NCBI RefSeq assembly: GCF_018228765.1
Contig: NZ_CP073695.1
Location: 2,527,218 to 2,591,217, forward strand
Source: Halorubrum ruber
GTDB taxonomy: Archaea; Halobacteriota; Halobacteria; Halobacteriales; Haloferacaceae
DNA length: 64,000 nt
Direction of reading: 5' to 3'
This document shows positions 1 through 64,000 of the stretch, in pieces. The notes below the pieces were generated by a model. That model was not told the DNA's origin. It was given only the letters and a program-made list of their open reading frames with translations, and did no database searches. The translations under genes were made by a program, and so were the position numbers. How positions within the stretch are numbered: the first letter of the stretch is position 1; each line of letters begins with the position of its first letter.

Positions 1-1
1 C

Positions 2-121
2 GTCGTCCCGATCCACTACGACACCTTCGAGCTGCTCGAAGCGGACGGCGAGGCGTTCGCGGGCGACGTCGCGAGCCGGTCGGTCCCCGTCGCGCTCGAC
101 GCGCGCTCGGCGAATCAGTAG
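2..121 (+). CDS. UPF0173-type metal-dependent hydrolase, C-terminal end only
   Basis: The last 39 residues of a reading frame that enters from the left edge. The segment contains an IHYDTFE stretch followed by an acidic helix, which resembles the C-terminal end of UPF0173 metallo-beta-lactamase-fold hydrolases, where the histidine of a [IV]HYDT motif closes the metal site. Too little is present to judge substrate or integrity. Confidence 0.55.
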   Translation, partial: VVPIHYDTFELLEADGEAFAGDVASRSVPVALDARSANQ

Positions 122-237
122 GCCGAGCGGTCGGCGAGCCGGCGGGGAGAGAGCCCCTCGGAGCGGTCGTGGGAACGCGACCCGAACGCTCTCGCGGCCG
201 GTGACCTTTTTAATCCGCCGCGTCCTTCCTCGGTCGC

Positions 238-1854
238 ATGACCACCGAGTCCGCGCTCGCCGACGGGGTCCGGGAGGCGCTTTCGGTCGACGCCGAGGCG
301 TTCGCCGAGCGCGCGGCCGAGGAGGCCGAGATCGTCAAACAGGAGCTCCACGACGGCTCCTTCGACAACCACCAGTCGATCGTCGGCTTCGAGTACGAGT
401 TCTACGCGGTCGGCGACGGGCGGTGGAGCGAGGAGTCGCGGGCGGGCGAGTACGCGCTGATGCGCGTCCCCCGCCGGATGCTGGAGCTGATGGGGTTCGA
501 GAAGGAGCTGGGGCTCCACAACGCCGAGATGTCGACGAGCCCGCAGCCCCTCTCCGACCACGGCCTCCGCGCACAGCTCGCCGAGGTCCGCGCGCGCTTA
601 GAGGCCGCCGAAAACACCGCCGGCGTGGAGGGAATGCGGCTCGTCTCCGACGGGCTCTGGACCATCCCGCCGGCGGGCGAGACCGCCCGCGGCTACCTCA
701 CCGACAGCGTCGAGGTCGACGGGGTCACCGTCGCGGTCAACATGAGCGACTCCGTCCGCTACCACGCGATGGCGAACGCGGCCAGCGACGAGGAGGCCGA
801 CGGCGCAGAGCCGGGCGACGGGGGCGAGACCCCGACCGAGCCGACCGGGGGCGCCGACGTCGAACTCTCTGCCCCGGGCGTGTCGCTGGCGGCGGACACG
901 GTGATGCCCGAGAGCCTCATCACGTCGATCCAGCCGCACTACCAGGTGGCGCACGCCGAGACGCTGCCGCGGCACTTCCGCTACGCGCTCCGGATCGCCG
1001 GGCCACTCTTAGCGCTCGGCGTCAACTCCCCGTTCTTCCCGCCGGACCTGTACGACGACGGCTGGGACGGCGAGCGCGTCCTCGACGAGGGGGCGACCGA
1101 GAACCGCGTCCACGTGTTCGAGTCCGTCCTCAACGCGCGGACCGACGCGGACAAGGTCCGGTTCCCGCGCGACTTCCGCGATGTCGAGACCGCGGTCGAC
1201 CGCATCGCGGGCGACGAGACGCTGATCCCGATGCCCGACCCGGGCGGCAGCGACCGCTTCGACGACGAGTTCGCGACGTTCCGGACCAAGCATGGGAGCT
1301 ACTGGCGCTGGGTCCGGCCCGTCTTCGAGGGGGCGAGCCGCTCCGCCGCCAACGCCCGGATCGAGTTCCGCCCGATTCCCGGTCAGCCCACGGTCCGCGA
1401 CTCCATCGCGTTCCAGGGAGCGTTCGCCGGGCTGATGCAGGCGCTCGCGCAGCACGAACACCCGGTCATCGGGCTCGACTGGGAGACCGCCCGCGATAAC
1501 TTCTACGCCGCCGTGGCCGACGGGCTCGACGCCGACATGGAGTGGATCGGCCGCGACGGGGAGCGGACGACGGACACGGACACGCTGTACGCCGACCTCC
1601 TCGACCACGCCGAGGCGGGGCTCCGGACCGCCGGCTGCGCCGACGACGAGGCCGCCGAGTGGATCGCGCCGCTGCGCTGGCGCGTCGCGAACCGCACGAC
1701 GCCGGCGAGCTGGAAGCGCGACCGCGTCCGCGCCCGGCTCGACGACGGCGACGACTTCGCGACCGCGGTCCACGACACCCAGCGCGAGTACATCCGCCAG
1801 CAGGCGGACACCCTCATCGACGGCGGCTTCTCGGCGTGGACGGGCGATTCCTGA
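238..1854 (+). CDS. Glutamate-cysteine-ligase-like (GCS2-related) protein
   Basis: A 538-residue protein. Near residue 50 is GFEYEFY, like the metal- and glutamate-binding strand of GCS2/YbdK-type carboxylate-amine ligases. Near residue 380 is a RIEFRPIPGQPT stretch like the conserved Arg-rich segment of that family. It is much longer than the usual ~360 residues, with an acidic insert around residues 178-205, so it is probably a distinct haloarchaeal branch rather than the main gamma-glutamylcysteine synthase. A CTTTTTAAT box about 25 nt before the ATG supports this start and a leaderless mRNA. The fold family is inferred; the substrate is unknown. Confidence 0.6.
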   Translation: MTTESALADGVREALSVDAEAFAERAAEEAEIVKQELHDGSFDNHQSIVGFEYEFYAVGDGRWSEESRAGEYALMRVPRRMLELMGFEKELGLHNAEMSTSPQPLSDHGLRAQLAEVRARLEAAENTAGVEGMRLVSDGLWTIPPAGETARGYLTDSVEVDGVTVAVNMSDSVRYHAMANAASDEEADGAEPGDGGETPTEPTGGADVELSAPGVSLAADTVMPESLITSIQPHYQVAHAETLPRHFRYALRIAGPLLALGVNSPFFPPDLYDDGWDGERVLDEGATENRVHVFESVLNARTDADKVRFPRDFRDVETAVDRIAGDETLIPMPDPGGSDRFDDEFATFRTKHGSYWRWVRPVFEGASRSAANARIEFRPIPGQPTVRDSIAFQGAFAGLMQALAQHEHPVIGLDWETARDNFYAAVADGLDADMEWIGRDGERTTDTDTLYADLLDHAEAGLRTAGCADDEAAEWIAPLRWRVANRTTPASWKRDRVRARLDDGDDFATAVHDTQREYIRQQADTLIDGGFSAWTGDS

Positions 1855-1920
1855 CGGGGAGACCGGTTCCGCGCGACCGCAACACAGTACAGTTATCGGC
1901 CCGCCGCGTCATCCGTCGGT

Positions 1921-2331
1921 ATGGACGATGACGATCTGATCGCCGCGGCGCGCGAGGCCTTGGAGGCCGCCCACGTTCCGTACTCCGAGTACCGCGTCGG
2001 CGCCGCGCTCCGGACCGCCGACGGCACCGTCTACACCGGCTGTAACATCGAGAACGCGAACTACTCCAACAGCCTCCACGCAGAGGAGGTCGCGCTCGCG
2101 GAGGCGGTCAAGAACGGCCACCGCGAGTTCGACCGGATCGCGGTCTCCTCCGGCGTCCGCGACGGCGTCACCCCCTGCGGGATGTGCCGGCAGACGCTCG
2201 CGGAGTTCGCGGCCGACGACCTCGTCGTCGCCTGCGACGAGGGCGGCGACGCCGTGACGGAGTACACGCTGGGCGAACTCCTCCCGAACACCATTTCGGA
2301 GGGGACCCTCGACGACGCCAGCAGGGAGTGA
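1921..2331 (+). CDS. cdd: Cytidine deaminase
   Basis: A 136-residue cytosolic enzyme converting cytidine and deoxycytidine to uridine and deoxyuridine. The CNIENAN substrate strand (from residue 41), HAEE (zinc ligand H53, proton-shuttle E55) and PCGMCRQ (zinc ligands C86 and C89) are intact, and the length is typical of the homotetrameric class. It is followed 84 nt downstream by a uridine phosphorylase gene, so the pair would take cytidine through uridine to uracil plus ribose-1-phosphate. The downstream gene has its own TATA box, so co-transcription is not certain. Confidence 0.95.
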   Translation: MDDDDLIAAAREALEAAHVPYSEYRVGAALRTADGTVYTGCNIENANYSNSLHAEEVALAEAVKNGHREFDRIAVSSGVRDGVTPCGMCRQTLAEFAADDLVVACDEGGDAVTEYTLGELLPNTISEGTLDDASRE

Positions 2332-2415
2332 CGGCACGGCGGCCCGCCGCCGCCGAGACGTCCCCGAGCGACCGAGACGGAACTACTTTTAAACGGCTCG
2401 CCGAAGGGCGGAGAC

Positions 2416-3234
2416 ATGACCGAAGACAGCGAGGACCCGAACGACGGGGCCGGCTACCACGTCGAGGCCGGGTCCGAGGACGTCGCGGACGCGGTCCTGC
2501 TCCCGGGCAACCCCGAGCGCGTCGACAAGATCACGGCGCTGTGGGACGGCCACGAGGAGGTCGCGCGCCACCGCGAGTACCGCACCGCGACCGGCACGTA
2601 CGACGGCGCGCCGATCTCCGTCACCTCCACCGGGATCGGCTCGCCGTCGGCCGCCATCGCCGTCGAGGAGTTGGCGCGCGTCGGCGTCGACACGTTCATC
2701 CGGGTCGGCTCCTGCGGCGCGATCCAGCCCGAGATGGAGGTGGGCGACCTCGTGATCACGACCGGGGCGGTCCGCCAGGAGGGGACGAGCGACGAGTACG
2801 TCCGCGAGGACTACCCCGCGGCCGCGGACGGCGAGGTCGTGTCAGCCTTAGTCGCCGCCGCCGAGCGGCTGGGCCACGACTACCACACCGGCGTCACGAT
2901 GAGCGCCGACTCCTTCTACGCGGGCCAAGGCCGCCCCGGGTTCGAGGGGTTCGAGGCCGCCGGCTCGGACGAGCTCGTCGAAGAGCTTCAGGACGCGAAC
3001 GTGAAGAACATCGAGATGGAGGCGTCGTCGATCCTCACGATCGCGAGCGTGTACGGGCTCCGGGCGGGCGCCGTCTGCTCCGTCTACGCGAACCGCGTGA
3101 CCGGCGAGTTCCGGACGGAGGGCGAGTCGCGCGCGGCCGAGACCGCGAGCCTCGCGGTGAAGCTGCTCGCGCGCATGGACGAGGTCAAGCGGGAGGCGGG
3201 CGCGGACCGCTGGCACGCCGGGCTCTCGCTGTAG
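2416..3234 (+). CDS. udp: Uridine phosphorylase / nucleoside phosphorylase
   Basis: A 272-residue PNP/UDP family phosphorylase cleaving a nucleoside with phosphate into base and pentose-1-phosphate. Visible family signatures are LLPGNPERV near the N terminus (phosphate site), TGIGSPSAAI, RVGSCGAIQ, and NIEMEASSI (ribose-binding Glu/Met). A TTTTAAA box 20-25 nt before the ATG indicates a leaderless transcript and supports the start. Together with cdd it forms a pyrimidine salvage pair. In haloarchaea the ribose-1-phosphate can feed the pentose bisphosphate route; that link is family knowledge, not shown here. Specificity between uridine and purine nucleosides cannot be read with certainty. Confidence 0.88.
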   Translation: MTEDSEDPNDGAGYHVEAGSEDVADAVLLPGNPERVDKITALWDGHEEVARHREYRTATGTYDGAPISVTSTGIGSPSAAIAVEELARVGVDTFIRVGSCGAIQPEMEVGDLVITTGAVRQEGTSDEYVREDYPAAADGEVVSALVAAAERLGHDYHTGVTMSADSFYAGQGRPGFEGFEAAGSDELVEELQDANVKNIEMEASSILTIASVYGLRAGAVCSVYANRVTGEFRTEGESRAAETASLAVKLLARMDEVKREAGADRWHAGLSL

Positions 3235-3337
3235 CGGGCGCGCGGTCTCGCCGTTGCGGACCGTCCCCGTCGCGTCGGCGATTCTCGGCTGCGAGCGTTC
3301 CAAAGCGACTTTATCTGCGCGCCGTGGAGTTACGGCC

Positions 3338-4519
3338 ATGAGTACACAGGTCGTCGTCGTCGGCTCCGGGTACGCCGGCGCAGGGGCGGTGAAGGCGTTC
3401 GAAGACGAGGTCGGGGAGGGCGAGGCCGAGCTCACGTGGATCTCGGAACACGACTACCACCTCGTCTTACACGAGGTCCACCGCGCGATCCGCAACCCCG
3501 CCGTCGAGGACAAGATCACGATCCCCGTCGACGAGATCAAGTCGCCCGAGTCCGACTTCGTCCAGGGCCGGGTCGTCGACGTCGACACCGACGAGCGCGT
3601 CGTCGAGACCGACGACGGGACGACCGTCGACTACGACTACCTCCTCCTCGGTATCGGCTCCACGACCGCCTTCTTCGGCATCGAGGGGTTAGAGGAGCAC
3701 GCCCACCAGCTGAAGGGGCTCGACGACGCGAAGGCGATCCACGAGGACGTCCGCGAGGCGGCCGCGGACGCGACCCGCTCGGACCCCGCGCAGGTGATCG
3801 TCGGCGGCGCCGGTCTCTCCGGCATCCAGACGGCCGGCGAGATCGCCGAGTACCGCGACAAACACCGCGCGCCGCTCGACATCAAGCTGGTCGAGGGGCT
3901 CGACGAGGTGTTCCCCGGTAACGACCCGCAGATCCAGGGGGCGCTCCGCCAGCGGCTCGAGGACGCCGACGTCGAGATCCTCACCGGCGACTTCATCTCC
4001 GAGGCCGACGAGGACGCCGTCTACCTCGGCGGCGGCGAAGACGAGGAGCCGGAAGAGCTGGGCTACGACGTGCTGATCTGGACCGGCGGAATTACGGGCC
4101 AGCCCGAGCTGGAGAACGTCGAGGTCGAGAAGGACGACCGCTCGAACCGCGTCCACGCCGGCTCCGACTTCGCCACCAGCGACGACCGCGTGTTCGCCAT
4201 CGGCGACACCGCGCTCGTCGAGCAGGGCGACGACGACGTCGCGCCGCCGACCGCGCAAGCCGCCTGGCAGGCCGCCGAGGTCGCGGGCGAGAACCTCGCG
4301 CGCGCCGCCCGCGGCGCGCCGCTCCGCTCGTGGACTCACGAGGACAAGGGAACGGTCATCTCCGTCGGCGAGGAGGCGGTCGCTCACGACGTGATGGGCA
4401 TGCCGATCAAGACGTTCGGCGGCACGCCCGCGAAGCTCCTGAAGAAGGCGATCGCCACGCGCTGGATCAACAAGGTCTCCTCCGCGGGCCGCGCGGTCGG
4501 CGCGTTCGGCGACATGTGA
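3338..4519 (+). CDS. NDH-2-like NAD(P)/FAD-dependent oxidoreductase
   Basis: A 393-residue pyridine-nucleotide-disulfide oxidoreductase. GSGYAG (residues 9-14) is the FAD-binding Rossmann loop, IVGGAGLSGI mid-protein is the NADH-binding one, and FAIGDTA near residue 290 is the second FAD-contact motif. There is no CxxxxC redox pair, so a type-II NADH:quinone dehydrogenase or related membrane-peripheral flavoprotein is the best call. The ATG at 3338 is preferred over an upstream in-frame alternative because a CTTTATC box lies about 27 nt upstream and the Rossmann strand begins right after it. The electron acceptor is inferred. Confidence 0.8.
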   Translation: MSTQVVVVGSGYAGAGAVKAFEDEVGEGEAELTWISEHDYHLVLHEVHRAIRNPAVEDKITIPVDEIKSPESDFVQGRVVDVDTDERVVETDDGTTVDYDYLLLGIGSTTAFFGIEGLEEHAHQLKGLDDAKAIHEDVREAAADATRSDPAQVIVGGAGLSGIQTAGEIAEYRDKHRAPLDIKLVEGLDEVFPGNDPQIQGALRQRLEDADVEILTGDFISEADEDAVYLGGGEDEEPEELGYDVLIWTGGITGQPELENVEVEKDDRSNRVHAGSDFATSDDRVFAIGDTALVEQGDDDVAPPTAQAAWQAAEVAGENLARAARGAPLRSWTHEDKGTVISVGEEAVAHDVMGMPIKTFGGTPAKLLKKAIATRWINKVSSAGRAVGAFGDM

Positions 4520-4644
4520 GCGCGGGCGGCTCGCGACGGCGACCCGTCTCTCGGCTTCGACCTCCGACTCTTCTCGGCGACGAACCGGTCCGCGATTCCC
4601 GGTAGAACAGCTCCCGCAGCGGTCGAAGAACCTCCCTCTCGCAG

Positions 4645-5178
4645 TCAGTGCTCGGCCGGCTCGTCGGGCGCCCGCATGTCGTCGATCCGCAGGATGAGAA
4701 TGTTCGCGGTGTCGTCTTTGCCGTCGACGGTGCCGTCGATGACGAGCTTCGAGAGCGGCGTCGGGCCGACGGTGACGCTGTCGCCCTCGTGGAAGTCGCG
4801 GACCGAGCCCTGAACGTGGATCTCCGCCCGGCACAGCTCGGGGTGGTGGACGCTGGAGAGGTCGATCCCGTCGACGTTGACTCCGTCGAGCTGCTCGCCC
4901 GCGTGGAAGATCGGGACGTCGGCCGGCTCGTCCATGCGCTGGATGTCGAGCGCCTCGTAGGCGTTCGAGGTGGGCTTGTAGCCGCCCTTCGGGCCGGGTA
5001 CCCCCTCGACCAGCTGGAGGGCCTTGAGGCTCTGCATCTGGTTGCGGATCGTCCCGGGGTTGCGGTCGACTTCCTCGGCGATCGCCTCGCCCTTCACGGC
5101 GTCCTCCTGCTCCCCGTACAGGTTAATGAGAGCCGAGAGGATGCTTTTCTGGCTCGACGTGAGCTCGATCGATGACAT
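4645..5178 (-). CDS. Winged-helix transcriptional regulator with C-terminal sensory domain
   Basis: A 177-residue protein. Residues 1-65 form a winged helix (SSQKSILSALINLYG, then VKGEAIAEEVDRNPGTIRNQ as recognition helix, then a KGGYKPT wing). The rest is a beta-rich domain ending in a VIDGTVDGKDD / ILRIDD segment of unknown ligand. It is conserved in haloarchaea, but I do not know its regulon. The start at MSSIELT is preferred over the upstream in-frame ATG because the extra 15 residues look like untranslated leader (AT-rich, containing AATTCACTTATAAATG). Confidence 0.7.
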   Translation of the reverse strand: MSSIELTSSQKSILSALINLYGEQEDAVKGEAIAEEVDRNPGTIRNQMQSLKALQLVEGVPGPKGGYKPTSNAYEALDIQRMDEPADVPIFHAGEQLDGVNVDGIDLSSVHHPELCRAEIHVQGSVRDFHEGDSVTVGPTPLSKLVIDGTVDGKDDTANILILRIDDMRAPDEPAEH

Positions 5179-5284
5179 GGTGCCAATTACAGAGCGCCCC
5201 CGCTTAAATGCGATGGAATTCACTTATAAATGATCGTGTGAGATCCCTCGGCGACCGAGCGCCGTCAGCCCGCGGCGCGCCGGT

Positions 5285-5503
5285 CTACTCCCCGCGCAGC
5301 CGCTTCATCCGGACGTACGCGAGCGGGCTCGACAGCGCCACCACGACGCCGACGCCGACCAGCGCGACCCCGAAGTCGACGGCGACGAACGAGACCGCGG
5401 CGCCGACGAGCCCGATCGCTGCGCCGGTGAACGCGACCGCGATGGTGGCGCCGATCGGCTCGATGTCGGCGGGGTCGACCGAGTAGGGATCGGAGCTGCT
5501 CAT
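5285..5503 (-). CDS. Small two-helix membrane protein
   Basis: A 72-residue protein of unknown function. A short polar N terminus (residues 1-17) precedes two predicted transmembrane helices, roughly residues 18-42 and 43-63, rich in Ala/Val/Gly, and a basic tail (RMKRLRGE) that would face the cytoplasm. The longer upstream reading frame runs into the adjacent repeat element and is rejected, because the hydrophobic and acidic composition begins only at this methionine. Confidence 0.6.
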   Translation of the reverse strand: MSSSDPYSVDPADIEPIGATIAVAFTGAAIGLVGAAVSFVAVDFGVALVGVGVVVALSSPLAYVRMKRLRGE

Positions 5504-5576
5504 GAACGACTCGTGAGGGGCCGAGCGCAAAACCGTGTCCGATCCGGCGAGGCGGGCGAGCGCGACCGTCGATCCC

Positions 5577-6172
5577 GGCTCTGTTGAACTCCTCCGTCGG
5601 TAACGCGTTTTGACCCGGGTTGCGGTCAATACAGACGTAGCGACGAGCGATTTCGGGAGTGGGTATCGCAGATCGGTAGCAGCGATTCGGTATTTAAGTA
5701 GTCGCCAGCGGCGGCGACGGCCGCTTATAAATAGCCGGCGGTGGCGCGCCTGCGAGCGGCCGGAGCGAAGCGGAGGCCGCGAGCCAGCCCGCGAGGGACG
5801 CGGTGAGCGCTCGAAGAGCGCGAACCGCGAGGCTGGGGAGGTGTGAGGCTGCGGTGCTGTGCGGAGTGGGTGGGGCTCAAAGGGGCAGCCGTCGAGGTGG
5901 GCGGAGGCGATGTAAGCACCGCAGGAACGAGCGAAGCGAGTGACGAGGAGCACAGCGAGCGTCCGCCCACCTCGACGGCTGGGGCTTTGGAGGCACTCGC
6001 CGCAGTAGCGTCAGTCACTTATAAACAGCTGACAGCAACACCGCGCTCCGATTTATAAACAACCACACTCACAACCTACGACACCTACTCCCGCAACCGA
6101 TCAAGAAGCACGCTTCAGTGAACCGCTGTTTCGGAGGAGGACCCATTTGAAGAACGGGATTTCACCAAAGCT
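5577..6172 (+). mobile_element. Class I repeat unit, copy 1 (596 bp, IS-like ends)
   Basis: Left end GGCTCTGTTGAACTCC; right end reads AGCTTTGGTGAAATCC on the other strand. Flanking 8-mers TCGATCCC (5569-5576) and TCGAACCC (6173-6180) match at 7 of 8 positions, as a target duplication would. Inside lies one core in + orientation (5740-5990): a hairpin whose arms are GCGGCC and GGCCGC, a second hairpin CGCTC-GAA-GAGCG closed by GCGGT/ACCGC, the box GGCTGGGGAGG (5831), CTCAAAGGGGCAGCC (5876), a 15-bp perfect stem (5891-5905 with 5962-5976) and GGCTGGGGCTTTGG. TTATAAAT boxes flank the core at 5725 and 6019. There is no transposase gene. It fills the gap between the small membrane protein and arginase. 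Confidence 0.75.
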
Positions 6173-6214
6173 TCGAACCCCACAATTCAAGCGCCGGCGC
6201 GTCGCGTTGCCGGT

Positions 6215-7120
6215 ATGGACACGGTCAGGATCATCGGCGCGCCGACCGACTACGGGGCGAACCGACGCGGGGTCGACATGGGACCGTCGGCGATCCGGTA
6301 CGGCGGGCTCGCCGACCAGCTCGCCGGCGCGGGCGTCGACACCGTCGACGCGGGCGACCTCCTCGTCCCGCGGGCGGAGGAGCGCGACCCGGACGCGGAC
6401 GCGCCCAGCGAAGGGAAAGCGAAGTTCCTCCGCGAGACGGCCGACGTCTGCCGCCGGCTCGGCGACGAGGTCGCCGCGACGCTCGACGACGGCGAGGTGC
6501 CGCTCGCGCTCGGCGGCGACCACTCCATCGCGATCGGGAGCCTCTCGGGGTCCGCGCGCGACGCCGACATCGGTGCCGTCTGGTTCGACGCGCACGCCGA
6601 CCTCAACACCCCCGCGACGACCCCCTCGGGCAACGTCCACGGGATGCCGCTGGCGGCCGCGCTCGGGATCGACGAGTTCGCGGACACCGAGTGGGCGAAC
6701 GCGGCGGGGCTCTCGCCGGAGAACGTCGCCCTCGTCGGACTCCGGTCGGTCGACGAGGCGGAGGCGGAGCTCATCAAAGAGCGCGGCTTCGCGGCGTACA
6801 CGATGTCCGACATCGACGAGCGGGGGATCACCGAGGTCACGGAGGAGGCGCTGTCGGTCGCCGCGGACGGCGTCGACGGGATCCACGTCAGCCTCGATCT
6901 CGACTGGCTCGACCCCAACGCCGCGCCCGGCGTCGGGACGCCTGTCCGCGGCGGGGTCACCTACCGCGAGGCCCACAGCGCGATGGAGATCGTCGACGAG
7001 ACCGACGCGCTCCGCTCGATGGAGATCGTCGAGGTGAACCCGACGCTGGACCAGCACAACGAGACGGCCGAGCTGGCGACGGAGCTGGCGGCGAGCGCGT
7101 TCGGGAAGCGGGTCTTGTGA
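6215..7120 (+). CDS. rocF: Arginase
   Basis: A 301-residue ureohydrolase splitting arginine into ornithine and urea with a binuclear Mn centre. Metal ligands are visible in GGDHS (H103), DAHAD (D125, H127, D129) and SLDLDWLDP (D228, D230). SGNVHGMPLA (from residue 138) is the arginase version of the substrate loop, which favours arginase over agmatinase. The C-terminal EVNPTLD motif is present. The class I repeat ends 42 bp before the ATG, so any distal regulatory sequence has been displaced, and a TnpB element begins directly after the stop codon. The gene is thus boxed between two mobile units but intact. Confidence 0.88.
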   Translation: MDTVRIIGAPTDYGANRRGVDMGPSAIRYGGLADQLAGAGVDTVDAGDLLVPRAEERDPDADAPSEGKAKFLRETADVCRRLGDEVAATLDDGEVPLALGGDHSIAIGSLSGSARDADIGAVWFDAHADLNTPATTPSGNVHGMPLAAALGIDEFADTEWANAAGLSPENVALVGLRSVDEAEAELIKERGFAAYTMSDIDERGITEVTEEALSVAADGVDGIHVSLDLDWLDPNAAPGVGTPVRGGVTYREAHSAMEIVDETDALRSMEIVEVNPTLDQHNETAELATELAASAFGKRVL

Positions 7121-8457
7121 ATCGCCTCGGGGTCAAGCCCCGAGGCTTCCCGTTTCCACGACGTGACTTGCAGACACGGACTCGAAGTGAGTCGTGTCCG
7201 TAGCGGTCACAGTCTCCACGGGCGTGTCTTCGGGCCATCCCAGCCCTAATTCAGAAAAGCCTCTCTGTAAGACGTTCATCGCCGCATTCGCGTCCCTGTC
7301 CGTCTCAAATCCACACGACGGACAGGAGTGTTCTCTGACCCAGATGGGTTTCGCTGTCTCCACACCGCACGACGCGCACTCTTTGGTCGTGCCTCTGGCT
7401 TCGACTTGAACGACGTGACAGCCGTACAACTCGGCTTTGTATTCGAGCAGGGTGATGAACTGTCGCCACGCCGCATCCCGCTTGTTTCGAGTGTTGTGCG
7501 ACTGTTCAAGCATCCCCTTCACGTTCAGGTCTTCGACGAATACAGCGTCGTACTCGCGGACGAGCCATGTCGTTATCTTGTGCTGGTAGTCCAGCACTTT
7601 CCGACGAATCCGACGCTTGACTTTGGCAACTTCAACTCGTTGTTTCTCGTAGCTGTTCGACCCCTTCTCCTTCCGGGATAACTTACGCTGTTCGCGTCCG
7701 AGTCGCTCGTAGTCGTCTTCGAGGTCGAGCCAATCCACGGTTTTGCCGTCGCTGGTGTGGATGTAGTTGAGGATTCCGAGGTCGATACCGACGCTGTTGC
7801 TCGCGTCCAGCGATTCCACGTCGGGTTTCTCGGGGAGATCGGCGTCGTCGGTTTCGAGGCCGAAAGAGACGAACCACTCGCCAGTCGTCTCCTTCTTGAA
7901 CGTGACCTCTTTGATCGTGGCGTGGTCGGGAATCGGGCGGTGGTAACGAATCTTCACCCAACCGATTTTGCTGAAACGGACGTAAGCGAACCTGTCTTGG
8001 CCCCTCTTTTCATCGAGGTCGAAACCAGACTGGTTGTACGTCACGCTTTGATAATCGGTGGGTGCTTGCCGTTTGAGCCGACCAACGTTGTATCCCTTCT
8101 CTTTCTTTTTGCGAAGGTTCGAGAGGTTCCGATAGAAGCGTGCGACGGTGGCTTGGGCGGCCTTCGAGTGTAGTTTACTGAAGACGGGCCACTTTCGCTT
8201 CCAGTCGGGAAGTTTGTTGTTCTGGTCGTACTCACTCGGCTTATTGTCCTCCGGGGCTTGTTCGTAGTCCCAGCGGACGTGGTTGTAGAGCTGACGATGA
8301 ACATCCAGATGGTGTTCCAGTCCAGCCGCTACCTCTTGTGTCGGGTAAGCGTGGTAGCGGTGACTGTGTTCCATCGCTGTCTATCGATTAGTGATGTGTT
8401 CATTTAGTGGTTTGTATCACGAGTTGTCGGCTTCATCCCCGAGGTCAACCCTCGGGG
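7121..8457 (-). mobile_element. IS1341-type (tnpB-only IS200/IS605 family) element
   Basis: A single intact tnpB on the - strand bounded by similar hairpins. At the 3' (right) end are GCCTCGGGG / CCCCGAGGC arms at 7124-7132 and 7138-7146 with a TCAAG loop. At the 5' (left) end are CCCCGAGG / CCTCGGGG arms at 8437-8444 and 8450-8457 with a TCAAC loop. No tnpA (Y1 transposase) is present, which defines the IS1341 group, so movement would need TnpA in trans. Exact element ends are estimated from the hairpins. There is no target duplication, as expected for this family. Confidence 0.75.
7133..8374 (-). CDS. tnpB: TnpB, RNA-guided nuclease of an IS1341-type element
   Basis: A full-length 413-residue TnpB. 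The RuvC-like triad looks intact: D198 in GIDLG, E281 in FVEDLNV, D361 in DRDANAA. The zinc ribbon C333/C336/C351/C354 is complete (CASC, CPSC). In this family the protein uses an omega RNA made from the 3' end of its own gene plus adjacent DNA as guide, cutting donor sites and promoting element retention. The stop codon lies in the loop of the right-end hairpin, as is common for these elements. G+C is clearly lower than in neighbouring genes (more AAG, AAC and GAA codons), consistent with recent transfer. Confidence 0.93.
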   Translation of the reverse strand: MEHSHRYHAYPTQEVAAGLEHHLDVHRQLYNHVRWDYEQAPEDNKPSEYDQNNKLPDWKRKWPVFSKLHSKAAQATVARFYRNLSNLRKKKEKGYNVGRLKRQAPTDYQSVTYNQSGFDLDEKRGQDRFAYVRFSKIGWVKIRYHRPIPDHATIKEVTFKKETTGEWFVSFGLETDDADLPEKPDVESLDASNSVGIDLGILNYIHTSDGKTVDWLDLEDDYERLGREQRKLSRKEKGSNSYEKQRVEVAKVKRRIRRKVLDYQHKITTWLVREYDAVFVEDLNVKGMLEQSHNTRNKRDAAWRQFITLLEYKAELYGCHVVQVEARGTTKECASCGVETAKPIWVREHSCPSCGFETDRDANAAMNVLQRGFSELGLGWPEDTPVETVTATDTTHFESVSASHVVETGSLGA

Positions 8458-8543
8458 TATTCGCCTTGTCCGCCGATAAATCGCGGTCGGAGGGAGGTCG
8501 GGGAGAGGTCGGCGGGTCGGGGTCGGGGCCTCGAAAGGTCAGG

Positions 8544-8843
8544 TCAGACGCCCCGGTCGAGCTCCTCGACGACCCGCTGGAGGTCGGCTGCCGACTCGAT
8601 CTCGCCTTTGATCTCCTCGCGGCGGCGGACCGCCGCCGAGTCGGCGTCGTACGCGCGGACGAACTCGGCGCGGGTGTGCTCGTCGAACGCGTGGCGGATC
8701 GCGAAGTAGCCGTCCGGGACGATCGTGCCGCAGACCTTGCACTCGTGGCGCTGATGCTCGTTCGTCTGGTGGACGATCGCCGCCTCCACGTCGTCGAAGG
8801 CGGCGTCGCAGTCGCCGATGCCGCACGTCCAGCGAGGGGCCAT
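8544..8843 (-). CDS. Small C2H2-type zinc-finger protein
   Basis: A 99-residue haloarchaeal protein. The N terminus reads as a C2H2-like finger (CGIGDCDAAFDD...VHQTNEH). A second CKVCGTIVPDGYF...RHAFDEH unit follows around residues 40-60, and the C-terminal 35 residues are a charged helix. No enzymatic motif. Such proteins may bind DNA or partner proteins; the target is unknown. The start at MAPRWTCG places the first cysteine at residue 7 and excludes an upstream run of arginine-rich shadow sequence. Confidence 0.65.
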   Translation of the reverse strand: MAPRWTCGIGDCDAAFDDVEAAIVHQTNEHQRHECKVCGTIVPDGYFAIRHAFDEHTRAEFVRAYDADSAAVRRREEIKGEIESAADLQRVVEELDRGV

Positions 8844-9010
8844 ACCCCGAACTCTCGCCCGAGGGGGATTAACGGTTTCCCACCTCGACGGGGGCGCACC
8901 GCGGCGTCGGGTCCGATCGGCGCCGCGCGTCCCCCTGCGACTGGGCCGCGGTCGCGGCACCGTCGTCGTCGAACGATACGTCTTTGCGCCGCCGCGACGA
9001 CCGTGCGACC

Positions 9011-9775
9011 GTGACCCGACCGCAAACGCGCGTCGACGCCCACGTCAAGGTGCTCGACGACGAGGTCGTCGCCCGCGCGAAAGATCGCGGGATCGACGCG
9101 CTCGTGTACGCGCCGCACTTCACGCGCCTGCCGACGATCCGCGAGCGCGCAGCGCGGTACACCGACGACGAGCTGACCGTCGTCCCCGCCCGCGAGGTGT
9201 TCACCGGCGACTGGGGGAACCGGCGCCACCTCCTCGTGCTCGGACTCTCCGACCCGGTCCCCGACTACATCACCTTCGAGGGCGCGATGGCCGAGTTCGA
9301 GCGGCAGGACGCGGCGGTCCTCGTCCCGCATCCCGGCTTCGCCACCATCTCGCTCACGCGCCCCGAGGTCGACGCGCACGCCGCACGGCTCGACGCGATC
9401 GAGACGTACAACACGAAGCTGCTCCCCCACCAAAACTCGCGCGCCCGCCGGACCGCGGAAGAGACCGGCTGCGCCGGGTTCGGATCGTCGTACGCCCACC
9501 TCCCCGGCACGGTCGGCGAGGCGTGGACCGCCTTCGAGGGCGACCTCGACGACGAGGAGGCGGTCGTCGACGCGTTCCGCGAGCGCCGCCCCCGGACGGT
9601 GATCCACCGCGGCGGCGCCGGCCACCAGCTCCGCGGGCTCGTGGAGTTCGCGCACCTCGCTTACGAGAACACGTGGGCGAAGCTCGACCGGATGTTCCTC
9701 TCGGGCAACGAGCCCACCCTCCCGTCGAACGTCGCCTACGAGGGCCGGTTCGACGACGTGAGCGTCTACGAGTAG
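9011..9775 (+). CDS. PHP-like phosphoesterase domain protein
   Basis: A 254-residue protein read from a GTG codon (VTRPQTRVDAHVK). It has the order of a PHP metal-dependent hydrolase: a DAHVK strand at the N terminus, APHFTR and PAREVFTGD, HPGF mid-protein (VPHPGFATIS), an ETYN segment and a GSSYAHLPGTVG segment equivalent to the GSDAH region. Several canonical histidines differ (DAHV for HxHS; SSYAH for SDAH), so activity is uncertain. No clear TATA box supports the start; GTG was chosen because the PHP strand begins directly after it. Confidence 0.65.
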   Translation: MTRPQTRVDAHVKVLDDEVVARAKDRGIDALVYAPHFTRLPTIRERAARYTDDELTVVPAREVFTGDWGNRRHLLVLGLSDPVPDYITFEGAMAEFERQDAAVLVPHPGFATISLTRPEVDAHAARLDAIETYNTKLLPHQNSRARRTAEETGCAGFGSSYAHLPGTVGEAWTAFEGDLDDEEAVVDAFRERRPRTVIHRGGAGHQLRGLVEFAHLAYENTWAKLDRMFLSGNEPTLPSNVAYEGRFDDVSVYE

Positions 9776-9867
9776 GAGGGGTCGAAATCCGGCGGTTCGC
9801 TCCGCGCTCGACGGGTGACACGCGTGTCCCCGCCCACGTTATACGGACGGAGGCCCACGTGTTAGAC

Positions 9868-10899
9868 ATGAATCAGCTCGTGAACGGCGAGTGGCGGACG
9901 GACACCTACGAGGCGACGGACGAGGACGGCTCGTTCCAGCGCGGCGAGACGACCTTCCGGAACTGGGTCGCGGGCAGCGACGTGCCCGACCACGTCGACG
10001 CGGAGCCGGACGAGCGCTTCCAGCCGGAGGCCGGCCGGTACCACCTGTACGTCTCGTACGCCTGCCCGTGGGCGCACCGCACGCTGCTCGCGCGGTCGCT
10101 GCTCGGCCTCGAAGACGCGATCAGCGTCTCGGTCGTCGACCCCTACCGCGGCGAGGACGGCTGGCAGTTCACCCCCGAGAAGGCGGGCTGTACCCGCGAT
10201 CACCTCCACGACAGCGACTACCTCCGGGAGCTGTACGTGGAGGCCGACCCGGACGCCACCTGTCGGGTGACCGTCCCCGTGCTGTGGGACACCGAGGAGG
10301 AGACCATCGTCAACAACGAGTCGCGCGAGATCCTCCGAACCCTCTCGACCGCGTTCGCCGACCTCGGTAACGGCGTCTCGCTGCTTCCGGACGCGGACGA
10401 TGACGCGACCGTCGCGGACGTCGACGAGGTTATCACGGACATCTACGAGCCGATCAACAACGGCGTCTACCGCGCCGGCTTCGCCACCTCGCAGAGCGCC
10501 TACGACGAGGCGATCGACGACCTGTTCGGCGCGCTCGACGCCTACGACGACCGGCTCGCCGATCAGCGCTACCTCGTCGGCGATTCACTCACCGAGGCGG
10601 ACATCTGTATGTTCACCACGCTGGTCCGCTTCGATCAGGTGTACCACACCCACTTCATGTGCAACCGGCAGTTCATCCACCAGTACGACAACCTCTGGCC
10701 GTACCTGCGCGACCTCTACCAGACCGAGGGCGTCGCGGAGACGGTGAACATGGCCCACATCAAGGAACACTACTACACCACGCACCCGGACGTGACTCCC
10801 TCGGGGATCATCGCGCGCGGCCCCGACCTCGACTTCGAGGCCGACCACGACCGCGAGCAGCTCGGCGGCGAGGCGCCGACCCCGACCGCGGACGACTGA
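9868..10899 (+). CDS. Glutathionyl-hydroquinone-reductase-like GST
   Basis: A 343-residue protein of the Xi-class GST family (YqjG/PcpF type). The signature YACPWAHRT carries the catalytic cysteine C66, followed by VVDPYRGEDGW, VPVLWD, NNESREI (cis-Pro and thiol-binding site) and a helical C domain containing the LTEADICMFTTLVRFD motif typical of this class. Known members reduce glutathionyl-quinones. Haloarchaea use gamma-glutamylcysteine rather than glutathione, so the physiological thiol is probably that; this is inference. The ATG chosen gives the standard family length; the longer upstream frame is non-coding. Confidence 0.85.
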   Translation: MNQLVNGEWRTDTYEATDEDGSFQRGETTFRNWVAGSDVPDHVDAEPDERFQPEAGRYHLYVSYACPWAHRTLLARSLLGLEDAISVSVVDPYRGEDGWQFTPEKAGCTRDHLHDSDYLRELYVEADPDATCRVTVPVLWDTEEETIVNNESREILRTLSTAFADLGNGVSLLPDADDDATVADVDEVITDIYEPINNGVYRAGFATSQSAYDEAIDDLFGALDAYDDRLADQRYLVGDSLTEADICMFTTLVRFDQVYHTHFMCNRQFIHQYDNLWPYLRDLYQTEGVAETVNMAHIKEHYYTTHPDVTPSGIIARGPDLDFEADHDREQLGGEAPTPTADD

Positions 10900-10947
10900 G
10901 CGGCGAACGGTTCGGCCAACTGTAGCTCTTTTCGGAGTCGATTTTGC

Positions 10948-11057
10948 GGTGGCGCGTGCCTGCGAGCGGCCGCCCCCGGCGGCCGCGAAGCAGCACGCGC
11001 GAGGGAGCGGTGAGCGCTCGAAGAGCGCGAACCGCGAGGCTGGGGAGGCGTGAGGTG
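10948..11057 (+). repeat. Truncated copy of the repeat core (copy 2)
   Basis: The 5' half of the nine-copy core. It has GGTGGCGCGTGCC, a GCGGCCGCC...GGCGGCCGC hairpin, P1 arms GCGCGTGC/GCACGCGC, the CGCTC-GAA-GAGCG hairpin and the GGCTGGGGAGGCGTGAGG box. After that the similarity stops: no CTCAAAGGGGCAGCC box, third hairpin or tail. There is no TTATAAAT box either. It lies between the convergent GST and ABC permease genes; the remaining bases to 11187 hold nothing I recognise. Confidence 0.7.
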
Positions 11058-11187
11058 CCGTGCGGAGCGGGGCGGTGCCGACGATCGATCGCGGGTCGGA
11101 TCGGCGCATCGAGGGATGACCGCGGCAGCGAAAACGAGAAACGAGAAACGCAGACGGACGGACGGACGGCGGACCGCGCTCGGCCCG

Positions 11188-12249
11188 TTACCCCTCCATC
11201 CCGCCGAACGAGAGGCCGTCCTCGACGGAGCGCTGGGCCGCGAAGTAGACGATCGCGACCGGCAGCGCGAACAGGTTCGCGAACGCCGCGAACCGCGTCC
11301 ACGGCGTCGAGAACCGGCCCTCGGTCGCGATGTTGTACAGCTCCACCGAGAGCGGGTAGTTCTCGGGGCGCAGCAGCGTCTGCGCGATGATGAACTCGTT
11401 CCAGCCGGCGAGCCAGACGAAGATGAGCACGACGGCGAGCCCCGGCTTCGTCAGCGGGAGGATGACCTCCCGGATCGTGTCGAGGAAGCTCGCGCCGTCG
11501 ACCATCGCCGCCTCCTCGTAGGAGACGGGGATGTTGTCCATGTACGTCTTCAGCAGCCACGTGTTGAACGGGATCGCCGACGCGGCGTAGAACAGCCCGA
11601 GGACGAACAGGTTGTTCGTGAGCCCGTAGCTGCTGAACAGCGAGTACAGCGCCACGAGCGTCGCGATCGACAGCCCGGCGCCGATCTGCGTGAAGAGGAC
11701 GTAGCCGTAGAGGATGCGTTTGCGGCCGACGAACTTCCGGCGCGAGAACGCGTACGCCGCCGGGACGATCATCCCGAACCCGGCCGCGAGCGTCACGCTA
11801 ACGATGTAGAGACTGTTGAACACCGCGCCCGGGCCGGTCTCGGTGCCGGCCCACCGGAAGCTGACCAGCCCGCCGCTCCCGCCGAGGACGAGCTGGGGGT
11901 ACCCCCAGTCGCCGTCGACGAAGAAGAAGTCGGACTCGAACACCACCCACCGGTACGCGCCGAGGTTGTACGTCGACGGGTCCGGGAAGATGCCGCTGGT
12001 GGTGAACAGCCGCGTCCCCTCCGCCAGCGACGCGGTGAAGATCCAGAACAGCGGGAACAAAAGCACCAACACCATCGCGAACCCGAACAGCGTCATCAGG
12101 ACGCTCTTCGAGACGTCCCACGGGGTGCGCTTGCCCGTGCGGAGGTCGTAGATCGCCCGCTGGACCGTGACGACGAACCGCTTCGGCGCGGTCGCGAACG
12201 CGACCAGCTTGGCGGCGACGAGCGCCGCGAACGAGCGGAGCACGCTCAT
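11188..12249 (-). CDS. Sugar-type ABC transporter permease (MalG-like)
   Basis: A 353-residue inner-membrane subunit of a CUT1-like importer. A basic N-terminal region precedes a first membrane helix (residues ~45-70), a long extracytoplasmic loop (~residues 75-140), then five further helices with the EAA loop YEEAAMVDGASFLDTIREVILPL, which docks on the ATPase. The start overlaps the stop of the upstream permease by 4 nt (ATGA), indicating translational coupling. It is the last gene of the binding protein, permease, permease operon. The substrate cannot be read from sequence. Confidence 0.88.
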   Translation of the reverse strand: MSVLRSFAALVAAKLVAFATAPKRFVVTVQRAIYDLRTGKRTPWDVSKSVLMTLFGFAMVLVLLFPLFWIFTASLAEGTRLFTTSGIFPDPSTYNLGAYRWVVFESDFFFVDGDWGYPQLVLGGSGGLVSFRWAGTETGPGAVFNSLYIVSVTLAAGFGMIVPAAYAFSRRKFVGRKRILYGYVLFTQIGAGLSIATLVALYSLFSSYGLTNNLFVLGLFYAASAIPFNTWLLKTYMDNIPVSYEEAAMVDGASFLDTIREVILPLTKPGLAVVLIFVWLAGWNEFIIAQTLLRPENYPLSVELYNIATEGRFSTPWTRFAAFANLFALPVAIVYFAAQRSVEDGLSFGGMEG

Positions 12250-13238
12250 TCCTCACCCACCCCCTCTGCGAGGCCGCCGTAGCGCACGGCGACGAGCATG
12301 AAGAGTCCGACGAAGGCGATGGCGACGATGAGGATCGCCGCGGAGAGCCCGAACTCGTTGAAGCTGATCGCCTCGCGGTAGCCGTACACGATTATCAGCT
12401 CGTTCTTTCTGGCCGGGCCGCCCTGGTTGAACACCCACGGGATCAGGAACTGCTGGAACGACGTCGCGGCCGTGAGGATCGAGGCGAACAGCACCGGCCC
12501 CTTGATCGCCGGGAGGGTGACGGTCCGGAACCGCTGGAGCCACCCGGCGCCGTCGACCATCGCGGCCTCGTGGAGCGACTTCGGCACGTCCTGTAAGGCG
12601 CTCACGATGATGATCACCATGAACGGGTACGCGAGCCACACCTCCGTGGTGACGTACGCGAAGAACGCCTCCCAGCGGCCGCTGAGGAAGCCGATCGGCA
12701 CGTCGAACAGCAGGACCTGGGGTGCGGACAGCGACGACATAACGTCGTTGTAGCGGCCGAGCAGCGTGTTGAACACGCCGAACCGGGCGTCGCTGAACAT
12801 TCCGCGCCAGACGGTGATCGTGAAGATGCCGGGGAACCCCAGCGGGACGATCACCGCGGCGCGCATGTAGCGTTTCCCGACGACCCGGGCGTGGTTCAAG
12901 AGGAGCGCGATGCCGACGGCAACGAACACCTTGACCACGAGCGAGACGGCGACGAAGAGCCACGTCGTCGACATCGACGACCAGAACTGCGGGTCTCCGA
13001 GCAGCTGTACGTAGTTCTCGAGTCCGATCAGCTCGGCGCCGCCGCCGATCACCGACCCGGCGAACGTCGCGTCGGTCAGCGAGATGTAAAACAGGTAGAC
13101 GATCGGGTACAGCATGAAACTCGAGAAGAGGACCACGCCGGGGATGACGAGCAGCAGTCCCCAGTCGCGGCCGGAGAACGGCAGCGCTGACCGGAGCCGC
13201 GAGAGCCCGTCGCCGGCGTCGAGTTGTGAAGAGGCCAT
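12246..13238 (-). CDS. Sugar-type ABC transporter permease (MalF-like)
   Basis: A 330-residue integral membrane protein with six to seven predicted helices. A first helix lies at about residues 30-52 (LLLVIPGVVLFSSFMLYPI), and the EAA coupling loop LHEAAMVDGAGWLQRFRTVTL is in the second half. It pairs with the downstream MalG-like permease, overlapping it by 4 nt, and follows the binding-protein gene by 21 nt, so the three are one transcription unit. A carbohydrate substrate is inferred from the CUT1 family resemblance only. Confidence 0.88.
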   Translation of the reverse strand: MASSQLDAGDGLSRLRSALPFSGRDWGLLLVIPGVVLFSSFMLYPIVYLFYISLTDATFAGSVIGGGAELIGLENYVQLLGDPQFWSSMSTTWLFVAVSLVVKVFVAVGIALLLNHARVVGKRYMRAAVIVPLGFPGIFTITVWRGMFSDARFGVFNTLLGRYNDVMSSLSAPQVLLFDVPIGFLSGRWEAFFAYVTTEVWLAYPFMVIIIVSALQDVPKSLHEAAMVDGAGWLQRFRTVTLPAIKGPVLFASILTAATSFQQFLIPWVFNQGGPARKNELIIVYGYREAISFNEFGLSAAILIVAIAFVGLFMLVAVRYGGLAEGVGEE

Positions 13239-13259
13239 GGTGGCTGGTGGAGAGGCCGC

Positions 13260-14537
13260 CTACTGGTTCTCCCGGATCTCCGATGCGGCCTGGTCGAGGG
13301 CCGGCCCGCTCTCCTGGTTGCCGTTGAAGACGCGGGTCAGCGCCTCGGTCAGCGGCGTCCAGACGGCGTTCATGTTCGGGTGGGTCGGGATGGGGACGCC
13401 GTGGTCGACCTGCTGGGCGAACGCCTGAACGTCGGCGGAGAGGTCGCCGTCCTCCACGACGGAGGAGAGGACGGGGATGTACCCCTGCTCCTCGGCGTTG
13501 GTCTCGATGACCTCCTCGTTCGTGGTGTACCACTCGGCGAGGCCCGTCGCGGCGTCGACCGCGCTCTGGTCGGCGTCGGACAGCATCGCGCTGAAGTAGA
13601 ACGTCTGGATCCCGGAGTACGTCCGGGGGTTGTTGCCGTCGACGGTGGGCAGGGTCGTGACGCCGAGGTTCTCGATCTCCTCGCCGAGGTTCGCGATCTC
13701 CCACGGCCCGTTGATCGCGAACGGCGCGGCGCCGTCGGCGAACGCGACGATCTGCGACTCGTAGCCGGGGTCGGCCGGCACGTAGTCGAACAGCTGTTCG
13801 AGCGCGTCCATCCCCTGCTTACATTCCTCGCTGTCGAGGTCGTTCTCGAGGCTCTCCGTGTCGAAGATGTCGCCGCCGTACGCCTGAATGAACCCGCTGG
13901 CGAAGTAGGGGTCCGTCACGGGGTACGAGAGTCCGTACTCGCCGTTCTCGGGGTCGTGGTACTCGTCCATCACCGAGAGCATCTCCTCGAACGTCTCGGG
14001 CGGCTCGTCGACCATGTCCTCGTTGTAGAACAGCGCGACCGTCTCCGAGGCGAACGGGAGCCCGTGGAGCGCGCCGTCGAACTGAACCGCCTCCTGGGCC
14101 GTCTCGGTGAACACGTCGAGCGAGGTGTCGACGTCGTCGCTCGCGTCGTAGAGGAACGGCGGCTCCTCGCGGACCGCGAACCGGCCGATCCAGTCGTGCG
14201 CCCAGATCCACGAGTCGGGGCCCTCTCCCGACGGGATGGCGGTCTCGAGCTGCTGGTCGAGCTCGCCGCCCGGCTCGTTCTTCTCGATCGTGTTGGAGCT
14301 CTCGGACTCGTACTCGTCGATGTACGAAGACATGGCCTCGTCTTCGCCGTCCGAGAGGTCGGTCCACAGCGTCGCGGTGCCGCCGCTCTCGCCGTCGCCG
14401 CCGTCAGAACCGTCGCTTCCGTCGGAGCCGTCACCGCCGTCACCGCCGTCGCCGCCGGTGCTGATACAGCCCGCGAGGCCCGCGAGCGCAGTCGTTCCCC
14501 CCATCGCCTTGAGCAGCGTTCTACGTTTCTCGTTCAT
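13260..14537 (-). CDS. Extracellular solute-binding lipoprotein (sugar-type)
   Basis: A 425-residue family-1 binding protein. The N terminus is a Tat-type lipoprotein signal (RRTLLKAMGG, lipobox LAGC near residue 23), followed by a Gly/Asp/Ser linker (residues ~27-52) that tethers the domain outside the cell. The mature part has the MalE-like order: DGALHGLPFASET, LFYNEDMV, and a NGPWEIANL segment closing the second lobe. It is first in the operon with two permeases, and the ATPase is divergent across 215 bp. That shared gap contains AT-rich stretches near 14545-14580 and 14690-14730 that probably hold both promoters. Confidence 0.9.
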   Translation of the reverse strand: MNEKRRTLLKAMGGTTALAGLAGCISTGGDGGDGGDGSDGSDGSDGGDGESGGTATLWTDLSDGEDEAMSSYIDEYESESSNTIEKNEPGGELDQQLETAIPSGEGPDSWIWAHDWIGRFAVREEPPFLYDASDDVDTSLDVFTETAQEAVQFDGALHGLPFASETVALFYNEDMVDEPPETFEEMLSVMDEYHDPENGEYGLSYPVTDPYFASGFIQAYGGDIFDTESLENDLDSEECKQGMDALEQLFDYVPADPGYESQIVAFADGAAPFAINGPWEIANLGEEIENLGVTTLPTVDGNNPRTYSGIQTFYFSAMLSDADQSAVDAATGLAEWYTTNEEVIETNAEEQGYIPVLSSVVEDGDLSADVQAFAQQVDHGVPIPTHPNMNAVWTPLTEALTRVFNGNQESGPALDQAASEIRENQ

Positions 14538-14752
14538 GTGACCAGAACAAATGATGAATTATATTTTCATACATTTAGTGTTTGGGGTACGTCCCGATCG
14601 ATCCGGATCGATCCCTGTCGACTATGAATATCGACGATCGACTCGGCGGACGGCTCGGCGGGGGGAGTGGCCGATATTTGAGAAGAGATTATTCACCATA
14701 TATCAGAAAAACAGCAAAGAACTCATATGCCAGCGGACCGGTCTTCAGGAAA

Positions 14753-15886
14753 ATGGCACGCGTCACGCTCGATACGCTCCGGAAGGAGTTCGACCGAGGA
14801 ACGATCGTCGCCGTCGACGACCTCGACTTGGAGATCGACGACGGCGAGTTCGTGACCGTGGTCGGGCCGTCGGGGTGCGGGAAGACGACCACGCTTCGGA
14901 TGGTGGCGGGGCTCGAAGAGCCGACGTCCGGAACCGTTCACTTCGACGACGAGGACGTCACCGACATCCACGCGAAGGAGCGTCCCGTCGCGATGGTGTT
15001 CCAGAACTACGCCTTATACCCCCACAAGACGGTCCGCGAGAACATGGCGTTCGGGCTCAAGATGAGCACCGACATGACGACCGAGGAGCGGCACGAGCGC
15101 GTCCGCGAGATGGCCGAGATGATGGGCATCGAAGGCCTCCTCGACGACAAGCCCGACGAGCTCTCCGGCGGACAGAAACAGCGCGTCGCGCTCGGCCGGG
15201 CCATCGCGCGCGAGCCCGAGGTGTTCCTCTTCGACGAGCCGCTCTCGAACCTCGACGCGAAGCTCCGCACCGAGATGCGCGCCGAGATCCAGAAGCTCCA
15301 GAAGGAGTTCGGCGTCACCGCGATGTACGTCACCCACGACCAGGAGGAGGCGATGACGATGGGCGACCGCCTCGCCATCCTGAACGACGGCGAGCTCCAG
15401 CAGGTCGGCGAACCCACCGAGGTGTACCAGAACCCCGTGAACAAGTTCGTCGCCGGCTTCATCGGTTCGCCGTCGATGAACTTCCTCGACGTTGACGTGG
15501 AGACGGACGGGACGTCGGCGACGATCCGCGACGAGTCCTCGGGGCTCGCGTTCGCGCTCAGCCGCGACTACGTCGCCGGTCACGACCTCGAAAGCGGCCC
15601 GTACACGCTCGGGATCCGCCCCGAGAACATCGGGATCGTCGAGGATCCGACTGGCGAGGAGACGCTGACCGCGACCGTCGAAGTCGTCGAGCCGATCGGC
15701 TCCGACAACTACGTCCACCTTGACGTGAACGACGACTTCCTCGCGCGAGCGCCCGCGAACGTCCAGCCCGAGGCGGGCGACGAGGTCGGCGTCGTCTTCG
15801 AGGAGGCGGACCTCCACCTGTTCGACGCGGAGACCGGCGAGGACGTGTTCCTCTCCGACGAGGAGATCGCGGCCGCAGTCGCTTAA
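14753..15886 (+). CDS. ABC transporter ATP-binding protein (MalK/UgpC/MsmX type)
   Basis: A 377-residue ATPase energising the divergent importer. Walker A GPSGCGKTTT, Q-loop FQNYALYPH, signature LSGGQKQRVAL, Walker B VFLFDEPLS and the H-loop THDQEEAM are all intact. The C-terminal ~130 residues form the MalK-type regulatory OB domain (LGIRPENIGI; FLARAPANVQPEAGDEV). The start at MARVTLD gives the usual family N terminus. Upstream in-frame sequence is leader, since it contains AT-rich promoter-like bases rather than coding composition. Confidence 0.92.
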   Translation: MARVTLDTLRKEFDRGTIVAVDDLDLEIDDGEFVTVVGPSGCGKTTTLRMVAGLEEPTSGTVHFDDEDVTDIHAKERPVAMVFQNYALYPHKTVRENMAFGLKMSTDMTTEERHERVREMAEMMGIEGLLDDKPDELSGGQKQRVALGRAIAREPEVFLFDEPLSNLDAKLRTEMRAEIQKLQKEFGVTAMYVTHDQEEAMTMGDRLAILNDGELQQVGEPTEVYQNPVNKFVAGFIGSPSMNFLDVDVETDGTSATIRDESSGLAFALSRDYVAGHDLESGPYTLGIRPENIGIVEDPTGEETLTATVEVVEPIGSDNYVHLDVNDDFLARAPANVQPEAGDEVGVVFEEADLHLFDAETGEDVFLSDEEIAAAVA

Positions 15887-16007
15887 GAAGAGTCGATTTT
15901 CGGAGCGGGCGTTGGCGTGTGAACCGATTGTTCGTACTTTCTCTCTGATTCGGAGAGTGCGAACGCTGCTACTCGATCGGAAACCGCTGTTACCGCGGAG
16001 AACGCCC

Positions 16008-16403
16008 CCAAATCCCAGTCGCTCACTTATAAATGGTTGGTGGCGGATCGGCGGCTGACACCGCCAAAGCCTCAGCCGCTCGTTTATAAATAACTGACCG
16101 CTGAACGGCGGCAAACTACTCCAAAGCCCCAGCCGCGAGGACTCGCGCGGCTCGCTGCGCTCCTCGCTCAGTCGCTGGCGCTCCTTCGCTGCGGTGCTTG
16201 CGTCACCGTGCGTCGTCCTCGCGACTGCCCCTTTGAGCCCCACCCCTCACAGCACCGCACCTCTCACCTCCCCACCCTCGTCGGGCGCGTCCATCGGGCT
16301 CCCTTCGGTCGCCCTCGGCGCGCCCGACTCCCTCGCGCGTGCTCCTCGCGGCCGCCTTCGGCGGCCACTCGGAGGCACGCGCCACCGCAGTTTTGTTTAT
16401 AAA
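16008..16403 (-). repeat. Class II repeat unit, copy 3, with 57-bp tail
   Basis: Core on the - strand at 16121-16386. P1 arms GCGCGTGC/GCACGCGC enclose a GGCCGCC/GGCGGCC hairpin. The second hairpin has 10-bp arms GTCGGGCGCG/CGCGCCCGAC, unlike copies 1, 2, 5 and 7. The middle box here is CTCAAAGGGGCAGTC, with one G-U pair replacing G-C. The tail is one 57-bp unit (16064-16120) and one of 56 bp (16008-16063), each carrying a CCAAAGCC-like box and TTATAAAT. A TTTATAAAT at 16395-16403 closes the mutL side. The stretch 15887-16007 holds nothing else I recognise. Confidence 0.75.
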
Positions 16404-16489
16404 TGATGTACTCGTTGGACTTCAGTCCGTCCTGCGTCGCCGCCGGCGACAACGGCTTGAAGTGCGCGCTCGTCGGACAGTCGGTAAGC

Positions 16490-18817
16490 ATGGAGCCGCC
16501 AGACATCGAGCGGTTGGACGAGCGGACCGTCCAGCGGATCGCGGCCGGCGAGGTCGTCGAGCGCCCCGCAAGCGTCGTGAAGGAGTTAGTCGAGAACAGC
16601 CTCGACGCGGGGGCGAGCCGCGTGGCGGTGTCGGTCGAGTCGGGCGGCACCGAGGGGATCCGCGTCCGCGACGACGGCGTCGGCATCCCCGCGGACCAGC
16701 TGGAGGCGGCCGTCGCGGAGCACGCCACCTCGAAGATCGGCGACATCGAGGACCTCGACCGCGGCGTCGGCACGCTCGGCTTCCGCGGCGAGGCGCTGTA
16801 CACCGTCGGCGCCGTCTCCCGGCTCACCGTGCGCTCGCGCCCCCCGAACGCCGAGGCGGGCGCGGAGATAACGGTCGAAGGCGGCGAGGTCGGGGAGGTG
16901 CGCCCCGCGGGCTGTCCCGCGGGCACGACCGTCGAGGTCGACGACCTCTTTTATAATACCCCCGCCCGCGAGAAGTTCCTCAAGCGGACCGCCACCGAGT
17001 TCGACCACGTGAACACGGTCGTGACGAGCTACGCGCTGGCGAACCCGGACGTAGCCGTCTCCTTGGAACACGACGGCCGCGAGACGTTCGCGACCGAGGG
17101 GAACGGCGACTTCCGCTCGGCCGTCCTCGCCGTCTACGGCCGCGAGGTGGCCGAGTCGATGATCGACGTGGAGTGGACGCCCGACGAGGCGAACGCGGAC
17201 GGAGCGGCCGGCGATGCCGTCGACGACGCCCCGGTCCAGCGCGTGACGGGGCTCGTCTCGCACCCCGAGACGGCGCGCTCGACGCGCGACTACCTCTCGA
17301 CGTACGTCAACGGCCGGTACGTCACCGCGAGCGCGCTCCGCGAGGCGACCCTCGACGCCTACGGCGGCCAGTTGGCGCCCGACCGCTACCCGTTCGCCGT
17401 CCTCTTCGTCGAGGTCCCAGCCGGCGACGTCGACGTGAACGTCCACCCGCGCAAGCTGGAGGTCCGCTTCGACGAGGAGCCAGCGGTCCGGGACGCGGTC
17501 GAGACCGCCGTCGAGGAGGCCCTGCTCGACCACGGCCTGATCCGCTCGACCGCGCCGCGCGGCCAGTCGGCGCCCGACGAGACCGCGGTCGACCCCGAGA
17601 CGCCCGACGTCGAGGCCGTCGGCGGCGCGAACACGGACCACGAGCGCGCCGCGCGCGAGGGGCGCGAGCCCGCGACCTCGGACGTCGAGGCCGACAGCGG
17701 CGCAGACTCGCCCGACGCCGGCGGCCCCGCGGCGCCGACCGAACTGGACCCCTCGGACGACGCGGCGTGGGCGGTTGACGGCCTGAGCGGCGAGGACGGG
17801 GCCACGAGCGGACCGGTCGACGGACGGACGGAGCGCGGACTCGGCGACGCGGACGACGACGCCCGCCCCTCGCCGCGGAGCTGGCAGGACGACTCTGCGG
17901 AACGGGACGGCGAGCCGTCGGCGGGAACCGAAGATATCGCGAGCGGAACCGACGATACCGCGGAGACCCTGACCGACGCGGTCGATCGCGAGGCCGATTC
18001 GGCGGACCCCGGGACTCCGGAAGGATCACCACCGACCGACGACGGACCGGACCGCGACGAGGGGTCGGTCGACGGCGACACGTCGACTCTGATCGAGGCG
18101 GATTCCGACGACGACGCCACGCCCCCGACCGCCAGCACGCGCGCCGCGCCGCGACAGCGGACCCTCGACGGCGACGGGACGGAGAGCGAGCGCGAGTTCG
18201 ACTCGCTGCCCTCGCTGCGGGTGCTCGGACAGCTCCACGAGACGTACGTGGTCGCGGAGGCGCCCGACGGGCTCGTGCTGATCGACCAGCACGCGGCCGA
18301 CGAGCGGGTGAACTACGAGCGGCTGAAGGCGGCCTTCGCGGACGGCGCGGACGCGCAGGCGCTCGCGGAGCCGGTCCGCATCGAACTGACCGCGCGCGAG
18401 GCGGCGCTGTTCGAGGAGTTCGTCGACGACCTGGCCGAGATCGGGTTTCGTGCGGAGCGCGCGGGCGACCGCGAGGTCTCTGTGACGGCGGTCCCGGCCG
18501 TCTTCGACGCCGCGCTCGACCCCGACCTCCTGCGGGACGTGCTCTCCGCGCTGGTCGACGACGCCGCCGCGGGCGACGAGCCGGTCGCGGACGTCGTCGA
18601 CGAGCTGCTCGCCGACCTCGCGTGTTACCCCTCCGTCACGGGGAACACCTCGCTGACCGAGGGGCGGGTCGTCGACCTCCTCGACCGCCTCGACGCCTGC
18701 GAGAACCCCTACGCCTGCCCGCACGGGCGCCCGGTCGTGATCCGGCTCGACCGCGACGAGATCGGGTCGCGGTTCGAGCGCGACTACCCGGGCCACGGCG
18801 GCCGGCGTGCGGAGTGA
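16490..18817 (+). CDS. mutL: DNA mismatch repair protein MutL
   Basis: A 775-residue GHKL ATPase. The N domain has motif I ELVENSLDAGAS, motif II RDDGVGI and motif III TSKI...LGFRGEAL. Residues ~345-570 are a low-complexity acidic linker longer than in bacteria. The C domain carries the endonuclease motif DQHAADERVNYE plus ACYPSV and CPHGRPVVI, so a nicking MutL is predicted. No mutS lies beside it in this window. The ATG at 16490 is chosen because the GHKL fold starts at once; upstream sequence is repeat element and leader. A repeat copy ends 87 bp upstream and may influence transcription. Confidence 0.95.
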   Translation: MEPPDIERLDERTVQRIAAGEVVERPASVVKELVENSLDAGASRVAVSVESGGTEGIRVRDDGVGIPADQLEAAVAEHATSKIGDIEDLDRGVGTLGFRGEALYTVGAVSRLTVRSRPPNAEAGAEITVEGGEVGEVRPAGCPAGTTVEVDDLFYNTPAREKFLKRTATEFDHVNTVVTSYALANPDVAVSLEHDGRETFATEGNGDFRSAVLAVYGREVAESMIDVEWTPDEANADGAAGDAVDDAPVQRVTGLVSHPETARSTRDYLSTYVNGRYVTASALREATLDAYGGQLAPDRYPFAVLFVEVPAGDVDVNVHPRKLEVRFDEEPAVRDAVETAVEEALLDHGLIRSTAPRGQSAPDETAVDPETPDVEAVGGANTDHERAAREGREPATSDVEADSGADSPDAGGPAAPTELDPSDDAAWAVDGLSGEDGATSGPVDGRTERGLGDADDDARPSPRSWQDDSAERDGEPSAGTEDIASGTDDTAETLTDAVDREADSADPGTPEGSPPTDDGPDRDEGSVDGDTSTLIEADSDDDATPPTASTRAAPRQRTLDGDGTESEREFDSLPSLRVLGQLHETYVVAEAPDGLVLIDQHAADERVNYERLKAAFADGADAQALAEPVRIELTAREAALFEEFVDDLAEIGFRAERAGDREVSVTAVPAVFDAALDPDLLRDVLSALVDDAAAGDEPVADVVDELLADLACYPSVTGNTSLTEGRVVDLLDRLDACENPYACPHGRPVVIRLDRDEIGSRFERDYPGHGGRRAE

Positions 18818-18903
18818 CGGTGCGCGGAGCGAGTCGGTGGGGAAGCCTCTCTCCGTCGACCGCAGAGAGGTACGTTTTAGGCGACCGCGGCCGACCCGCG
18901 GAC

Positions 18904-20064
18904 ATGGAACGCGTAGCGATCGTCGGCGCGTCGATGACCCGGTTCGGGCAGCGCGACGCCTGGGTGCGGGAGCTGCTGGCGGAGGCGGGCGCGGCCGCGC
19001 TCGACGACGCCGGCGTCGACGGCGACGACCTCGATCACCTGTACGTCTCGAACATGGCCAGCGGCGAGTTCGAGGGACAGACCGGCGTCCCGAACGCGCT
19101 CGCGCACGACCTGGCGGCCCAGCCGGCCTACACCGCCCGTATCGACCAAACCTCCTCGTCCGGCGGCGCGGGCGTGTACGCCGCGTGGCAGTCGGTCGCG
19201 TCCGGCGCGAGCGACCTCACGATGCTCGTCGGCGGCGAGAAGATGACCCACCGGACGACGTCGGAGGCGACCGACGTGATCGCGTCGCTCACCCACCCGG
19301 TCGAGTACAAGCAGGGCGTCACGCTGCCCTCCTTCGCGGGGCTCACGGCGCGGCTCTACCTCGACGAGTACGACGCGCCCCGCGAGAGCCTCGGGAAGGT
19401 CGCGGTGAAGAACCACCGGAACGGCGTGGACAACCCCCACGCGCAGTTCCAAAAAGAAGTGGACCTCGACACTGTCCTCGACTCGCCGATCGTCGCCGAC
19501 CCGCTCCGACTGTACGACTTCTGTCCGATCACGGACGGCTCCGCGGCGCTCGTGTTCTGCCCCGAGTCCGTCGCGGAGGAGTACGCGCCCGACGGCAGCT
19601 ACGCCGTCATCTCGGGGATCGGCGGCGCGACCGACACCCACGTCGTCCACGAGCGCGCGGACCCGACGACGATGGGCGGCGTCGTCGACTCCTCCGATAT
19701 CGCCTACGAGATGGCCGGGATCGGCCCGGACGACGTCGACGTGGCCGAGCTCCACGACATGTTCACCATCCTCGAGTTCCTCCAGAGCGAGGACCTCGGC
19801 TTCTTCGAGAAGGGCGAGGGGTGGAAGGCGGTCGAGGAGGGCGTCACCGACCGCGACGGCGACCTCCCGATCAACACCTCCGGCGGGCTCAAGTCGAAGG
19901 GCCACCCGCTCGGCGCGAGCGGCGTCGCACAGGTGTACGAGATATTCAAGCAGGTCACGGGTGACGCCGGCCCGCGACAGGTCGAGGCCGACAGGGGGCT
20001 CGCCTGCAACGTCGGCGGGTTCGGGAACTGCGTGACCACGACGATCCTGGAGGGAAGCCAATGA
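18904..20064 (+). CDS. Thiolase family protein (acetyl-CoA acyltransferase, alpha subunit)
   Basis: A 386-residue archaeal-type thiolase. A nucleophile-region segment (DQTSSSGGAGVYAAW) has serine rather than cysteine at the usual position. NTSGGLKSKGHPLGASG carries the catalytic histidine, and CNVGGFGNC the C-terminal cysteine. Archaeal thiolases of this type work with a DUF35 zinc/OB-fold partner, encoded next with a 4-nt overlap. The lack of an obvious N-terminal Cys nucleophile means the enzyme may belong to the SCP2-like or non-canonical subgroup. Role in acetoacetyl-CoA, beta-oxidation or polyhydroxyalkanoate precursor supply cannot be separated here. Confidence 0.85.
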   Translation: MERVAIVGASMTRFGQRDAWVRELLAEAGAAALDDAGVDGDDLDHLYVSNMASGEFEGQTGVPNALAHDLAAQPAYTARIDQTSSSGGAGVYAAWQSVASGASDLTMLVGGEKMTHRTTSEATDVIASLTHPVEYKQGVTLPSFAGLTARLYLDEYDAPRESLGKVAVKNHRNGVDNPHAQFQKEVDLDTVLDSPIVADPLRLYDFCPITDGSAALVFCPESVAEEYAPDGSYAVISGIGGATDTHVVHERADPTTMGGVVDSSDIAYEMAGIGPDDVDVAELHDMFTILEFLQSEDLGFFEKGEGWKAVEEGVTDRDGDLPINTSGGLKSKGHPLGASGVAQVYEIFKQVTGDAGPRQVEADRGLACNVGGFGNCVTTTILEGSQ

Positions 20065-20510
20065 GCGACAACGACGCGAGCGACACCGAAACCGAAGGGG
20101 CGGACAGCGCGGAACCGACGTTCGAGGCCGCGGAGTACGCGGACGGGACGGTCACCTACCCGCCCCACACCGTGGGCCCGAACGGCGCCGAGCGCGTCGG
20201 GACGGTCGACCTCCGCGAGTACGAGGGCCGGGTCGTCACGTGGACCACCTCGACAGCGACGCCCCCGGGCGTCCGAGAGCCGAACACCCTCGCCATCGTC
20301 GAGTTCGACATGGGCGACGGCTACGACGGACCGCCGGTCCGCGCGCTCGGGCAGATCGCCGAACACGAGAGCACCGGCGAGCAGTTCGACGTCGAGATCG
20401 GCGACCGCGTCGAGCCGGCCTACGCCGACGAACTGCGCGAGCCGGGCGCCGGCATCCGCGAGCCGGAGAGCCAGGACTGGGACGGCTTCCGGTTCCGGCC
20501 GGCCGAGTAG
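20061..20510 (+). CDS. DUF35 OB-fold partner of the thiolase
   Basis: A 149-residue protein with an acidic N-terminal extension (residues 1-25), then the DUF35 beta-barrel: VGTVDLREYEGRVVTWTT, FDMGDG and a GDRVEPAY strand. The canonical zinc-ribbon cysteines of DUF35 are absent, leaving an OB-fold-only form. The start codon overlaps the thiolase stop (ATGA), so the two products are made together. In known haloarchaeal two-subunit thiolases this small subunit is needed for activity; applying that here is inference from gene order and fold. Confidence 0.78.
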   Translation: MSDNDASDTETEGADSAEPTFEAAEYADGTVTYPPHTVGPNGAERVGTVDLREYEGRVVTWTTSTATPPGVREPNTLAIVEFDMGDGYDGPPVRALGQIAEHESTGEQFDVEIGDRVEPAYADELREPGAGIREPESQDWDGFRFRPAE

Positions 20511-20534
20511 CTGAACTCGTCTTCAGTTCGAGCC

Positions 20535-21113
20535 TCAGGCCCGGAACCGCGCCGCGCCAGAGTCGGCGAGCGGTCCGAGCCGCTCCTCGTGGACCCCGTC
20601 GAGCGTGTACACGTCGGGTCGGTACCGGATCGCATCGGTTACCCCGTGAACCTCCCTGAGCCGATGCCGAACCCGGTCGACGTCCGCCCGGTCGAAGTAG
20701 TTCGGCGTGAACACCAGCACGGCGTGGTCCGTCTCGCCGAACGCCTCGCGGCCGGCGCGCGTCGTCACCTTCGCGTCCCAGAACCGCCCGGCTTCGACGT
20801 CCTCGACGACCGCTTCCCAGAGGTCGTCGACCGTCTCGGCGGGGCGCTCGACGAGCCACTTCCCGCTCAGGTACGTCGTCTCCAGCGCGAGGCGGTCGAC
20901 GTCGCGGACGGTCTCGGGGTCGGCCGGGAGCGACGCTTCTCGCTCTCGGTCGACTCCCGGCAGGTCCGCCTCGCTCGTCGCGGCCGGTCGCGTCACGTCG
21001 TGGTCGGGAAAGTAGCCGTCGCGGGCCTGTCGCGGAAAACCGGTCACGTGCTTGACCCGGAGCCAGTGCCACCCCTCCTCGTCGATTTCGGTGGGAGAGC
21101 GGTCGGTGACCAT
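20535..21113 (-). CDS. DUF1917 (BLES03-like) putative phosphothreonine-lyase-domain protein
   Basis: A 192-residue protein. GWHWLRVK near the N terminus, YLSGKWLVERP, DLWEAVVEDVEAGRFWDAKVTT and VLVFTPNYFDRADVDRVRHRL are the conserved blocks of the DUF1917 family, whose fold resembles phosphothreonine lyases and human BLES03. The catalytic function in archaea is not established. The start at MVTDRSP is preferred because the conserved part begins at residue 15 and the upstream frame is arginine-rich shadow sequence. Confidence 0.7.
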   Translation of the reverse strand: MVTDRSPTEIDEEGWHWLRVKHVTGFPRQARDGYFPDHDVTRPAATSEADLPGVDREREASLPADPETVRDVDRLALETTYLSGKWLVERPAETVDDLWEAVVEDVEAGRFWDAKVTTRAGREAFGETDHAVLVFTPNYFDRADVDRVRHRLREVHGVTDAIRYRPDVYTLDGVHEERLGPLADSGAARFRA

Positions 21114-21208
21114 AGGACGGGTTGCGCGCCGCGGGGCAAAACGCTCCCGCTCGCGCGGAAAACGGTCCCCGCCCGTGACGGCACGCCGAGGAGACCGGCC
21201 CGCGGCGC

Positions 21209-21988
21209 TCAGATCCGGCGATAGTCGCCGAGTCGCGTCCCGTCGAGGAGGTACGCGTCCGCCTGCGGCAGCGCTGCGGGGAGGTACGGCGCGAGGAACG
21301 ACTGCCCCTCGACGTTCACCCACGTGCCGCCGGAGCGCTCGTTGAACGCGGGGAAGACGACGAGTTCGGGTGGGTCGGCGTCGCGGGCGTCCCCGACGCC
21401 GTCCGCGCCGTCCTCGGTGAACGCCGCGGGGTCGAGTTCGCCGCGGAGCCACGCGCGCTCGACACGCGACCCGCCGACGGCGTCCTCCAGCCGGACCTGC
21501 GGGTGCTCGTGGCCGGTACAGACCACGTCGGCGTCGAGGAGCACGGGGTCGGGCCACGTGTGGCCGTGGACGACGCCGACGTCGCCGTCGAGCACGCGCC
21601 CGCCGGCGCCGATCACGTCGAGCTCGTCCGCGAACGCCGCCGCGACGCCCGCGTCGTGGTTCCCCTCGACGAGCGTCATCGGTACGCGGTCGGTGACGGC
21701 GCGGATCAGGGTTTCCAGCTCCTCGCGCTCGTCGCCGTCGGGCGCGCCGATCCGGTGCGCGAGGTCGCCGAGGACGACGAGCCGGTCCGCGCCGGTCTCG
21801 GCGATCAGGTCGACGAGGCGCTCCCGGCGCTCGTCGGCGCGCGAGTCTAATTCGACGCCGCGCTCGTAGCGCAGGCCGACCTCGATGCCGGCGTGGACAT
21901 CGGCGACAAGCAACGCGCGCTCGTCGCCGAGGTCCGCCACGGCCGCCGGCTCGCCGACCACCGGTTCGACGGCTGGCGCGTCGCCCAT
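21209..21988 (-). CDS. rpe: Calcineurin-like metallophosphoesterase of the RPA operon
   Basis: A 259-residue phosphoesterase. The metallophosphatase motifs are present: LLVADVHAGIE (D, H), VVLGDLAHR (GD), GNHDAG, VVHGHTWPD and CTGHEHPQV. Its start overlaps the stop of the upstream RPA-associated gene by one base (TGATG), making it third in an rpa-rpap-phosphoesterase operon. That order matches the haloarchaeal rpa1 operon, whose last gene is called rpe; its phosphorylated substrate is unknown to me. Confidence 0.85.
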   Translation of the reverse strand: MGDAPAVEPVVGEPAAVADLGDERALLVADVHAGIEVGLRYERGVELDSRADERRERLVDLIAETGADRLVVLGDLAHRIGAPDGDEREELETLIRAVTDRVPMTLVEGNHDAGVAAAFADELDVIGAGGRVLDGDVGVVHGHTWPDPVLLDADVVCTGHEHPQVRLEDAVGGSRVERAWLRGELDPAAFTEDGADGVGDARDADPPELVVFPAFNERSGGTWVNVEGQSFLAPYLPAALPQADAYLLDGTRLGDYRRI

Positions 21989-23696
21989 CAGATCGGCTTG
22001 AGCAGCCCGTCGCCGGGCTCGTAACACTGCCCGCTCATCAGCGCGTCCTGAATGGCGTCCTCGACCGCGCCGGGGTCGGCGCCGTGCTCGGCGGCGACGC
22101 GCTCGACGACCGCCTCGCGGGGCGCACCGTCGCCGTCGTCGAGGTCGCCCATCGCCGCGACCGCCGCGGCTTCGAGGTCGACGTCGCCGGCGTCTCCGTC
22201 GGTATCGGCCTCGGTTTCGGCCTCGGCCTCGCTGTCGGCGGCGGTCGCGGAGTCGGCCGCGTCGGCCCCGTCGTTTTCAGTACCGGGCGCGACCGCCTCC
22301 TCCGCGGCCGCGGCGGGGTCCTCGGCCTCCTCGGCGAGCTCCTCCGGGTCGGGCACGTCGATGTCGGCCTCACCGGGCTCGTCGACCTCGGTCCCGGTCG
22401 AGAAGTCGGTGCCGAACTCCGACTCGATCTCCTCGCGCTCCTCCTCGTCGAGCTGGTACATGTCGTCGGCGTCCGCGTCCGGATCGAGGTCCGGGGTCGC
22501 GTCCGCGTCGCCGTCGGCGTCCGGATCGAGGTCCGCGTCGCCGTCGGCGTCGAAGTCGCCGAGTCCGCCCTCGCCGGCCGCGCCGCCGTCCTCGTCGGTC
22601 GCGGCGCCGCTCTCGGTGGAGTCACCCGCGTTGTCGCCGAGCGACTCGGGCTCGGCGGCCGGGGTCGACTCCGGCTCGGACGTGTCGTCCGCCGGAGATT
22701 CGGGGGGCTCGTCGACCGCCGTCTCGGTCGAGTCGTCGAGTGACGAGTCGGTGTCGGCGGTCGAGTCGGCATCGACAGTCGAGCCGGAGCCGTCGATCGA
22801 GCCGGAGCCGTCGATCGAGCCGGAGCCGTCGATCGAGCCGGAGTCCACGGTCTGTTCCGACTCCGCGGTCGAGTCGGCGTCGATCTCCTCGGAGGACGAT
22901 TCCGGCTCGGCGCCGGCGTCCTCGCCCGCGACCTCCTTGCTTTCGACCGCCGCCGCCGGCTGCGCGACCGTCACGTCGGTGTCGGGGAGCGGCCCGATCG
23001 CGGTCGCCTCGCCCTCGTCGGGGGCGAGGTCGAGGGCGCGGACCTCGTCGCGGTCGCCCGCGATCATCTCCAGCGCGTCGACCGCGAGCCGGCGGACCGC
23101 CTCGGCGTAGGCCGCGGTCGTGCCGTAGTGGTCGAGCGACTTCGGGATCCCCGCCGCGAGGGGGCGGGGGCGCCGCCTGCCTCCAGCGCCGCGCGGAGGT
23201 CGTCGCCGCGCAGGTCGGAGTCGAGCGCCTTCTCGAACACCGCGAGGCGGTCGAGGGTCGCCTCGGCGGCGGAGACGACCCAGCGGTCGCGGGTGTCGGC
23301 GTCGACCTCGTTGAGGCTCTCGGGGCGGACGGAGGTGAACACCCGGTCGGAGTCCTCGGGCTCGAAGGTGCGCGCCTTGCCGGTGAGCGCGACGAACGCC
23401 GGCGGTTCCGCGCGTTCGAGGAAGGTCTGCGCCTCCGGCTGGTACTGGCCGGCGTAGGTGACGAACGCGCCGGAGGGGTCGACGACGCGGCCGCGGCGCG
23501 TCTCGTCGTTGACGCGCTCGACCTCGGTGAGCACGCCCGCGGTGAACAGGCGGTTCACGCGCGCGCCGGTCGGCGTGACCACGTAGTTCGGGGCGCGCTC
23601 TTCGTCGCTCTCGGAGTACGACAGCGAGGCGTCGTCGAACTCGGCCGCGAACACCCGGTAGGCGACCTCTCGGGCGCCCGGCCCGTCGTCGCTCAT
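21988..23696 (-). pseudogene. rpap1: RPA-associated protein, interrupted by one frameshift (probable sequence error)
   Basis: This would be a ~569-residue RPA-associated protein (COG3390). The N-terminal ~180 residues, from MSDDGPGAREVAYR to LRAALEAGGAPAP, read in one frame and the rest, from LAAGIPKSLDHYG, in another. The break is at the G runs 23160-23170; adding one base there restores a continuous APAPLAAGIPKS. The C half is an acidic Asp/Glu/Ser linker with a tandem GSIDGS repeat (near 22780-22850), and a final ~60-residue winged-helix-like domain ends CYEPGDGLLKPI. It overlaps rpa1 by 4 nt. Composition shows no decay, so an assembly indel is likelier than a dead gene. Confidence 0.82.
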
Positions 23697-24967
23697 TCGC
23701 CCACCTCCGCGAGCGCGGCACGGGCGTGGTCGGCCGGGTCGTCGTCCGCGAGCTCGAACTCGACCGCGTCGAGGGTGGCGCCGTAGTCGTCGACCGAGAG
23801 GTTCCCGCGGACCCGGTAGGCGCGCCCGACGAGGGAGTCCGCGATGTCGTCGGCGACGACCGCCTTGTCCATCGCGTCCTTCGCGGCGGCGAGCGCCTCG
23901 TCGAGGCCGCCGCCGTACACCTCGGCGGTGAGCTCGTCGTCCAAGACGACCGTCACCGTGTCGGTGCCGTCGTCGAGGATGGCCTTCACCCGGAGGTCGT
24001 CCTCGCCGTCGACGTCTCCGTGGCTCCGGCACTGGCCGTTCTGGACGACGCGGCCGCACTCCGGACAGCGCTCGATGAGCCCGGAGCCGTCCCGGACCTC
24101 CAAGACGTTACCGACGACTTCGACGTCGAACATCCCGCCGGAGCCGACCGCGTCGGCGACCGAGAGCCGGGGCGCGTCCTCCGCGACCTCGACCGGGTCG
24201 GGGAGTGGGGTGACCGTCGAGAACTCGGTGAGGTTGATCGAGGGGACGCCGCGGAACTCCCGGACGTACACGTCCTCGATCCGGAGGTCCGCGCCGGCCT
24301 CGATCTCGGAACGGGGCTGCCAGTCGGTGAACGGGAGCTTCGCCGTCTCGTCGCCGACGACCCCTTCGAGGATCTCCGTCTCGCCGTCGCGCCCGGAGAT
24401 GGTCTTCTCGTCGACCTCCAGCACGCGGACCTCCACGTTGCGGCCGCGGTCGCCGGCCGCGATGTCGACGAGGCTGCGGTCGCCGCCGACTTCGTGATCG
24501 ACCTCGACTTCCTCGTCGGCGATGGCGACCGTCGTCGAGTCGTTGAGGTTGAGCTCCGGTGCGCCCTCCCACTCGCGGACGCCGGCGTTGCCGATCGTCA
24601 GCGAGTCGCCCGGCTCGAAGCCGAAGTCCTGCCAGGCGGTGTAGGAGATCACGCCGGTCTCGTCGGCGATCTCTCCCTCGCGGATCGTGAGGTCGTCGCC
24701 CTGATACCGGATCGTGCGCGTCCCCTGCGTCAGCACGCGGACGGTGACCGTCACGCCGTCGTGGTCGGTCGTGATCTCGCCGACGTCGACGGCGTCGGGC
24801 GTGGGCGACGACCCGCCGCCACCGCCGCCGTGTTTCCGGCGGACGCTCTGTTTCGCCTCGTCGATGGGGACGCTGTACTCCAGTAAGTTCTCCAGGTCGG
24901 CTTTGACCTCCTCTTTGTCGACGCCGAGGTCGGAGGCGAGCTCCTCGGCATGGCTGTTGACGTCCAT
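23693..24967 (-). CDS. rpa1: Replication protein A, multi-OB-fold single-stranded DNA-binding protein
   Basis: A 424-residue archaeal RPA. A helical N-terminal segment (residues 1-48) precedes successive OB folds, seen as repeated ITTDHDGVTVTVRVL / TIREGEI...SYTAWQDFG, then VEVRVLEVDEKTIS / LPFTDW, then a C-terminal OB with the embedded zinc finger CPECGRVVQNGQCRSHG. It is first gene of rpa1-rpap1-rpe with ATGA overlap to rpap1. This is the main ssDNA-binding factor for replication and repair. The start at MDVNSHAEE fits the known N terminus; the upstream frame is 5' flank. Confidence 0.9.
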   Translation of the reverse strand: MDVNSHAEELASDLGVDKEEVKADLENLLEYSVPIDEAKQSVRRKHGGGGGGSSPTPDAVDVGEITTDHDGVTVTVRVLTQGTRTIRYQGDDLTIREGEIADETGVISYTAWQDFGFEPGDSLTIGNAGVREWEGAPELNLNDSTTVAIADEEVEVDHEVGGDRSLVDIAAGDRGRNVEVRVLEVDEKTISGRDGETEILEGVVGDETAKLPFTDWQPRSEIEAGADLRIEDVYVREFRGVPSINLTEFSTVTPLPDPVEVAEDAPRLSVADAVGSGGMFDVEVVGNVLEVRDGSGLIERCPECGRVVQNGQCRSHGDVDGEDDLRVKAILDDGTDTVTVVLDDELTAEVYGGGLDEALAAAKDAMDKAVVADDIADSLVGRAYRVRGNLSVDDYGATLDAVEFELADDDPADHARAALAEVGE

Positions 24968-25104
24968 CGAAGCGAGGTTCGGCGCCGCCGCACAAAAGGA
25001 TTCACCACCGACAGGGTTGCCGCGACGAGATCCGCATCGGCTCACAGCGCAACTCCCGCCGCGCCGCCGGCACAGCTAAACCGCTCCCGGTCGCAAGGGC
25101 CCAC

Positions 25105-25428
25105 ATGGACGACACCGACATCAATGTCGACGCGCGGATCGCCGAGGACCGCACGGTGATCGACGTGACGGGCACGAGAGACGTCGCCGTCGTCGTGCGG
25201 TCGGAAGGCGGCGAGCGGATCTACCTCCCGCCCGAGGGGTTCGACGACCCGGTCTCCGGGTCGCCGTACACCTCGCCGTACCAGGGCGCCGGCGCGGGCG
25301 GCGAGGAGAGCCCGTACGGCGGGGCGACCGGCAGCACGCGCGGCGTGATGGAGACCGCGGACGGCTTCCGGGTCACGCATCCGCAGCCGGTGACGGAGTT
25401 CGACGTGTTCCGGGGCGAGCGGGACTGA
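25105..25428 (+). CDS. Conserved haloarchaeal protein of unknown function
   Basis: A 107-residue acidic protein divergent from rpa1. The N half looks like a beta-sandwich strand set (DARIAEDRTVIDVTGTRDVAVVVR). Residues 45-85 are a Pro/Gly/Tyr-rich stretch (SPYTSPYQGAGAGG) and the end is FRVTHPQPVTEFDVFR. No catalytic motif or membrane segment. It is separated from rpa1 by a 137-bp shared promoter region. I do not recognise the family by function. Confidence 0.55.
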   Translation: MDDTDINVDARIAEDRTVIDVTGTRDVAVVVRSEGGERIYLPPEGFDDPVSGSPYTSPYQGAGAGGEESPYGGATGSTRGVMETADGFRVTHPQPVTEFDVFRGERD

Positions 25429-25461
25429 CGGAAGGCTCCGCGAAGAGGGGGTACGGATCGA

Positions 25462-26508
25462 TTAGGCGACGTCTTCGTACACGGCGAGCGTGTCCTCGGC
25501 GACGTCGCTCCACTCGCGGCGCTCGTACTCCGGCGGCTCCTCGCGGTCGAGCGCCTCGATGAGTCCGTCGACGATCGACTCCGAGTCCGTCTCGACCTCG
25601 ACGAGGCAGCCGTCGGGGAGCACCTCGGCGACGCCCGATGGGGTCGCGACGACCTGCGTCCCCGCCTCTAAGGCCTCGGTGATCGTGATCCCGAACGGCT
25701 CCGCGTAGGATGGCGAGACGAACGCGTCGGAGGCGGCGTAGTAGTCGCCCAGCTCCGCCTCGGGGACGTAGCCGACGAACTCGACGCGGTCGTCGATGCC
25801 GAGCAGCTCCGCGAACCGCTTCAGCTGCTCGGTCTGGTGGCCCGAGCCGCCGACGACGAGCGTCACGTCGCGGCCGCGCAGCTTCTTGGTCGCGTACAGG
25901 AGGTGGGAGATCCCTTTCTGGTCCGTGTGGCGGCCGACGAAGAACAGCATCTCGCCGTCGATACCGAGGTCCTCGCGCACGTCCTTCCCGGAGAACTTCG
26001 GCGTCGAGAAGCCGTTGTACACGACCCGTGAGTCCGCGTCGTACAGCTCCCGGATGTCCTCGCGGACGATCTCGCTGACCGCGACGTTCGTGTCGGCCGC
26101 GTTCGCGAGGCGGCGCTCCGTCTCGACCTCGCGGCTCGGCGGGTCGATGTTGCGGTCGCTCGCCAGCGAGTGGAACGAGGAGACCCACGTGGCGTCGGAC
26201 TCGCGGGCCGCGGCGCGCCCGGGCCCGTACCCGAACCAGTCGTGCGTGTGGATCACGTCGTGGTCGGGCGCGAGCTCGGCGAAGCGGTCGGAGAGCTCAC
26301 CGACGCGCGCCGCGACGTCGCCCTCCCCGGTCTCGACGGGTTCGAGCCCCGGCTCGTCGTCGGGCGCGAACTCCGCAGGCAACACCAGCGTCACGTCGAC
26401 GCCGAGATCGTCGCGGAGCCCGGTGAACAGTTCCCCTACGTGGACGTCCAGCCCGCCGGTGATGTTCGGCGGGAACCCCCACCCCAGCATGAGTACGCTC
26501 GGCGGCAT
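25462..26508 (-). CDS. GT4-family glycosyltransferase
   Basis: A 348-residue GT-B glycosyltransferase. The N-terminal WGFPPNITGGLDVHVGEL is the GT4 glycine loop for acceptor and nucleotide. HTHDWFGYGPG follows, then VYNGFSTPKF, LFFVGRHTDQKGISHLLYA (donor-site strand) and the ExxxxxE motif EPFGITITEALEAG. It could act in glycogen-like, glycolipid or protein glycosylation pathways. Family members include glycogen-synthase-like enzymes, but the length is short for those. No sugar-pathway neighbours help. Confidence 0.85.
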   Translation of the reverse strand: MPPSVLMLGWGFPPNITGGLDVHVGELFTGLRDDLGVDVTLVLPAEFAPDDEPGLEPVETGEGDVAARVGELSDRFAELAPDHDVIHTHDWFGYGPGRAAARESDATWVSSFHSLASDRNIDPPSREVETERRLANAADTNVAVSEIVREDIRELYDADSRVVYNGFSTPKFSGKDVREDLGIDGEMLFFVGRHTDQKGISHLLYATKKLRGRDVTLVVGGSGHQTEQLKRFAELLGIDDRVEFVGYVPEAELGDYYAASDAFVSPSYAEPFGITITEALEAGTQVVATPSGVAEVLPDGCLVEVETDSESIVDGLIEALDREEPPEYERREWSDVAEDTLAVYEDVA

Positions 26509-26602
26509 ACACCCCCGTTTCGGGAGTCGGCACTTAGGTATGCCCCTCGTGGCGTGCGGAACGAACCAGAAGAACGAGGCGGACGAAGAAGGCTGACCGC
26601 GC

Positions 26603-26881
26603 TCAGGCCGCGCGGACCGCGTCGCGCAGCGCGTCGGTTCGCTCGGTGATCGACCCGGCGGCGTCCGCGAGCACGTCGAGCGGGTCGCCCTCCTCGGCCT
26701 TGACGGTGAGGACGGGCTCGGTCTGGCCCCCGGACTGCTCGGGGTTCATGTCGTAGGTCGCGGCCGCGACGTCGTCCGACTCCAGCAGGGCGCCCTTCAG
26801 CACGTTCATGAACGTGTGGTCCTCGCCCGCGATCTCGATGTGGAGTTCCGTGTCGGTCTTCTCGATGACCCGCAGTTCCAT
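26603..26881 (-). CDS. rpoL: DNA-directed RNA polymerase subunit L
   Basis: A 92-residue subunit L, homologue of eukaryotic Rpb11/AC19 and the alpha N-terminal domain. The signature [15 protein letters not shown] plus YDMNPEQ matches the conserved dimerisation core that pairs with subunit D in polymerase assembly. Length is standard. It is divergent from the GNAT gene across 113 bp. Confidence 0.93.
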
Positions 26882-26994
26882 ACCCGAGAAGTCGGGCGAG
26901 CGGCGTTTCAAGCTTTCGTCTCCCGAATATCGGCGGATGCGGACGGATCGCACGCACCCAGAAAGCGTATGTCGCCCGCTCCGGTGCCCGTCGT

Positions 26995-27567
26995 ATGGAG
27001 ATCCGACGGCTGCCGACCGACGAGGACGCCCTCCGCCGCTACGCCGCCGAGCTGTGGCTCCCCTACCACCGCGACCTCGCGGCGACCGCGGAGAGCCACG
27101 CGCTTGCCGACCGGCCCGACGAGGAGCTGATCGCAGCCGAGGCGGCGTTTCGACGCGACCTGCTCCGCGAGAACGCGGACCGCCGCCTGTGGGTCGTCGC
27201 GGTCGATTCGGAAGTCGGTCCGGGCGACGTCGATTCCGGGGTACTCGATCCCGAGAAGCCCGCTCCCGTCGACGTTCCCGACCCGGACCGCGACCTCGTC
27301 GCGTTCGTCTCGACGAGCGTCGACGCGTGCCCCGCGGTGTTCGACCGCCCTGACCGGCTCGTGATCGGCGATATCTACGTGGACGAGTCGTTTCGGGGGA
27401 GTAGGTTGGCGGACCGGTTGCTGGAGCGAGCAGAGGCAGATGCGCGCGAGCAGGACTGCGGCGAACTCCGCCTCGACGTGGACGTCGACAACGAGCGCGC
27501 GGCAGCGTTCTACGAGAAACGGGGGTTCGAGCCGTACCGAAAGCAGCTGACGCGAGCCGTGAGATGA
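26995..27567 (+). CDS. GNAT-family N-acetyltransferase
   Basis: A 190-residue acetyltransferase. The C-terminal half has the GNAT core: [22 protein letters not shown] (motif A, with an R-G-S-R-L version of the acetyl-CoA pyrophosphate loop) and [24 protein letters not shown] (motif B). The N half (residues 1-95) is a longer variable region with an acidic insert. The acceptor is unknown. A class II repeat begins directly downstream of the stop. Confidence 0.82.
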
Positions 27568-27574
27568 GTGGCTG

Positions 27575-27934
27575 TTTATAAATAGTCGGTCGCAGGTCGG
27601 CGGTGGAGTCCGCCAAAGCCCCAGTCGCTCGCTTATAAATCGTTGATTGCGGATCAGCGATGAACACCTCCAAAGCCCCAGCCGGGAGGCGGGCGCACGC
27701 TCGCTGCGCTCCTCGCTCAGTCGCTATCGCTCCTTCGCTGCGGTGCTTACGTCGCCTGCGCCCGCCTCCCGGCTGCCCCTTTGAGTCCCACCCCGCACAG
27801 CAACCGCACCTCACGCCTCCCCAGCCTCGTCAGCCGCCCTCCGCTTCGCTCCGGGCGGCTGACTCCCTCGCGGGCTCCTCGCGGCCGCCTCTGGCGGCCG
27901 CTCGGAGGCGCGCCACCGCGGTTCAGTTTATAAA
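27575..27934 (-). repeat. Class II repeat unit, copy 4, with 57-bp tail
   Basis: Core on the - strand at 27670-27917. Its second hairpin has arms GTCAGCCGCCC / GGGCGGCTGAC around the loop GGAGCGAAGCGGA. The third stem is a perfect 14-bp GGGAGGCGGGCGCA / TGCGCCCGCCTCCC. One full 57-bp tail unit lies at 27613-27669, with a partial second unit before it. TTTATAAAT at 27575-27583 and TTTATAAA at 27927-27934 bracket the unit. It occupies the convergent gap between the GNAT gene and rps3ae. Confidence 0.75.
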
Positions 27935-28029
27935 CAGAAGTACCGCGCGACGCACTTTCGGTCTCGCGGCGGCGCCGCCGCTACGGGATTTATAAATGGA
28001 GAAATCGCGTCGGTCCGCGCGGCGAGACG

Positions 28030-28677
28030 TTACTCGTCGGCGTCGACGGCCACTTCGTCGGCGTCGACGTCGACGGCGGCCTCCTCTTCGGCGGCGACCT
28101 CGCGCGGGCGCGCTTCGAGGGTCAGCTTCTGGACCTCGACGCGGCGGAGCGGGTAGATCTCCTTGGCGTCGCCGTAGATGGCCGACGAGAGGTTCCCGTC
28201 GACGATCGCGTCGACGAACGCCTCGAAGGTCCGCTCCTCGGCGGCGGCGTGGACCTTGTCGATCATCACGCGGCGGATCGCCTTCTCCTGCGAGCGGTCG
28301 GCCTTCTTCGTCGTCAGCGCGACGGGCTGGACGCGGACGCGGTAGTCGTCCGTCGTCAGCACCGTGATCGACGCCTCGACCTTCGAGGCGCCGCGGCGGA
28401 CGAGCGAGCGCAGGTAGTCGCGCGTCAGCTCGTACTTGATGAACTCGGTGTACGCCGAGTCGCTGCCGACGTCGGTAATCTTGAAGGTCAGCTTCGTGTT
28501 GTTCGCGTTGGAGTCGCCCGTCAGCTGGTCGAGCGTCGTCGTGATCGTGCGGCCGACGACCTGCTGGGGCTCCTCGGCGAGCGTCTCGCCGAGCTCCTGT
28601 CGGTCGAACTGTTCGGGCGCCAGCACGGTGTACCAGCGCTTCTGTTCTCTGCTCTTGGATACGGATCGTTCGCTCAT
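28030..28677 (-). CDS. rps3ae: 30S ribosomal protein S3Ae
   Basis: A 215-residue archaeal/eukaryotic-type small-subunit protein. The basic start (SVSKSREQKRWYTVLAPEQF), VVGRTITTTLDQLTGD and TDDYRVRVQPVALT are characteristic. The last ~20 residues are a haloarchaeal acidic Val/Asp/Ala tail. Its ATG overlaps the pcc1 stop by 4 nt, so it is the last gene of rps15, recJ-like, pcc1, rps3ae. Confidence 0.95.
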   Translation of the reverse strand: MSERSVSKSREQKRWYTVLAPEQFDRQELGETLAEEPQQVVGRTITTTLDQLTGDSNANNTKLTFKITDVGSDSAYTEFIKYELTRDYLRSLVRRGASKVEASITVLTTDDYRVRVQPVALTTKKADRSQEKAIRRVMIDKVHAAAEERTFEAFVDAIVDGNLSSAIYGDAKEIYPLRRVEVQKLTLEARPREVAAEEEAAVDVDADEVAVDADE

Positions 28678-28994
28678 GTGTCGGGTTGTGTGTCGGTGTC
28701 GGTCGTCTGCGGTTCGTCTGTGGAGTCGAGTGCGTCGGTGGAGTCAGCGTCTGCGGCGAGATGCGACCGAGCGCGTTCGATCACGCGATCGGCGACGCGC
28801 AGGTTCACGAGGTGGTCGTCCAGCGTCGACTGGAGCCCGCCGGTCGTCGGGCGCGAGACGGTACAGGCGACGACGTCGCCGTCGACGCGCGTGCGCATCG
28901 AGTCGGTCTCGTCCGGCCCGAGCGCGGCCGCGACCGTCGCGGCGTCGGCGTGCGTCGTCCGGACCGTCGCGGTCCGGCGGATCTCCTCGGTCAT
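28674..28994 (-). CDS. pcc1: KEOPS complex subunit Pcc1
   Basis: A 106-residue Pcc1-type protein. The ~80-residue core alternates a beta strand (RRTATVRTTHADAATVAAAL), a turn with DETDSMRTRVDGD, and the long helix GGLQSTLDDHLVNLRVADRVI typical of the Pcc1 dimerisation scaffold. The last 25 residues are an acidic Thr/Asp tail. KEOPS makes t6A37 in tRNAs together with Kae1-Bud32 and Cgi121, which are not in this window. It is tightly packed between the RecJ-like gene (1-nt gap) and rps3ae (4-nt overlap), suggesting co-expression with the translation apparatus. Confidence 0.85.
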   Translation of the reverse strand: MTEEIRRTATVRTTHADAATVAAALGPDETDSMRTRVDGDVVACTVSRPTTGGLQSTLDDHLVNLRVADRVIERARSHLAADADSTDALDSTDEPQTTDTDTQPDT

Positions 28995-28995
28995 C

Positions 28996-30204
28996 TCAGA
29001 TCGCCTCCCTGAGCGCGGCCAGCGCCGCGGTGACGTCGCCGTCGTCGACCGAGACGCCGCCGCGTTCGGGGGCCCCCCAGCCGTCGCCGCCGACCTCGCC
29101 GGCGGCGGTCCGGCAGGCGTCGCCGAGGCCGACCGCGTCGCCCGCTGTGCGGCCCCCACCGGTCGCGGCGGCCGCGAGCCGGCCCGCGGTCTCGTCGAGC
29201 GCGACCGCGACGGGCTCCGGCGACCGGAAGTCCCGGACGAGCCGGGCGACCGTCGGCAGGATCGCGGGCGACCCGTCGACCGCCGCGGCGTCGACGCGGG
29301 CGACGACGCAGCCGTCGTACCGGCCGACCGTCGCGGCGTCGAGCGCGCGGTGGGCCGCCAGTCCGTGGCGGCGCCACGCGTCGAGCGCGGCCGTCCGGAG
29401 CGACGGGTCCGGGTCGCTCGCGAGCGCGAGCGCGACGCCCGTCCCGGGCGCCTCCCGGGCGAGCGCGTCGAGCACGTCGGCGTAGCCGCCGACCGTCTCG
29501 AACGGGCCGTCCGTCGCGTACGGGCGGAGCGCGCGCTCGACCGCCGAGGCCGCGCGCTCGCTCGCGTCGTCGCCGTCGACCGCGTCGACCGCGACCAGCG
29601 ACGCGAAGCGTCGGCGGTCGTCGGCGTCGGGGTCGGTCGGGAGTTCGAGGGGGGCGAGCGCCTCGCGCGCCGCCTCGGGGTCGCCGGAGTACCGGGTCCG
29701 CGCGAGCGTCGAGGCCGCGAGGGCCTCCGCTCGGGACGGTTCCTCGTCGACCGTTCCCGAGACCGGGAGCGCGACGCCGGGGCGCCGCTCGACGCGGTCA
29801 GCCCGCTCCGCGGCGTCGAGCGCGTCGCCGGAGCCGTCGGCACCGGGGATCGACCCGGCCGCGACGACGCCGGCGAGCGCGACCACGGGGTCGGGCTCGA
29901 CGCCGAGGGCGCGAGCGACCGCGAAGGCCGCCGTGCTGGCCGGCCGTCCCGTCCCGGGGATCGCGTGCGGGCCGCGGTCGACGCCGACGGCCACCGCGAC
30001 GCCGTCGTCGACGTCGTTGGGGACCGGGTCGGGGTCGACGCGCGCCTGGAACGGCGTGCCCGTCGCTCGGAGCGCTCGCGCGAGCAGCCCCGCGGCTGCC
30101 AGCGCGTCGCCGTCGTCGGTCGCGACGAGCCGGACGAACGGCGCGTCTGCGAGGACGCCGGCGAGCGCGTCGGGGGCGGGCGTGGCGGACGTCGCTTCGG
30201 TCAT
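28996..30204 (-). CDS. RecJ/DHH-family protein with degenerate catalytic motifs
   Basis: A 402-residue protein in the position occupied by a RecJ-like gene in the haloarchaeal rps15 operon. The N-terminal segment VRLVATDDGDALAAAGLLARAL corresponds to the DADG motif strand, and the expected DHH reads VDRGPH. The C-terminal part has GRYDGCVVARVDAAAV and a GGGR-type DHHA1-like GGGRTAGDAVGLGD element. Loss of key Asp/His residues suggests no nuclease activity, comparable with Cdc45/GAN-related structural paralogues. That function is inferred. Confidence 0.72.
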   Translation of the reverse strand: MTEATSATPAPDALAGVLADAPFVRLVATDDGDALAAAGLLARALRATGTPFQARVDPDPVPNDVDDGVAVAVGVDRGPHAIPGTGRPASTAAFAVARALGVEPDPVVALAGVVAAGSIPGADGSGDALDAAERADRVERRPGVALPVSGTVDEEPSRAEALAASTLARTRYSGDPEAAREALAPLELPTDPDADDRRRFASLVAVDAVDGDDASERAASAVERALRPYATDGPFETVGGYADVLDALAREAPGTGVALALASDPDPSLRTAALDAWRRHGLAAHRALDAATVGRYDGCVVARVDAAAVDGSPAILPTVARLVRDFRSPEPVAVALDETAGRLAAAATGGGRTAGDAVGLGDACRTAAGEVGGDGWGAPERGGVSVDDGDVTAALAALREAI

Positions 30205-30247
30205 GGGTGGTGGGGTCTCGTGGGCCGCTGTCGCCGCGTCGGGGCGC

Positions 30248-30715
30248 TTACTCCTCGAGGTACTCGACGGCGTTCTCGTAGGTGTACGTGAACTCCTCGT
30301 CGATCTCGTCGCCGCGGTAGTAGTTCGCGAGGCGGCGGATCTTCGACTCCGTGTTCTGGAGCGCGCGCTTGTTCTGGTGGTCCTGCCCGTTCTCCTCCAT
30401 GTGCTCGCGCAGGCGGATCGCCTGCGACATGAGGTTGCGGAGGTCCTCGGGGATGTCCGCGTCGGCGTCGTGCTCCTCGAGGATCTCGGTGACCTTCTTG
30501 CCGGTCGCCAGCTTCACGTCGGGGACCGGGACGCCCTTGACGCCCTCGTCGCGCAGCTTGAGGCCGATGACGCTGGGGTCGTGGCCCTGCTCCGCCAGTT
30601 CGACGACGCGGGACTCGATGTCCTCGGCGTCGACGTCGCTCCACTCCGGGGTCTCGTCCGTCGCCGGCTTGTCCGAACCGGACGAACCGCGACGGCGCGT
30701 GTGCATTCGTGCCAT
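30248..30715 (-). CDS. rps15: 30S ribosomal protein S15
   Basis: A 155-residue archaeal S15 (uS15, with the N-terminal extension shared with eukaryotic S13). GSSGSDKP, the VELAEQGHDPSVIGLKLRD segment, and the core RLREHMEENGQDHQNKRAL...RIRRLANYYR rRNA-binding helices are recognisable. It is the first gene of the operon. About 210 nt of hairpin-rich sequence separate its start from a TTAAG promoter-like box, unlike the leaderless genes elsewhere in the window. Confidence 0.93.
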   Translation of the reverse strand: MARMHTRRRGSSGSDKPATDETPEWSDVDAEDIESRVVELAEQGHDPSVIGLKLRDEGVKGVPVPDVKLATGKKVTEILEEHDADADIPEDLRNLMSQAIRLREHMEENGQDHQNKRALQNTESKIRRLANYYRGDEIDEEFTYTYENAVEYLEE

Positions 30716-30955
30716 TGTCTGTCTGGTTGGAACGGCACAACCGCAACGTGACCGCGACTCCGCGCGGCGCGGCTACGAATCCCTCGCGAAGCGAGCGATC
30801 CGACCGGACGGGCCGCGCGAGCGGCCCGCCCGACCGCGACGCCGGAGGCGTCGGCGCACTGCTACATTCCCAAGCCGCGGGCGAAAGGGCCCCGGCGAGT
30901 CGGATCTGCAGCTGTGCTGTTCCCGTCTGCGGAGTCGCCGTCCGGGTTCTTAAGC
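30716..30955 (-). promoter_or_regulatory. Structured leader and promoter candidate of the rps15 operon
   Basis: On the - strand a CTTAAGAAC box sits near 30946-30954. Between it and the rps15 start are three short perfect hairpins: GACGCC-GGA-GGCGTC (30838-30852), GGGCCGC-GCGA-GCGGCCC (30810-30827) and CTCGC-GAA-GCGAG (30783-30795). This would be a leader of about 210 nt, unusual where most genes look leaderless. It could be an autoregulatory S15 site or an embedded small RNA; neither is shown. The remaining bases to 31107 hold the divergent antiporter promoter region. Confidence 0.4.
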
Positions 30956-31107
30956 GTGTTCTTGTGGGGCGGAGTGGCGGGCGCGTTCCAGCGCTCTCGC
31001 CGTCCGCCGGTTCGCTCCCCGTCGTCGGTGGTTTTGTTCCGCGCGAGCGCTCCGCGGAAGGGAGGATTTAGGTGAGTAGTCGATGTTCGGAGCGGTGTGA
31101 CCGACAG

Positions 31108-32673
31108 ATGACCGAAACCAGAGACGCGGCTCCGCCGGCGGCCGACGGCGGAGACCCGCCCGACGGGAGCGAGTTCGGCGTCGGCGAGCAGAACAGCGAC
31201 GACCCGCGGATCGAGTTCCGCGGCGGGAAGTGGGCGAGCACGGTCCCGCTCGCCTTCTTCATCGGCTGGGCGATCTTCCAGAGCGGCGTCCTCGGCATCG
31301 GCGACACCAACGGGCTCGTCGTCGGCGCGCTGATCGGGACGACACTCGGCATGTTCCTCGTCCGCGGGGACTGGAAGAGGTACGCCGACACGATCTTCGA
31401 GGGGATGACCCAGCGCGTGGCCGCGACCGCCATCGTCGCGTGGCTGTGGGCCGGGATGTTCGCCCAGACGCTCCAGGTCGGCGGCTTCGTCGAGGGGCTC
31501 ATCTTCGCGGCCGACGCCCTGAACGTCGGCGCCGCGACGTTCCCGGCGGCCGCGTTCGTCCTCTGCGGCCTCCTCGCGACCGGCATCGGGACGGGCTACG
31601 GCGCGACCGTCGCGTTCGTCACCCTCTTTTTCCCGGCCGGGGTCCTCATCGGCGCGAACCCCGTGCTGCTGTTCGCCGCGATCCTCTCGGGCGCCGTCTT
31701 CGGCGACAACCTCGCGCCCGTCAGCGACACGACGATCGTGAGCGCGGTGACGCAGGACGCTGACATCGGCGGCGTCGTCGCCTCGCGGTTCAAGTACGCG
31801 ATCGGGGCGGCGGTCCCGGCGTTCGCCGCCTACCTGATCGCCGGCTCCGTCATGTCCGGCGTGGAGCTTGAGGGCGCCGTCGCGCTGCGCGAGTCCGCGA
31901 ACGCCCTCGGCTTGGTCCACCTGCTTTCGATGGGGATCGTCATCGTCACCGCGGTCGCCGGGCGCCACATCGTCGAGGCGATCTCGTGGGGGCTGCTCGT
32001 GGCGATCGCCTTCAACCTCCTGTTCGGGTTGTCGAGCGCGAGCGACATCGTCGCCTTCACCGTCACCGAGGCCGGCTCGCTCTCCGGGCTGCCGGTCGTC
32101 GAGGTCGGTGAGACCGCGGGCGTCGGCGGGAGCCTCTACTCCGGCGCAGTCGGGTTCTTCCCGCTCATCGTCCTCACGCTCCTGATCGTCGCGATGGCGC
32201 AGATCATGATCCGCGGCGGCGGCTTCGAGGCGATCCAGACGTTCCTCCTCGACCGCGTCGCGACGACGGTCCGCCGGGCGGAGCTGACGATGGTCCTCGG
32301 CACCGCGACGATCAACGGGATGATCACGATCAACACCGCCGCGGAGATCGCGATCGCCCCGTACGTCGCCCGCATCGGCGAGAAGTTCAACATCAACGGC
32401 TACCGGCGCGCGAACATCTTAGACGCCAACACCTCCGCGCTCGGCTACATCTTCCCGTGGGCCGGCGGCGTGCTCGTGGGGTACCAGGTGATGGTCGGCC
32501 CCGACGGCCTCGGCGCCGAGTACGGCCCCGAGATGGTCGTCAACCCGATCGAGGTCGTGCCGTACGTGTTCCACGGCTGGTTCCTCGTGGCGATCTTCGT
32601 CCTCGCCGCGATCACCGGCTTCGGGCGGGAGTACATTCCCGACCGCGTCTCCGAGGAGGTGTCGCGCGCGTGA
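31108..32673 (+). CDS. NhaC-type Na+/H+ antiporter family protein
   Basis: A 521-residue transporter. The polar N terminus (residues 1-40) precedes about eleven membrane helices. Conserved blocks are GATVAFVTLFFPAGVLIGANPVLLFAA, SGAVFGDNLAPVSDTTIVSA (the NhaC core motif) and ATINGMITINTAAEIAIAPYVAR. It likely exchanges Na+ (or an organic acid) for H+ across the membrane, a key task in a salt-in haloarchaeon. The following gene starts inside its stop codon (GTGA), so the two are coupled. Confidence 0.85.
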   Translation: MTETRDAAPPAADGGDPPDGSEFGVGEQNSDDPRIEFRGGKWASTVPLAFFIGWAIFQSGVLGIGDTNGLVVGALIGTTLGMFLVRGDWKRYADTIFEGMTQRVAATAIVAWLWAGMFAQTLQVGGFVEGLIFAADALNVGAATFPAAAFVLCGLLATGIGTGYGATVAFVTLFFPAGVLIGANPVLLFAAILSGAVFGDNLAPVSDTTIVSAVTQDADIGGVVASRFKYAIGAAVPAFAAYLIAGSVMSGVELEGAVALRESANALGLVHLLSMGIVIVTAVAGRHIVEAISWGLLVAIAFNLLFGLSSASDIVAFTVTEAGSLSGLPVVEVGETAGVGGSLYSGAVGFFPLIVLTLLIVAMAQIMIRGGGFEAIQTFLLDRVATTVRRAELTMVLGTATINGMITINTAAEIAIAPYVARIGEKFNINGYRRANILDANTSALGYIFPWAGGVLVGYQVMVGPDGLGAEYGPEMVVNPIEVVPYVFHGWFLVAIFVLAAITGFGREYIPDRVSEEVSRA

Positions 32674-32936
32674 GCGTCTTCGACAAGTTCCTCGCCGGCT
32701 GGTCGTTCCGCGGGTCGACGCCGGACTACGCGGCCGGCGACGTCCTCGAAGTGATGGTGACCGGCGAGGAGAACGGCGGCCACGTCGCCCGCATCGGCGA
32801 CTCGACGCTGCGGATCGAGGACGCGCCGGCGGACGCGATCAACACTCGGATCATCGTCGACGTGGAGTCGTGGGACGACTCGGCGCACACCGGCCGGGCG
32901 ACCTACCGGAAGACGGTGGGCGAGAGCGCGTTCTAA
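32670..32936 (+). CDS. Small TRAM/OB-like protein coupled to the antiporter gene
   Basis: An 88-residue protein with a GTG start overlapping the antiporter stop. The sequence YAAGDVLEVMVTGEENGGHVARIGDSTLRI followed by a VDVESWDDSAHTGRATYR strand suggests a small beta-barrel like TRAM or OB domains that bind RNA. No metal or catalytic motif. Translational coupling to the transporter is clear; a functional link is not. Confidence 0.62.
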   Translation: MSVFDKFLAGWSFRGSTPDYAAGDVLEVMVTGEENGGHVARIGDSTLRIEDAPADAINTRIIVDVESWDDSAHTGRATYRKTVGESAF

Positions 32937-32992
32937 TCGGTAACCGAGATGTATTTTTCAGGGGTCGTTGATCCGACTGATTGCCTATAAAT

Positions 32993-33587
32993 AGCTCTGT
33001 TGAAACCCTATTCTTCAGACACATTATCGTCTGGAACAGCCGCTCGCTGAAGAGTGCTTCTTGGTCGGTTTCGGGAGTGAGTTCCGCAGATCGGTAGCAG
33101 CGATTCGATATTTAAATAGTCGCCAGCGGCGCCGACGCCCGTTTATAAAAAGAGTGCGGTGGCGCGCCTGCGAGCGGCCGGAGCGAAGCGGAGGCCGCGA
33201 GCCAGCCCGCGAGGGACGCGGTGAGCGCTCGGAGAGCGCGAACCGCGAGGCTGGGGAGGCGTGAGGTGCGGTGCTGAGCGGTGCGGGGTGGGACTCAAAG
33301 GGGCAGCCGTCGAGGCGGGCGGAGGCGAAGTAAGCACCGCAGGAACGAGCAACGCGAGTGACGAGGAGCACAGCGAGCGTCCGCCCGCCTCGACGGCTGG
33401 GGCTTTGGAGGCACTCGCCGCAGTAGCGTCGACCATTTATAAACAGCCGACAGCAACACCGCGCTCTGGTTTATAAATAACCTCGCTCACAATGTACTAC
33501 ACCTACTCCCGAAATCGCTCGTCGCTACGTCTGTACTGAGCGATTGAGGGTGTGAAACTATCAGTCTCTGAGTATATCAACAAAGCC
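32993..33587 (+). mobile_element. Class I repeat unit, copy 5 (595 bp, IS-like ends)
   Basis: Left end AGCTCTGTTGAAACCC; right end on the other strand GGCTTTGTTGATATAC. Flanking 8-mers CTATAAAT (32985-32992) and TTATAAAT (33588-33595) match at 7 of 8. The core (33158-33408, + orientation) is the same length as in copy 1 and nearly identical, with GTCGAGGCGGGCGGA / TCCGCCCGCCTCGAC as its third stem. Compared with copy 1, the outer ~85 bp on the two sides are exchanged. No gene inside. Confidence 0.75.
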
Positions 33588-34006
33588 TTATAAATGGATG
33601 ATGGCGGATCAGCGGTGAACACCACCAACGTGCCAACCGATTTGGCATAAATGGTTGACTTCGGATCGACGGCGGACACCGCCAAAGCCCCAGCCGCTCG
33701 TTTATAAATAGTTGATTCTGGATCTGTGGCGAACACCGCCAAAGCCCCAGCCGCGAGGACTCGCGCGGCTCGCTGCGCGCTTCGGTCGCTCACTTCGTTC
33801 GCTCCCTACAGTGCTTACGTCGCCGTGCTTCGCCCTCGCGGCTGCCCCTTTGAGTCCCACCCCGCACCGCTCCGCACAGCACCTCTCACCTCCCCAGCCT
33901 CGTCAGTCGCCTCCGCTTCGCTCCGGCGACTGACTCCCTCGCGCGTGCTCCTCGCGGCCGCCGATGGCGGCCGCTCGCAGGCACGCGCCACCGCGTTCTT
34001 TTAAAT
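33588..34006 (-). repeat. Class II repeat unit, copy 6, with 57-bp tails
   Basis: Core on the - strand at 33739-33992. The second hairpin arms are GTCAGTCGCC/GGCGACTGAC around the GGAGCGAAGCGGA loop. Tail units of 57 bp lie at 33682-33738 and 33625-33681, with a degraded third unit up to the point where copy 5 ends. The 5' TATA-like box is TTTTAAATA instead of TTTATAAA. Copy 5 abuts or is inserted in this tail, at a TATAAAT site. Confidence 0.72.
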
Positions 34007-34075
34007 ATCATATCGCCGGAGCGGGGTTCAGCCGCCGCGAATCGGCGGAGAGCGGCGCAGACCGGGGCGCTTTTT

Positions 34076-34783
34076 ATGACTACGGTCGAACCGTCGGGTG
34101 TGCTATCGGTCGAGCTCCACGCGCACTCCGCGCTGTCGTACGACGGGCGCGACCCGGTCGAGCTCCTCTTGGAGCAGGCGGCCGCGGTCGGGCTCGACGC
34201 GCTCGCCGTCACCGACCACGACGAGATCGACGCCAGCATCGAGGCGGCCGAGAAGGCCCCCGACTACGGCCTCGTCGGCATCGTCGGCATGGAGGTGACC
34301 TCGGCGGTCGGCCACGTCCTCGCGTTCGGCATCGAGGAGCGCGTCGAGAGCGGCCTCCCCTTCGACGAGACGCTCGATCGGATCCGCGATCAGGGCGGGA
34401 TCGCGGTCGTCCCCCACCCCTTCCAGAAGTCCCGCCACGGCGTCGCCGCGCACATCAGCGACGAGCAGCTGGCGAGCGCCGACGCCCTCGAGGTGTACAA
34501 CTCCCGGCTGTTCACCGGACGCTCGAACCGACAGGCCGAGAAGTTCGCCGTCCGCAACGGCCTCCCGATGACCGCCGGCAGCGACGCCCACATCTCCGAG
34601 ATGGTCGGGCAGGCGGTGACCGAGGTGGGCGCCGACGAGCGCTCCGCCGCCGCCATCCTCGACGGCATCGCAGACGGCCGGACGAGCGTCGTCGGCAAGC
34701 GCACCCCGTGGCGGGTCTCGCTCAGGCAGTTCGGCGGCGGGGCCAAGCGCCGCGCGCTCCGCGCGCTCGACGCCCTCCGGTGA
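34076..34783 (+). CDS. PHP-domain metal-dependent phosphoesterase
   Basis: A 235-residue PHP phosphoesterase with a complete motif set: ELHAHSALSYDG (HxH), VTDHDEI (DHD), GMEVTS, VVPHPFQKSRHG, EVYNSR and TAGSDAH. This is the trinuclear-metal PHP fold; substrates in the family include nucleoside 3',5'-bisphosphates and oligonucleotides. The next gene overlaps or starts 9 nt later, so the pair is one operon. The ATG follows a TTTTT run; the class II repeat ends 69 bp upstream. Confidence 0.85.
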   Translation: MTTVEPSGVLSVELHAHSALSYDGRDPVELLLEQAAAVGLDALAVTDHDEIDASIEAAEKAPDYGLVGIVGMEVTSAVGHVLAFGIEERVESGLPFDETLDRIRDQGGIAVVPHPFQKSRHGVAAHISDEQLASADALEVYNSRLFTGRSNRQAEKFAVRNGLPMTAGSDAHISEMVGQAVTEVGADERSAAAILDGIADGRTSVVGKRTPWRVSLRQFGGGAKRRALRALDALR

Positions 34784-34791
34784 CCGCGACG

Positions 34792-36045
34792 ATGACCCCG
34801 CAACCTACCGAACTGCGCGGCGCCTCCGCGGACCGCGTCCGCGTCGCCCTCCGTGACGGCGACCCGCTCCCGGGCGGACTCGGCTTCGCCGGCCTGCTGG
34901 CCGACCCGCCGGACCGCGACTCTCCCGGCCACGACCCGCCGAGCCGCGAAGGGCCTGTCCTCGTCCGCGACGTCCTGGGCCGACAGCCGCTGTTCGTCGA
35001 GCGGGAAGCGCTCGATCCCGAGTCACCGTCGGACCCGACCGCCCCGGACGCGTGGAGCTTCGACCGCGGCGCGCTCGACGATCCGGAACCGGTCCCGGCC
35101 GGGAGCGTCGTCTCGGCAAGCGGGACCGAACGCGTCTGGCGGCTCCCCGACACCGAGCCGACAACGGACCGAGAGGTCGCGCTGTCGGCGGTCGACGACG
35201 CGGTGAGCGCGGCACTCGACGACCTCGCCGCTACTTCCCGGCCCGTGGACGCCGTCGACGACGAGCCCTCCGACGGCGGCCTCGCGGTCGCCTTCTCGGG
35301 CGGCGTCGACTCCGGGCTCGTCGCGGCCGCCGTCCCCGAGGCCCCCTGCTACGTCGCCGGCTTCGAGGGGAGCCACGACGTCGCGGCCGCGCGCGACGCC
35401 GCGAGCGCCATGGAGCGCGACCTGCGGGTCGTCGAGATCACGCACGAGGACCTCCGGCGCGCCGTCCGCGCAGTCGCGGCCGCGACCGGTCGCCGGAACC
35501 CGATGGACGTCGCCATCGCGGTGCCGCTGTACCTGACGGCCGAGGCGGCCGCGGCTGACGGGTTCGGCCGGCTCGCGATCGGCCAAGGCGCCGACGAGCT
35601 GTTCGGCGGCTACAGCAAGGTCGTCGACCCGGCGGACGACCCTCGCGTCGACGCCGACACCGTCCGCGGGGCGCGGACGGAGACCGTCCGCACGCTACCC
35701 GACCAGTTAGAGCGGGACGTCCTCGCGCTCCGCGCCGCCGGCGTCGAGCCCGTAACGCCGCTGCTCGACGACCGGGTCGTCGCCGCCGCGCTGGCGCTCC
35801 CGGACGACCTGCTCGTCGACGGGGACGAGCGGAAGGTCGCCCTCCGCCGGGTCGCGGCCGGGCGCGTGCCGGAGTCGGTCCATGCCGCGGACAAGAAGGC
35901 CGTCCAGTACGGCACGTACGTCTCCCGCGAGCTCGACCGGCTCGCGCGGCGGGCTGGCTACAAGCGGCGGATGGACGACCACGTCGGGAAGTACGTCGAG
36001 GCGCTGTGTAGCGATGAAAAACCGGCCGGTGAGGGCCGGAGCTGA
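34792..36045 (+). CDS. Asparagine-synthase-like ATP-pyrophosphatase without glutaminase domain
   Basis: A 417-residue protein. The synthetase domain is recognisable: LAVAFSGGVDSGLVAAAV (PP-loop, residues ~164-181), HDVAAARDAA, RNPMDVAIAVPLYLTAEAA, GQGADELFGGYSK and the late DKKAVQYGTY. The N-terminal ~135 residues resemble the AsnB N domain in spacing (DVLGRQPLF) but lack the catalytic Cys2 of glutamine amidotransferases, so ammonia or another nucleophile would be used. A GTG at 34780 overlapping the upstream stop (GTGA) is an alternative start. The product is unknown; true asparagine synthesis is doubtful. Confidence 0.78.
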   Translation: MTPQPTELRGASADRVRVALRDGDPLPGGLGFAGLLADPPDRDSPGHDPPSREGPVLVRDVLGRQPLFVEREALDPESPSDPTAPDAWSFDRGALDDPEPVPAGSVVSASGTERVWRLPDTEPTTDREVALSAVDDAVSAALDDLAATSRPVDAVDDEPSDGGLAVAFSGGVDSGLVAAAVPEAPCYVAGFEGSHDVAAARDAASAMERDLRVVEITHEDLRRAVRAVAAATGRRNPMDVAIAVPLYLTAEAAAADGFGRLAIGQGADELFGGYSKVVDPADDPRVDADTVRGARTETVRTLPDQLERDVLALRAAGVEPVTPLLDDRVVAAALALPDDLLVDGDERKVALRRVAAGRVPESVHAADKKAVQYGTYVSRELDRLARRAGYKRRMDDHVGKYVEALCSDEKPAGEGRS

Positions 36046-36079
36046 CCAAGTCGCCGCGCGGAGTACCAGTCCTGCGGCC

Positions 36080-36101
36080 GACGCCCGTTCGAACGGGCGT
36101 C
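36080..36101. terminator. 22-bp perfect palindrome after the PHP/AsnB-like operon
   Basis: GACGCCCGTTC followed directly by its exact reverse complement, 35 bp downstream of the stop. It could fold as a hairpin at the transcript end or serve as a dyad operator for the promoter-like TATAAAA box at 36125. No T tract follows, so the terminator role is only suggested. Confidence 0.35.
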
Positions 36102-36151
36102 TACTGAAACGTCGACAGGACGGCTATAAAATCCGGGCAGTAGCGACAAAT

Positions 36152-36250
36152 ATGACTCTGTCGCGGCCGAGAAGAAAACGATCGTCCGCGAATAAGACCG
36201 ATTACTGCCAGATGTCCGTATCAGAGACTCGCTTTGCTGGGGGAAGTTAA
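36152..36250 (+). other. Possible leaderless mini-gene (32 codons) behind a strong TATA box
   Basis: A GGCTATAAAATCC box at 36122-36134 lies 25 nt upstream of an ATG that opens a 32-codon frame (MTLSRPRRKRSS...), basic at the N terminus. The base composition is lower in G+C than all neighbours and codon choice is not haloarchaeal. It may be a small-RNA transcription unit rather than a protein. The rest of 36046-36303 shows nothing else. Confidence 0.2.
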
Positions 36251-36303
36251 CGATTATCCGGGCGAAAACCGACCGGTTCGCGGACTCGGCGGCGGTCGCT
36301 GCG

Positions 36304-36984
36304 TCAGCGGACCAGGTACGGGTCGCTGCCGGCGATGAACCGCCCGAGGTCGCTCTCGCGTCGGAAGTCGGTCGAGCGAAGCTCCCCGAGCGAGTCGACG
36401 AGCCGGTCGGCGTCGCCGTCCGACCAGTCGGCGGGATCTTTGATCGGGACGACGAGCCAGCCGGCGCCGAGCAGCTCCTCGCCATGGAGCGCGTCCATGT
36501 CGATCTCGGTCTTCCAGGCCCGCGCGGTGTAGGTCTCCAAGACGTGTTCGGTCGCCCGCGCGCCCACCGGGAGCAGCACGTGGGCCGCGATGGCGCGGAG
36601 CTCGGCGTCGAAGAAGCGCTCCATGTCGTCGTAGTCGTCGTCGTCCGGGGTCCCCTCGCTCTCGCACATGTGGAGGTACGAGAGGAACGTCCGGTCGGTC
36701 GAGACGGGGTCGACCGCGGTCGGGTCGCCCTCGCGCGCGACGCCGTCGGGGGCGACGCCCTCGGCGAGCCCCGCGATCAATCCGGCCGCTTCGAGCGCCG
36801 ACAGGAACGCGGGCGACCACGCCTCTCCGGTGAAGGGGACGCCCGCCGCGCTCCCGCCGTGGACGCCGGGGTAGTCGCCGACGACGTGGAAGTCGGCGTT
36901 GGCGTCGCCGTAGCCGGGGACGAACGAGGGGCAGTCGGGGCGCATCCCGAAGGGATTCCGGGTTCGGTCCGTGACGTTCTTCAC
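36304..36984 (-). CDS. Uracil-DNA-glycosylase superfamily protein
   Basis: A 226-residue protein with the UDG-fold order: an N-terminal NADFHVVGDYPGVHGG stretch (motif 1 region, GDYPG), FLSYLHMCES, a central HVLLPVGARATEHVLETYTARA strand-helix, and LVVPIKDPADW near the C terminus in place of the HPSP-type loop. The iron-sulphur cysteine set of family 4 is not complete. Base specificity cannot be deduced. The 334 bp upstream (36985-37318) contain only this gene's and the next gene's promoters, with an ATTTATATAT box near 37281 for the latter. Confidence 0.68.
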   Translation of the reverse strand: MKNVTDRTRNPFGMRPDCPSFVPGYGDANADFHVVGDYPGVHGGSAAGVPFTGEAWSPAFLSALEAAGLIAGLAEGVAPDGVAREGDPTAVDPVSTDRTFLSYLHMCESEGTPDDDDYDDMERFFDAELRAIAAHVLLPVGARATEHVLETYTARAWKTEIDMDALHGEELLGAGWLVVPIKDPADWSDGDADRLVDSLGELRSTDFRRESDLGRFIAGSDPYLVR

Positions 36985-37318
36985 GCGACCGGTTAGGCGT
37001 TCGCTCGGTTATATCGCGTTCGGTCCGGCGCGGCTCTCGCTCGGTCCGACGCGGTGCGACCCACACGCGGTCGGAGCCGGCGGGACAGAGCCGACGCGAA
37101 GCGCCGATGCGAGGCGCACGAACCGCCGTGAATTCTCATAAGTTATGGAGATAAACGGGGTCAAACCGGGCTGGGATACGCGTCGATCGGCGCGGGACGG
37201 GAGAAGTTTCAGGATCGTTAATTTATGACCGGAAACCGCAAGACTGCGTCGGGTCACTCTCGGGGACAGGCACGGAAGATATTTATATATCCCCGCGTTC
37301 GGCTCGGGCAGAAGTCCA

Positions 37319-37495
37319 ATGTTCGACCGCATCCGAACCGCGGCCCTCTTCGGGCTGCACCAAGCGACCGTCGCCGCCGGGATCTCGCTGTTCCCGGTGG
37401 CCGTCTTCGCGCGCCAGCGCCTCGGTATCAACGTCCCCGTCGGCCGACTCGTCGAGACCACCACCGAGGCGTTCGAGACCGCCGCCGAGGAGTGA
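37319..37495 (+). CDS. Very small conserved-looking membrane-associated protein
   Basis: A 58-residue protein behind an ATTTATATAT box 30-40 nt upstream. Residues 8-30 (AALFGLHQATVAAGISLFPVAVF) form one hydrophobic helix, followed by a basic-acidic amphipathic tail (RLVETTTEAFETAAEE). Codon use (G/C in third position) matches real haloarchaeal genes. The following 220 bp to psmB carry no further gene. Confidence 0.6.
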   Translation: MFDRIRTAALFGLHQATVAAGISLFPVAVFARQRLGINVPVGRLVETTTEAFETAAEE

Positions 37496-37716
37496 TCACG
37501 CGCCCGCAGTAGCTCGTTTTGCCCAGCCGACCGAACGCCGAACCGACCCAGAGCGACAGCGCCGTCGATCGTGCGGGCGTCCCGTCACCCCGTCTCGAGC
37601 GCGCCCGTCCGGTCGCCGTCGACCGGTCGCAACCCGGCGACGGATAGGCCCGTCGGAACCGGTCGGCGGCCCCCGAAGGGTTGCCTTTATCAGCGCGCCG
37701 AGCCAACGAGCGTGTA

Positions 37717-38448
37717 ATGCGAACACCGACTGGCGACCTCTCCGATGGGCCGGCCGCCGACTTAGGCCGCGACCAGCCCGTCTTCGGACCGGAGCTCGGC
37801 GAGTTCGAACACAGCGAGCGCCGCGCCGCCAAGGCGGAGGAGGACGGCGAGATGAAGACCGGGACCACGACCGTCGGCATCAAGGCCGACGACGGCGTCG
37901 TGATGGCGACCGACATGCGCGCCTCCCTCGGCGGCATGGTCTCCTCGAAGGACGTCCAGAAGGTCGAGGAGATCCACCCGCGCGGCGCCCTCACCATCGC
38001 CGGCTCCGTCTCGGCCGCCCAGAACCTCATCTCGACGCTCCGCGCCGAGACGAGCCTCTACGAGGCCCGCCGCGGCAAGGACATGTCGATGGAGGCGCTG
38101 TCGACGCTAACCGGCAACCTCCTCCGCTCCGGCGCGTTCTTCGTCGTCCAGCCGATCCTGGGCGGCGTCGACGACGAGGGCGCGCACATCTACTCCATCG
38201 ACGCCCTCGGCGGCACGACCGAGGAGGAGTACACCGTCACGGGCTCCGGGTCGCAGTACGCGCTCGGTGTCTTAGAGCAGGAGTACGACGACGAGGTCAC
38301 CATCGACGAGGCGAAGACCATCGCCGCGAAGGCGATCCAGTCCGCCGTCGAGCGCGACCTCGCGTCCGGCAACGGGATCAACGTCGCGGTCGTCACCGAC
38401 GACGGCGTCGACATCACCCGGTACAAGGAGTTCGACGACCTGCTGTAG
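37717..38448 (+). CDS. psmB: Proteasome beta subunit
   Basis: A 243-residue N-terminal-nucleophile hydrolase forming the inner rings of the 20S proteasome. A 49-residue propeptide ends at G49; autocleavage exposes T50 in GTTTVGIKADDG. The catalytic Lys/Asp environment is present (ATDMRAS, K82 region) along with GSGSQYALGVLE. A GCCTTTATC box about 30 nt upstream of the ATG supports the start. The alpha subunit is not in this window. Confidence 0.96.
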   Translation: MRTPTGDLSDGPAADLGRDQPVFGPELGEFEHSERRAAKAEEDGEMKTGTTTVGIKADDGVVMATDMRASLGGMVSSKDVQKVEEIHPRGALTIAGSVSAAQNLISTLRAETSLYEARRGKDMSMEALSTLTGNLLRSGAFFVVQPILGGVDDEGAHIYSIDALGGTTEEEYTVTGSGSQYALGVLEQEYDDEVTIDEAKTIAAKAIQSAVERDLASGNGINVAVVTDDGVDITRYKEFDDLL

Positions 38449-38548
38449 GGCGGCGCGCCGACGAGGCGAGTCAGGCAACCCTTTTCGCTGCGATTTTCGA
38501 CGGCGTTTCACTCCCTACCGGCGGCCACGTCGACCGGCTGTCCCGAAC

Positions 38549-39289
38549 TCACCGCCGCAAGCCCGGCGGCGCGCGGATGCCGTCGCCCCAGTAGAAGCGC
38601 GGGCCGAGCAGGAGGTAGCCGGTAGAGAGGAACAGCAGCGCGAACGCGAACCCCTCGCCGATCCACGCCGGGAGCGCGTCGGTCGCCATATGACCGGCGG
38701 GGGTGAGGATCACGGCGGCCTGCACGACGCCCATCACGAGCGCGTCCTGCGCGTGGAGGTCGGGGTACGTGACCGTCGAGCCCATGAGCAGCGCGAACGC
38801 GGTGGTCGCTCCGACGAGGAGGAGGGGCGCGGTGTAGCCCGCGATGACGGCGGCCGCGAGCACCGTCGCCGCCAGCGTGGTCGGGACGCCCACCGTCTCC
38901 CGAGCGCCGTCCTCGTCGACCGTGTAGAGGCCGAGTCGGGCGACGGCGGCGGCGACGAACAGCGCGCCCGCGCCGACGCCGGCCGCGACGAGGACCGGCT
39001 CCGCCGCGAACGAGCGCCCGTCGCGGACCACGGCGGCCACGAGGAAGGCGGGCGCCACGCCGAAGGAGGCGACGTCGGCCAGCGAGTCGAGGTACGGCCC
39101 GGCCGGCGTCGACCCGCGGTGGCGGGCGACGACGCCGTCGAGCCCGTCGGCGACCGCCGCGAGGAGCACGAGGCGGGCCGCGAGCGCGACGTCGACCGTG
39201 GCGGCGACGACGGCGAGGAAGCCGACGGCGGCGTTGGCCACGGTCACCGCGTCCGCGAGCCCGAGCCGCCGAGCGAACCGCAGAGGCAT
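38549..39289 (-). CDS. pssA: CDP-alcohol phosphatidyltransferase, archaetidylserine-synthase type
   Basis: A 246-residue integral membrane enzyme with the full CDP-alcohol signature DGLDGVVAR...GPYLDSLAD (D-G-x2-A-R-x8-G-x3-D-x3-D) near residues 48-70 and about seven helices. The SFGVAPAFL segment after the signature is typical of PssA-type enzymes. It would join CDP-archaeol and serine for polar lipids; in haloarchaea this lipid route is linked to the archaeosortase-dependent protein sorting system (family knowledge). The gap to the next gene shows nothing notable. Confidence 0.85.
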   Translation of the reverse strand: MPLRFARRLGLADAVTVANAAVGFLAVVAATVDVALAARLVLLAAVADGLDGVVARHRGSTPAGPYLDSLADVASFGVAPAFLVAAVVRDGRSFAAEPVLVAAGVGAGALFVAAAVARLGLYTVDEDGARETVGVPTTLAATVLAAAVIAGYTAPLLLVGATTAFALLMGSTVTYPDLHAQDALVMGVVQAAVILTPAGHMATDALPAWIGEGFAFALLFLSTGYLLLGPRFYWGDGIRAPPGLRR

Positions 39290-39391
39290 ACCGTATCGGT
39301 CGACGAGCCGGGTTTTAGGGCTTGTTATCTCGTCGACGCGGGCGGGCGGTTCGCGTCGCGAGCGCGGTGTCGCCGACGCGACCGGCCGCGG

Positions 39392-40444
39392 TCAGGGCAC
39401 GTACCAGATGCCGCGCCCGAAGTCGAGCCACTCCCCGACCACGACGTGCGGCATCGCGATGACGCAGACGAAGATGGTGTAGAAGGCGACGGCGCCGGAG
39501 AGCAGCGACCCCCCGGCCAGCGGGTTCGGCGCGACGGTCCACAGGGCGGCCGCGACGGTCGCCGTGACTAAGGCGCCGACGACGAGGACGCCCCACGCGA
39601 CGACGAGCGAGACCCCCTCCGTTCGGTCGGGCTGCTCCTGCTCGACGACCATGCTCCGCGCCGACTGCCGCAGCGAGTACCACAGCGGGAAGTACAGCCC
39701 GATGGCGACGACCACGGGCACCAAGGCGAAGTACGCGACGAGCAGCAGCGTCTCCGCGGCGTCGAGAAGCCACGACCGGCTCACGCCGCCGGTCGAGCGG
39801 AGGCTCGTCGCGAGGCCACCACCGAGGTGCGCGAGCACGCCGAGCCCGAACGCCGCGCCGAGCGCCGTCGTGACCCCCTCGGGGTTCGACGCGGCCGGCC
39901 CGGCCAACTGCCCGTCGAAGACGCCCAGCATGATGCCGGTGAAGCTGTAGTAGGTCTCCGTCCAGAAGACGGCGGGAACGATCATCACGGCCCCGCCGCG
40001 GACCAGCGCGGCGAGGCCGCGCTGGGGCTTGGTCGGGAGATGGTCCGTACCGACTAAGGCGTCCATCACGCGCAGGTCACCGTGTCCGCCCTTGACGACG
40101 GCCGTCCCGAACGCGAGCGCGAGCGCGGGCAGCGGCGCGACGACGAACAGCGCCACGAACGACGCGACGAAGCCGAGGTACAGCGCCACGTACCGCGCGC
40201 CGAACGGGAGCCCCCGCCGGCGGAGGTTCGAGAAGTGTTCGTACCCCCCGTGCGGGAGGTTCAGCGCGACCATCCCGACGAGGTACGCGATCATCTGGGT
40301 CCGAAGCGACAGGTCGGTGCCGGCCGCGGAGAGCGCCCCGAACCCGACCGCGAGCAGGAGCAACGCCGCGCGGGACGCACCGATGGCCGTCCGTTCCGGT
40401 TCTCCGAGGAGTCGCCGCACCGGACTCGCCGTCGACGTCGACAT
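39392..40444 (-). CDS. brp: Brp/Blh-type beta-carotene 15,15'-dioxygenase
   Basis: A 350-residue membrane enzyme, about eight helices, that cleaves beta-carotene to two retinal molecules. Iron-binding histidines sit in NLPHGGYEH (residues ~64-72), KGGHGD and the C-terminal PHVVVGEW. It supplies the chromophore for the bacteriorhodopsin gene 1.3 kb away. Its promoter TATAAAAG on the - strand (40497-40506) lies just inside the left boundary of a class I repeat, which may have moved any upstream activator site away. Confidence 0.88.
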   Translation of the reverse strand: MSTSTASPVRRLLGEPERTAIGASRAALLLLAVGFGALSAAGTDLSLRTQMIAYLVGMVALNLPHGGYEHFSNLRRRGLPFGARYVALYLGFVASFVALFVVAPLPALALAFGTAVVKGGHGDLRVMDALVGTDHLPTKPQRGLAALVRGGAVMIVPAVFWTETYYSFTGIMLGVFDGQLAGPAASNPEGVTTALGAAFGLGVLAHLGGGLATSLRSTGGVSRSWLLDAAETLLLVAYFALVPVVVAIGLYFPLWYSLRQSARSMVVEQEQPDRTEGVSLVVAWGVLVVGALVTATVAAALWTVAPNPLAGGSLLSGAVAFYTIFVCVIAMPHVVVGEWLDFGRGIWYVP

Positions 40445-40496
40445 GGGTGTCAGTAGGGGCGTTACGGGGTTAGGGCCTCGTCGCCATTATTCGGTC

Positions 40497-40506
40497 TTTT
40501 ATATTC
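40497..40506 (-). promoter_or_regulatory. TATA box of brp, adjoining a class I repeat
   Basis: On the - strand the sequence GAATATAAAAGACC lies ~55 nt before the brp start, and the repeat element boundary is at 40509. Only the core promoter is left beside the gene; anything further upstream is now element DNA. Confidence 0.5.
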
Positions 40507-40508
40507 TC

Positions 40509-41111
40509 GGCTCTGTCGGAACCCCCACTTTTCAGATGAATTTCGTCGGAAACGGTCGGTCGCTGAAGAGTGCTTCTCGATCGGTTGCGGGAGTGAGTAT
40601 CGCAGATCGATGGCGACGAAACGGTATTTAAATAGCCGTGAGCGACAGCGATGAGCGCTTATAAATGGCAGGCGGTGGCGCGCCTGCGAGCGGCCGGAGC
40701 GAAGCGGAGGCCGCGAGCCAGCCCGCGAGGGACGCCGCGAACGCCCGAAGGGCGTGAGCGGCGAGGTTGGGGAGGCGTGAGGTGCGGTTGCCGTGCTGGG
40801 CGGGGCGGGACTCAAAGGGGCAGCCGCGAGGCCGACGTAGGCGACGCAAGCACTGGAAGGAGCGAACGAAGTGAGCGACTGAAGCGCGCAGCGAGCGTAC
40901 GTCGGCCTCGCGGCTGGGGCTTTGGGGACGTTCACCGCCGCAGCGTCGGTCACTTATAAATAGCCGACAGCAACACCGCGGTCCAGCTTATAAACAACCA
41001 CGCAATCACACTGAGCGACGTACTACACGTACTCCCGAAATCGCTCGTCGCTACCCCTGTACTGACCAGCGCCAGCTCAGAACGCGTCACCTGTGAGGGT
41101 TCGACGGAGCC
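40509..41111 (+). mobile_element. Class I repeat unit, copy 7 (603 bp, IS-like ends)
   Basis: Left end GGCTCTGTCGGAACCC, right end on the other strand GGCTCCGTCGAACCCT: well-matched inverted ends. No convincing 8-bp duplication remains. Core in + orientation at 40674-40925. Its second hairpin (GCCGC-GAA-CGCCC-GAA-GGGCG-TGA-GCGGC) differs at most paired positions from copies 1 and 5 yet still pairs. The third stem is GCGAGGCCGACGTA / TACGTCGGCCTCGC (14 bp). It sits between brp and the zinc-ribbon gene, in the middle of the phototrophy block. Confidence 0.75.
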
Positions 41112-41163
41112 GTGTTTCTGTTCGGCGACGCGCTGGGTGGAGAGCGAGGGGGTCGGAACGGGC

Positions 41164-41544
41164 TCAGTACGTGTGGATCACTTCGCCGCAGCGCGTGCAC
41201 TCGATCGTGTCTGACCGGAACAGCCGCTCCTTCTTCTCGGTCGGCCCGTTACACTCGGGACAGACGCCGAGGTTGCGGCCGTCGGCCACGCGCGCGGACA
41301 GGTCGAGGAACTGGTTCTCCAGCTTGTCGATCTGTTCGGACTGCTCCTCGACGACCGACCGGAGCTCCTCGATGGTCTCGTCGCGCTCCTCGACCGCGGT
41401 CGACAGCTCCTCGATGCGCTGTTCGTACTCGTCGATCGCCTCGACGTCGATGGTGACGTCGTCGGCCGCCTCCGTTTCGGCCTCTCGCTCCGCGGTGGTT
41501 TCTGTCGTCGACTCCGCCTCGGCTTCGGTGTCGTCGTCGGCCAT
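41164..41544 (-). CDS. Coiled-coil protein with C-terminal zinc ribbon
   Basis: A 126-residue protein. Residues 1-30 are a low-complexity Asp/Glu/Thr region; residues ~32-90 form a heptad coiled coil (EYEQRIEELSTAVEERDETIEEL...). The end is a zinc ribbon with CPEC and CTRC pairs (residues ~95-122). It is divergent from bop, sharing a 178-bp gap, which makes a role in the phototrophy regulon possible. It is longer than, and otherwise unlike, the small Brz zinc-finger regulators as I know them. Unknown function. Confidence 0.65.
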   Translation of the reverse strand: MADDDTEAEAESTTETTAEREAETEAADDVTIDVEAIDEYEQRIEELSTAVEERDETIEELRSVVEEQSEQIDKLENQFLDLSARVADGRNLGVCPECNGPTEKKERLFRSDTIECTRCGEVIHTY

Positions 41545-41666
41545 ACAGCAATACTGGGGCCCCAGGTTGATTACTTTCGGGCCGACAACGTATCCCTCGA
41601 CGGGCGACGCGACGCGGGCAGCGGCCCCCGAGGAACCCCGTCGGTCGACCGCCCGCGGACGCCGAT

Positions 41667-41706
41667 ACCTGACTGGGTTGGCATCGATCTGAATAGAATA
41701 TATACT
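41667..41706 (+). promoter_or_regulatory. bop promoter with candidate upstream activating sequence
   Basis: AATATATACT at 41697-41706 is the TATA box, ~22 nt before the bop ATG, so the mRNA is nearly leaderless. ACCTGACTGGGTTGGCAT at 41667-41684 sits at about -55 to -39, the place where the Bat-dependent activator site of Halobacterium bop lies. The position is seen; the assignment as the Bat site is inferred. Confidence 0.5.
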
Positions 41707-41722
41707 GTATCATGAGGTGGGT

Positions 41723-42502
41723 ATGGACCCGATAGCGCTACAGGCGGGATACGACCTGCTCGGGGACGGTCGTCCCGAGACGCTTTGGTTAGGTATAGGC
41801 ACACTAATGATGCTCATCGGGACCTTCTACTTCATCGTCAAAGGATGGGGGGTCACCGACAAGGAGGCCCGTGAGTACTACGCGATCACGATCCTCGTGC
41901 CGGGGATCGCATCGGCGGCGTACCTGTCGATGTTCTTCGGCATCGGGCTGACCGAGGTCGAGCTCGTCGGCGGTGAAGTGCTCGACATCTACTACGCCCG
42001 GTACGCGGACTGGCTGTTCACCACGCCGCTGCTGCTGCTCGACCTCGCGCTCCTCGCGAAGGTCGACCGCGTGACCATCGGGACGCTCGTCGGCGTCGAC
42101 GCGCTGATGATCGTCACCGGCCTCATCGGTGCGCTCTCGAAGACGCCGCTCGCTCGGTACACCTGGTGGCTGTTCAGCACGATCGCGTTCCTGTTCGTGC
42201 TGTACTACCTCCTGACGAGCCTGCGTAGCGCGGCGAAGCAGCGCTCGGCCGAGGTACAGAGCACGTTCAACACGCTGACAGCGCTCGTCGCCGTCCTCTG
42301 GACGGCATACCCGATCCTGTGGATCGTCGGGACCGAGGGTGCGGGCGTCGTCGGTCTCGGTATCGAGACCCTCGCGTTCATGATTCTCGACGTGACGGCG
42401 AAGGTCGGATTCGGATTCGTCCTGCTCCGCAGCCGCGCCATCCTCGGCGACACCGAGGCGCCGGAGCCCTCCGCGGGCGCCGACGCCCAGGCCGCGGACT
42501 AA
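41723..42502 (+). CDS. bop: Bacteriorhodopsin, light-driven proton pump
   Basis: A 259-residue seven-helix retinal protein. Key residues, with Halobacterium numbers in parentheses: R93 (82), D96 (85, Schiff-base proton acceptor) in [11 protein letters not shown]107 (96, donor), E205 and E215 (194/204, release group), and K227 (216) in DVTAKVGFG holding retinal. The set defines an outward proton pump rather than a halorhodopsin or sensory rhodopsin. A GTG two codons upstream is an alternative start; the ATG is preferred. It sits beside brp (retinal supply) and bat (regulator). Confidence 0.97.
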
Positions 42503-42565
42503 GCGGTTAGCGAACCCGGACGCGGTAGAACAGCGCGGCGAAACCGACCTTCACCTTCATTTTCA

Positions 42566-42784
42566 ATGACCAACACTACGACCGAACAGCCGCCAGAGCT
42601 GCGTACGCGGTCCGTCGCCGGCATCGCCGTCTGTATAACCGTCGCCCTCGTCGGGATCTTCCTGATCCCGTCGCTCTCAGAGCCGGTGGACGGGGTCAAC
42701 GTGCGGTTCTGGACGATGGTGGCGCTGGAGCTGCTCGCCATGGGCGGCGTCGTCTACTTCGTCTTAAACCTCCACGAGGAGTAG
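42566..42784 (+). CDS. Small two-helix membrane protein downstream of bop
   Basis: A 72-residue protein 63 bp after bop. A polar N terminus (residues 1-17) precedes helix 1 (AGIAVCITVALVGIFLIP) and helix 2 (MVALELLAMGGVVYFVLNL), ending HEE. It is in the same direction as bop and may be read from the same transcript. Whether it helps rhodopsin assembly is unknown; I see no retinal-binding residue. Confidence 0.65.
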   Translation: MTNTTTEQPPELRTRSVAGIAVCITVALVGIFLIPSLSEPVDGVNVRFWTMVALELLAMGGVVYFVLNLHEE

Positions 42785-42803
42785 CCCCGACCGCGATCGC
42801 CGC

Positions 42804-44870
42804 TCACTCCTCCGCCGACTCGACCTCGGCGCGCCCGTCGTCGGTCGACGGCGACGTCTCGGCGAGCGCGCGCTCGAAGTGGTCGCGCCCGACCGTCGTC
42901 TCGGCGGGCGACCCGTCGTCGACGATCGCGTCCTCGATCGCGAGCAGCCCGGCCTCCCGGACCAGCGCCGCAAGGTCGCCGCCGCTGTACCCGGCGGTTC
43001 GGTCGGCGACCGAGTTGAGGTCGACGCTGGACGCGACCGGCATCTCCCGGGCGTGGATCGCCAGGATCTCGCGGCGCGCCTCGCGGTCGGGAAGCGGCGT
43101 CTCGACCGCCTTCTCGATCCGGCCCGGCCGGAGCAGCGCCTCGTCGATGGCGTCCGGGCGGTTCGTCGCCGCGATGACGGCGACGTCGGTGAGCGGCTCT
43201 AACCCGTCGAGTTCTGTCAGCAGCTGCGACACCACGCGCTCGCCGGCGCCCGTGTCGTCGCCGCTGCGCCGCGGCGAGATGGCGTCGACCTCGTCGAAGA
43301 AGATCACCGCCGGCGCGTTCTCGCGCGCCGTGGCGAACAGGTCGCGGACGGCCTTCTCCGACTCGCCGACGTACTTGTCGAGCAGCTCAGGCCCGTTCAC
43401 CGGGATGAAGTTCGCGTCGCTGAGCGTCGCCGCGGCGCGCGCGAGCAGCGTCTTCCCGGTCCCCGGCGGCCCGTACAGCAGCACGCCGGAGGGCGGGTCG
43501 ATCCCCATCTCCGCGAAGCGGTCGGCGTACTCTAAGGGCCAGTACACCGCGCGCACCAGCTCCCGCTTGGCGTCGTCGAGCCCGCCGACCTCGTCCCAGC
43601 CGACCGCGGGGAACTCGACGGTGACCTCGCGGAGGCCGGTGGGCTCGACCTCGTCGAGCGCGGCCTCGAAGTCGGCCATCCGGATCGCGGTCCGGCCGTC
43701 GCGGCGGACCGCCCGCTCCAACGCCGCGTCCGCGAGGACCGCGAGGTCGGCGAACACGTAGCCGTTGAGCCGCGCGGCGACCGACTCGAAGTCGACGTCC
43801 ATCGCGAGGGACGCGCCCTCACAGAGGGCTTCGAGCGCGGCCGCGCGTTCCGCGGTCGTCAGGGGCTCGACCTCGATTTCGCGGTCGAACCGGCCGCCGC
43901 GGCGCAGCGCCGACGGTACCTCGCTCGGGTCGGTCGTCGCACCGATCACGACCGTCCGGTCCCCGGCGCGGAGCTCGTCGACGGTCGACCGGAAGCGGTC
44001 CGCCAGCGCGGAGCCGCCGTCGTCGGCTCCGAGCGCCTCGAGGTCGTCGAGGAGGACCACGGTCGGCTCGCCCCCCGAGACGGCCTCGACGACGCGGTCG
44101 AGCCGGTCCGATCGGTCGCTCGCCCGCTCGCCTCGGAGCCGCGCCGCGGAGGCCCGGACGAGCGCCGCGTCGGTCGCGGCCGCGACGGCCTCGACGAGCG
44201 TCGTCTTCCCCGACCCGCGCGGGCCGTGGAGGAGCAGCCCCAACGTCGCGGACCCCGCGGACTCGAACGTCTCGGCCGCGTCGAACCGGGTCGCGACCGC
44301 GTCGCGGAGGCGCTCGAACGTCGCCGTCGGGACGAAGCCGTCGCCGGCGCCGGTCCCGCCGGGGCGCTCGGCCTCGACCGCCCGCGTCCCGTCGTCGGCC
44401 GCGACGGTGATCTCGGTCTCGTCGCCGACGACCGCCGGCGAGGAGGGGGCCACGTCCCGCACGTCGAACCGGAGCGTGAGCGCGCCGCCGAGGCGCGTGA
44501 CCTCGACCTCGTCGCCGACGGCGACCGCGCGCCGATCGAGCCGGCGGCGGATCGCGTCCTCGCTCCGCTCCAAGTCGACCGACTGGCGGAGCCGCAGCGT
44601 GACCGACGAGGCGACCGGGAGGTCCGACGCCGCCACGGTGGCGGCCTCGCCCGGTTCGACCCCGGCCGTCCGGCGGAGCCGCTCGGGGAGGAAGACGGCT
44701 CGCGCCTCGCCGTCGACCGCGACGACCGGGGCGGCGACGCGACGCGCGCCTTCGACGGTCACCGAATCGCCGAGGCCGATCCCGAGGTCGGCGAGGACGG
44801 CCTCGGGGAGCCCCACGCGGTCGCCGGGAACCGACGTGGGGGGCTCCCGGACGGGGACGCGCACGCTCAT
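42804..44870 (-). CDS. CDC48/VAT-family AAA+ ATPase
   Basis: A 688-residue double AAA+ protein. Residues 1-~165 form the double-psi barrel N domain. D1 has Walker A GPRGSGKTT and Walker B VVLLDDLEAL, where the usual catalytic Glu is Asp. D2 has a standard GPPGTGKT, FFDEVDAISPRR and ATNRPDAIDEALLRPGR with arginine fingers. It is an unfoldase for the proteasome or for complex remodelling. It is convergent with the bop operon, and its start faces bat across 205 bp. The divergent D1 makes it a CDC48 paralogue. Confidence 0.88.
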   Translation of the reverse strand: MSVRVPVREPPTSVPGDRVGLPEAVLADLGIGLGDSVTVEGARRVAAPVVAVDGEARAVFLPERLRRTAGVEPGEAATVAASDLPVASSVTLRLRQSVDLERSEDAIRRRLDRRAVAVGDEVEVTRLGGALTLRFDVRDVAPSSPAVVGDETEITVAADDGTRAVEAERPGGTGAGDGFVPTATFERLRDAVATRFDAAETFESAGSATLGLLLHGPRGSGKTTLVEAVAAATDAALVRASAARLRGERASDRSDRLDRVVEAVSGGEPTVVLLDDLEALGADDGGSALADRFRSTVDELRAGDRTVVIGATTDPSEVPSALRRGGRFDREIEVEPLTTAERAAALEALCEGASLAMDVDFESVAARLNGYVFADLAVLADAALERAVRRDGRTAIRMADFEAALDEVEPTGLREVTVEFPAVGWDEVGGLDDAKRELVRAVYWPLEYADRFAEMGIDPPSGVLLYGPPGTGKTLLARAAATLSDANFIPVNGPELLDKYVGESEKAVRDLFATARENAPAVIFFDEVDAISPRRSGDDTGAGERVVSQLLTELDGLEPLTDVAVIAATNRPDAIDEALLRPGRIEKAVETPLPDREARREILAIHAREMPVASSVDLNSVADRTAGYSGGDLAALVREAGLLAIEDAIVDDGSPAETTVGRDHFERALAETSPSTDDGRAEVESAEE

Positions 44871-45075
44871 GTTTCGTGGGCCCGCTCGCGGGACGGCTCC
44901 TCGGCGGTGATAGTCGACACCATGCGTCTATCTCACGCCAAGCGACCTCAAAGTACCCGGGCCTAACTGGACAGTCGCGCCCCGACGGCCCCCGCGGTCG
45001 GCCGGTCGGGCGCCGACGTTTCGGAGTCTCGGAACGTAGGCAACCGTTAACCCGTCTGGGTGCGAACGGACGCCC

Positions 45076-47079
45076 ATGGCGAACGCTCGAGCGCTCCTCG
45101 TCCACCCGGAGGAGGGGAGCGATCGGATCGAGACGGCGCTCGGGGCCGCGGGGTTCGACGTGACCCGCACGGACACCGCGGCGTCCGCGGTCGCGAAGGC
45201 GACGACCGGGGAGTACGACTGCGTCGTCAGCGAGTACGCGCTGGCCGGCGACGACGGGGTCGACCTCGCGACCGCGATCGAGGAGTCCGACGCCGGCGTG
45301 CCCGTCGTGATGTTCACGGAGACGGACGAGGAGGGCGTGCCGGAGGCCGCCTTCGAGAACGGCGTCGACAGGTTCCTCCAGAAGAACGGGTCGGCGTCGA
45401 TCGATAAGCTCGTCTCCGACGTCTCGACGGTCTGTTCGGGAGTCCCGGCCTCTGAGCCGCGACGGGACGTCTCCGACCACGAGCCGTCCGCGTCGGAGGT
45501 GACGCGCGCCGTCGAGGACGCGCCGATCGGGATCAGCATCAGCGACCCGGACCTCCCGGACTACCCCCTCGTGTACGTCAACGACGCCTGGGAGGAACAC
45601 ACCGGCTACCCGGTCGAGGAGGCGCTCGGCCGCAACCCGCGGTTCCTCCAGGGACCGGGGACGGACCCGGAGACCGTCGAGAAGATCGGGGACGCGATCG
45701 CGAACGAGGAGGAGGCGACCGTCGAGATACGGAACTACCGGCGCGACGGTACTCCCTTCTGGAACGAGCTGACGGTCGCGCCGATATACGACGAGGACGG
45801 CGACCTGGCCCACTACGTCGGCTTCCAGAACGACATCAGCGACCGAAAGGAGGCGGAGCGGCTCGCCGAGGAGCGCGCCGAGAAGCTCGCGACCGAGCGG
45901 CGCTCGCTCGACAGGGTCCTCGGTCGGGTGAACGGGCTCTTCAGCGACATCAGTCGCATCCTCGTCGAGAATCGGGACCCGAACGCCATCCCCGAGCGCG
46001 TCTGCGAGGTCGTCGCCGGCGAGCCGGGGTATGCCGGCGGTTGGATCGGCGAGGTGTCGTCGGCGACCGGTCGCCTCGAGATCCGCGCCGCGAGCGGCGT
46101 GTCGGTCGACGTCGGCGCGTCGTTCGACATCGACGAGACGCCGACCGAGGTCCGGGAGGCGATCGAGACCGAGGAGCTCCGCAGCGGCTCGATAGAGGGT
46201 GCGGCCGACGGACCGCTCGAACCGGCGGCCGTCGGCGGGCGGCGGCTCCTCGTCGTCCCGCTCACGTACGGGGAGCGACGGTACGGCCTGTTGGCGATCT
46301 ACGGCAGCGGGGCTGACGTCCTCGACCGCCGGGAGCGACGGGTGTGCGAGTCCGTCGGGAAGATGATCGCGAACGGACTCCACTCCATCGAGACGGCGGA
46401 GATGCTCACGACCGACCGCGTCGTGGAGCTCGTGGTCGAGATCCGAGACTCGACGGGACCGCTCGCGCGGATCGCCGACGCGGTCGGCGGGGAGGTGGAA
46501 CACCTCGGGACGACGCGGCTCGACGACGACGCCTGCGAGCTGTACTTCCGCGCCGACGGCGAGGATCCGGACCTCGACGAGCTCGCCGCCCTCCCGCTGG
46601 TCGAGTCGATGCGGACGGTCTCGGAGACGAACGACGGCGTCAGCTTCGGCGTCACCGTCACCGAGTCACCGCCGCTCACGCAGCTGGCCGACCACGGCAG
46701 CGTCGTCGCCGAGGCGACCGCCACGCCGGAGGGAGCGACCCTGACGATCGAGGCGCCGCCCGAGCACGACGTCCGGTCGATCCTCGACGTGTTCCGCGGC
46801 GAGTACGAGGGCGTCGAGCTCCGGTCGCGCGTCGAGCGCGAGAGCCGCGACCGCACCGTCGCGGAGTTCGCGGCCGCGGTCGACGAGCGGCTCACCGAGC
46901 GCCAGCGCGCCGCCCTGAAGACCGCCGAGCTGAACGGCTACTTCGAGTGGCCGCGACCGGTCGACGGCTCGGAGATCGCCGAGCAGATGGGGATCACCCG
47001 GCAGACGTTCCACCAGCACCTCCGCGCGGCCGAGCGGAAGCTGGTCGAGGCGTACGTCGACCCCCGATCGAGCGAATGA
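45076..47079 (+). CDS. bat: Bacterio-opsin activator Bat-like regulator (receiver-like, PAS/LOV, GAF, HTH)
   Basis: A 667-residue multi-domain regulator: a receiver-like N domain (residues ~1-115), a PAS/LOV-like domain (~140-250; EEALGRNPRFLQGPGTD...YVGFQNDISDRK), a coiled-coil linker (~250-280), a GAF domain (~285-440) and the C-terminal Bat HTH (LTERQRAALKTAELNGYFEWPR...MGITRQTFHQHLRAAERKL). In Halobacterium Bat responds to low oxygen and light and activates bop and brp. Here the LOV cysteine position is proline, so a flavin photoadduct cannot form. Location in the bop block supports the assignment. Confidence 0.85.
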   Translation: MANARALLVHPEEGSDRIETALGAAGFDVTRTDTAASAVAKATTGEYDCVVSEYALAGDDGVDLATAIEESDAGVPVVMFTETDEEGVPEAAFENGVDRFLQKNGSASIDKLVSDVSTVCSGVPASEPRRDVSDHEPSASEVTRAVEDAPIGISISDPDLPDYPLVYVNDAWEEHTGYPVEEALGRNPRFLQGPGTDPETVEKIGDAIANEEEATVEIRNYRRDGTPFWNELTVAPIYDEDGDLAHYVGFQNDISDRKEAERLAEERAEKLATERRSLDRVLGRVNGLFSDISRILVENRDPNAIPERVCEVVAGEPGYAGGWIGEVSSATGRLEIRAASGVSVDVGASFDIDETPTEVREAIETEELRSGSIEGAADGPLEPAAVGGRRLLVVPLTYGERRYGLLAIYGSGADVLDRRERRVCESVGKMIANGLHSIETAEMLTTDRVVELVVEIRDSTGPLARIADAVGGEVEHLGTTRLDDDACELYFRADGEDPDLDELAALPLVESMRTVSETNDGVSFGVTVTESPPLTQLADHGSVVAEATATPEGATLTIEAPPEHDVRSILDVFRGEYEGVELRSRVERESRDRTVAEFAAAVDERLTERQRAALKTAELNGYFEWPRPVDGSEIAEQMGITRQTFHQHLRAAERKLVEAYVDPRSSE

Positions 47080-47110
47080 GCGGGGAGTCGACCGCCGAGC
47101 GCGGTGGACC

Positions 47111-47569
47111 ATGAGCGACGAGCGATCGGACCCCTTCGCCGCGAGCGACTCGGTCGTCGTCGCGGCCGATCCGGAGGCCGTGTTCGCGTTCCTCGACGAC
47201 CCCGCGAACCACGCGGCGATCACGCCCGGGATTACGGACGTTCGAGACGTCGAGCCCCTGGCGAACGGCGGGAAGCGACTTTCGTACACCTACCGGATGG
47301 CCGGGATCGGTATCGACGGCGAGATCGTCCAGACCGTCCACGAGCCGCCCGAGCGCCACGCCTTCGAGCTCCGCGGCCGGCTCACCGGCACCATCGACCT
47401 CCGGCTCGCCCCCGTCGACGGCGGGACAGAGCTGACGTACGCCGCGACGTACGACCTGCCGGAGAACGCGCTCACGACGGTTGGCGCGCCCGTGATCCGT
47501 CGGTTCAACGAGCGGCAGCTCCGGGCGGCGCTGGAGAACGTCGCGGAGCGGTTCGACGCGGACGGGTGA
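47111..47569 (+). CDS. SRPBCC (CoxG-like) domain protein
   Basis: A 152-residue START/SRPBCC fold protein: VVAADPEAVFAFLDDPANHAAITPGI, then FELRGRLTGTIDLRLAPVDGGTELTY, and the C-terminal long helix FNERQLRAALENVAERF. Such proteins bind hydrophobic ligands. Some (CoxG) assist cofactor insertion, but the genomic setting gives no clue here. It lies 31 nt after bat. Confidence 0.75.
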   Translation: MSDERSDPFAASDSVVVAADPEAVFAFLDDPANHAAITPGITDVRDVEPLANGGKRLSYTYRMAGIGIDGEIVQTVHEPPERHAFELRGRLTGTIDLRLAPVDGGTELTYAATYDLPENALTTVGAPVIRRFNERQLRAALENVAERFDADG

Positions 47570-47687
47570 GGATGTTCGACAGATCGGTCAGCAGGGGTCG
47601 CCAGCGCGGCGAACCGACCGGGAGACGGCGGGGCGATTCGGGGGCGGCGGGCGAACTATTAAGCGTTTGATGGTCTAAACGAGGGGC

Positions 47688-48822
47688 ATGGATCCGATCA
47701 CCCTCCAAGCCGGGCTCGGTCTCGGGCTCGTGAGCGTCGGCCTGCTCGCACTCCTGCTCGTGGTCGTCACGCTCTGGCAGTCGTTCGAGATCGTCGACGC
47801 CTACGAGAAGAAGACGCTCACCGTCTTCGGCGAGTACCGCAAGCTGCTCGAACCGGGTATCAACCTCATCCCGCCGTTCGTCTCCCGCACGTACCCGTTC
47901 GACATGCGGACCCAGACGCTGGACGTCCCCGGCAAGAGGCGATCACGCGGGACAACTCCCCGGTGACCGCCGACGCGGTCGTCTACATCAAGGTGATGGA
48001 CGCCAAGAAGGCGTTCCTCGAGGTCGACGACTACAAGAAGGCCGTCTCCAACCTCGCGCAGACGACCCTCCGCGCCGTCCTCGGTGACATGGAGCTCGAC
48101 GACACGCTGAACAAGCGCCAGGAGATCAACGCGAAGATCCGCAAAGAGCTCGACGAGCCCACCGACGAGTGGGGGATCCGCGTCGAGAGCGTGGAGGTCC
48201 GCGAGGTCAACCCCTCGAAGGACGTCCAGCAGGCGATGGAGCAGCAGACCTCCGCCGAGCGCCGCCGCCGCGCGATGATCCTCGAAGCGCAGGGGGAACG
48301 CCGCTCCGCCGTCGAGCAGGCGGAGGGTGACAAGCAGTCAAACATCATCCGCGCGCAGGGGAAAAGCAGTCGCAGATCCTCGAGGCGCAGGGGGACGCGA
48401 TTTCGACGGTCCTCCGCGCGCGCTCCGCGGAGTCGATGGGCGAGCGCGCCATCATCGAGCGCGGCATGGAGACCCTCGAAGAGATCGGCAAAGGCGAGTC
48501 CACGACGTTCGTCCTCCCGCAGGAGCTCACGAGTCTGGTCGGCCGCTACGGCAAGGCGCTCTCCGGCTCCGACGTCCAGGAGATGGAGGGGCTCGACGGG
48601 AAGGAGTTCGACGACGACACCCGGAAGATGCTCGGGCTCGACGACATCGACGAGATCCTCGGCCAGATCGAGGAGTCCGCGGAGATGAACGTCGAGGAGC
48701 TCGAGAAGGAGGCCGAGGCGGTGAAGGCGGGCGACGCCGGCGCGAGCATCAGGTCCGCCGACGAGGTCATCCAGGAGATGGACGACGAGGAGGCGCCCGC
48801 GGAAGTCGAGAAGGAGGAGTAG
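47688..48822 (+). pseudogene. SPFH/band-7 (stomatin-like) protein interrupted by two frameshifts (probable sequence errors)
   Basis: Read across three frames this is one ~378-residue SPFH protein: an N-terminal membrane helix (residues ~8-30), the band-7 domain (KTLTVFGEYRKLLEPGINLIPPF ... VTADAVVYIKVMD ... VRVESVEVREV-type), a QAEGDKQ-rich coiled coil and an acidic C tail (EVIQEMDDEEAPAEV). The first break is at the C run 47927-47930; one more C restores PRQEAITRDNSPV. The second is at GGGGAAAA 48358-48365; one more G restores QGEKQSQILEAQG. Both are single-base losses in homopolymers, and the protein is otherwise intact. Confidence 0.83.
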
Positions 48823-48911
48823 CTCGGCGCGAAGCGCGGCCGTAGCCGCATTCTCCGACGCGATTCGGCCGCGAGCGAAGTGCTTTTGTCGAGGCGCCGA
48901 CTAATACGGCC

Positions 48912-49520
48912 GTGACAGAGGGGTTCGACGGCCGAAAGCGGGAGACGCTCCGGCGGTTCGCAGCGGTCGGAGCCGCCGCGCCGTTCGTCGGGACCGCGAG
49001 CGCCGACGACGGGACCGACGAGAACGAGACGCGGGAGGCGATCCGCGGCTACGTGCCGACGACCCCCGGCGCGCACTTCTCGAAGCTCCGCGACGACCTC
49101 CGCCTCGGGACCGGCGAGGCGCAGTACCACCTCCGGAAGCTGGAGGAGGCGGGCGCGATCGAGTCGGTGAAGGACGCCGACTATCGGCGCTTCTTCCCCG
49201 CCGGCCGGTTCGACGCGACCGACAAGCGGGCGCTCGGCTACCTCCGTCGGGAGACGCCGCGCGGGATGGTCCTCGCGCTGCTGCGTGACCCCGACGCGAC
49301 CGGCGCCGACCTCGCGAACGCGCTCGGCGTCTCCCGGCCGACGATAAGCGCCGCGGCCGCCGACCTCGAAGCCGCCGGCCTCCTCGACCGGACCGACGGC
49401 TACGCGCTGACCGAGCCGGAGCGGCTGCTCACGCTCGTCGTCCGCTACGCCGACTCCTTCGACGCCGAGGCCGTCGCGTTCGCCGACGACGCGGCGTCGC
49501 TGGTCGCGTACGATCCCTGA
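48912..49520 (+). CDS. Winged-helix regulator with signal-like N terminus
   Basis: A 202-residue protein with a GTG start. Residues ~8-33 (RKRETLRRFAAVGAAAPFVGTASA) look like a degenerate Tat signal or short membrane anchor. Two winged helices follow: residues ~45-95 (TPGAHFSKLRDDLRLGTGEAQYHLRKLEEAG) and ~115-165 (LLRDPDATGADLANALGVSRPTISAAAADLEAAGL). Membrane-proximal DNA-binding regulators of this kind are common in haloarchaea; ligand and targets are unknown. Confidence 0.75.
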   Translation: MTEGFDGRKRETLRRFAAVGAAAPFVGTASADDGTDENETREAIRGYVPTTPGAHFSKLRDDLRLGTGEAQYHLRKLEEAGAIESVKDADYRRFFPAGRFDATDKRALGYLRRETPRGMVLALLRDPDATGADLANALGVSRPTISAAAADLEAAGLLDRTDGYALTEPERLLTLVVRYADSFDAEAVAFADDAASLVAYDP

Positions 49521-49546
49521 CTCGACTCAGAGCGCGACGGCGACCG

Positions 49547-49819
49547 TCAGGCCGTGACCATCCACGTCGTCCCCGACGAGTAGCCCCACTTCTCGACGTC
49601 GACATCGGTGGCCGCGTCGGCGACGGCGCTCATGTTCGCGCCGACCTCCTTCGCCGAGAGGCCGAGGTCGTCGGCGATCAGCCGCGACTTGAAGTAGGTG
49701 CGGTCGGCCGCGTTCTCGCGGAGGTAGCGGAGGATTCGCGCCTGTTTCGCGGAGAGGCCGGCCGAGTCGGCCGCGACCGCGTCCTGTTCTGCGACCGTGT
49801 CCGATTGGACCGTGCTCAT
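49547..49819 (-). CDS. Small winged-helix (DUF7123-like) protein
   Basis: A 90-residue protein. Residues ~20-75 form a helix-turn-helix with LSAKQARILRYLRENAADRTYFKSRLIADDLGLSAKEVG, ending in a WGYSSGTTWMVT strand. It is widespread in haloarchaea as a standalone DNA-binding-like protein; function unknown. The start MSTVQSD is preferred over an ATG two codons upstream, since both are possible and this one is nearer the domain. The intergenic stretch to 49985 shows nothing else. Confidence 0.65.
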   Translation of the reverse strand: MSTVQSDTVAEQDAVAADSAGLSAKQARILRYLRENAADRTYFKSRLIADDLGLSAKEVGANMSAVADAATDVDVEKWGYSSGTTWMVTA

Positions 49820-49985
49820 ACCCACACTAGGTCGGTGACCAGCATAAGGGAGTTGGTAAGTCCGGTTAACACGCCGCAGTCGTGCGGTTTTGTGCGGCAG
49901 GAGGGGCGAGAGAGACGGCCAGTCGCCGCGTTTGGGTACGGCCTTCGAACCGGATCGGCGGCCCGGCGGCGAGGGCGCGCCGAGG

Positions 49986-50573
49986 TCAGTACAGCCCGGA
50001 GACGAACGGGCCGAGCGCGCCGCTCACCCCGGCGGCGAGCGCCTCGGCGCGGTCGACGCGGCCGTTCGTGAGCGCGCCGGCCGCGCCGCCGCGCGTCGCG
50101 ACGCCGTCGGTGTCGAGGAGGTCGTCCATCACCGGTCCCAGTTCCTCCCCGTCGTCGATCCGGGCGGCGACGTCGGCCGGGAGCGCGAGGCTCGGGCCGG
50201 CGGCGCGGCCGACGCGGTCGCCGTCCGTTACGGCCGCCCACATGATCAGGTAGCGGTCGTCGCTCCCGTCGAACCCCGCGACGCCGCCCTCGACGCCGAC
50301 GCCGAGGTCGTACGTCGCCCCGTCGTCCGGCGCGCCGGCGCCGCCTCTCGGGCCCGCGTCGAGGACGGCCGCGGCCCGGTTCTCCGCGCCCGCGATCGTC
50401 TCCGCGTGGCCCGTCGGCTGCTCGCTCACGCCGGAGTCGACGGGGACCGACTCGATCGCGACGCCGGTCGGGTCGCTCGGGAGGTCGTCGTCCGCCGCCG
50501 CTCCGAGGGCCAGTTCGACCGCGCGCCGCTTCACCGGGTTGCCGCTGCCGACGCCGACTCGCAGGGTCGTCAT
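49986..50573 (-). CDS. Inosine/xanthosine triphosphatase (DUF84, YjjX-like)
   Basis: A 195-residue ITPase-like enzyme. VGSGNPVKRRAVELAL is the N-terminal substrate loop, GHAETIAGAENRA the second motif, and VGVEGGVAG the core strand. Members remove ITP and XTP from nucleotide pools, avoiding deaminated bases in RNA and DNA. It overlaps the upstream cobalamin-binding gene by 4 nt (ATGA), so the two are translated together. Confidence 0.85.
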   Translation of the reverse strand: MTTLRVGVGSGNPVKRRAVELALGAAADDDLPSDPTGVAIESVPVDSGVSEQPTGHAETIAGAENRAAAVLDAGPRGGAGAPDDGATYDLGVGVEGGVAGFDGSDDRYLIMWAAVTDGDRVGRAAGPSLALPADVAARIDDGEELGPVMDDLLDTDGVATRGGAAGALTNGRVDRAEALAAGVSGALGPFVSGLY

Positions 50574-51370
50574 GTCCGGTCGTCGGCGTCGGCGACTGAA
50601 AACGCGTCGGGATGGAGCAGGCGCGCCAGCCGCTCGACCCCGTCGAGGAGCGCGGGGCTCGGCTGATTGAGGAGGGAGTCGTCGATCACGGTCACGGGGG
50701 CGTCGACGGCCCAGTCGCGCTCGGCGACCGTCGCGGGGTCGACCCGGTCGCCGTGTCCGCAGACGTGGACGACGACGCGGTCGGGATCGGCGCGCTCGAC
50801 CGCGGCGGGGTCGACCTCGCGGGAGCGCTCGCCGGGGTCGACGAACGGGTAGCGCCCGCCCGCCGCGCGGACGGCGTCGGGGACCCAGTTGCCGGCCGCC
50901 ATCGGCGGGTCGGACCACTCCTCGCAGTAGACGGTCGGGCGCGGGCGGTCGGCGACGGCGTCGGCGATCCGGTCGAGCCGGTCGCGCGCGTCGGCCGCGA
51001 GCCGCTCGCCCGCGTCCGGGCGGCCGACGTCGGCGCCGCGGGCCGCGAACCCCTCGACGGCCTCGTCCAGCGTCGACGGCTCTCGGTGCGCGACGTCGAG
51101 GCCGCGCTCCCGGCAGTCGTCCGCGAGGTCCGCCTGGAGCCCGTCGCTCGTGAGGACGACGTCGGGATCGAGATCGGCGACGCGGTCGAGGTCGGGGTTC
51201 AGCCAGCCGCCGACGGCGGTCGGGGGCTCCTCGCCGTTCGCGGGCCCGGCGTCGGGGTCGTCGGCGAGGTCGCAGTGGGCGGTGACGCCGACGAGGCGGT
51301 CGGCTGCGCCGAGCGCGGCGACCGTCGCGGTCGCGCTCGGCGCGAGCGAGACGGCGCGGGGCGCGGACAT
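50570..51370 (-). CDS. Cobalamin-binding-like (BtuF/FecB fold) periplasmic-type protein without signal
   Basis: A 266-residue protein of the helical-backbone metal-receptor fold. RAVSLAPSATATVAALGAADRLVGVTAHCD is the typical N-lobe entry; LDPDVVLTSDGLQADLADDC and the VYCEEWSDPPMAAGNW segment follow, with a C-terminal VIDDSLLNQPSPALLDGVERL. No signal peptide or lipobox is present, so it is probably cytoplasmic, in contrast with the transporter-linked BtuF. Cofactor identity is not shown by sequence. Confidence 0.75.
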   Translation of the reverse strand: MSAPRAVSLAPSATATVAALGAADRLVGVTAHCDLADDPDAGPANGEEPPTAVGGWLNPDLDRVADLDPDVVLTSDGLQADLADDCRERGLDVAHREPSTLDEAVEGFAARGADVGRPDAGERLAADARDRLDRIADAVADRPRPTVYCEEWSDPPMAAGNWVPDAVRAAGGRYPFVDPGERSREVDPAAVERADPDRVVVHVCGHGDRVDPATVAERDWAVDAPVTVIDDSLLNQPSPALLDGVERLARLLHPDAFSVADADDRT

Positions 51371-51567
51371 GGGAACCGGTCCGGCCGCGACCGTGTCAAC
51401 GGTTTCGGTCGCGTCGCCGCCGATCTGGAGATCGGCGAAAACACGTGATAGATCGTGTCCTTTCGTCGGGATTCGAGCGACACGTTCCGGTCGTTTTAAG
51501 TTGTGTTCCGCCGACGGTAAGGTAAGATCGCTCCCGGGCAGTTTCAGTTTCCGGGGGCAACCGAGCT

Positions 51568-52542
51568 ATGAGTGAACGACTACACACACGGGGGAGTCGC
51601 TCCCGAACGGAGACGAACGAGGAGGAATCGGAGAGCACCGACGAGACGCTCAGCTGCCCGGAGTGCGGCGGGCACGTCATCAACGACGAGGAGCACGGCG
51701 AGACGGTCTGTAGCGACTGCGGGCTCGTCGTCGAGGCGGACTCGGTCGACCGCGGGCCGGAGTGGCGCGCGTTCGACTCCCGCGAGAAGGACGAGAAGAG
51801 CCGGGTCGGCGCCCCGACCACGAACACGATGCACGACAAGGGGCTCTCGACGAACATCGACTGGCGCGACAAGGACGCGTACGGCCGGTCGCTCGGCGCG
51901 CGCCAGCGCCAGAAGATGCAGCGGCTCCGCAAGTGGAACGAGCGGTTCCGCACCCGCGACTCGAAGGAGCGCAACCTGAAGCAGGCGCTCGGCGAGATCG
52001 ACCGCATGGCCTCGGCGCAGGGCCTCCCGGACAACGTCCGCGAGACGGCCTCCGTCATCTACCGCCGCGCGCTCGACGAGGACCTGCTCCCCGGCCGCTC
52101 GATCGAGGGCGTCTCCACCTCCTGCGTGTACGCCGCCGCCCGGATGGCCGGCGTCCCGCGCAGCCTCGACGAGATTGCCGACGTCTCGCGCGTCGAGAAG
52201 GCCGAGATCGCCCGGACGTACCGCTACGTCGTCCGCGAGCTGAAGCTCGAAGTGAAGCCGGCCGACCCCGAGCAGTACGTTCCCCGGTTCGCCTCCGACC
52301 TCGAACTGAGCGAGGAGTCGGAGATGCGCGCGAAGAGCCTCCTCCGCAACGCCAAGGAGAAGGGCGTCCACTCGGGCAAGTCGCCGGTGGGCCTCGCCGC
52401 GGCCGCCGTCTACGCCGCCGCGCTGCTCACCAACGAGAAGACGACGCAGGCCGCGGTCTCGGAGGTCGCCGACATCTCCGAGGTCACCATCCGGAACCGG
52501 TACCACGAGCTGTTAGAGGCCGAGGACGGCCTCGTCGCCTGA
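51568..52542 (+). CDS. tfb: Transcription initiation factor TFB
   Basis: A 324-residue TFIIB homologue. The N-terminal zinc ribbon (C30/C33/C48/C51: CPECGGHVIND...CSDCG) recruits RNA polymerase. The B-finger region is RAFDSREKDEKSRVGAP. Two cyclin folds follow (residues ~130-320) with RSIEGVSTSCVYAAARM and SPVGLAAAAVYAAALL repeats, which bind TBP and the BRE. The ATG is ~65 nt after a GTTTTAAG box, so this mRNA has a leader, unlike many here. Haloarchaea carry several TFBs; this cannot be numbered from sequence. Confidence 0.95.
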   Translation: MSERLHTRGSRSRTETNEEESESTDETLSCPECGGHVINDEEHGETVCSDCGLVVEADSVDRGPEWRAFDSREKDEKSRVGAPTTNTMHDKGLSTNIDWRDKDAYGRSLGARQRQKMQRLRKWNERFRTRDSKERNLKQALGEIDRMASAQGLPDNVRETASVIYRRALDEDLLPGRSIEGVSTSCVYAAARMAGVPRSLDEIADVSRVEKAEIARTYRYVVRELKLEVKPADPEQYVPRFASDLELSEESEMRAKSLLRNAKEKGVHSGKSPVGLAAAAVYAAALLTNEKTTQAAVSEVADISEVTIRNRYHELLEAEDGLVA

Positions 52543-52628
52543 GCCGGCGAACTTCTCCCGAACCCGTCTCGACCTCGCGGACCGTCTTGACCCGATCAGC
52601 TAAGTCCCCGCCCACGGAAGCCTCGCGT

Positions 52629-53336
52629 ATGTTCGAGGAGTTCGTCCTGACCGCGAGCACGGCCGACCTCACGGGGGAGCCGCGCGCCCGCGAGGACGCC
52701 GACGCCGTGGAGTTCCGGATGGATCTCGCGAGCGACCCGCTCGACCAGCTGGCGGGCTACGACGGCGAGCTCCCGCTGCTCGTCACGAACCGGGCGTCGT
52801 GGGAGGGGGGCGAGGCCGAGGGGCTCGGCCGCTACGACGCGCTCTCGGACGCGATCGGTACCGACGCGGTCGCCGCCGTCGACGTCGAACTCGCCGCGCT
52901 GCGCGGGACGCGCCCGGACCCGGCCGAGGCGTCGCACGCGACCGCGCTCCGCGACGCGGCACGAGAGGCGGGGGTCGACGTGGTCGCGTCCGTCCACGAC
53001 TTCGAGTCGACGCCCGAGCCCGCCGCGCTCGTCGACCTGCTCGCCGACGCCGCGAGCGAGGGCGACGTGGGGAAGCTGGCGACGACCGCGACCGCGCCGG
53101 CGGACGCGCTCGCGATGATCGAGGCGACCCACGAGGCGACCGCCGCCGGCCACCGCGTCGCGACGATGTGTATGGGCGAGCCGGGCCGCCACACCCGCGC
53201 CGTCACCCCGGTCTACGGCTCGAAGATCGGCTACGCGCCGGTCGACCCCGCGAACGCGACCGCGCCCGGTCAGTATCCGCTCGCGACGCTCAGAGAGCTG
53301 GTCGACGGGCTGAGAGAGGGTGGAGCTGACGAGTGA
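52629..53336 (+). CDS. aroD: 3-Dehydroquinate dehydratase, type I
   Basis: A 235-residue TIM-barrel enzyme of the shikimate pathway, forming 3-dehydroshikimate. The Schiff-base lysine K149 (VGKLATTATA), H123 (SVHDFE) and E28/R30 (VEFRMD) of the active site are visible, as is PVYGSKIGYAPV near the C terminus. Length is normal. A class II repeat starts immediately after the stop codon. Confidence 0.93.
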   Translation: MFEEFVLTASTADLTGEPRAREDADAVEFRMDLASDPLDQLAGYDGELPLLVTNRASWEGGEAEGLGRYDALSDAIGTDAVAAVDVELAALRGTRPDPAEASHATALRDAAREAGVDVVASVHDFESTPEPAALVDLLADAASEGDVGKLATTATAPADALAMIEATHEATAAGHRVATMCMGEPGRHTRAVTPVYGSKIGYAPVDPANATAPGQYPLATLRELVDGLREGGADE

Positions 53337-53755
53337 TTATTTATAAGTGATTGGCCGCGACTGCTGCGACTATTTATAAGTGAATACGGTGCGGTGGCGC
53401 GTGCCTGCGAGCGGCCGGTAGGCCGCGAGCAGCACGCGCGAGGGAGTCGGGCGCGACGAGGGCGACCGAAGGGAGCCCGAAGACGCGCCCGACGAGGCTG
53501 GGGAGGCGTGAGGCGCGGTTGCGGTGCTGTGCGGGGTGGGACTCAAAGGGGCAGCCGTGAGGCGGGCGCAGGCGACGCAAGCACCGCAGGGAGCGAACGA
53601 AGTGAGCGACCGAGGAGCGCAGCGAGCGTGCGCCCGCCTCGCGGCTGGGGCTTTGGCGGTGTCCGTCGTCGATCCGCAGTCGATTATTTATAAGCGAGCG
53701 GCTGGGGCTTTGTAGGAATCCGCCACCGTGATGCCATCAACTACCACTTATAAAT
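53337..53755 (+). repeat. Class II repeat unit, copy 8, with 57-bp tail
   Basis: Core in + orientation at 53393-53656. P1 arms GCGCGTGC (53397) and GCACGCGC (53432) enclose GCGGCC-GGTA-GGCCGC. P2 is GTCGGGCGCG (53446) with CGCGCCCGAC (53484). The third stem GTGAGGCGGGCGCA / TGCGCCCGCCTCGC is nearly perfect. One 57-bp tail unit at 53657-53713 repeats GGCTGGGGCTTTGT. TATTTATAAG boxes lie on both sides. It separates aroD from the rhomboid gene. Confidence 0.75.
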
Positions 53756-53837
53756 TATTAATAGGGCCGCCATCCGTCGCAGAAGAAACCACGTATAGAG
53801 CCAAACCGCTTTACGACCGCCCCCGTAACACACGCCA

Positions 53838-54827
53838 ATGGCGACGTGCGACGTGTGTGGGGAGTACGAGAACCTCCCGTACCAGTGTAAGCGGTGCGGC
53901 CAGACGTTCTGCGCCGAACACCGACTGCCCGAGAACCACGACTGTCCGGGCCTCGCCGAGTGGGACGACCCCGGGGGCGTCTTCGACAGCGGCTTCGACG
54001 AGAGCGTTGAGGGCGGCGCGGGCGACGCCCGAACGGGCGGCGACGCGTCCGCGGGCGTCGTCGACCGCGTCAAACAGCGGGTCGACCGCGAGACCAGCAC
54101 GGGCGGCCTGATCAGTTACTTCCGAGGGAACGCGACGTACGCGATCCTCCTCGCAATCTGGGTCACGTTCCTCGCGCAGCTGGTCGTGTTCTGGGGCGTG
54201 AGCCCGGCGCTCCACGACCAGCTGTTCGTGCTCCGGGCGGACGAACTCGGTCGAGTCTGGACGTGGGTGACGTCCGTGCTCTCTCACTCGCCGGCCAGCC
54301 TCTACCACATCATCGGTAACAGCGTCGTGCTGTTCTTCTTCGGCCCGCTCGTCGAGCGCGCCGTGGGGTCGAAGCGCTTCGCCGCGTTCTTCTTCCTGTC
54401 GGGGATGATCGCGGGGCTCGGCCACATCCTGTTCGCGCTCGGCATGGGCGCCACGTCGACCGGCGTGTTGGGCGCCAGCGGCGCCGGCTTCGCGATCCTC
54501 GGCGTCCTCACCGTCTGGCGGCCGAACATGCAGGTCCTCCTCTTCTTCGTCATCCCGATGAAGATCAAGTACCTCACGTGGGGGATCGCGCTCGTCTCGG
54601 CGGTCCTCGTCGTCCAGAGCGTCCAGGCCGGCGGGGCGGGCAGCGCGGGCAACATCGCGCACCTCGCGCACCTGATCGGGTTCGCGATCGGCCTCGCGTT
54701 CGGCAAGCGCAACGAGGGGGTCGCGCGCTCCGCGGGCGGCATGGGCGGCGTCTCGATGGGCGGCGCGCGCGGCCCGCGCGGACCGGGCGGCCCCGGCGGC
54801 CCCGGCGGTCCGGGCGGGCGGCGCTAA
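53838..54827 (+). CDS. Rhomboid-family protease with N-terminal AN1-type zinc finger
   Basis: A 329-residue protein. Residues 1-40 are an AN1-like finger (CDVCGEYENLPYQCKRCGQTFCAEH). Residues ~90-300 form the six-helix rhomboid core: HIIGNSVVLFFFGPLVERAVG, the catalytic S214 in GASGAGF, and H278 in HLAHLIGFAIG. The last ~30 residues are a Gly/Pro/Arg repeat (RGPGGPGGPGG). It would cleave substrates within the membrane. The AN1 finger suggests coupling to ubiquitin-like or proteasome pathways, which is inference. Confidence 0.88.
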   Translation: MATCDVCGEYENLPYQCKRCGQTFCAEHRLPENHDCPGLAEWDDPGGVFDSGFDESVEGGAGDARTGGDASAGVVDRVKQRVDRETSTGGLISYFRGNATYAILLAIWVTFLAQLVVFWGVSPALHDQLFVLRADELGRVWTWVTSVLSHSPASLYHIIGNSVVLFFFGPLVERAVGSKRFAAFFFLSGMIAGLGHILFALGMGATSTGVLGASGAGFAILGVLTVWRPNMQVLLFFVIPMKIKYLTWGIALVSAVLVVQSVQAGGAGSAGNIAHLAHLIGFAIGLAFGKRNEGVARSAGGMGGVSMGGARGPRGPGGPGGPGGPGGRR

Positions 54828-55690
54828 TGGACCTCGCGCGGCCCGACCTCCGCCCGGATCCGTCGCTGTCGCGCGACGAGATGGAATCCCTCCAGCGCGA
54901 CATCGCGGCGGCCGCGACGTTAGACGACGACCACGGGCTCGACCCGTCCACGGTCGCGGTCGAGGAGGCGGCCTCGCTCGCTGACGGCCTCCCGCCGGCG
55001 CGCGACGGGGCCCAAGCGCGACTCGACGCGGGAGCCGGTTCGGCGGACGGACACGACCCGGACGCGCCGGTCGTCGTCGGACTCGACCAGGCGTTCCTCG
55101 TCGACCGGGAGGGCGCGCCCGACGCCGCCGTTTCGGCCGCGGTCGCGTTCCGCGACGGCGACGTGATCGAGTTCGCGAGCGCGACGACCCCGCTCTCGAT
55201 CCCCTACGTTCCCGGACTCCTCGCCTTCCGCGAGGGCGGGCCGATACTGGCCGCGCTCGACGCGCTCGACGTCGCCCCCGATCTGCTGGTCTGTGACGGC
55301 TCCGGGCGGATCCACTTCCGGGAGGCCGGACTCGCGACGCACGTCGGCGTCCTCTGTGACGCGCCGAGCGTCGGCGTCGCGAAGAGCCTCCTCTGTGGCG
55401 AACCCGACGAGCCGACCGACGGGCGTCCCGCCGGCTGGCGAACGCCGATCCGCGCCGACGACGCGGTGACGACCGCCGAGCCGGGCACCGTGATCGGCCA
55501 CGCGTTCCAGTCGCGGCAGTACCCGAACAGCGGGCGGGTGAACCCGCTGTACGTGAGCCCCGGGCACCGCGTCTCTGCCGCGACCGCGGTCGACCTCGTC
55601 GACGCGCTGTGTGCGGGCTACAAGCTCCCGGAGCCCACGCGGTTCGCGGACGCCCACGCCGACGCGGTGAAGCGGAACGCGGACCGGTGA
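54827..55690 (+). CDS. nfi: Endonuclease V
   Basis: A 287-residue deaminated-base repair enzyme that nicks one base 3' of inosine. The metal-binding Asp is in VVGLDQAF, PYVPGLLAFREG is the wedge-and-Y motif, and LLVCDGSGRIH follows, with a C-terminal helix. It is longer than the bacterial ~225 residues, with an extra ~50-residue N-terminal acidic part. Its start shares one base with the rhomboid stop (TAATG), so they are co-expressed. Confidence 0.9.
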   Translation: MDLARPDLRPDPSLSRDEMESLQRDIAAAATLDDDHGLDPSTVAVEEAASLADGLPPARDGAQARLDAGAGSADGHDPDAPVVVGLDQAFLVDREGAPDAAVSAAVAFRDGDVIEFASATTPLSIPYVPGLLAFREGGPILAALDALDVAPDLLVCDGSGRIHFREAGLATHVGVLCDAPSVGVAKSLLCGEPDEPTDGRPAGWRTPIRADDAVTTAEPGTVIGHAFQSRQYPNSGRVNPLYVSPGHRVSAATAVDLVDALCAGYKLPEPTRFADAHADAVKRNADR

Positions 55691-55862
55691 CGGAATGCGG
55701 TCCGGTGACGGAACGCGACCCGGTGAGGAACGAAGACCGGCGACTGAGGGCTGGCGATGACGCCGAGCGGTCGCGCGGGGTGGTAGCGGCGTGCCGGCAC
55801 GGACGTGCCATCAGTTGCCACAGTCATGCGGTTTTTAGACGATCGACGGTGAAGGCGATCAC

Positions 55863-56135
55863 ATGGGAGACGACGACACGGAGAGTCCGATGTCCGCCGA
55901 GGAGTTCCGGTCGCTAACGGACGGCTTAGTGCGCCAGAGCTCCGGCGGCGGTACGACGGTGTACAAGAACGCGGCCGGCGTCGGCTGTCCGAACCCCGAC
56001 TGCGACCGCGGCGTTTTCCAGACGCTGTTCGTCAGCGACCACGGCTGGCAGCAGATCGGAGCGACCCGCGACGGGATCGACCTCTGTTTAGTCAACACGG
56101 ACTCGAAGCGGCTCGTCTTCATCCACGACGACTGA
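55863..56135 (+). CDS. Small haloarchaeal protein with a CPxxxC knuckle
   Basis: A 90-residue protein: an acidic N-terminal helix (residues 1-28), VRQSSGGGTTVYKNAAG, a GCPNPDCDRGVFQTLFVS knuckle and ICLVNTDSKR-like beta strands to the end (DLCLVNTDSKRLVFIHDD). It probably binds one zinc or is structural. Function unknown. No operon partner within 170 bp upstream. Confidence 0.6.
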   Translation: MGDDDTESPMSAEEFRSLTDGLVRQSSGGGTTVYKNAAGVGCPNPDCDRGVFQTLFVSDHGWQQIGATRDGIDLCLVNTDSKRLVFIHDD

Positions 56136-56155
56136 GCGCGGTCGCCGCCGCGGGC

Positions 56156-57469
56156 TCAGTCGTCGTCGGCCGTCGAGCCGGACCCGGAGTCGGCCGCACA
56201 GCGGTTCGGCCCGAGTTCGAGTTCGATCGCCGCGGTCTCGTCGGGCGGCGCCTCGACGCCCCGGTTGGCCGCGATCACCGACTCGTAGTTCGGCGGCTTC
56301 TCCGGGAGGGTCCGCGTGATTCGCTCGACGAACGCCTCCCGGTCGAGTCCGAGGATCCCGATCCCGCGGCGCGCGTCGCCGACGGTCGTGAACACGGGCT
56401 CGCCCGGAACCACGTCCCCGGTCGTCCCGTCGTTCGCGACCGCGAAGTGGCCGGGACAGACGGCGACGCCGTCGGGTTCGGCGAGTAGCGTGCCGTGGAG
56501 CGAGTCGTAGAGCCGGCGAGCGGCGGCCGCCGCCCCGGGTTCGTCGTCGGCGTCGGCGTTCACGTCCGCGTCGGCGGTGTCGTCGGCGTCGCCCGCCGAG
56601 AACTGGAGTTCCGTCCGGCCGACGCTGTCGATGAACAGCGTGTCGCCGGTGAGCACCGCGGCGTCGCCGACCAAGTAGCTCGCGCCGTCGTCGGTGTGGC
56701 CCGGCGTCGCGAGCGCCTTCAGGTCGACCCCGCCGACGTCGAGCGTCTCGTTGCGTTCGATCGGCTCGAACTCGGCGGCCACGTCGCGGTCGGCCGCCGC
56801 GGCGGCCAGGTAGTACGGGACGCCGAGTTCGTCCGCCAGCGCCCGGCCGCCCGAGAGGTGGTCGGCGTGAACGTGCGTGTCGAGGACGGCCGCGATCGAC
56901 GCGCCGCGCTCGCCGGCCGCCTCGATCCACTCGTCGCCGTGTCTGGAGACGTCGATAGCGACGGCGACGCGGTCGGCGCCGTCGGAGTCCGAAGCGGCCG
57001 GAACGTGGTCCGCGGGTCCCCGCTCGCGCCCGCCGACGGCGAGGTACCCCAGACACCCCTTCGCGCGGCGCTGGACCTGGACGACGTCGAGCGGCGGGGC
57101 GGCGTCGGGTCGGTCGCCGAGCGGGACGGCGGTGCGGTCGTAGACGGCGGACCAGCCGCGCATGCCGTCGGCGACGACGACCACGTCGTCGTACCCCGCA
57201 GTGTCGAGTTCGGCGGCGAAGTCGTTCGAGGCCTTCCCCTTGGCGCACAGCGTGACCACGCTGTCGTCGGGCGAGAGGCCCGTCTCGCGCTCGAAGTCGT
57301 CGACGTCGAACTCGTGGAACGGCTTGTAGAAGTAGTGGACGGCGTCGGCCACGCGCCACCCCGCGAAGCTCTCTTCGGGGCGCGTGTCGACCACGGCGAA
57401 CGTGCGCTCGCCGCGCCGACGCGCGTCGATCCTGTCGCGGAACTCGTCGGCGGATATCGTTTCGACCAT
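56156..57469 (-). CDS. Rhodanese-MBL fusion (persulfide-dioxygenase-like)
   Basis: A 437-residue protein. Residues 1-110 form a rhodanese domain with the active-site loop CAKGKASN (Cys near 75). Residues ~125-415 are a metallo-beta-lactamase domain with THVHADHLSGG, HTDDGA, and a GDTLFIDSVGRTEL strand like ETHE1-type persulfide dioxygenases. Acidic insertions (DDTADADVNADADDE) sit in the second half. It likely handles sulfane sulfur, passing persulfide from one domain to the other. The order is inverted relative to common ETHE1-rhodanese fusions. Confidence 0.85.
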   Translation of the reverse strand: MVETISADEFRDRIDARRRGERTFAVVDTRPEESFAGWRVADAVHYFYKPFHEFDVDDFERETGLSPDDSVVTLCAKGKASNDFAAELDTAGYDDVVVVADGMRGWSAVYDRTAVPLGDRPDAAPPLDVVQVQRRAKGCLGYLAVGGRERGPADHVPAASDSDGADRVAVAIDVSRHGDEWIEAAGERGASIAAVLDTHVHADHLSGGRALADELGVPYYLAAAAADRDVAAEFEPIERNETLDVGGVDLKALATPGHTDDGASYLVGDAAVLTGDTLFIDSVGRTELQFSAGDADDTADADVNADADDEPGAAAAARRLYDSLHGTLLAEPDGVAVCPGHFAVANDGTTGDVVPGEPVFTTVGDARRGIGILGLDREAFVERITRTLPEKPPNYESVIAANRGVEAPPDETAAIELELGPNRCAADSGSGSTADDD

Positions 57470-57575
57470 ACTCGTGTCTCGGTCCGCGCGATCAAAAGGG
57501 CTCGGTGGGCGGGAAGTACGAGGGAATCGGCAGCGGCGAGATCAACGCTGCGTGCTGGGACTCGCCGGCGGTTTG

Positions 57576-57985
57576 TTTATAAATAAACAACGGCGCTGCG
57601 GCGAATGCCTCCGATTCCCCCAGCTGCTCGCTTATAAATAGTCGACTGCGGATCGACCGCGAACACCTCCAAAGCCTCAGCTGCTCGCTTATAAATAATC
57701 GACTACGGATCGACCGCGAACACCTCCAAAGCCCCAGCCGCGAGGACTCGATGGGCTCGCTGCGGTCCTCGTCGCTCACTACGTTCGCTCCTGCGGTCCT
57801 TGCGTCGCCCGTCTTCGTCCTCGCGGCTGCCCCTTTGAGTCCCGCCCAGCACAGCAACCACAGCCTCACACCTCCCCAGCCTCGCGGTTCGTTCGGAGCT
57901 CCCTGCGGTCGCCCCTCACTCACCGCGTCCCTCGCGCGTGCGACTCGCGGCCGCCGAGGGCGGCCGCTCGCCGGCACGCGCCACC
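57576..57985 (-). repeat. Class II repeat unit, copy 9, with 57-bp tails
   Basis: Core on the - strand at 57726-57985. P1 arms GCGCGTGC/GCACGCGC; the second stem is GCGGT/ACCGC around a longer, less regular loop; the third stem GCGAGGAC/GTCCTCGC is shorter than in other copies. The tail has one full 57-bp unit (57669-57725) and a degraded 58-bp unit (57611-57668) before a TTTATAAAT at 57576. The 5' TATA box is missing. It lies between the MBL and MinD-like genes. Confidence 0.72.
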
Positions 57986-58059
57986 GCGGGACAGTGCGGG
58001 ACGGTTCCGCCGCGACCGCGATGGGTAGCTTTTATTCGGAGCGCCCGGCGAGCGGGCGT

Positions 58060-58827
58060 ATGGTCGAGGCGTTCGCGGTCGCCAGCGGGAAGGGCGGCAC
58101 GGGGAAGACGACGAGCACGCTCGCGCTCGGGATGGCGCTCGCGGCGGACCACGACGTGACGGTCGTGGACGCCGACACCGGCATGGCGAACCTCCTCTTT
58201 CACGCCGGGCTCGACGACGCGGCGGTCACTCTCCACGACCTGCTCGTCGAGGGGACCGCGACGGACGTGAGCGAGGCGACCTACGAGCGGTTCGGGCTCT
58301 CCGTCGTCCCCTGCGGCACCTCGCTGGCCGGCTTCGAGGCCGCGGAACCGGAGCGCCTCCGCGACGTGGTGGCCGAGCTCGCGCGCGACACCGACGTGCT
58401 CCTGCTCGACTCGCCGGCCGCGCTGGGGTCGAAGTCCGCCGTGCTGCCGGTCGTGCTGGCCGACCGCGTCGTGGTCGTCGTCGAGCCGACGATCCCCGCG
58501 CTCTCGGACGGACTGAAGGTCCAAGAGTACGCGCGCTCATACGGCACGGAGACGGCGGGCGTCCTGTTCAACAAGGTCCGGGACGAGGCCGACGACGTCG
58601 CCGCGCAGGCGGAGCGCCACTTCGGCGGCCCCGTCCTCGCGAACGTCCCCGAGAGCGACGACGTCCGCGCGGCGCGCCGAGCGGGGAAGCCCCTGCTCGC
58701 GCACGCGCCGGAGAGCGAGGCCGCCGCGCGCTTCCGGCGGGCCGCCGACCGGCTCGACGTGCGCGACGGCGACGGCGACGCGGTCGCCGACCGGTTCCGC
58801 AGCGCGGTCGTCCCCGACACGCCATGA
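58060..58827 (+). CDS. MinD/ParA-family ATPase
   Basis: A 255-residue P-loop ATPase. SGKGGTGKTTST is the deviant Walker A, VDADTGMANLL the A' Asp, and DVLLLDSPAALG the Walker B. The C terminus lacks an obvious amphipathic membrane helix. The start ATG follows a TTTTATTC box by ~28 nt. It overlaps the next gene by 4 nt (ATGA), suggesting that the neighbour is a partner protein. Cargo or membrane role unknown; haloarchaea have several MinD paralogues. Confidence 0.82.
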   Translation: MVEAFAVASGKGGTGKTTSTLALGMALAADHDVTVVDADTGMANLLFHAGLDDAAVTLHDLLVEGTATDVSEATYERFGLSVVPCGTSLAGFEAAEPERLRDVVAELARDTDVLLLDSPAALGSKSAVLPVVLADRVVVVVEPTIPALSDGLKVQEYARSYGTETAGVLFNKVRDEADDVAAQAERHFGGPVLANVPESDDVRAARRAGKPLLAHAPESEAAARFRRAADRLDVRDGDGDAVADRFRSAVVPDTP

Positions 58828-59558
58828 GCGGGAACCCGGAGAACGACGGCTCGGACGGCGACCGCTCGGACGGCGACAGCCCCGGCGGCGACGGCTCGGA
58901 GCCGGCCACCCTCACCATCCCGCGGGGGACGCTCCTGCGCTCGCGGGTGGTCTCCGACGTGGGGACGACGCTGTCGCGCGCGCTCGACCGTGAGCTCACC
59001 GGCTACGCGACGCTCGTTCCCCAAGAGACGCTGCTGCTGTCCGGCGAGGCCCGCGGCGTGATCACCTTCGACGACGGCGTGCCCGTGCTGGCGTACAACA
59101 CCGTGACGGACAGCGGCGGTCCGGACGCGCTCGCGGAGCTGGCGGTACCCGGTCCCTACCGCGTCGAGCTGTACGCCGTCGACGCGACCGGGCTGGCCGC
59201 GGCCCACGAGGAGGAGGCGCTGCGGGTCGCGCCCGACGCGGCCGCGACCGAGCTGGCCGACGACGCCGCCCTCGCCGAGCGGACCCGCGACGCGGCGCCC
59301 GACGAGCGGCTTCAGGCGGCCGACGACGAGGACGACGCCGTCGCTGCCTTCCTCGCGGACGAGGAGCGGATCGACGCGATCCGCGAGCAGGCGCGGTCCG
59401 AGGCGCGCGACCGCGCCGCCGAGTGGGGGCTCGACGACGCCCTCGACGATCCGGAGGAAATGGCGGAAAGCGACGGGCTCGACGATCCGGGTGGGATGGA
59501 AGAGAGCGACGCCGGGGGCGTGATCGAGCGCGACGCCGGGGGCTCCGTCGACGGCTGA
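58824..59558 (+). CDS. Partner of the MinD-like ATPase, unknown function
   Basis: A 244-residue acidic protein. Residues 1-30 are Asp/Gly/Ser-rich. Residues ~30-130 are a beta-rich domain (LTGYATLVPQETLLLSGEARGVITFDDGVPVLAY...PGPYRVELYAVD). The C half is an acidic helical region (DAALAERTRD, DDAVAAFLADEERIDAIREQ). It is translationally coupled to the MinD-like gene by ATGA overlap. No known domain is recognised. Confidence 0.6.
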   Translation: MSGNPENDGSDGDRSDGDSPGGDGSEPATLTIPRGTLLRSRVVSDVGTTLSRALDRELTGYATLVPQETLLLSGEARGVITFDDGVPVLAYNTVTDSGGPDALAELAVPGPYRVELYAVDATGLAAAHEEEALRVAPDAAATELADDAALAERTRDAAPDERLQAADDEDDAVAAFLADEERIDAIREQARSEARDRAAEWGLDDALDDPEEMAESDGLDDPGGMEESDAGGVIERDAGGSVDG

Positions 59559-59682
59559 CCGACCGAACGATTATCTCGACGCGGCCCCTCCAATCGGTAT
59601 CACGGTCCTCCGTCTGCTGCGGCTGACGACGCCCGCCGACTTCGCGGCCTGGTACGCCGCCGGCCGCGCGTACACGGTCGAG

Positions 59683-60324
59683 GTGGCCGAGGGGATGGGC
59701 TTTTCCGGCGTCGACGCGCTCGACGACGAGCGGACCGTCCGCCGGCTCCGAACGTCCCCCGACGAGCTGACGCCCGCTGAGGCGCGCTCGGTCGCGGCGA
59801 CGCTGCTCGCGGACGGCGCGTTCTCGGAGCCGTACTGCGAGTGGCTGCCGACGTGGTACGAGCTCGCGCTGATCGCGCCGGTCAGATACGGCGACTGGCG
59901 GCTGCGACGGGTCGCCGGCGCGGTCGCCGAGCGCGCGTCCGTGACCGCGACCGCGCCGCGGTTCTCGCGCCCGACCGACGTCCGGATCGACGGCGCCCCG
60001 GCGCTGTCGCGGGTCTCCGGCTTCCGCGAGCGGTTCCTCCTCGCGGACTCGCTGCTCCACTTAGAGTGGTTCGACCACGTCGCCGCCGCCGACGGGATCG
60101 AGGTGCCCGACGACCTCGTCGCGCGGACCCGCGAGGAGTCGCTGTCCTACTACGGCGGGGAGCGCGACCGCCTCTCGCCCGACGTCCGGCGGTTCCAGCG
60201 GCACCTGTTCGCCGACGACCGCTGGGTTCGCCGGGTCGACGAGGCGTACGGCCTCGACAGCGCCCTGTTCGGGCTCTGGGAGCGACTGCTCCGAGACGAG
60301 CGGCGGCGGCTCGGCGGCGACTGA
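59683..60324 (+). CDS. Conserved haloarchaeal protein of unknown function, 5' end uncertain
   Basis: At least 213 residues, mainly helical, with repeated Arg-rich helices and motifs EWLPTWYELALIAPVRYGDWRLRR and LHLEWFDHVAAADG. The open frame continues upstream to about 59599 with coding-like composition (TVLRLLRLTTPADFAAWYAAGR), but the codon there is ATC; the only upstream in-frame starts are a GTG at 59671 and this ATG. The natural N terminus is therefore likely longer than annotated. Function not recognised. Confidence 0.55.
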   Translation: MAEGMGFSGVDALDDERTVRRLRTSPDELTPAEARSVAATLLADGAFSEPYCEWLPTWYELALIAPVRYGDWRLRRVAGAVAERASVTATAPRFSRPTDVRIDGAPALSRVSGFRERFLLADSLLHLEWFDHVAAADGIEVPDDLVARTREESLSYYGGERDRLSPDVRRFQRHLFADDRWVRRVDEAYGLDSALFGLWERLLRDERRRLGGD

Positions 60325-60383
60325 TCGGGGACGGCGGTCGACCGACTCGCGGTTCGAGCCGACGGCGTTGAACTGTTACAGCT

Positions 60384-60401
60384 TCCGTAACAAGTTACGG
60401 A
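60384..60401. promoter_or_regulatory. 18-bp dyad in the gap before ppsA
   Basis: TCCGTAAC-AA-GTTACGGA is a perfect inverted repeat with a 2-bp spacer, typical of a homodimeric regulator site. It lies ~260 bp upstream of ppsA, just after the preceding gene. The ppsA promoter itself is probably the AATATTTTATT box near 60591-60600. The remainder of 60325-60659 has no gene I can support. Confidence 0.4.
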
Positions 60402-60659
60402 CCCTAATCGCGAAACGGCAGATAAGTATAGACGGTTCCCTCCATTACTGTGTTGTACGAACCACGTTTCGGTTCGCTGTCCCCGACCTTCGGCCCTCGT
60501 TTTCGCTCGCGGTCGCAGGGTTCCCGACCCGGTACCTTTCACCCCGTTCAACTTCCGTCTGCCACGGAGGAACACAACTCGGCGGCGAGTAATATTTTAT
60601 TCAGCGCTACGGCTGCCGGAAGTTTCATACGTCGGCTCGCGGATCCTCCGGGTACACGA

Positions 60660-63017
60660 ATGGCAGTACTCTTGCTGGAGGACGTCGACGCCGACGACGT
60701 CGGGACCGTCGGCGGAAAGGCCGCGTCGCTCGGCGAACTCATCGGTGCGGGGCTCCCGGTGCCGCCGGGGTTCGCCGTCACCGCGGGCACGTACCGCACG
60801 TTCATCGAGGAGGCCGGGATCGACGAGGAGCTGTTCGACGCGGTCGACGTCGACCCGGAAGACTCCGCCGCGCTCCGCGAGGCCGAGGCGCGCGCGGAGG
60901 AGCTCATCCTCGACACGCCGTTCCCCGAGGAGGTGCGCGAGGAGATCCTGGAACAGTATCGGGCGATGGCCGAGGACGGCGAGGAGGCGTTCGTCGCGGT
61001 GCGCTCCTCGGCCACGGCCGAGGACCTCCCCGACTCCTCCTTTGCCGGCCAGCAGGAGACGTTCCTCAACGTCCGCGAGGACGACCTCCTCCGGCGCGTG
61101 AAGGAGTGCTGGGCCTCACTTTTCACCCAGCGCGCGATCTACTACCGACAGCAGCGCGGGTTTCCGCATAGCGAGGTCGACATCGCAGTCGTCGTCCAGC
61201 GGATGGTCGACGCCGACAAGTCCGGCGTGATGTTCACCAGCCACCCCTCGACGGGCGATCCGCAGGTCACGATCGAGGCCGCGTGGGGGCTCGGCGAGGC
61301 AGTCGTCTCCGGCACCGTCTCCCCCGACAACTACGTCTACGACCGCGAGCGCGGCGAGGTCGACCAGGTCACCGTCGCGGACAAGAAGGTGGAGATGGTG
61401 AAAGACGAGGAGACCGGCGAGACGGTCCAGCTCGACGTCGACGAGGCCCGCCGACACGAGCGGGTGCTCTCGGACGCCGAGATCGGGGATCTCGTCGAGC
61501 TCGGCGAGCTGGTCGAGGACCACTACGGGTCTCCGCAGGACGTCGAGTGGGCGATCTACGACGGCGAGATATACATGCTCCAGTCGCGCCCCATCACGAC
61601 GATTCAGGAGGACACCGGCGACGAGGAGGACGCGGATGCGGGCGAAACCGGCGGCGAGACGCCGAGAAAGTCCACCGTCGGGGACGCGGCGTCCGGCCAA
61701 CCCGGCGCGGCCAATGGCGGATCCGCCGGCTCGGACGCGGACGTCCTCGTCGACGGGCTCGGCGCCAGTCCGGGGGTCGTCTCCGGGGCGGTCCGGATCG
61801 TCCACAAGCTCGACCACCTCGATCAGGTCCAGGAGGGCGACGTGATGGTGACGGAGATGACGATGCCGGACATGGTACCGGCGATGAAACGCGCCGCCGG
61901 CATCGTCACCGACGAGGGCGGGATGACGAGCCACGCGGCGATCATCTCCCGCGAGCTCGGCGTCCCCGCGGTCGTCGGCACCGGCAACGGGACCCGCGTC
62001 CTCGAGGACGGCCAGCAGGTGACCCTCGACGGCGACAAGGGAACGATCCGCGCGGGCGAGTCGGAGTCGGCCGAGCCCGGCGAGGAGTTCGAGCCGGTGG
62101 AGGCCGCGCGCCCGGAGACCCCCGTGAAGCCGATGACGGCGACAGAGGTGAAGGTGAACGTCTCGATCCCGGAGGCGGCCGAGCGCGCCGCGGCGACGGG
62201 CGCCGACGGCGTCGGCCTGCTCCGGATCGAACACATGGTCCTGTCGCTCGGCAAGACCCCGGAGAAGTACATCGCCGACCACGGCGCCCGCGCGTATCAG
62301 GACGAGCTGATCGAGGGCGTCCGGCGCGTCGCCGACGAGTTCTACCCCCGACCGGTCCGCGTGCGGACCATCGACGCGCCGACCGACGAGTTCCGCGAGT
62401 TAGAGGGCGGCGAGGGCGAGCCCGCCGAGCACAACCCGATGCTCGGCTGGCGCGGGATCCGCCGGAGCCTCGACAAGCCGGAGCCGTTCCGGCAGGAGCT
62501 GGCCGCGTTCGCGCGGCTCTACGACATGGGGTACGACAACCTCGAGGTGATGTTCCCGCTCGTCAACGACGCGGCCGACGTCGAGGGAATCACGGGCCAC
62601 ATGCGCGAGGCTGGGATCGACCCCGAGACGCACCGCTGGGGCGTGATGATCGAGACGCCCGCCAGCGCGCTCCAGATCGAGGAGCTCGCCGAGGCGGGGA
62701 TCGACTTCGCCTCCTTCGGCACCAACGACCTCACGCAGTACACGCTCGCGGTCGACCGTAACAACGAGCACGTCGCCGACCGATTCGACGAGCTCCACCC
62801 GGCCGTGCTGCGGCTGATCGGCGACACGATCGAGACGTGCCGCGAGCTCGGCGTCGACACCAGCATCTGCGGGCAGGCCGGCTCGAAGCCCGAGATGGTC
62901 GAGTTCCTCGTCGAGAAGGGAGTCTCCTCCATCTCCGCGAACATCGACGCGGTCCGCGACGTCCAACACGAGGTGAAGCGGACCGAACAGCGCCTGCTGC
63001 TGGATTCGGTCCGCTGA
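60660..63017 (+). CDS. ppsA: Phosphoenolpyruvate synthase
   Basis: A 785-residue three-domain enzyme converting pyruvate and ATP to phosphoenolpyruvate, AMP and phosphate, needed for gluconeogenesis. The ATP-grasp domain (TVGGKAASLGELI, VRSSATAEDLPDSSFAGQQ) is at residues 1-~320. The phosphohistidine domain carries H425 in GGMTSHAAI. The C-terminal barrel has ENPMLGWRG-type EHNPMLGWRGIR, FPLVN, SFGTNDLTQYTLAVDRN and the late Cys in SICGQAGS. An acidic linker (residues ~315-360) separates the domains. The start ATG is ~60 nt after an AATATTTTATT box. Confidence 0.95.
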   Translation: MAVLLLEDVDADDVGTVGGKAASLGELIGAGLPVPPGFAVTAGTYRTFIEEAGIDEELFDAVDVDPEDSAALREAEARAEELILDTPFPEEVREEILEQYRAMAEDGEEAFVAVRSSATAEDLPDSSFAGQQETFLNVREDDLLRRVKECWASLFTQRAIYYRQQRGFPHSEVDIAVVVQRMVDADKSGVMFTSHPSTGDPQVTIEAAWGLGEAVVSGTVSPDNYVYDRERGEVDQVTVADKKVEMVKDEETGETVQLDVDEARRHERVLSDAEIGDLVELGELVEDHYGSPQDVEWAIYDGEIYMLQSRPITTIQEDTGDEEDADAGETGGETPRKSTVGDAASGQPGAANGGSAGSDADVLVDGLGASPGVVSGAVRIVHKLDHLDQVQEGDVMVTEMTMPDMVPAMKRAAGIVTDEGGMTSHAAIISRELGVPAVVGTGNGTRVLEDGQQVTLDGDKGTIRAGESESAEPGEEFEPVEAARPETPVKPMTATEVKVNVSIPEAAERAAATGADGVGLLRIEHMVLSLGKTPEKYIADHGARAYQDELIEGVRRVADEFYPRPVRVRTIDAPTDEFRELEGGEGEPAEHNPMLGWRGIRRSLDKPEPFRQELAAFARLYDMGYDNLEVMFPLVNDAADVEGITGHMREAGIDPETHRWGVMIETPASALQIEELAEAGIDFASFGTNDLTQYTLAVDRNNEHVADRFDELHPAVLRLIGDTIETCRELGVDTSICGQAGSKPEMVEFLVEKGVSSISANIDAVRDVQHEVKRTEQRLLLDSVR

Positions 63018-63094
63018 GGCGGCCCGGAGCGGCTTTTCTCTGCCGAATCCCAGAGCGGAACGAGTAAGAGCCGCCCCCGGCAACAGGGGGGCAG

Positions 63095-64000
63095 ATGCGA
63101 CAGCCGGAACCGGAGCCGCAGTCGTTCAATCGGGTGCTCTCCTCGATGTGTACCGAGCCGCACCCGGACGCCCGCGCGGCCGCCGAGCGGTTCCTCGCGA
63201 CGAACCCGGGCGACCCCGCCACCTACGAGGCGGTGGCGGACCTCGAAGCCCAGGCGGTCGAAGGGCTCGCGACGCTCGCGGCCCACCCGACCCCGAGCGA
63301 CGCCGCGGGGTACGTCACCTCCGGCGGCACCGAGGCGAACGTTCAGGCGGTGCGGTCGGCGCGGAACCGGCACGAGGGGAGTGACGCCGAGAAGGGCGAG
63401 CGCGACATCAACGTCGTCGCGCCCGAGAGCGCGCACTTCTCGTTCCACAAGGCCGCGGAGCTGCTCGGGGTCGAGCTGCGGACGGTTCCCCTCGACGACG
63501 ACTATCGGGCTGATCCCGAGGCCGTCGCGGCCGCGGTCGACGACGCGACCGCGCTCGTCGTCGGCGTCGCCGGCAGCACGGAGTACGGCCGGGTCGACCC
63601 GATCCCCGAACTGGGATCGATCGCCGACGAAGTCGGAGCGGGGTTCCACGTCGACGCCGCGTGGGGCGGGTTCGTCCTCCCCTTCACTGACCACGCGTGG
63701 TCGTTCGCCGACGCGCCGGTCGACACGCTGACGATCGACCCCCACAAGTTCGGCCAGGCGCCGGTGCCGGCGGGCGGCCTACTGGCCCGCGAGGACGCCG
63801 CGCTCGACGCGCTCGCGGTCGACACGCCGTACTTAGAGACGCGCTCGCAGGCGACGCTCACCGGGACTCGGAGCGGCGCGGGCGTCGCCGGCGCGGTCGC
63901 GGCGATAGACGCGCTGTGGCCCGACGGCTACCGCGAGGCCGCGGAGCGCGCGGCCGAGAACGCCGAGTGGCTCGCCGGCGAACTCGCCGACCGCGGGTAC
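63095..64000 (+). CDS. mfnA: L-tyrosine/L-aspartate decarboxylase, 3' end beyond window
   Basis: The first 302 residues of a PLP-dependent group II decarboxylase; the frame is open to the window edge. [16 protein letters not shown] binds the cofactor phosphate, [13 protein letters not shown] is the PLP Asp region, and [11 protein letters not shown] carries the Schiff-base lysine K218. In methanogens MfnA makes tyramine for methanofuran. Haloarchaeal homologues are thought to act as aspartate decarboxylases supplying beta-alanine for coenzyme A, which fits better here; that is inferred. Confidence 0.9.

Follow-up and report, generated by a model that had tools for sequence, protein, structure and literature searches.

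The window, a 64-kb stretch of the Halorubrum ruber chromosome, carries exactly eight copies of a hairpin core: a covariance model of the core scored them at 114.7-136.8 bits, and the next match reached 16.1 bits. It also holds a TnpB/IS1341-type gene (7133-8374, - strand), which has ~90%-identical relatives on other haloarchaeal plasmids, and an S15-Halobacteria ribosomal protein leader (Rfam RF03143; 30856-30926, - strand). In copy 1 the whole element is longer than its paired boxes, starting near 5739 and ending with a tail near 6060; comparison of copies placed a sharp end of flanking conservation at the CGG start of the head. The features, in window coordinates, are as follows.

5577-6172, + strand: MITE-like carrier of copy 1, ~600 nt, with degenerate ends (GGCTCTGTTGAAC; reverse complement, AGCTTTGGTGAAA)
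5739-5867, + strand: 5' head, with a sharp start CGGTGGCGCG, two variable hairpins and then GAGGCTGGGGAGGTGTGAGG, from the head alignment
5868-5877, + strand: GGGYGGG block GGGTGGGGCT, directly 5' of box 2, nearly invariant and with no pairing partner
5878-5890, + strand: box 2, CAAAG-GGG-CAGCC
5891-5976, + strand: variable stem, then 2-bp steps alternating with GA/GA mismatches (a ladder), and a small tip loop
5977-5989, + strand: box 3, GGCTG-GGG-CTTTG
5990-6060, + strand: tail with TTATAAA motifs
16118-16241, - strand: core copy by covariance model, CAGTC variant with a G-U pair
27667-27789, - strand: core copy by covariance model; three related species also have a copy at this site, with compensatory changes in the stem
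33290-33411, + strand: core copy by covariance model, inside the MITE-like carrier 32993-33587
33736-33858, - strand: core copy by covariance model, converging on the 33290-33411 copy
40807-40928, + strand: core copy by covariance model, inside the MITE-like carrier 40509-41111
53538-53659, + strand: core copy by covariance model, upstream of an AN1/rhomboid-type gene at 53838
57723-57843, - strand: core copy by covariance model

Copy 1 runs in the order CGGTGGCGCG, two variable hairpins, GAGGCTGGGGAGG, GGGYGGGACT, box 2, variable stem, box 3 and tail, and the core is ~112 nt long. The motif GGGACTGAAAG presumably resembles the 3' terminus of CRISPR repeats in haloarchaea, a likeness on which we make no claim. 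Tails of many copies consist of one to five or more 57-nt tandem units, each repeating box 3 and often including TTTATAA. Two tails in the same genome (L024 and L029) hold at least five identical 57-nt units 3' of box 3, a strong homogenisation within the tail, and the L029 units contain TTTATAA.

A sequence-only reading of this stretch had proposed that box 2 and box 3 of copy 1 pair on the + strand on both sides of a symmetric GGG/GGG loop, and that the other copies do the same. We confirmed the box coordinates, and the pairing was borne out throughout the window, where all eight copies read CAAAG-GGG-CAG[C/T]C ... GGCTG-GGG-CTTTG. The CAGTC variant, at 16122-16235 of the - strand, does pair with GGCTG through one G-U, as had been suggested; the copy labelled third in that reading, under another numbering, is the second by coordinate order.

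Both helices are maintained well beyond the window. Among 46 diverse cores, 96.8% of helix cells were paired and 12 of the 17 pairs had changed at both positions. For the two helices the covariation score was 0.321, above that of shuffled (0.100 +/- 0.010) and slid (at most 0.073) controls. The outer helix appears in different genera as CAAAG/CTTTG, GAAAG/CTTTC, CGAAG/CTTCG, GGAAG/CTTCC or AAAAG/CTTTT, and as CAAAC/GTTTG at locus L086. The folding energy of the core (-72.3 kcal/mol) lay far below that of shuffled sequences (-48.6 +/- 3.5; z -6.7). At the site orthologous to the 27667-27789 copy, the flanks drift among four species that all retain the hairpin, its stem having changed in a compensatory manner; conversion from other copies possibly contributes to this pattern. 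These comparisons demonstrate that both helices flanking the GGG/GGG loop covary, as predicted for a long hairpin formed by the G-rich + strand. The orthologue of this copy in genome G119 (L130) and locus L127 carry ~55-nt two-hairpin modules inserted in the core arms, in L130 in both arms.

The all-G loop is retained while the helices around it change. Cores were located by their inner motifs, without box information, and 142 of the 156 with a 5-bp/3x3/5-bp arrangement had GGG/GGG; most of the exceptions are chance arrangements chosen by the script, and some loci had originally been fetched through box patterns, so these counts are partly biased. The loop is also unchanged in loci fetched through a neighbouring protein, except that one side reads AGG in L091. 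The sequence-only reading had asked whether homologues lose one box freely; they do not, and the flanking pairs instead change together across genera. Because GGG/GGG is kept and the flanking pairs covary, its suggestion of a selected site at the loop is supported. The loop is not isolated, since the adjoining GGGYGGG is nearly as conserved: GGGNGGG lies upstream of box 2 in 52 of 54 cores from the same genome and in 79 of 91 others. The observation on the loop holds, and its interpretation is partly supported by these comparisons, with binding, tertiary contact and quadruplex formation as candidate mechanisms.

Together the GGGYGGG block and the two loop runs provide four G3 runs, compatible with a quadruplex-duplex module, in which the loop and GGGYGGG runs would form a G-quadruplex between the helices and serve as a DNA or RNA landmark. 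This idea overlaps the other readings; the K+-rich cytoplasm of haloarchaea would favour such a structure. Conservation of the four runs across the class argues for it, as does the finding that G4 sequences of Haloferax volcanii fold in vitro (PMC12873603); one run is missing in some copies, however, and ViennaRNA with its quadruplex option retained the plain hairpin, although a quadruplex-duplex hybrid lies beyond what that program can model. On balance we regard it as fairly unlikely.

Mispairs within the helices indicate which strand folds. Counted without selecting between mispair types, the G-rich + strand showed 50 G-T against 9 A-C mispairs (p 5e-8; 42 against 8 in distinct contexts), an excess of which strand-biased mutation could explain part. 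Such an excess of G-T over A-C means that the folded molecule is most likely the G-rich single strand. Minimum-energy folding under RNA rules recovered the GA ladder that covariation supports, and folding under DNA rules did not; this leans toward RNA, though the DNA rules are weakly parameterised for mismatches of this kind. A strand-specific ssDNA hairpin would fit the comparative evidence about as well as RNA.

The mispair asymmetry and the preserved mismatches also bear on whether the structure is selected at all. The homogenised tails imply that local copying takes place within a copy, and the many copies per genome would permit conversion between them, so that complementarity might be a mere by-product of templated quasi-palindrome correction or inter-copy gene conversion. 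Correction, however, would give GGG/CCC and paired GA/GA, but both mismatch types are kept class-wide (no kept core had GGG/CCC), and the G-T/A-C asymmetry likewise argues against this account, which we consider very improbable.

The family is both abundant and widespread. The 3.02-Mb chromosome of the host contains 157 exact copies of box 2 (77 forward and 80 reverse; none for the reversed control), and spacing and strand runs of the chromosomal copies showed no significant regularity. The window form of box 2 was present in 30 of 30 sampled genomes of the host genus, Halorubrum, and once each in two other genomes of the family; 15 other genomes held 3 to 89 copies. The covariance model of the core matched 183 of the 242 Halobacteria genomes and reached 61 of 74 genera. 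Haloarcula, Natrinema, Halobaculum, Haladaptatus, Halorussus and Natronococcus are among the named hits. In a sample of the phylum, core-model matches were confined to members of the same order. Plasmid records carry one to three copies each, exact patterns found no match in viral contigs, and blastn found none in phages.

Using genes predicted by a codon-usage script, we found that only 7 of 142 copies overlapped a gene, placing the family between genes; among the listed plasmid matches that fall in annotated records, none had an annotated feature beneath it. A role in cis regulation, as an mRNA leader, 3' UTR structure or terminator, would suit a stable intergenic hairpin, several copies of which lie shortly past a stop codon. 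Such a role implies a fixed gene orientation, but in tandem gene pairs 37 copies were co-oriented with the genes and 35 opposed, and divergent gaps were also occupied, making it scarcely credible. Head-to-head pairs of cores, common outside the host genus, occurred in 43 of 116 core-only sequences; in several loci (L136, L153, L166, L184 and others) the paired cores stand ~20-35 nt apart around a semi-conserved spacer, for example CCGGTTGGCCAGCCGG. The AN1/rhomboid-type gene locus of the 53538-53659 copy has a core in several other species as well. In genome G139 the site upstream of this gene (L065) retains the head and has lost the core, apparently through deletion between GGCTGGGGAGG and a similar box-3 sequence.

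The same data allow a structured ncRNA family to be weighed, in which many copies would be transcribed and the all-G loop would serve an RNP as a site of protein binding or tertiary contact. The one-strand mispair excess, the recovery of the covarying GA ladder by RNA rules and conserved in-stem motifs of RNA-like appearance (GACGYAAGCACYGSAG and GAGGAGCGCAGCGAG) are in its favour. Set against these, core-only copies have no upstream A+T peak at promoter distance, copies show no orientation bias towards neighbouring genes, more than 100 copies per genome would be unusual for an ncRNA gene, and the hairpin has no Rfam match. We therefore treat it as possible, if doubtful.

Three of the eight window copies lie inside ~600-nt MITE-like carriers with GGCTCTGTTGAAA-type ends; these carriers, with ends GGCTCTGTTG, are putative IS6-type MITEs. 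The carrier at 32993-33587 is bounded by TTATAAAT-like direct repeats and is absent from the related genome G100, and the 40807 copy is absent at the corresponding site in both G100 and G119. The carrier is dispensable, as none surrounds the other five window copies or those in other genera. No case was seen in which the hairpin by itself had been precisely gained or lost; empty sites involved an entire carrier or were blurred by divergence. A transposase of the Y1 type, which mobilises REPs, lies at 2904931 in the host genome, ~31 and ~37 kb from the closest exact copies, and none was found in G045 or G255, which hold 87 and 89 copies. Reverse transcription was ruled out as a copying route by the lack of any match to reverse transcriptase (PF00078, RVT_1) in seven genomes.

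The reading that we place first, with confidence somewhat short of even, is a REP/BIME-like, strand-specific intergenic hairpin repeat whose G-rich single strand, as ssDNA or RNA, would be recognised at the G module. A trans-acting protein would make this contact, copies retaining both fold and G module would be those copied or kept, and some copies may move as cargo of MITE-like elements. The analysis found no partner protein. A bolder version, which we judge distinctly unlikely, is a new class-wide module in which a conserved G-quadruplex between covarying helices, maintained at copy numbers from tens to hundreds per genome, would be bound by a haloarchaea-specific reader protein, such as an RNP or chromosome-organising factor suited to molar K+. 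Should the G module prove to be a quadruplex, the family would lend itself naturally to testing how quadruplexes function in a potassium-rich cytoplasm. More generally, its natural set of variants delimits the folding strand, the recognition module and a partner to look for.

Word and sequence-string searches of open-licence papers, and hence not proof of novelty, returned no description of the hairpin, and Rfam 15 gave no family match above gathering score, a permissive threshold adding only chance matches. The structure thus apparently represents an undescribed, Halobacteria-wide non-coding hairpin family, present in about three quarters of the sampled genomes at up to ~160 copies each. Its covarying helices, GA-mismatch ladder and small tip loop recall Rfam structured RNA classes. 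The seven genomes without PF00078 set it apart from SINE-like retroelements. It likewise differs from MITEs, as the hairpin itself has neither terminal inverted repeats nor a target duplication, whereas the carrier of three window copies does have such ends. Like the PATE, SMR and MITE elements of Haloquadratum walsbyi (PMC3119063), which are transposase-free haloarchaeal repeats, some palindromic and some within other elements, it lacks a transposase; unlike them it has no transposon terminal inverted repeat, encloses an all-G loop and is marked by deep covariation, a comparison of described properties rather than of the sequences themselves. Bacterial REP/BIME repeats are 20-40 nt long, with a GTAG-type 5' tetranucleotide and an associated Y1 transposase (PMC2817692). 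The haloarchaeal hairpin shares with them a copy number above 100 per genome, placement between genes, an imperfect palindrome and oppositely oriented pairs; it differs in having no adjacent Y1 transposase, a far longer core, 5' GGGYGGGACT and GGG/GGG in place of GTAG, and conservation across a whole class.

Follow-up and report, generated by a model that had tools for sequence, protein, structure and literature searches.

In a 64-kb stretch of the single-contig, 3.02-Mb genome of Halorubrum ruber (G000:C1:2527218-2591217; hereafter the window, in what we call the source genome), a non-coding, GC-rich repeat is present in about nine copies, one of which raises the question of how the inside of a repeat can come to lie backwards between its own flanks. 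Arms and an outer frame are found on copies 1, 5, and 7, and most of the other copies consist of the inner part alone. When parts of copy 5 were compared with the window by BLASTN, the right frame half matched copy 1 on the minus strand (5653-5623, 93.5% over 31 bp), as did the left frame half (6172-6088, 75% over 85 bp), whereas the core matched on the plus strand (5667-6093, 91.8% over 428 bp). In copies 5 and 7 all three parts lie on the plus strand, so that copy 1, relative to copy 5, reads as the reverse complement of the right frame half, the core, and the reverse complement of the left frame half. The exchanged flanks of copy 1 noticed in the original prediction are thus confirmed. Its borders, 5577 and 6172, were exact, as they are the outer ends of the terminal inverted repeats (GGCTCTGTTGAAC and, in reverse complement, AGCTTTGGTGAAA), and the switch is found, as proposed, at inverted motifs, CGGGAGT (5654-5660) and ACTCCCG (6087-6093). 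Two explanations had been offered, namely inversion of the core between fixed frame halves or recombination of the ends between copies. The features of the window are collected in Table 1.

Table 1. Repeat copies in the window and anatomy of copy 1
Feature	Position	Strand	Remark
Left 8-bp target duplication of copy 1, TCGATCCC	5569..5576	.	Single TCGATCCC at the orthologous empty site of G017
Copy 1, full frame with IS6-type MITE ends, and core	5577..6172	-	Swapped: frame minus, core plus
Rf half of the copy 1 frame, reverse-complemented, terminal repeat GGCTCTGTTGAAC	5577..5653	-	Rf HMM 64.6 bits (L002)
Inverted repeat bounding the core on the left, consensus YGAKCGATWKCGGGAGTRNGTRT	5644..5666	+	
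Copy 1 core cassette, CGGGAGT to ACTCCCG	5654..6093	+	
Inverted repeat bounding the core on the right	6081..6103	-	
Lf half of the copy 1 frame, reverse-complemented, terminal repeat AGCTTTGGTGAAA	6094..6172	-	Lf HMM 68.9 bits (L002)
Right target duplication of copy 1, TCGAACCC	6173..6180	.	
Copy 5, frame and core	32993..33587	+	Native; target duplication ctataaat/ttataaat
Copy 5 core cassette	33072..33511	+	
Copy 6, inner repeat without arms and without CGGGAGT inverted repeats	33728..34007	-	Comparison class
Copy 7, frame and core	40509..41111	+	Native; core inverted at the H. distributum ortholog (L090/L329/L495)
Copy 7 core cassette	40588..41037	+	
Copy 8, armless inner repeat	53390..53743	+	Comparison class; orthologs in same orientation
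Copy 9, armless inner repeat	57619..58000	-	Comparison class; orthologs in same orientation

The locus of copy 1 was recovered from 29 relatives among the 52 genomes searched (source genome included), and the element was absent from all 29. Since these relatives lack it and G017 has a single junction sequence at the site (...GTCGATCCCCACCATTGAAGCGCC), copy 1 was inserted whole, as a unit of about 595 bp, after the lineage had split from G017. The two 8-bp flanks of copy 1 agree at seven positions. Among 33 two-sided copies with recognisable ends, which include orthologs and are therefore not independent, the flanking bases match at 6 or more of 8 positions in 21, at 7 or 8 in 12, and at all 8 in 3; copy 7 matches at 3 of 8. 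The same ends surround unrelated cargo in other genomes. A unit of 1575 bp in G062 (L488:1037-2611), whose ends match the frame at 89% over 65 bp (Lf) and 92% over 37 bp (other end), contains a DDE_Tnp_IS240 transposase (PF13610), a domain that we take to mark the IS6 family. With its related terminal repeats and 8-bp target duplication, the frame fits a MITE of an IS6-type element. The source genome gave no match to the PF13610 transposase, despite the insertion of copy 1 after the G017 split, and an IS6-type transposase of its own may have disappeared or diverged beyond recognition. MITEs are mobilised in trans, and a resident transposase is not among their defining features. Other cargo between these ends comprises a MarR-like regulator (PF12802, above cut-off) with a PemK/MazF-like protein (PF02452, below cut-off) in L458:1501-2553, as well as small genes for putative membrane proteins or lipoproteins in L451, L468, and L449; small gene modules in Halorubrum may be ferried by IS6-type ends.

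HMMs of four modules, applied to the Halorubrum loci that we had fetched, yielded 106 distinct cores with both arms, a set that is not exhaustive, as the loci were fetched with native queries and the core-end pattern before a later search with an end of copy 1. Both frame halves were called in 53 of them, 23 native and 30 swapped, a ratio that does not differ from 1:1 (P = 0.41). None was mixed, although independent halves should have given about 26 mixed copies among the 53. Only one half was called in 25 other cores (15 native, 10 swapped), and 28 of the 106 were without a frame call. The lack of mixed copies implies that the core turns as a unit and that single ends are not traded between copies. 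Together with the vertical descent of the frame halves at orthologous loci (see below), this leads us to reject the second of the two explanations, recombination of ends between copies.

Whether the core turns in place was examined at orthologous loci, defined by matches of both flanks (at least 150 bp each, at least 78% identity). By this rule there were 21 groups of arm-bearing cores, six of which contained both orientations; two of the groups (L015 and L050) were merged as one locus because one flank matches, leaving 5 flipped loci of 20. One fixed orientation throughout, the outcome that would have told against the original prediction, was thus looked for across species and not seen. The flipped loci set the source genome against G074 (L003 vs L190); the source genome (L005), G074, and G017 against Atlit-26R; the source genome (L015), G074, and G032 against G017, G006, G002, and G008; copy 7 of the window, G074, and G007 against H. 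distributum; and the source genome (L023) against Atlit-26R and G074 (L328). By comparison, both orientations were seen in none of 17 groups of the strictly arm-free inner repeat and in none of 21 further groups lacking an arm-bearing member (0 of 38 pooled). The difference between arm-bearing and arm-free repeats was significant with the pooled groups (Fisher P = 0.0034) and borderline with the strict class alone (P = 0.0498).

Six flags for both orientations were dropped before counting (the arm-free L405 and the mixed-class window 33150/33728, L017, L021, L115, and L121), because they reflect neighbouring, oppositely oriented copies of one locus that share a flank. Outside both counts are three mixed-class groups that pair arm-bearing with arm-free copies in opposite orientation (L186 and L334 vs L085; L237 vs L079 and L268; L218 vs L081 and L394). 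In the first of these, L085/L019 of the source genome has the Lf half but no recognised arms and lies opposite to its arm-bearing orthologs L186 and L334; judging from these alignments, L085 may be a sixth flipped locus. A smaller early control gave 40 pairs in the same orientation and 2 inverted, and the latter, which matched through a single flank at 68-71% identity, were judged not to be orthologous. The single-flank pair L217/L241, excluded by the two-flank rule, could represent an inversion of the whole frame.

The site of copy 7 allows the change to be placed. Both flanks were found in 19 genomes, with the whole element in 4, frame remains in 1 (G034), and neither in 14. As the source genome, G074, and G007 agree on the native orientation and H. 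distributum is inverted, the insertion was shared and the flip came later, in the H. distributum branch. In G034 (L500), the frame remains lie upstream of the copy 7 flank and have different contents, possibly a decayed or replaced element. These loci also bear on the idea that native and swapped copies are two old subfamilies, separated by one inversion and then spread independently by transposition. Such a history would agree with the nearly equal numbers of the two forms and with the lack of mixed copies, but it is contradicted by both orientations occurring at the same insertion site in different species at five loci, and by the position of the copy 7 flip on a single branch, and we regard it as extremely unlikely. 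It is also very improbable that the inversions are artefacts of assembling a multi-copy repeat from short reads. Several inverted cases do come from draft genomes (H. distributum, Atlit-26R), but flips were also found between the single-contig source genome and the three-contig G074 (L003/L190, L023/L328), the arm-free repeats are just as repetitive and more numerous, yet never flipped, and the cores differ from one another by about 10-20%.

We then located the border between what stays and what turns. With core ends aligned on CGGGAGT, the border is formed by a 23-bp inverted repeat (Table 1), in which CGGGAGT is 93-100% conserved per position. In unframed copies, conservation outside this motif begins at -10, so the inverted repeat belongs to the cassette. 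Mutual information in the 53 two-sided copies showed that positions from -7 outward, plus -4, follow the frame, that positions from +7 inward follow the core end, and that -3 to +6 follow neither. The switch therefore maps to about 10 bp (TWKCGGGAGT) inside the inverted repeat, and across these the two sides are fully unlinked, the four combinations of frame half and core end being present 23, 30, 30, and 23 times.

The core itself carries conserved TTTAAA/TTATAAA-like boxes at both ends of its consensus. The consensus of 40 cores folds at -41.3 kcal/mol, compared with -2 to -10 kcal/mol for 10 column-shuffled alignments, a shuffling that breaks dinucleotides as well. The core matched no Rfam family and had no match among 50,697 phage records, and its end pattern had no match in IMG/VR; in plasmids, only partial matches were found (in 4 and 5 plasmids). 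The only Rfam match in the window was the S15-Halobacteria ribosomal protein leader (RF03143, 72.1 bits, at 30856-30926). First-look candidates for the GC-rich inner repeat, represented in the window by copies 2, 3, 4, 6, 8, and 9, numbered 331-335 in each of the source genome, G017, and G074 (40 scored).

Comparison of orthologous pairs showed that frame and core have different histories. Out of 15 framed pairs, the orthologous frame ranked third or better among 77 in 14, and the orthologous core in only one; on these rankings, frames are inherited vertically and cores are not. In 11 of 11 pairs another core was closer than the ortholog, the opposite of what we had initially expected for inverted cores. 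The arms just inside the border reached rank 3 or better in 8 (left) and 5 (right) of 28 same-orientation pairs, and in 1 (left) and 0 (right) of 10 inverted pairs, showing that the turnover extends to the core ends and that the arms are nearly as shuffled. Copying in recent times can be recognised: tracts 96-99% identical are shared by different loci and often end at the core border, as in L020/L022 (99.2%, from base 1 of the core to 9 bases beyond its end) and L215/L216 (98.2%, from -4 to 0), while L227 (native) and L230 (swapped) are 96.1% identical over the whole core in opposite frame orientation. The arm-free repeats turn over as well, with mutual best matches in 2 of 20 pairs. Vertical cores among the pairs compared were those of L050/L055, L097/L164, L171/L198, and, for part of the core, L011/L161. 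All of these pairs have the same orientation, and no ortholog pair had a core that was both clearly vertical and inverted. Since cores are not inherited with their loci, a core tree fails to track the loci, and orientation changes were not counted on a tree.

The first explanation in the original prediction, inversion of the core inside its frame, is thus supported. The same locus is found in opposite orientations in different species, including at copy 7, but the core sequence usually differs between the orthologs; what the comparisons point to is flipping combined with cassette turnover and not a simple two-state switch. The comparisons show a frame that is fixed and vertical and, between the inverted repeats inside it, a cassette that is turned and whose sequence is replaced from other copies in the genome, with an exchange border of about 10 bp around CGGGAGT.

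Two facts then need explanation, namely that exchange occurs everywhere and that only copies with the inverted repeats lose their orientation. We lean, with some reserve, towards a three-layer element subject to homology-guided exchange through its like inverted repeats, for which no dedicated enzyme would be needed. The outermost layer of copy 1 is the MITE-like frame, about 595 bp with its contents, which has IS6-type ends and inserted whole, giving the 8-bp target duplication; within it sits the non-coding core cassette of about 440 bp between the 23-bp inverted repeats, and the cassette in turn contains the GC-rich inner repeat, of which each genome has hundreds of copies. As short stretches of homology, the near-identical inverted repeats could guide either the repair of a broken or gapped core from another cassette or recombination between the two repeats themselves. 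Since its two ends are equivalent, the cassette may return in either orientation, and copies without these ends would exchange through internal homology, with orientation preserved. Several points weigh against this account. At about 20 bp, the inverted repeats offer little length for homologous recombination. The terminal repeats of the MITE (about 13-17 bp, separated by about 600 bp) are inverted as well, yet frame orientation was kept in 12 of 12 two-flank framed groups, which could mean that the core repeats are special. None of the inverted pairs keeps an unchanged core, as it would if the same DNA had simply turned in place, and the strict control taken alone is borderline, as given above.

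A dedicated site-specific recombinase, encoded elsewhere and recognising the 23-bp inverted repeat, would make of these copies a genome-wide inverton or shufflon system. The switch confined to about 10 bp and complete, with frame and core ends unlinked, the strong conservation of CGGGAGT and its halt at -10 in unframed copies, and the failure of the shorter MITE repeats to flip the frame all speak for it, and it explains the narrow border and the silent MITE ends equally well as homology does. On the other hand, the turnover of arm-free repeats shows ordinary ectopic exchange already at work, and crossovers spread along 23 bp of homology would give a similar map. To our knowledge, no recombinase has been described for this repeat, and we consider its involvement rather unlikely. 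A fuller version, which we regard as a more doubtful proposition, has dozens of non-coding cassettes bounded by YGAKCGATWKCGGGAGTRNGTRT being inverted and exchanged by such a recombinase between fixed docking sites, possibly setting the direction of transcription from the TATA-like boxes; it would resemble a dispersed shufflon, but one without coding sequence.

The core could, alternatively, be a small transposable element that is repeatedly excised and re-inserted, either way round, at a near-palindromic pre-existing site. Its terminal inverted repeats, the conservation from -10 in sites of unrelated context, and the 28 arm-bearing cores on which no frame is recognisable would agree with this. 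However, a joined 168-bp frame query gave no match bridging both halves, that is, no coreless frame, among the matches listed for the 52 genomes, and at the orthologous region of L005 no usable empty site of the core was recovered, and hence no core target duplication could be defined. Independent transposition of the core is, in our view, improbable, and homology-guided exchange remains the reading that we carry forward.

How the element relates to known systems was considered next. Bacterial invertons and invertible promoters consist of a short segment between inverted repeats that occurs either way round at a given site. Two orientations were likewise found here, at 5 of 20 orthologous loci, but the Halorubrum copies are many and dispersed, and what lies between their repeats is replaced as well as turned. 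Small mobile repeats (SMRs) have inverted repeats unrelated to known transposons and no target duplication; the core has inverted repeats of its own and gave no empty site from which a duplication could be read. Haloarchaeal MITEs resemble the frame in having terminal inverted repeats shared with a transposase-bearing element, an 8-bp duplication, and no transposase of their own (PMC3119063); the Halorubrum frame differs in that its ends carry other cargo elsewhere and here hold a second, separately behaving cassette. Palindrome-associated transposable elements (PATEs) are described as haloarchaeal mobile repeats that are non-coding, only about 500 bp long, and palindromic near their ends, one of 489 bp being reported in the H. 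lacusprofundi virus HRTV-DL1 (PMC3119063, PMC10544981). The likeness in coding status and length does not extend to identity, as PATEs are without terminal inverted repeats and target duplications, and the Halorubrum frame has both. The core fits none of the described classes for which the comparison could be carried through, and in the literature searched we found no description of this Halorubrum repeat or its inversion.

The closest parallel is found in Haloquadratum walsbyi, where 'SwitchRepeats' denote identical positions occupied by different repeats or by the same repeat reversed, according to the legends of Tables S4 and S5 (PMC3119063). Both outcomes, different or reversed, are seen at the Halorubrum orthologous loci, and at the level of description this is the same phenomenon. 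By those legends, 'SwitchRepeats' are a bookkeeping category for whole mobile repeats, whereas in Halorubrum it is an inner cassette inside a fixed frame, with its border mapped. The present element may therefore supply a concrete, testable mechanism for the unexplained 'SwitchRepeats' of Haloquadratum. One mobile repeat here has two histories, its outside inherited like the chromosome and its inside, as far as a sharply defined border, subject to turning and replacement. Such a natural system could make short-homology exchange or site-specific inversion readily measurable in polyploid haloarchaea, and it means that repeats of this kind are unusable as orthologous markers even at shared insertion sites.

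Two further observations concern the surroundings of the copies in the window. At copy 6, positions 33599-33760 contain blocks that recur around CCAAAGCCCCAGCCGC and include TTTATAAATAG-like boxes, a pattern resembling a tandem duplication of the inner repeat's end. Near copy 1, an IS605-type TnpB-like gene (7133-8374; PF07282, PF01385) lies beside the gene that adjoins the copy, which is presumably arginase-like.
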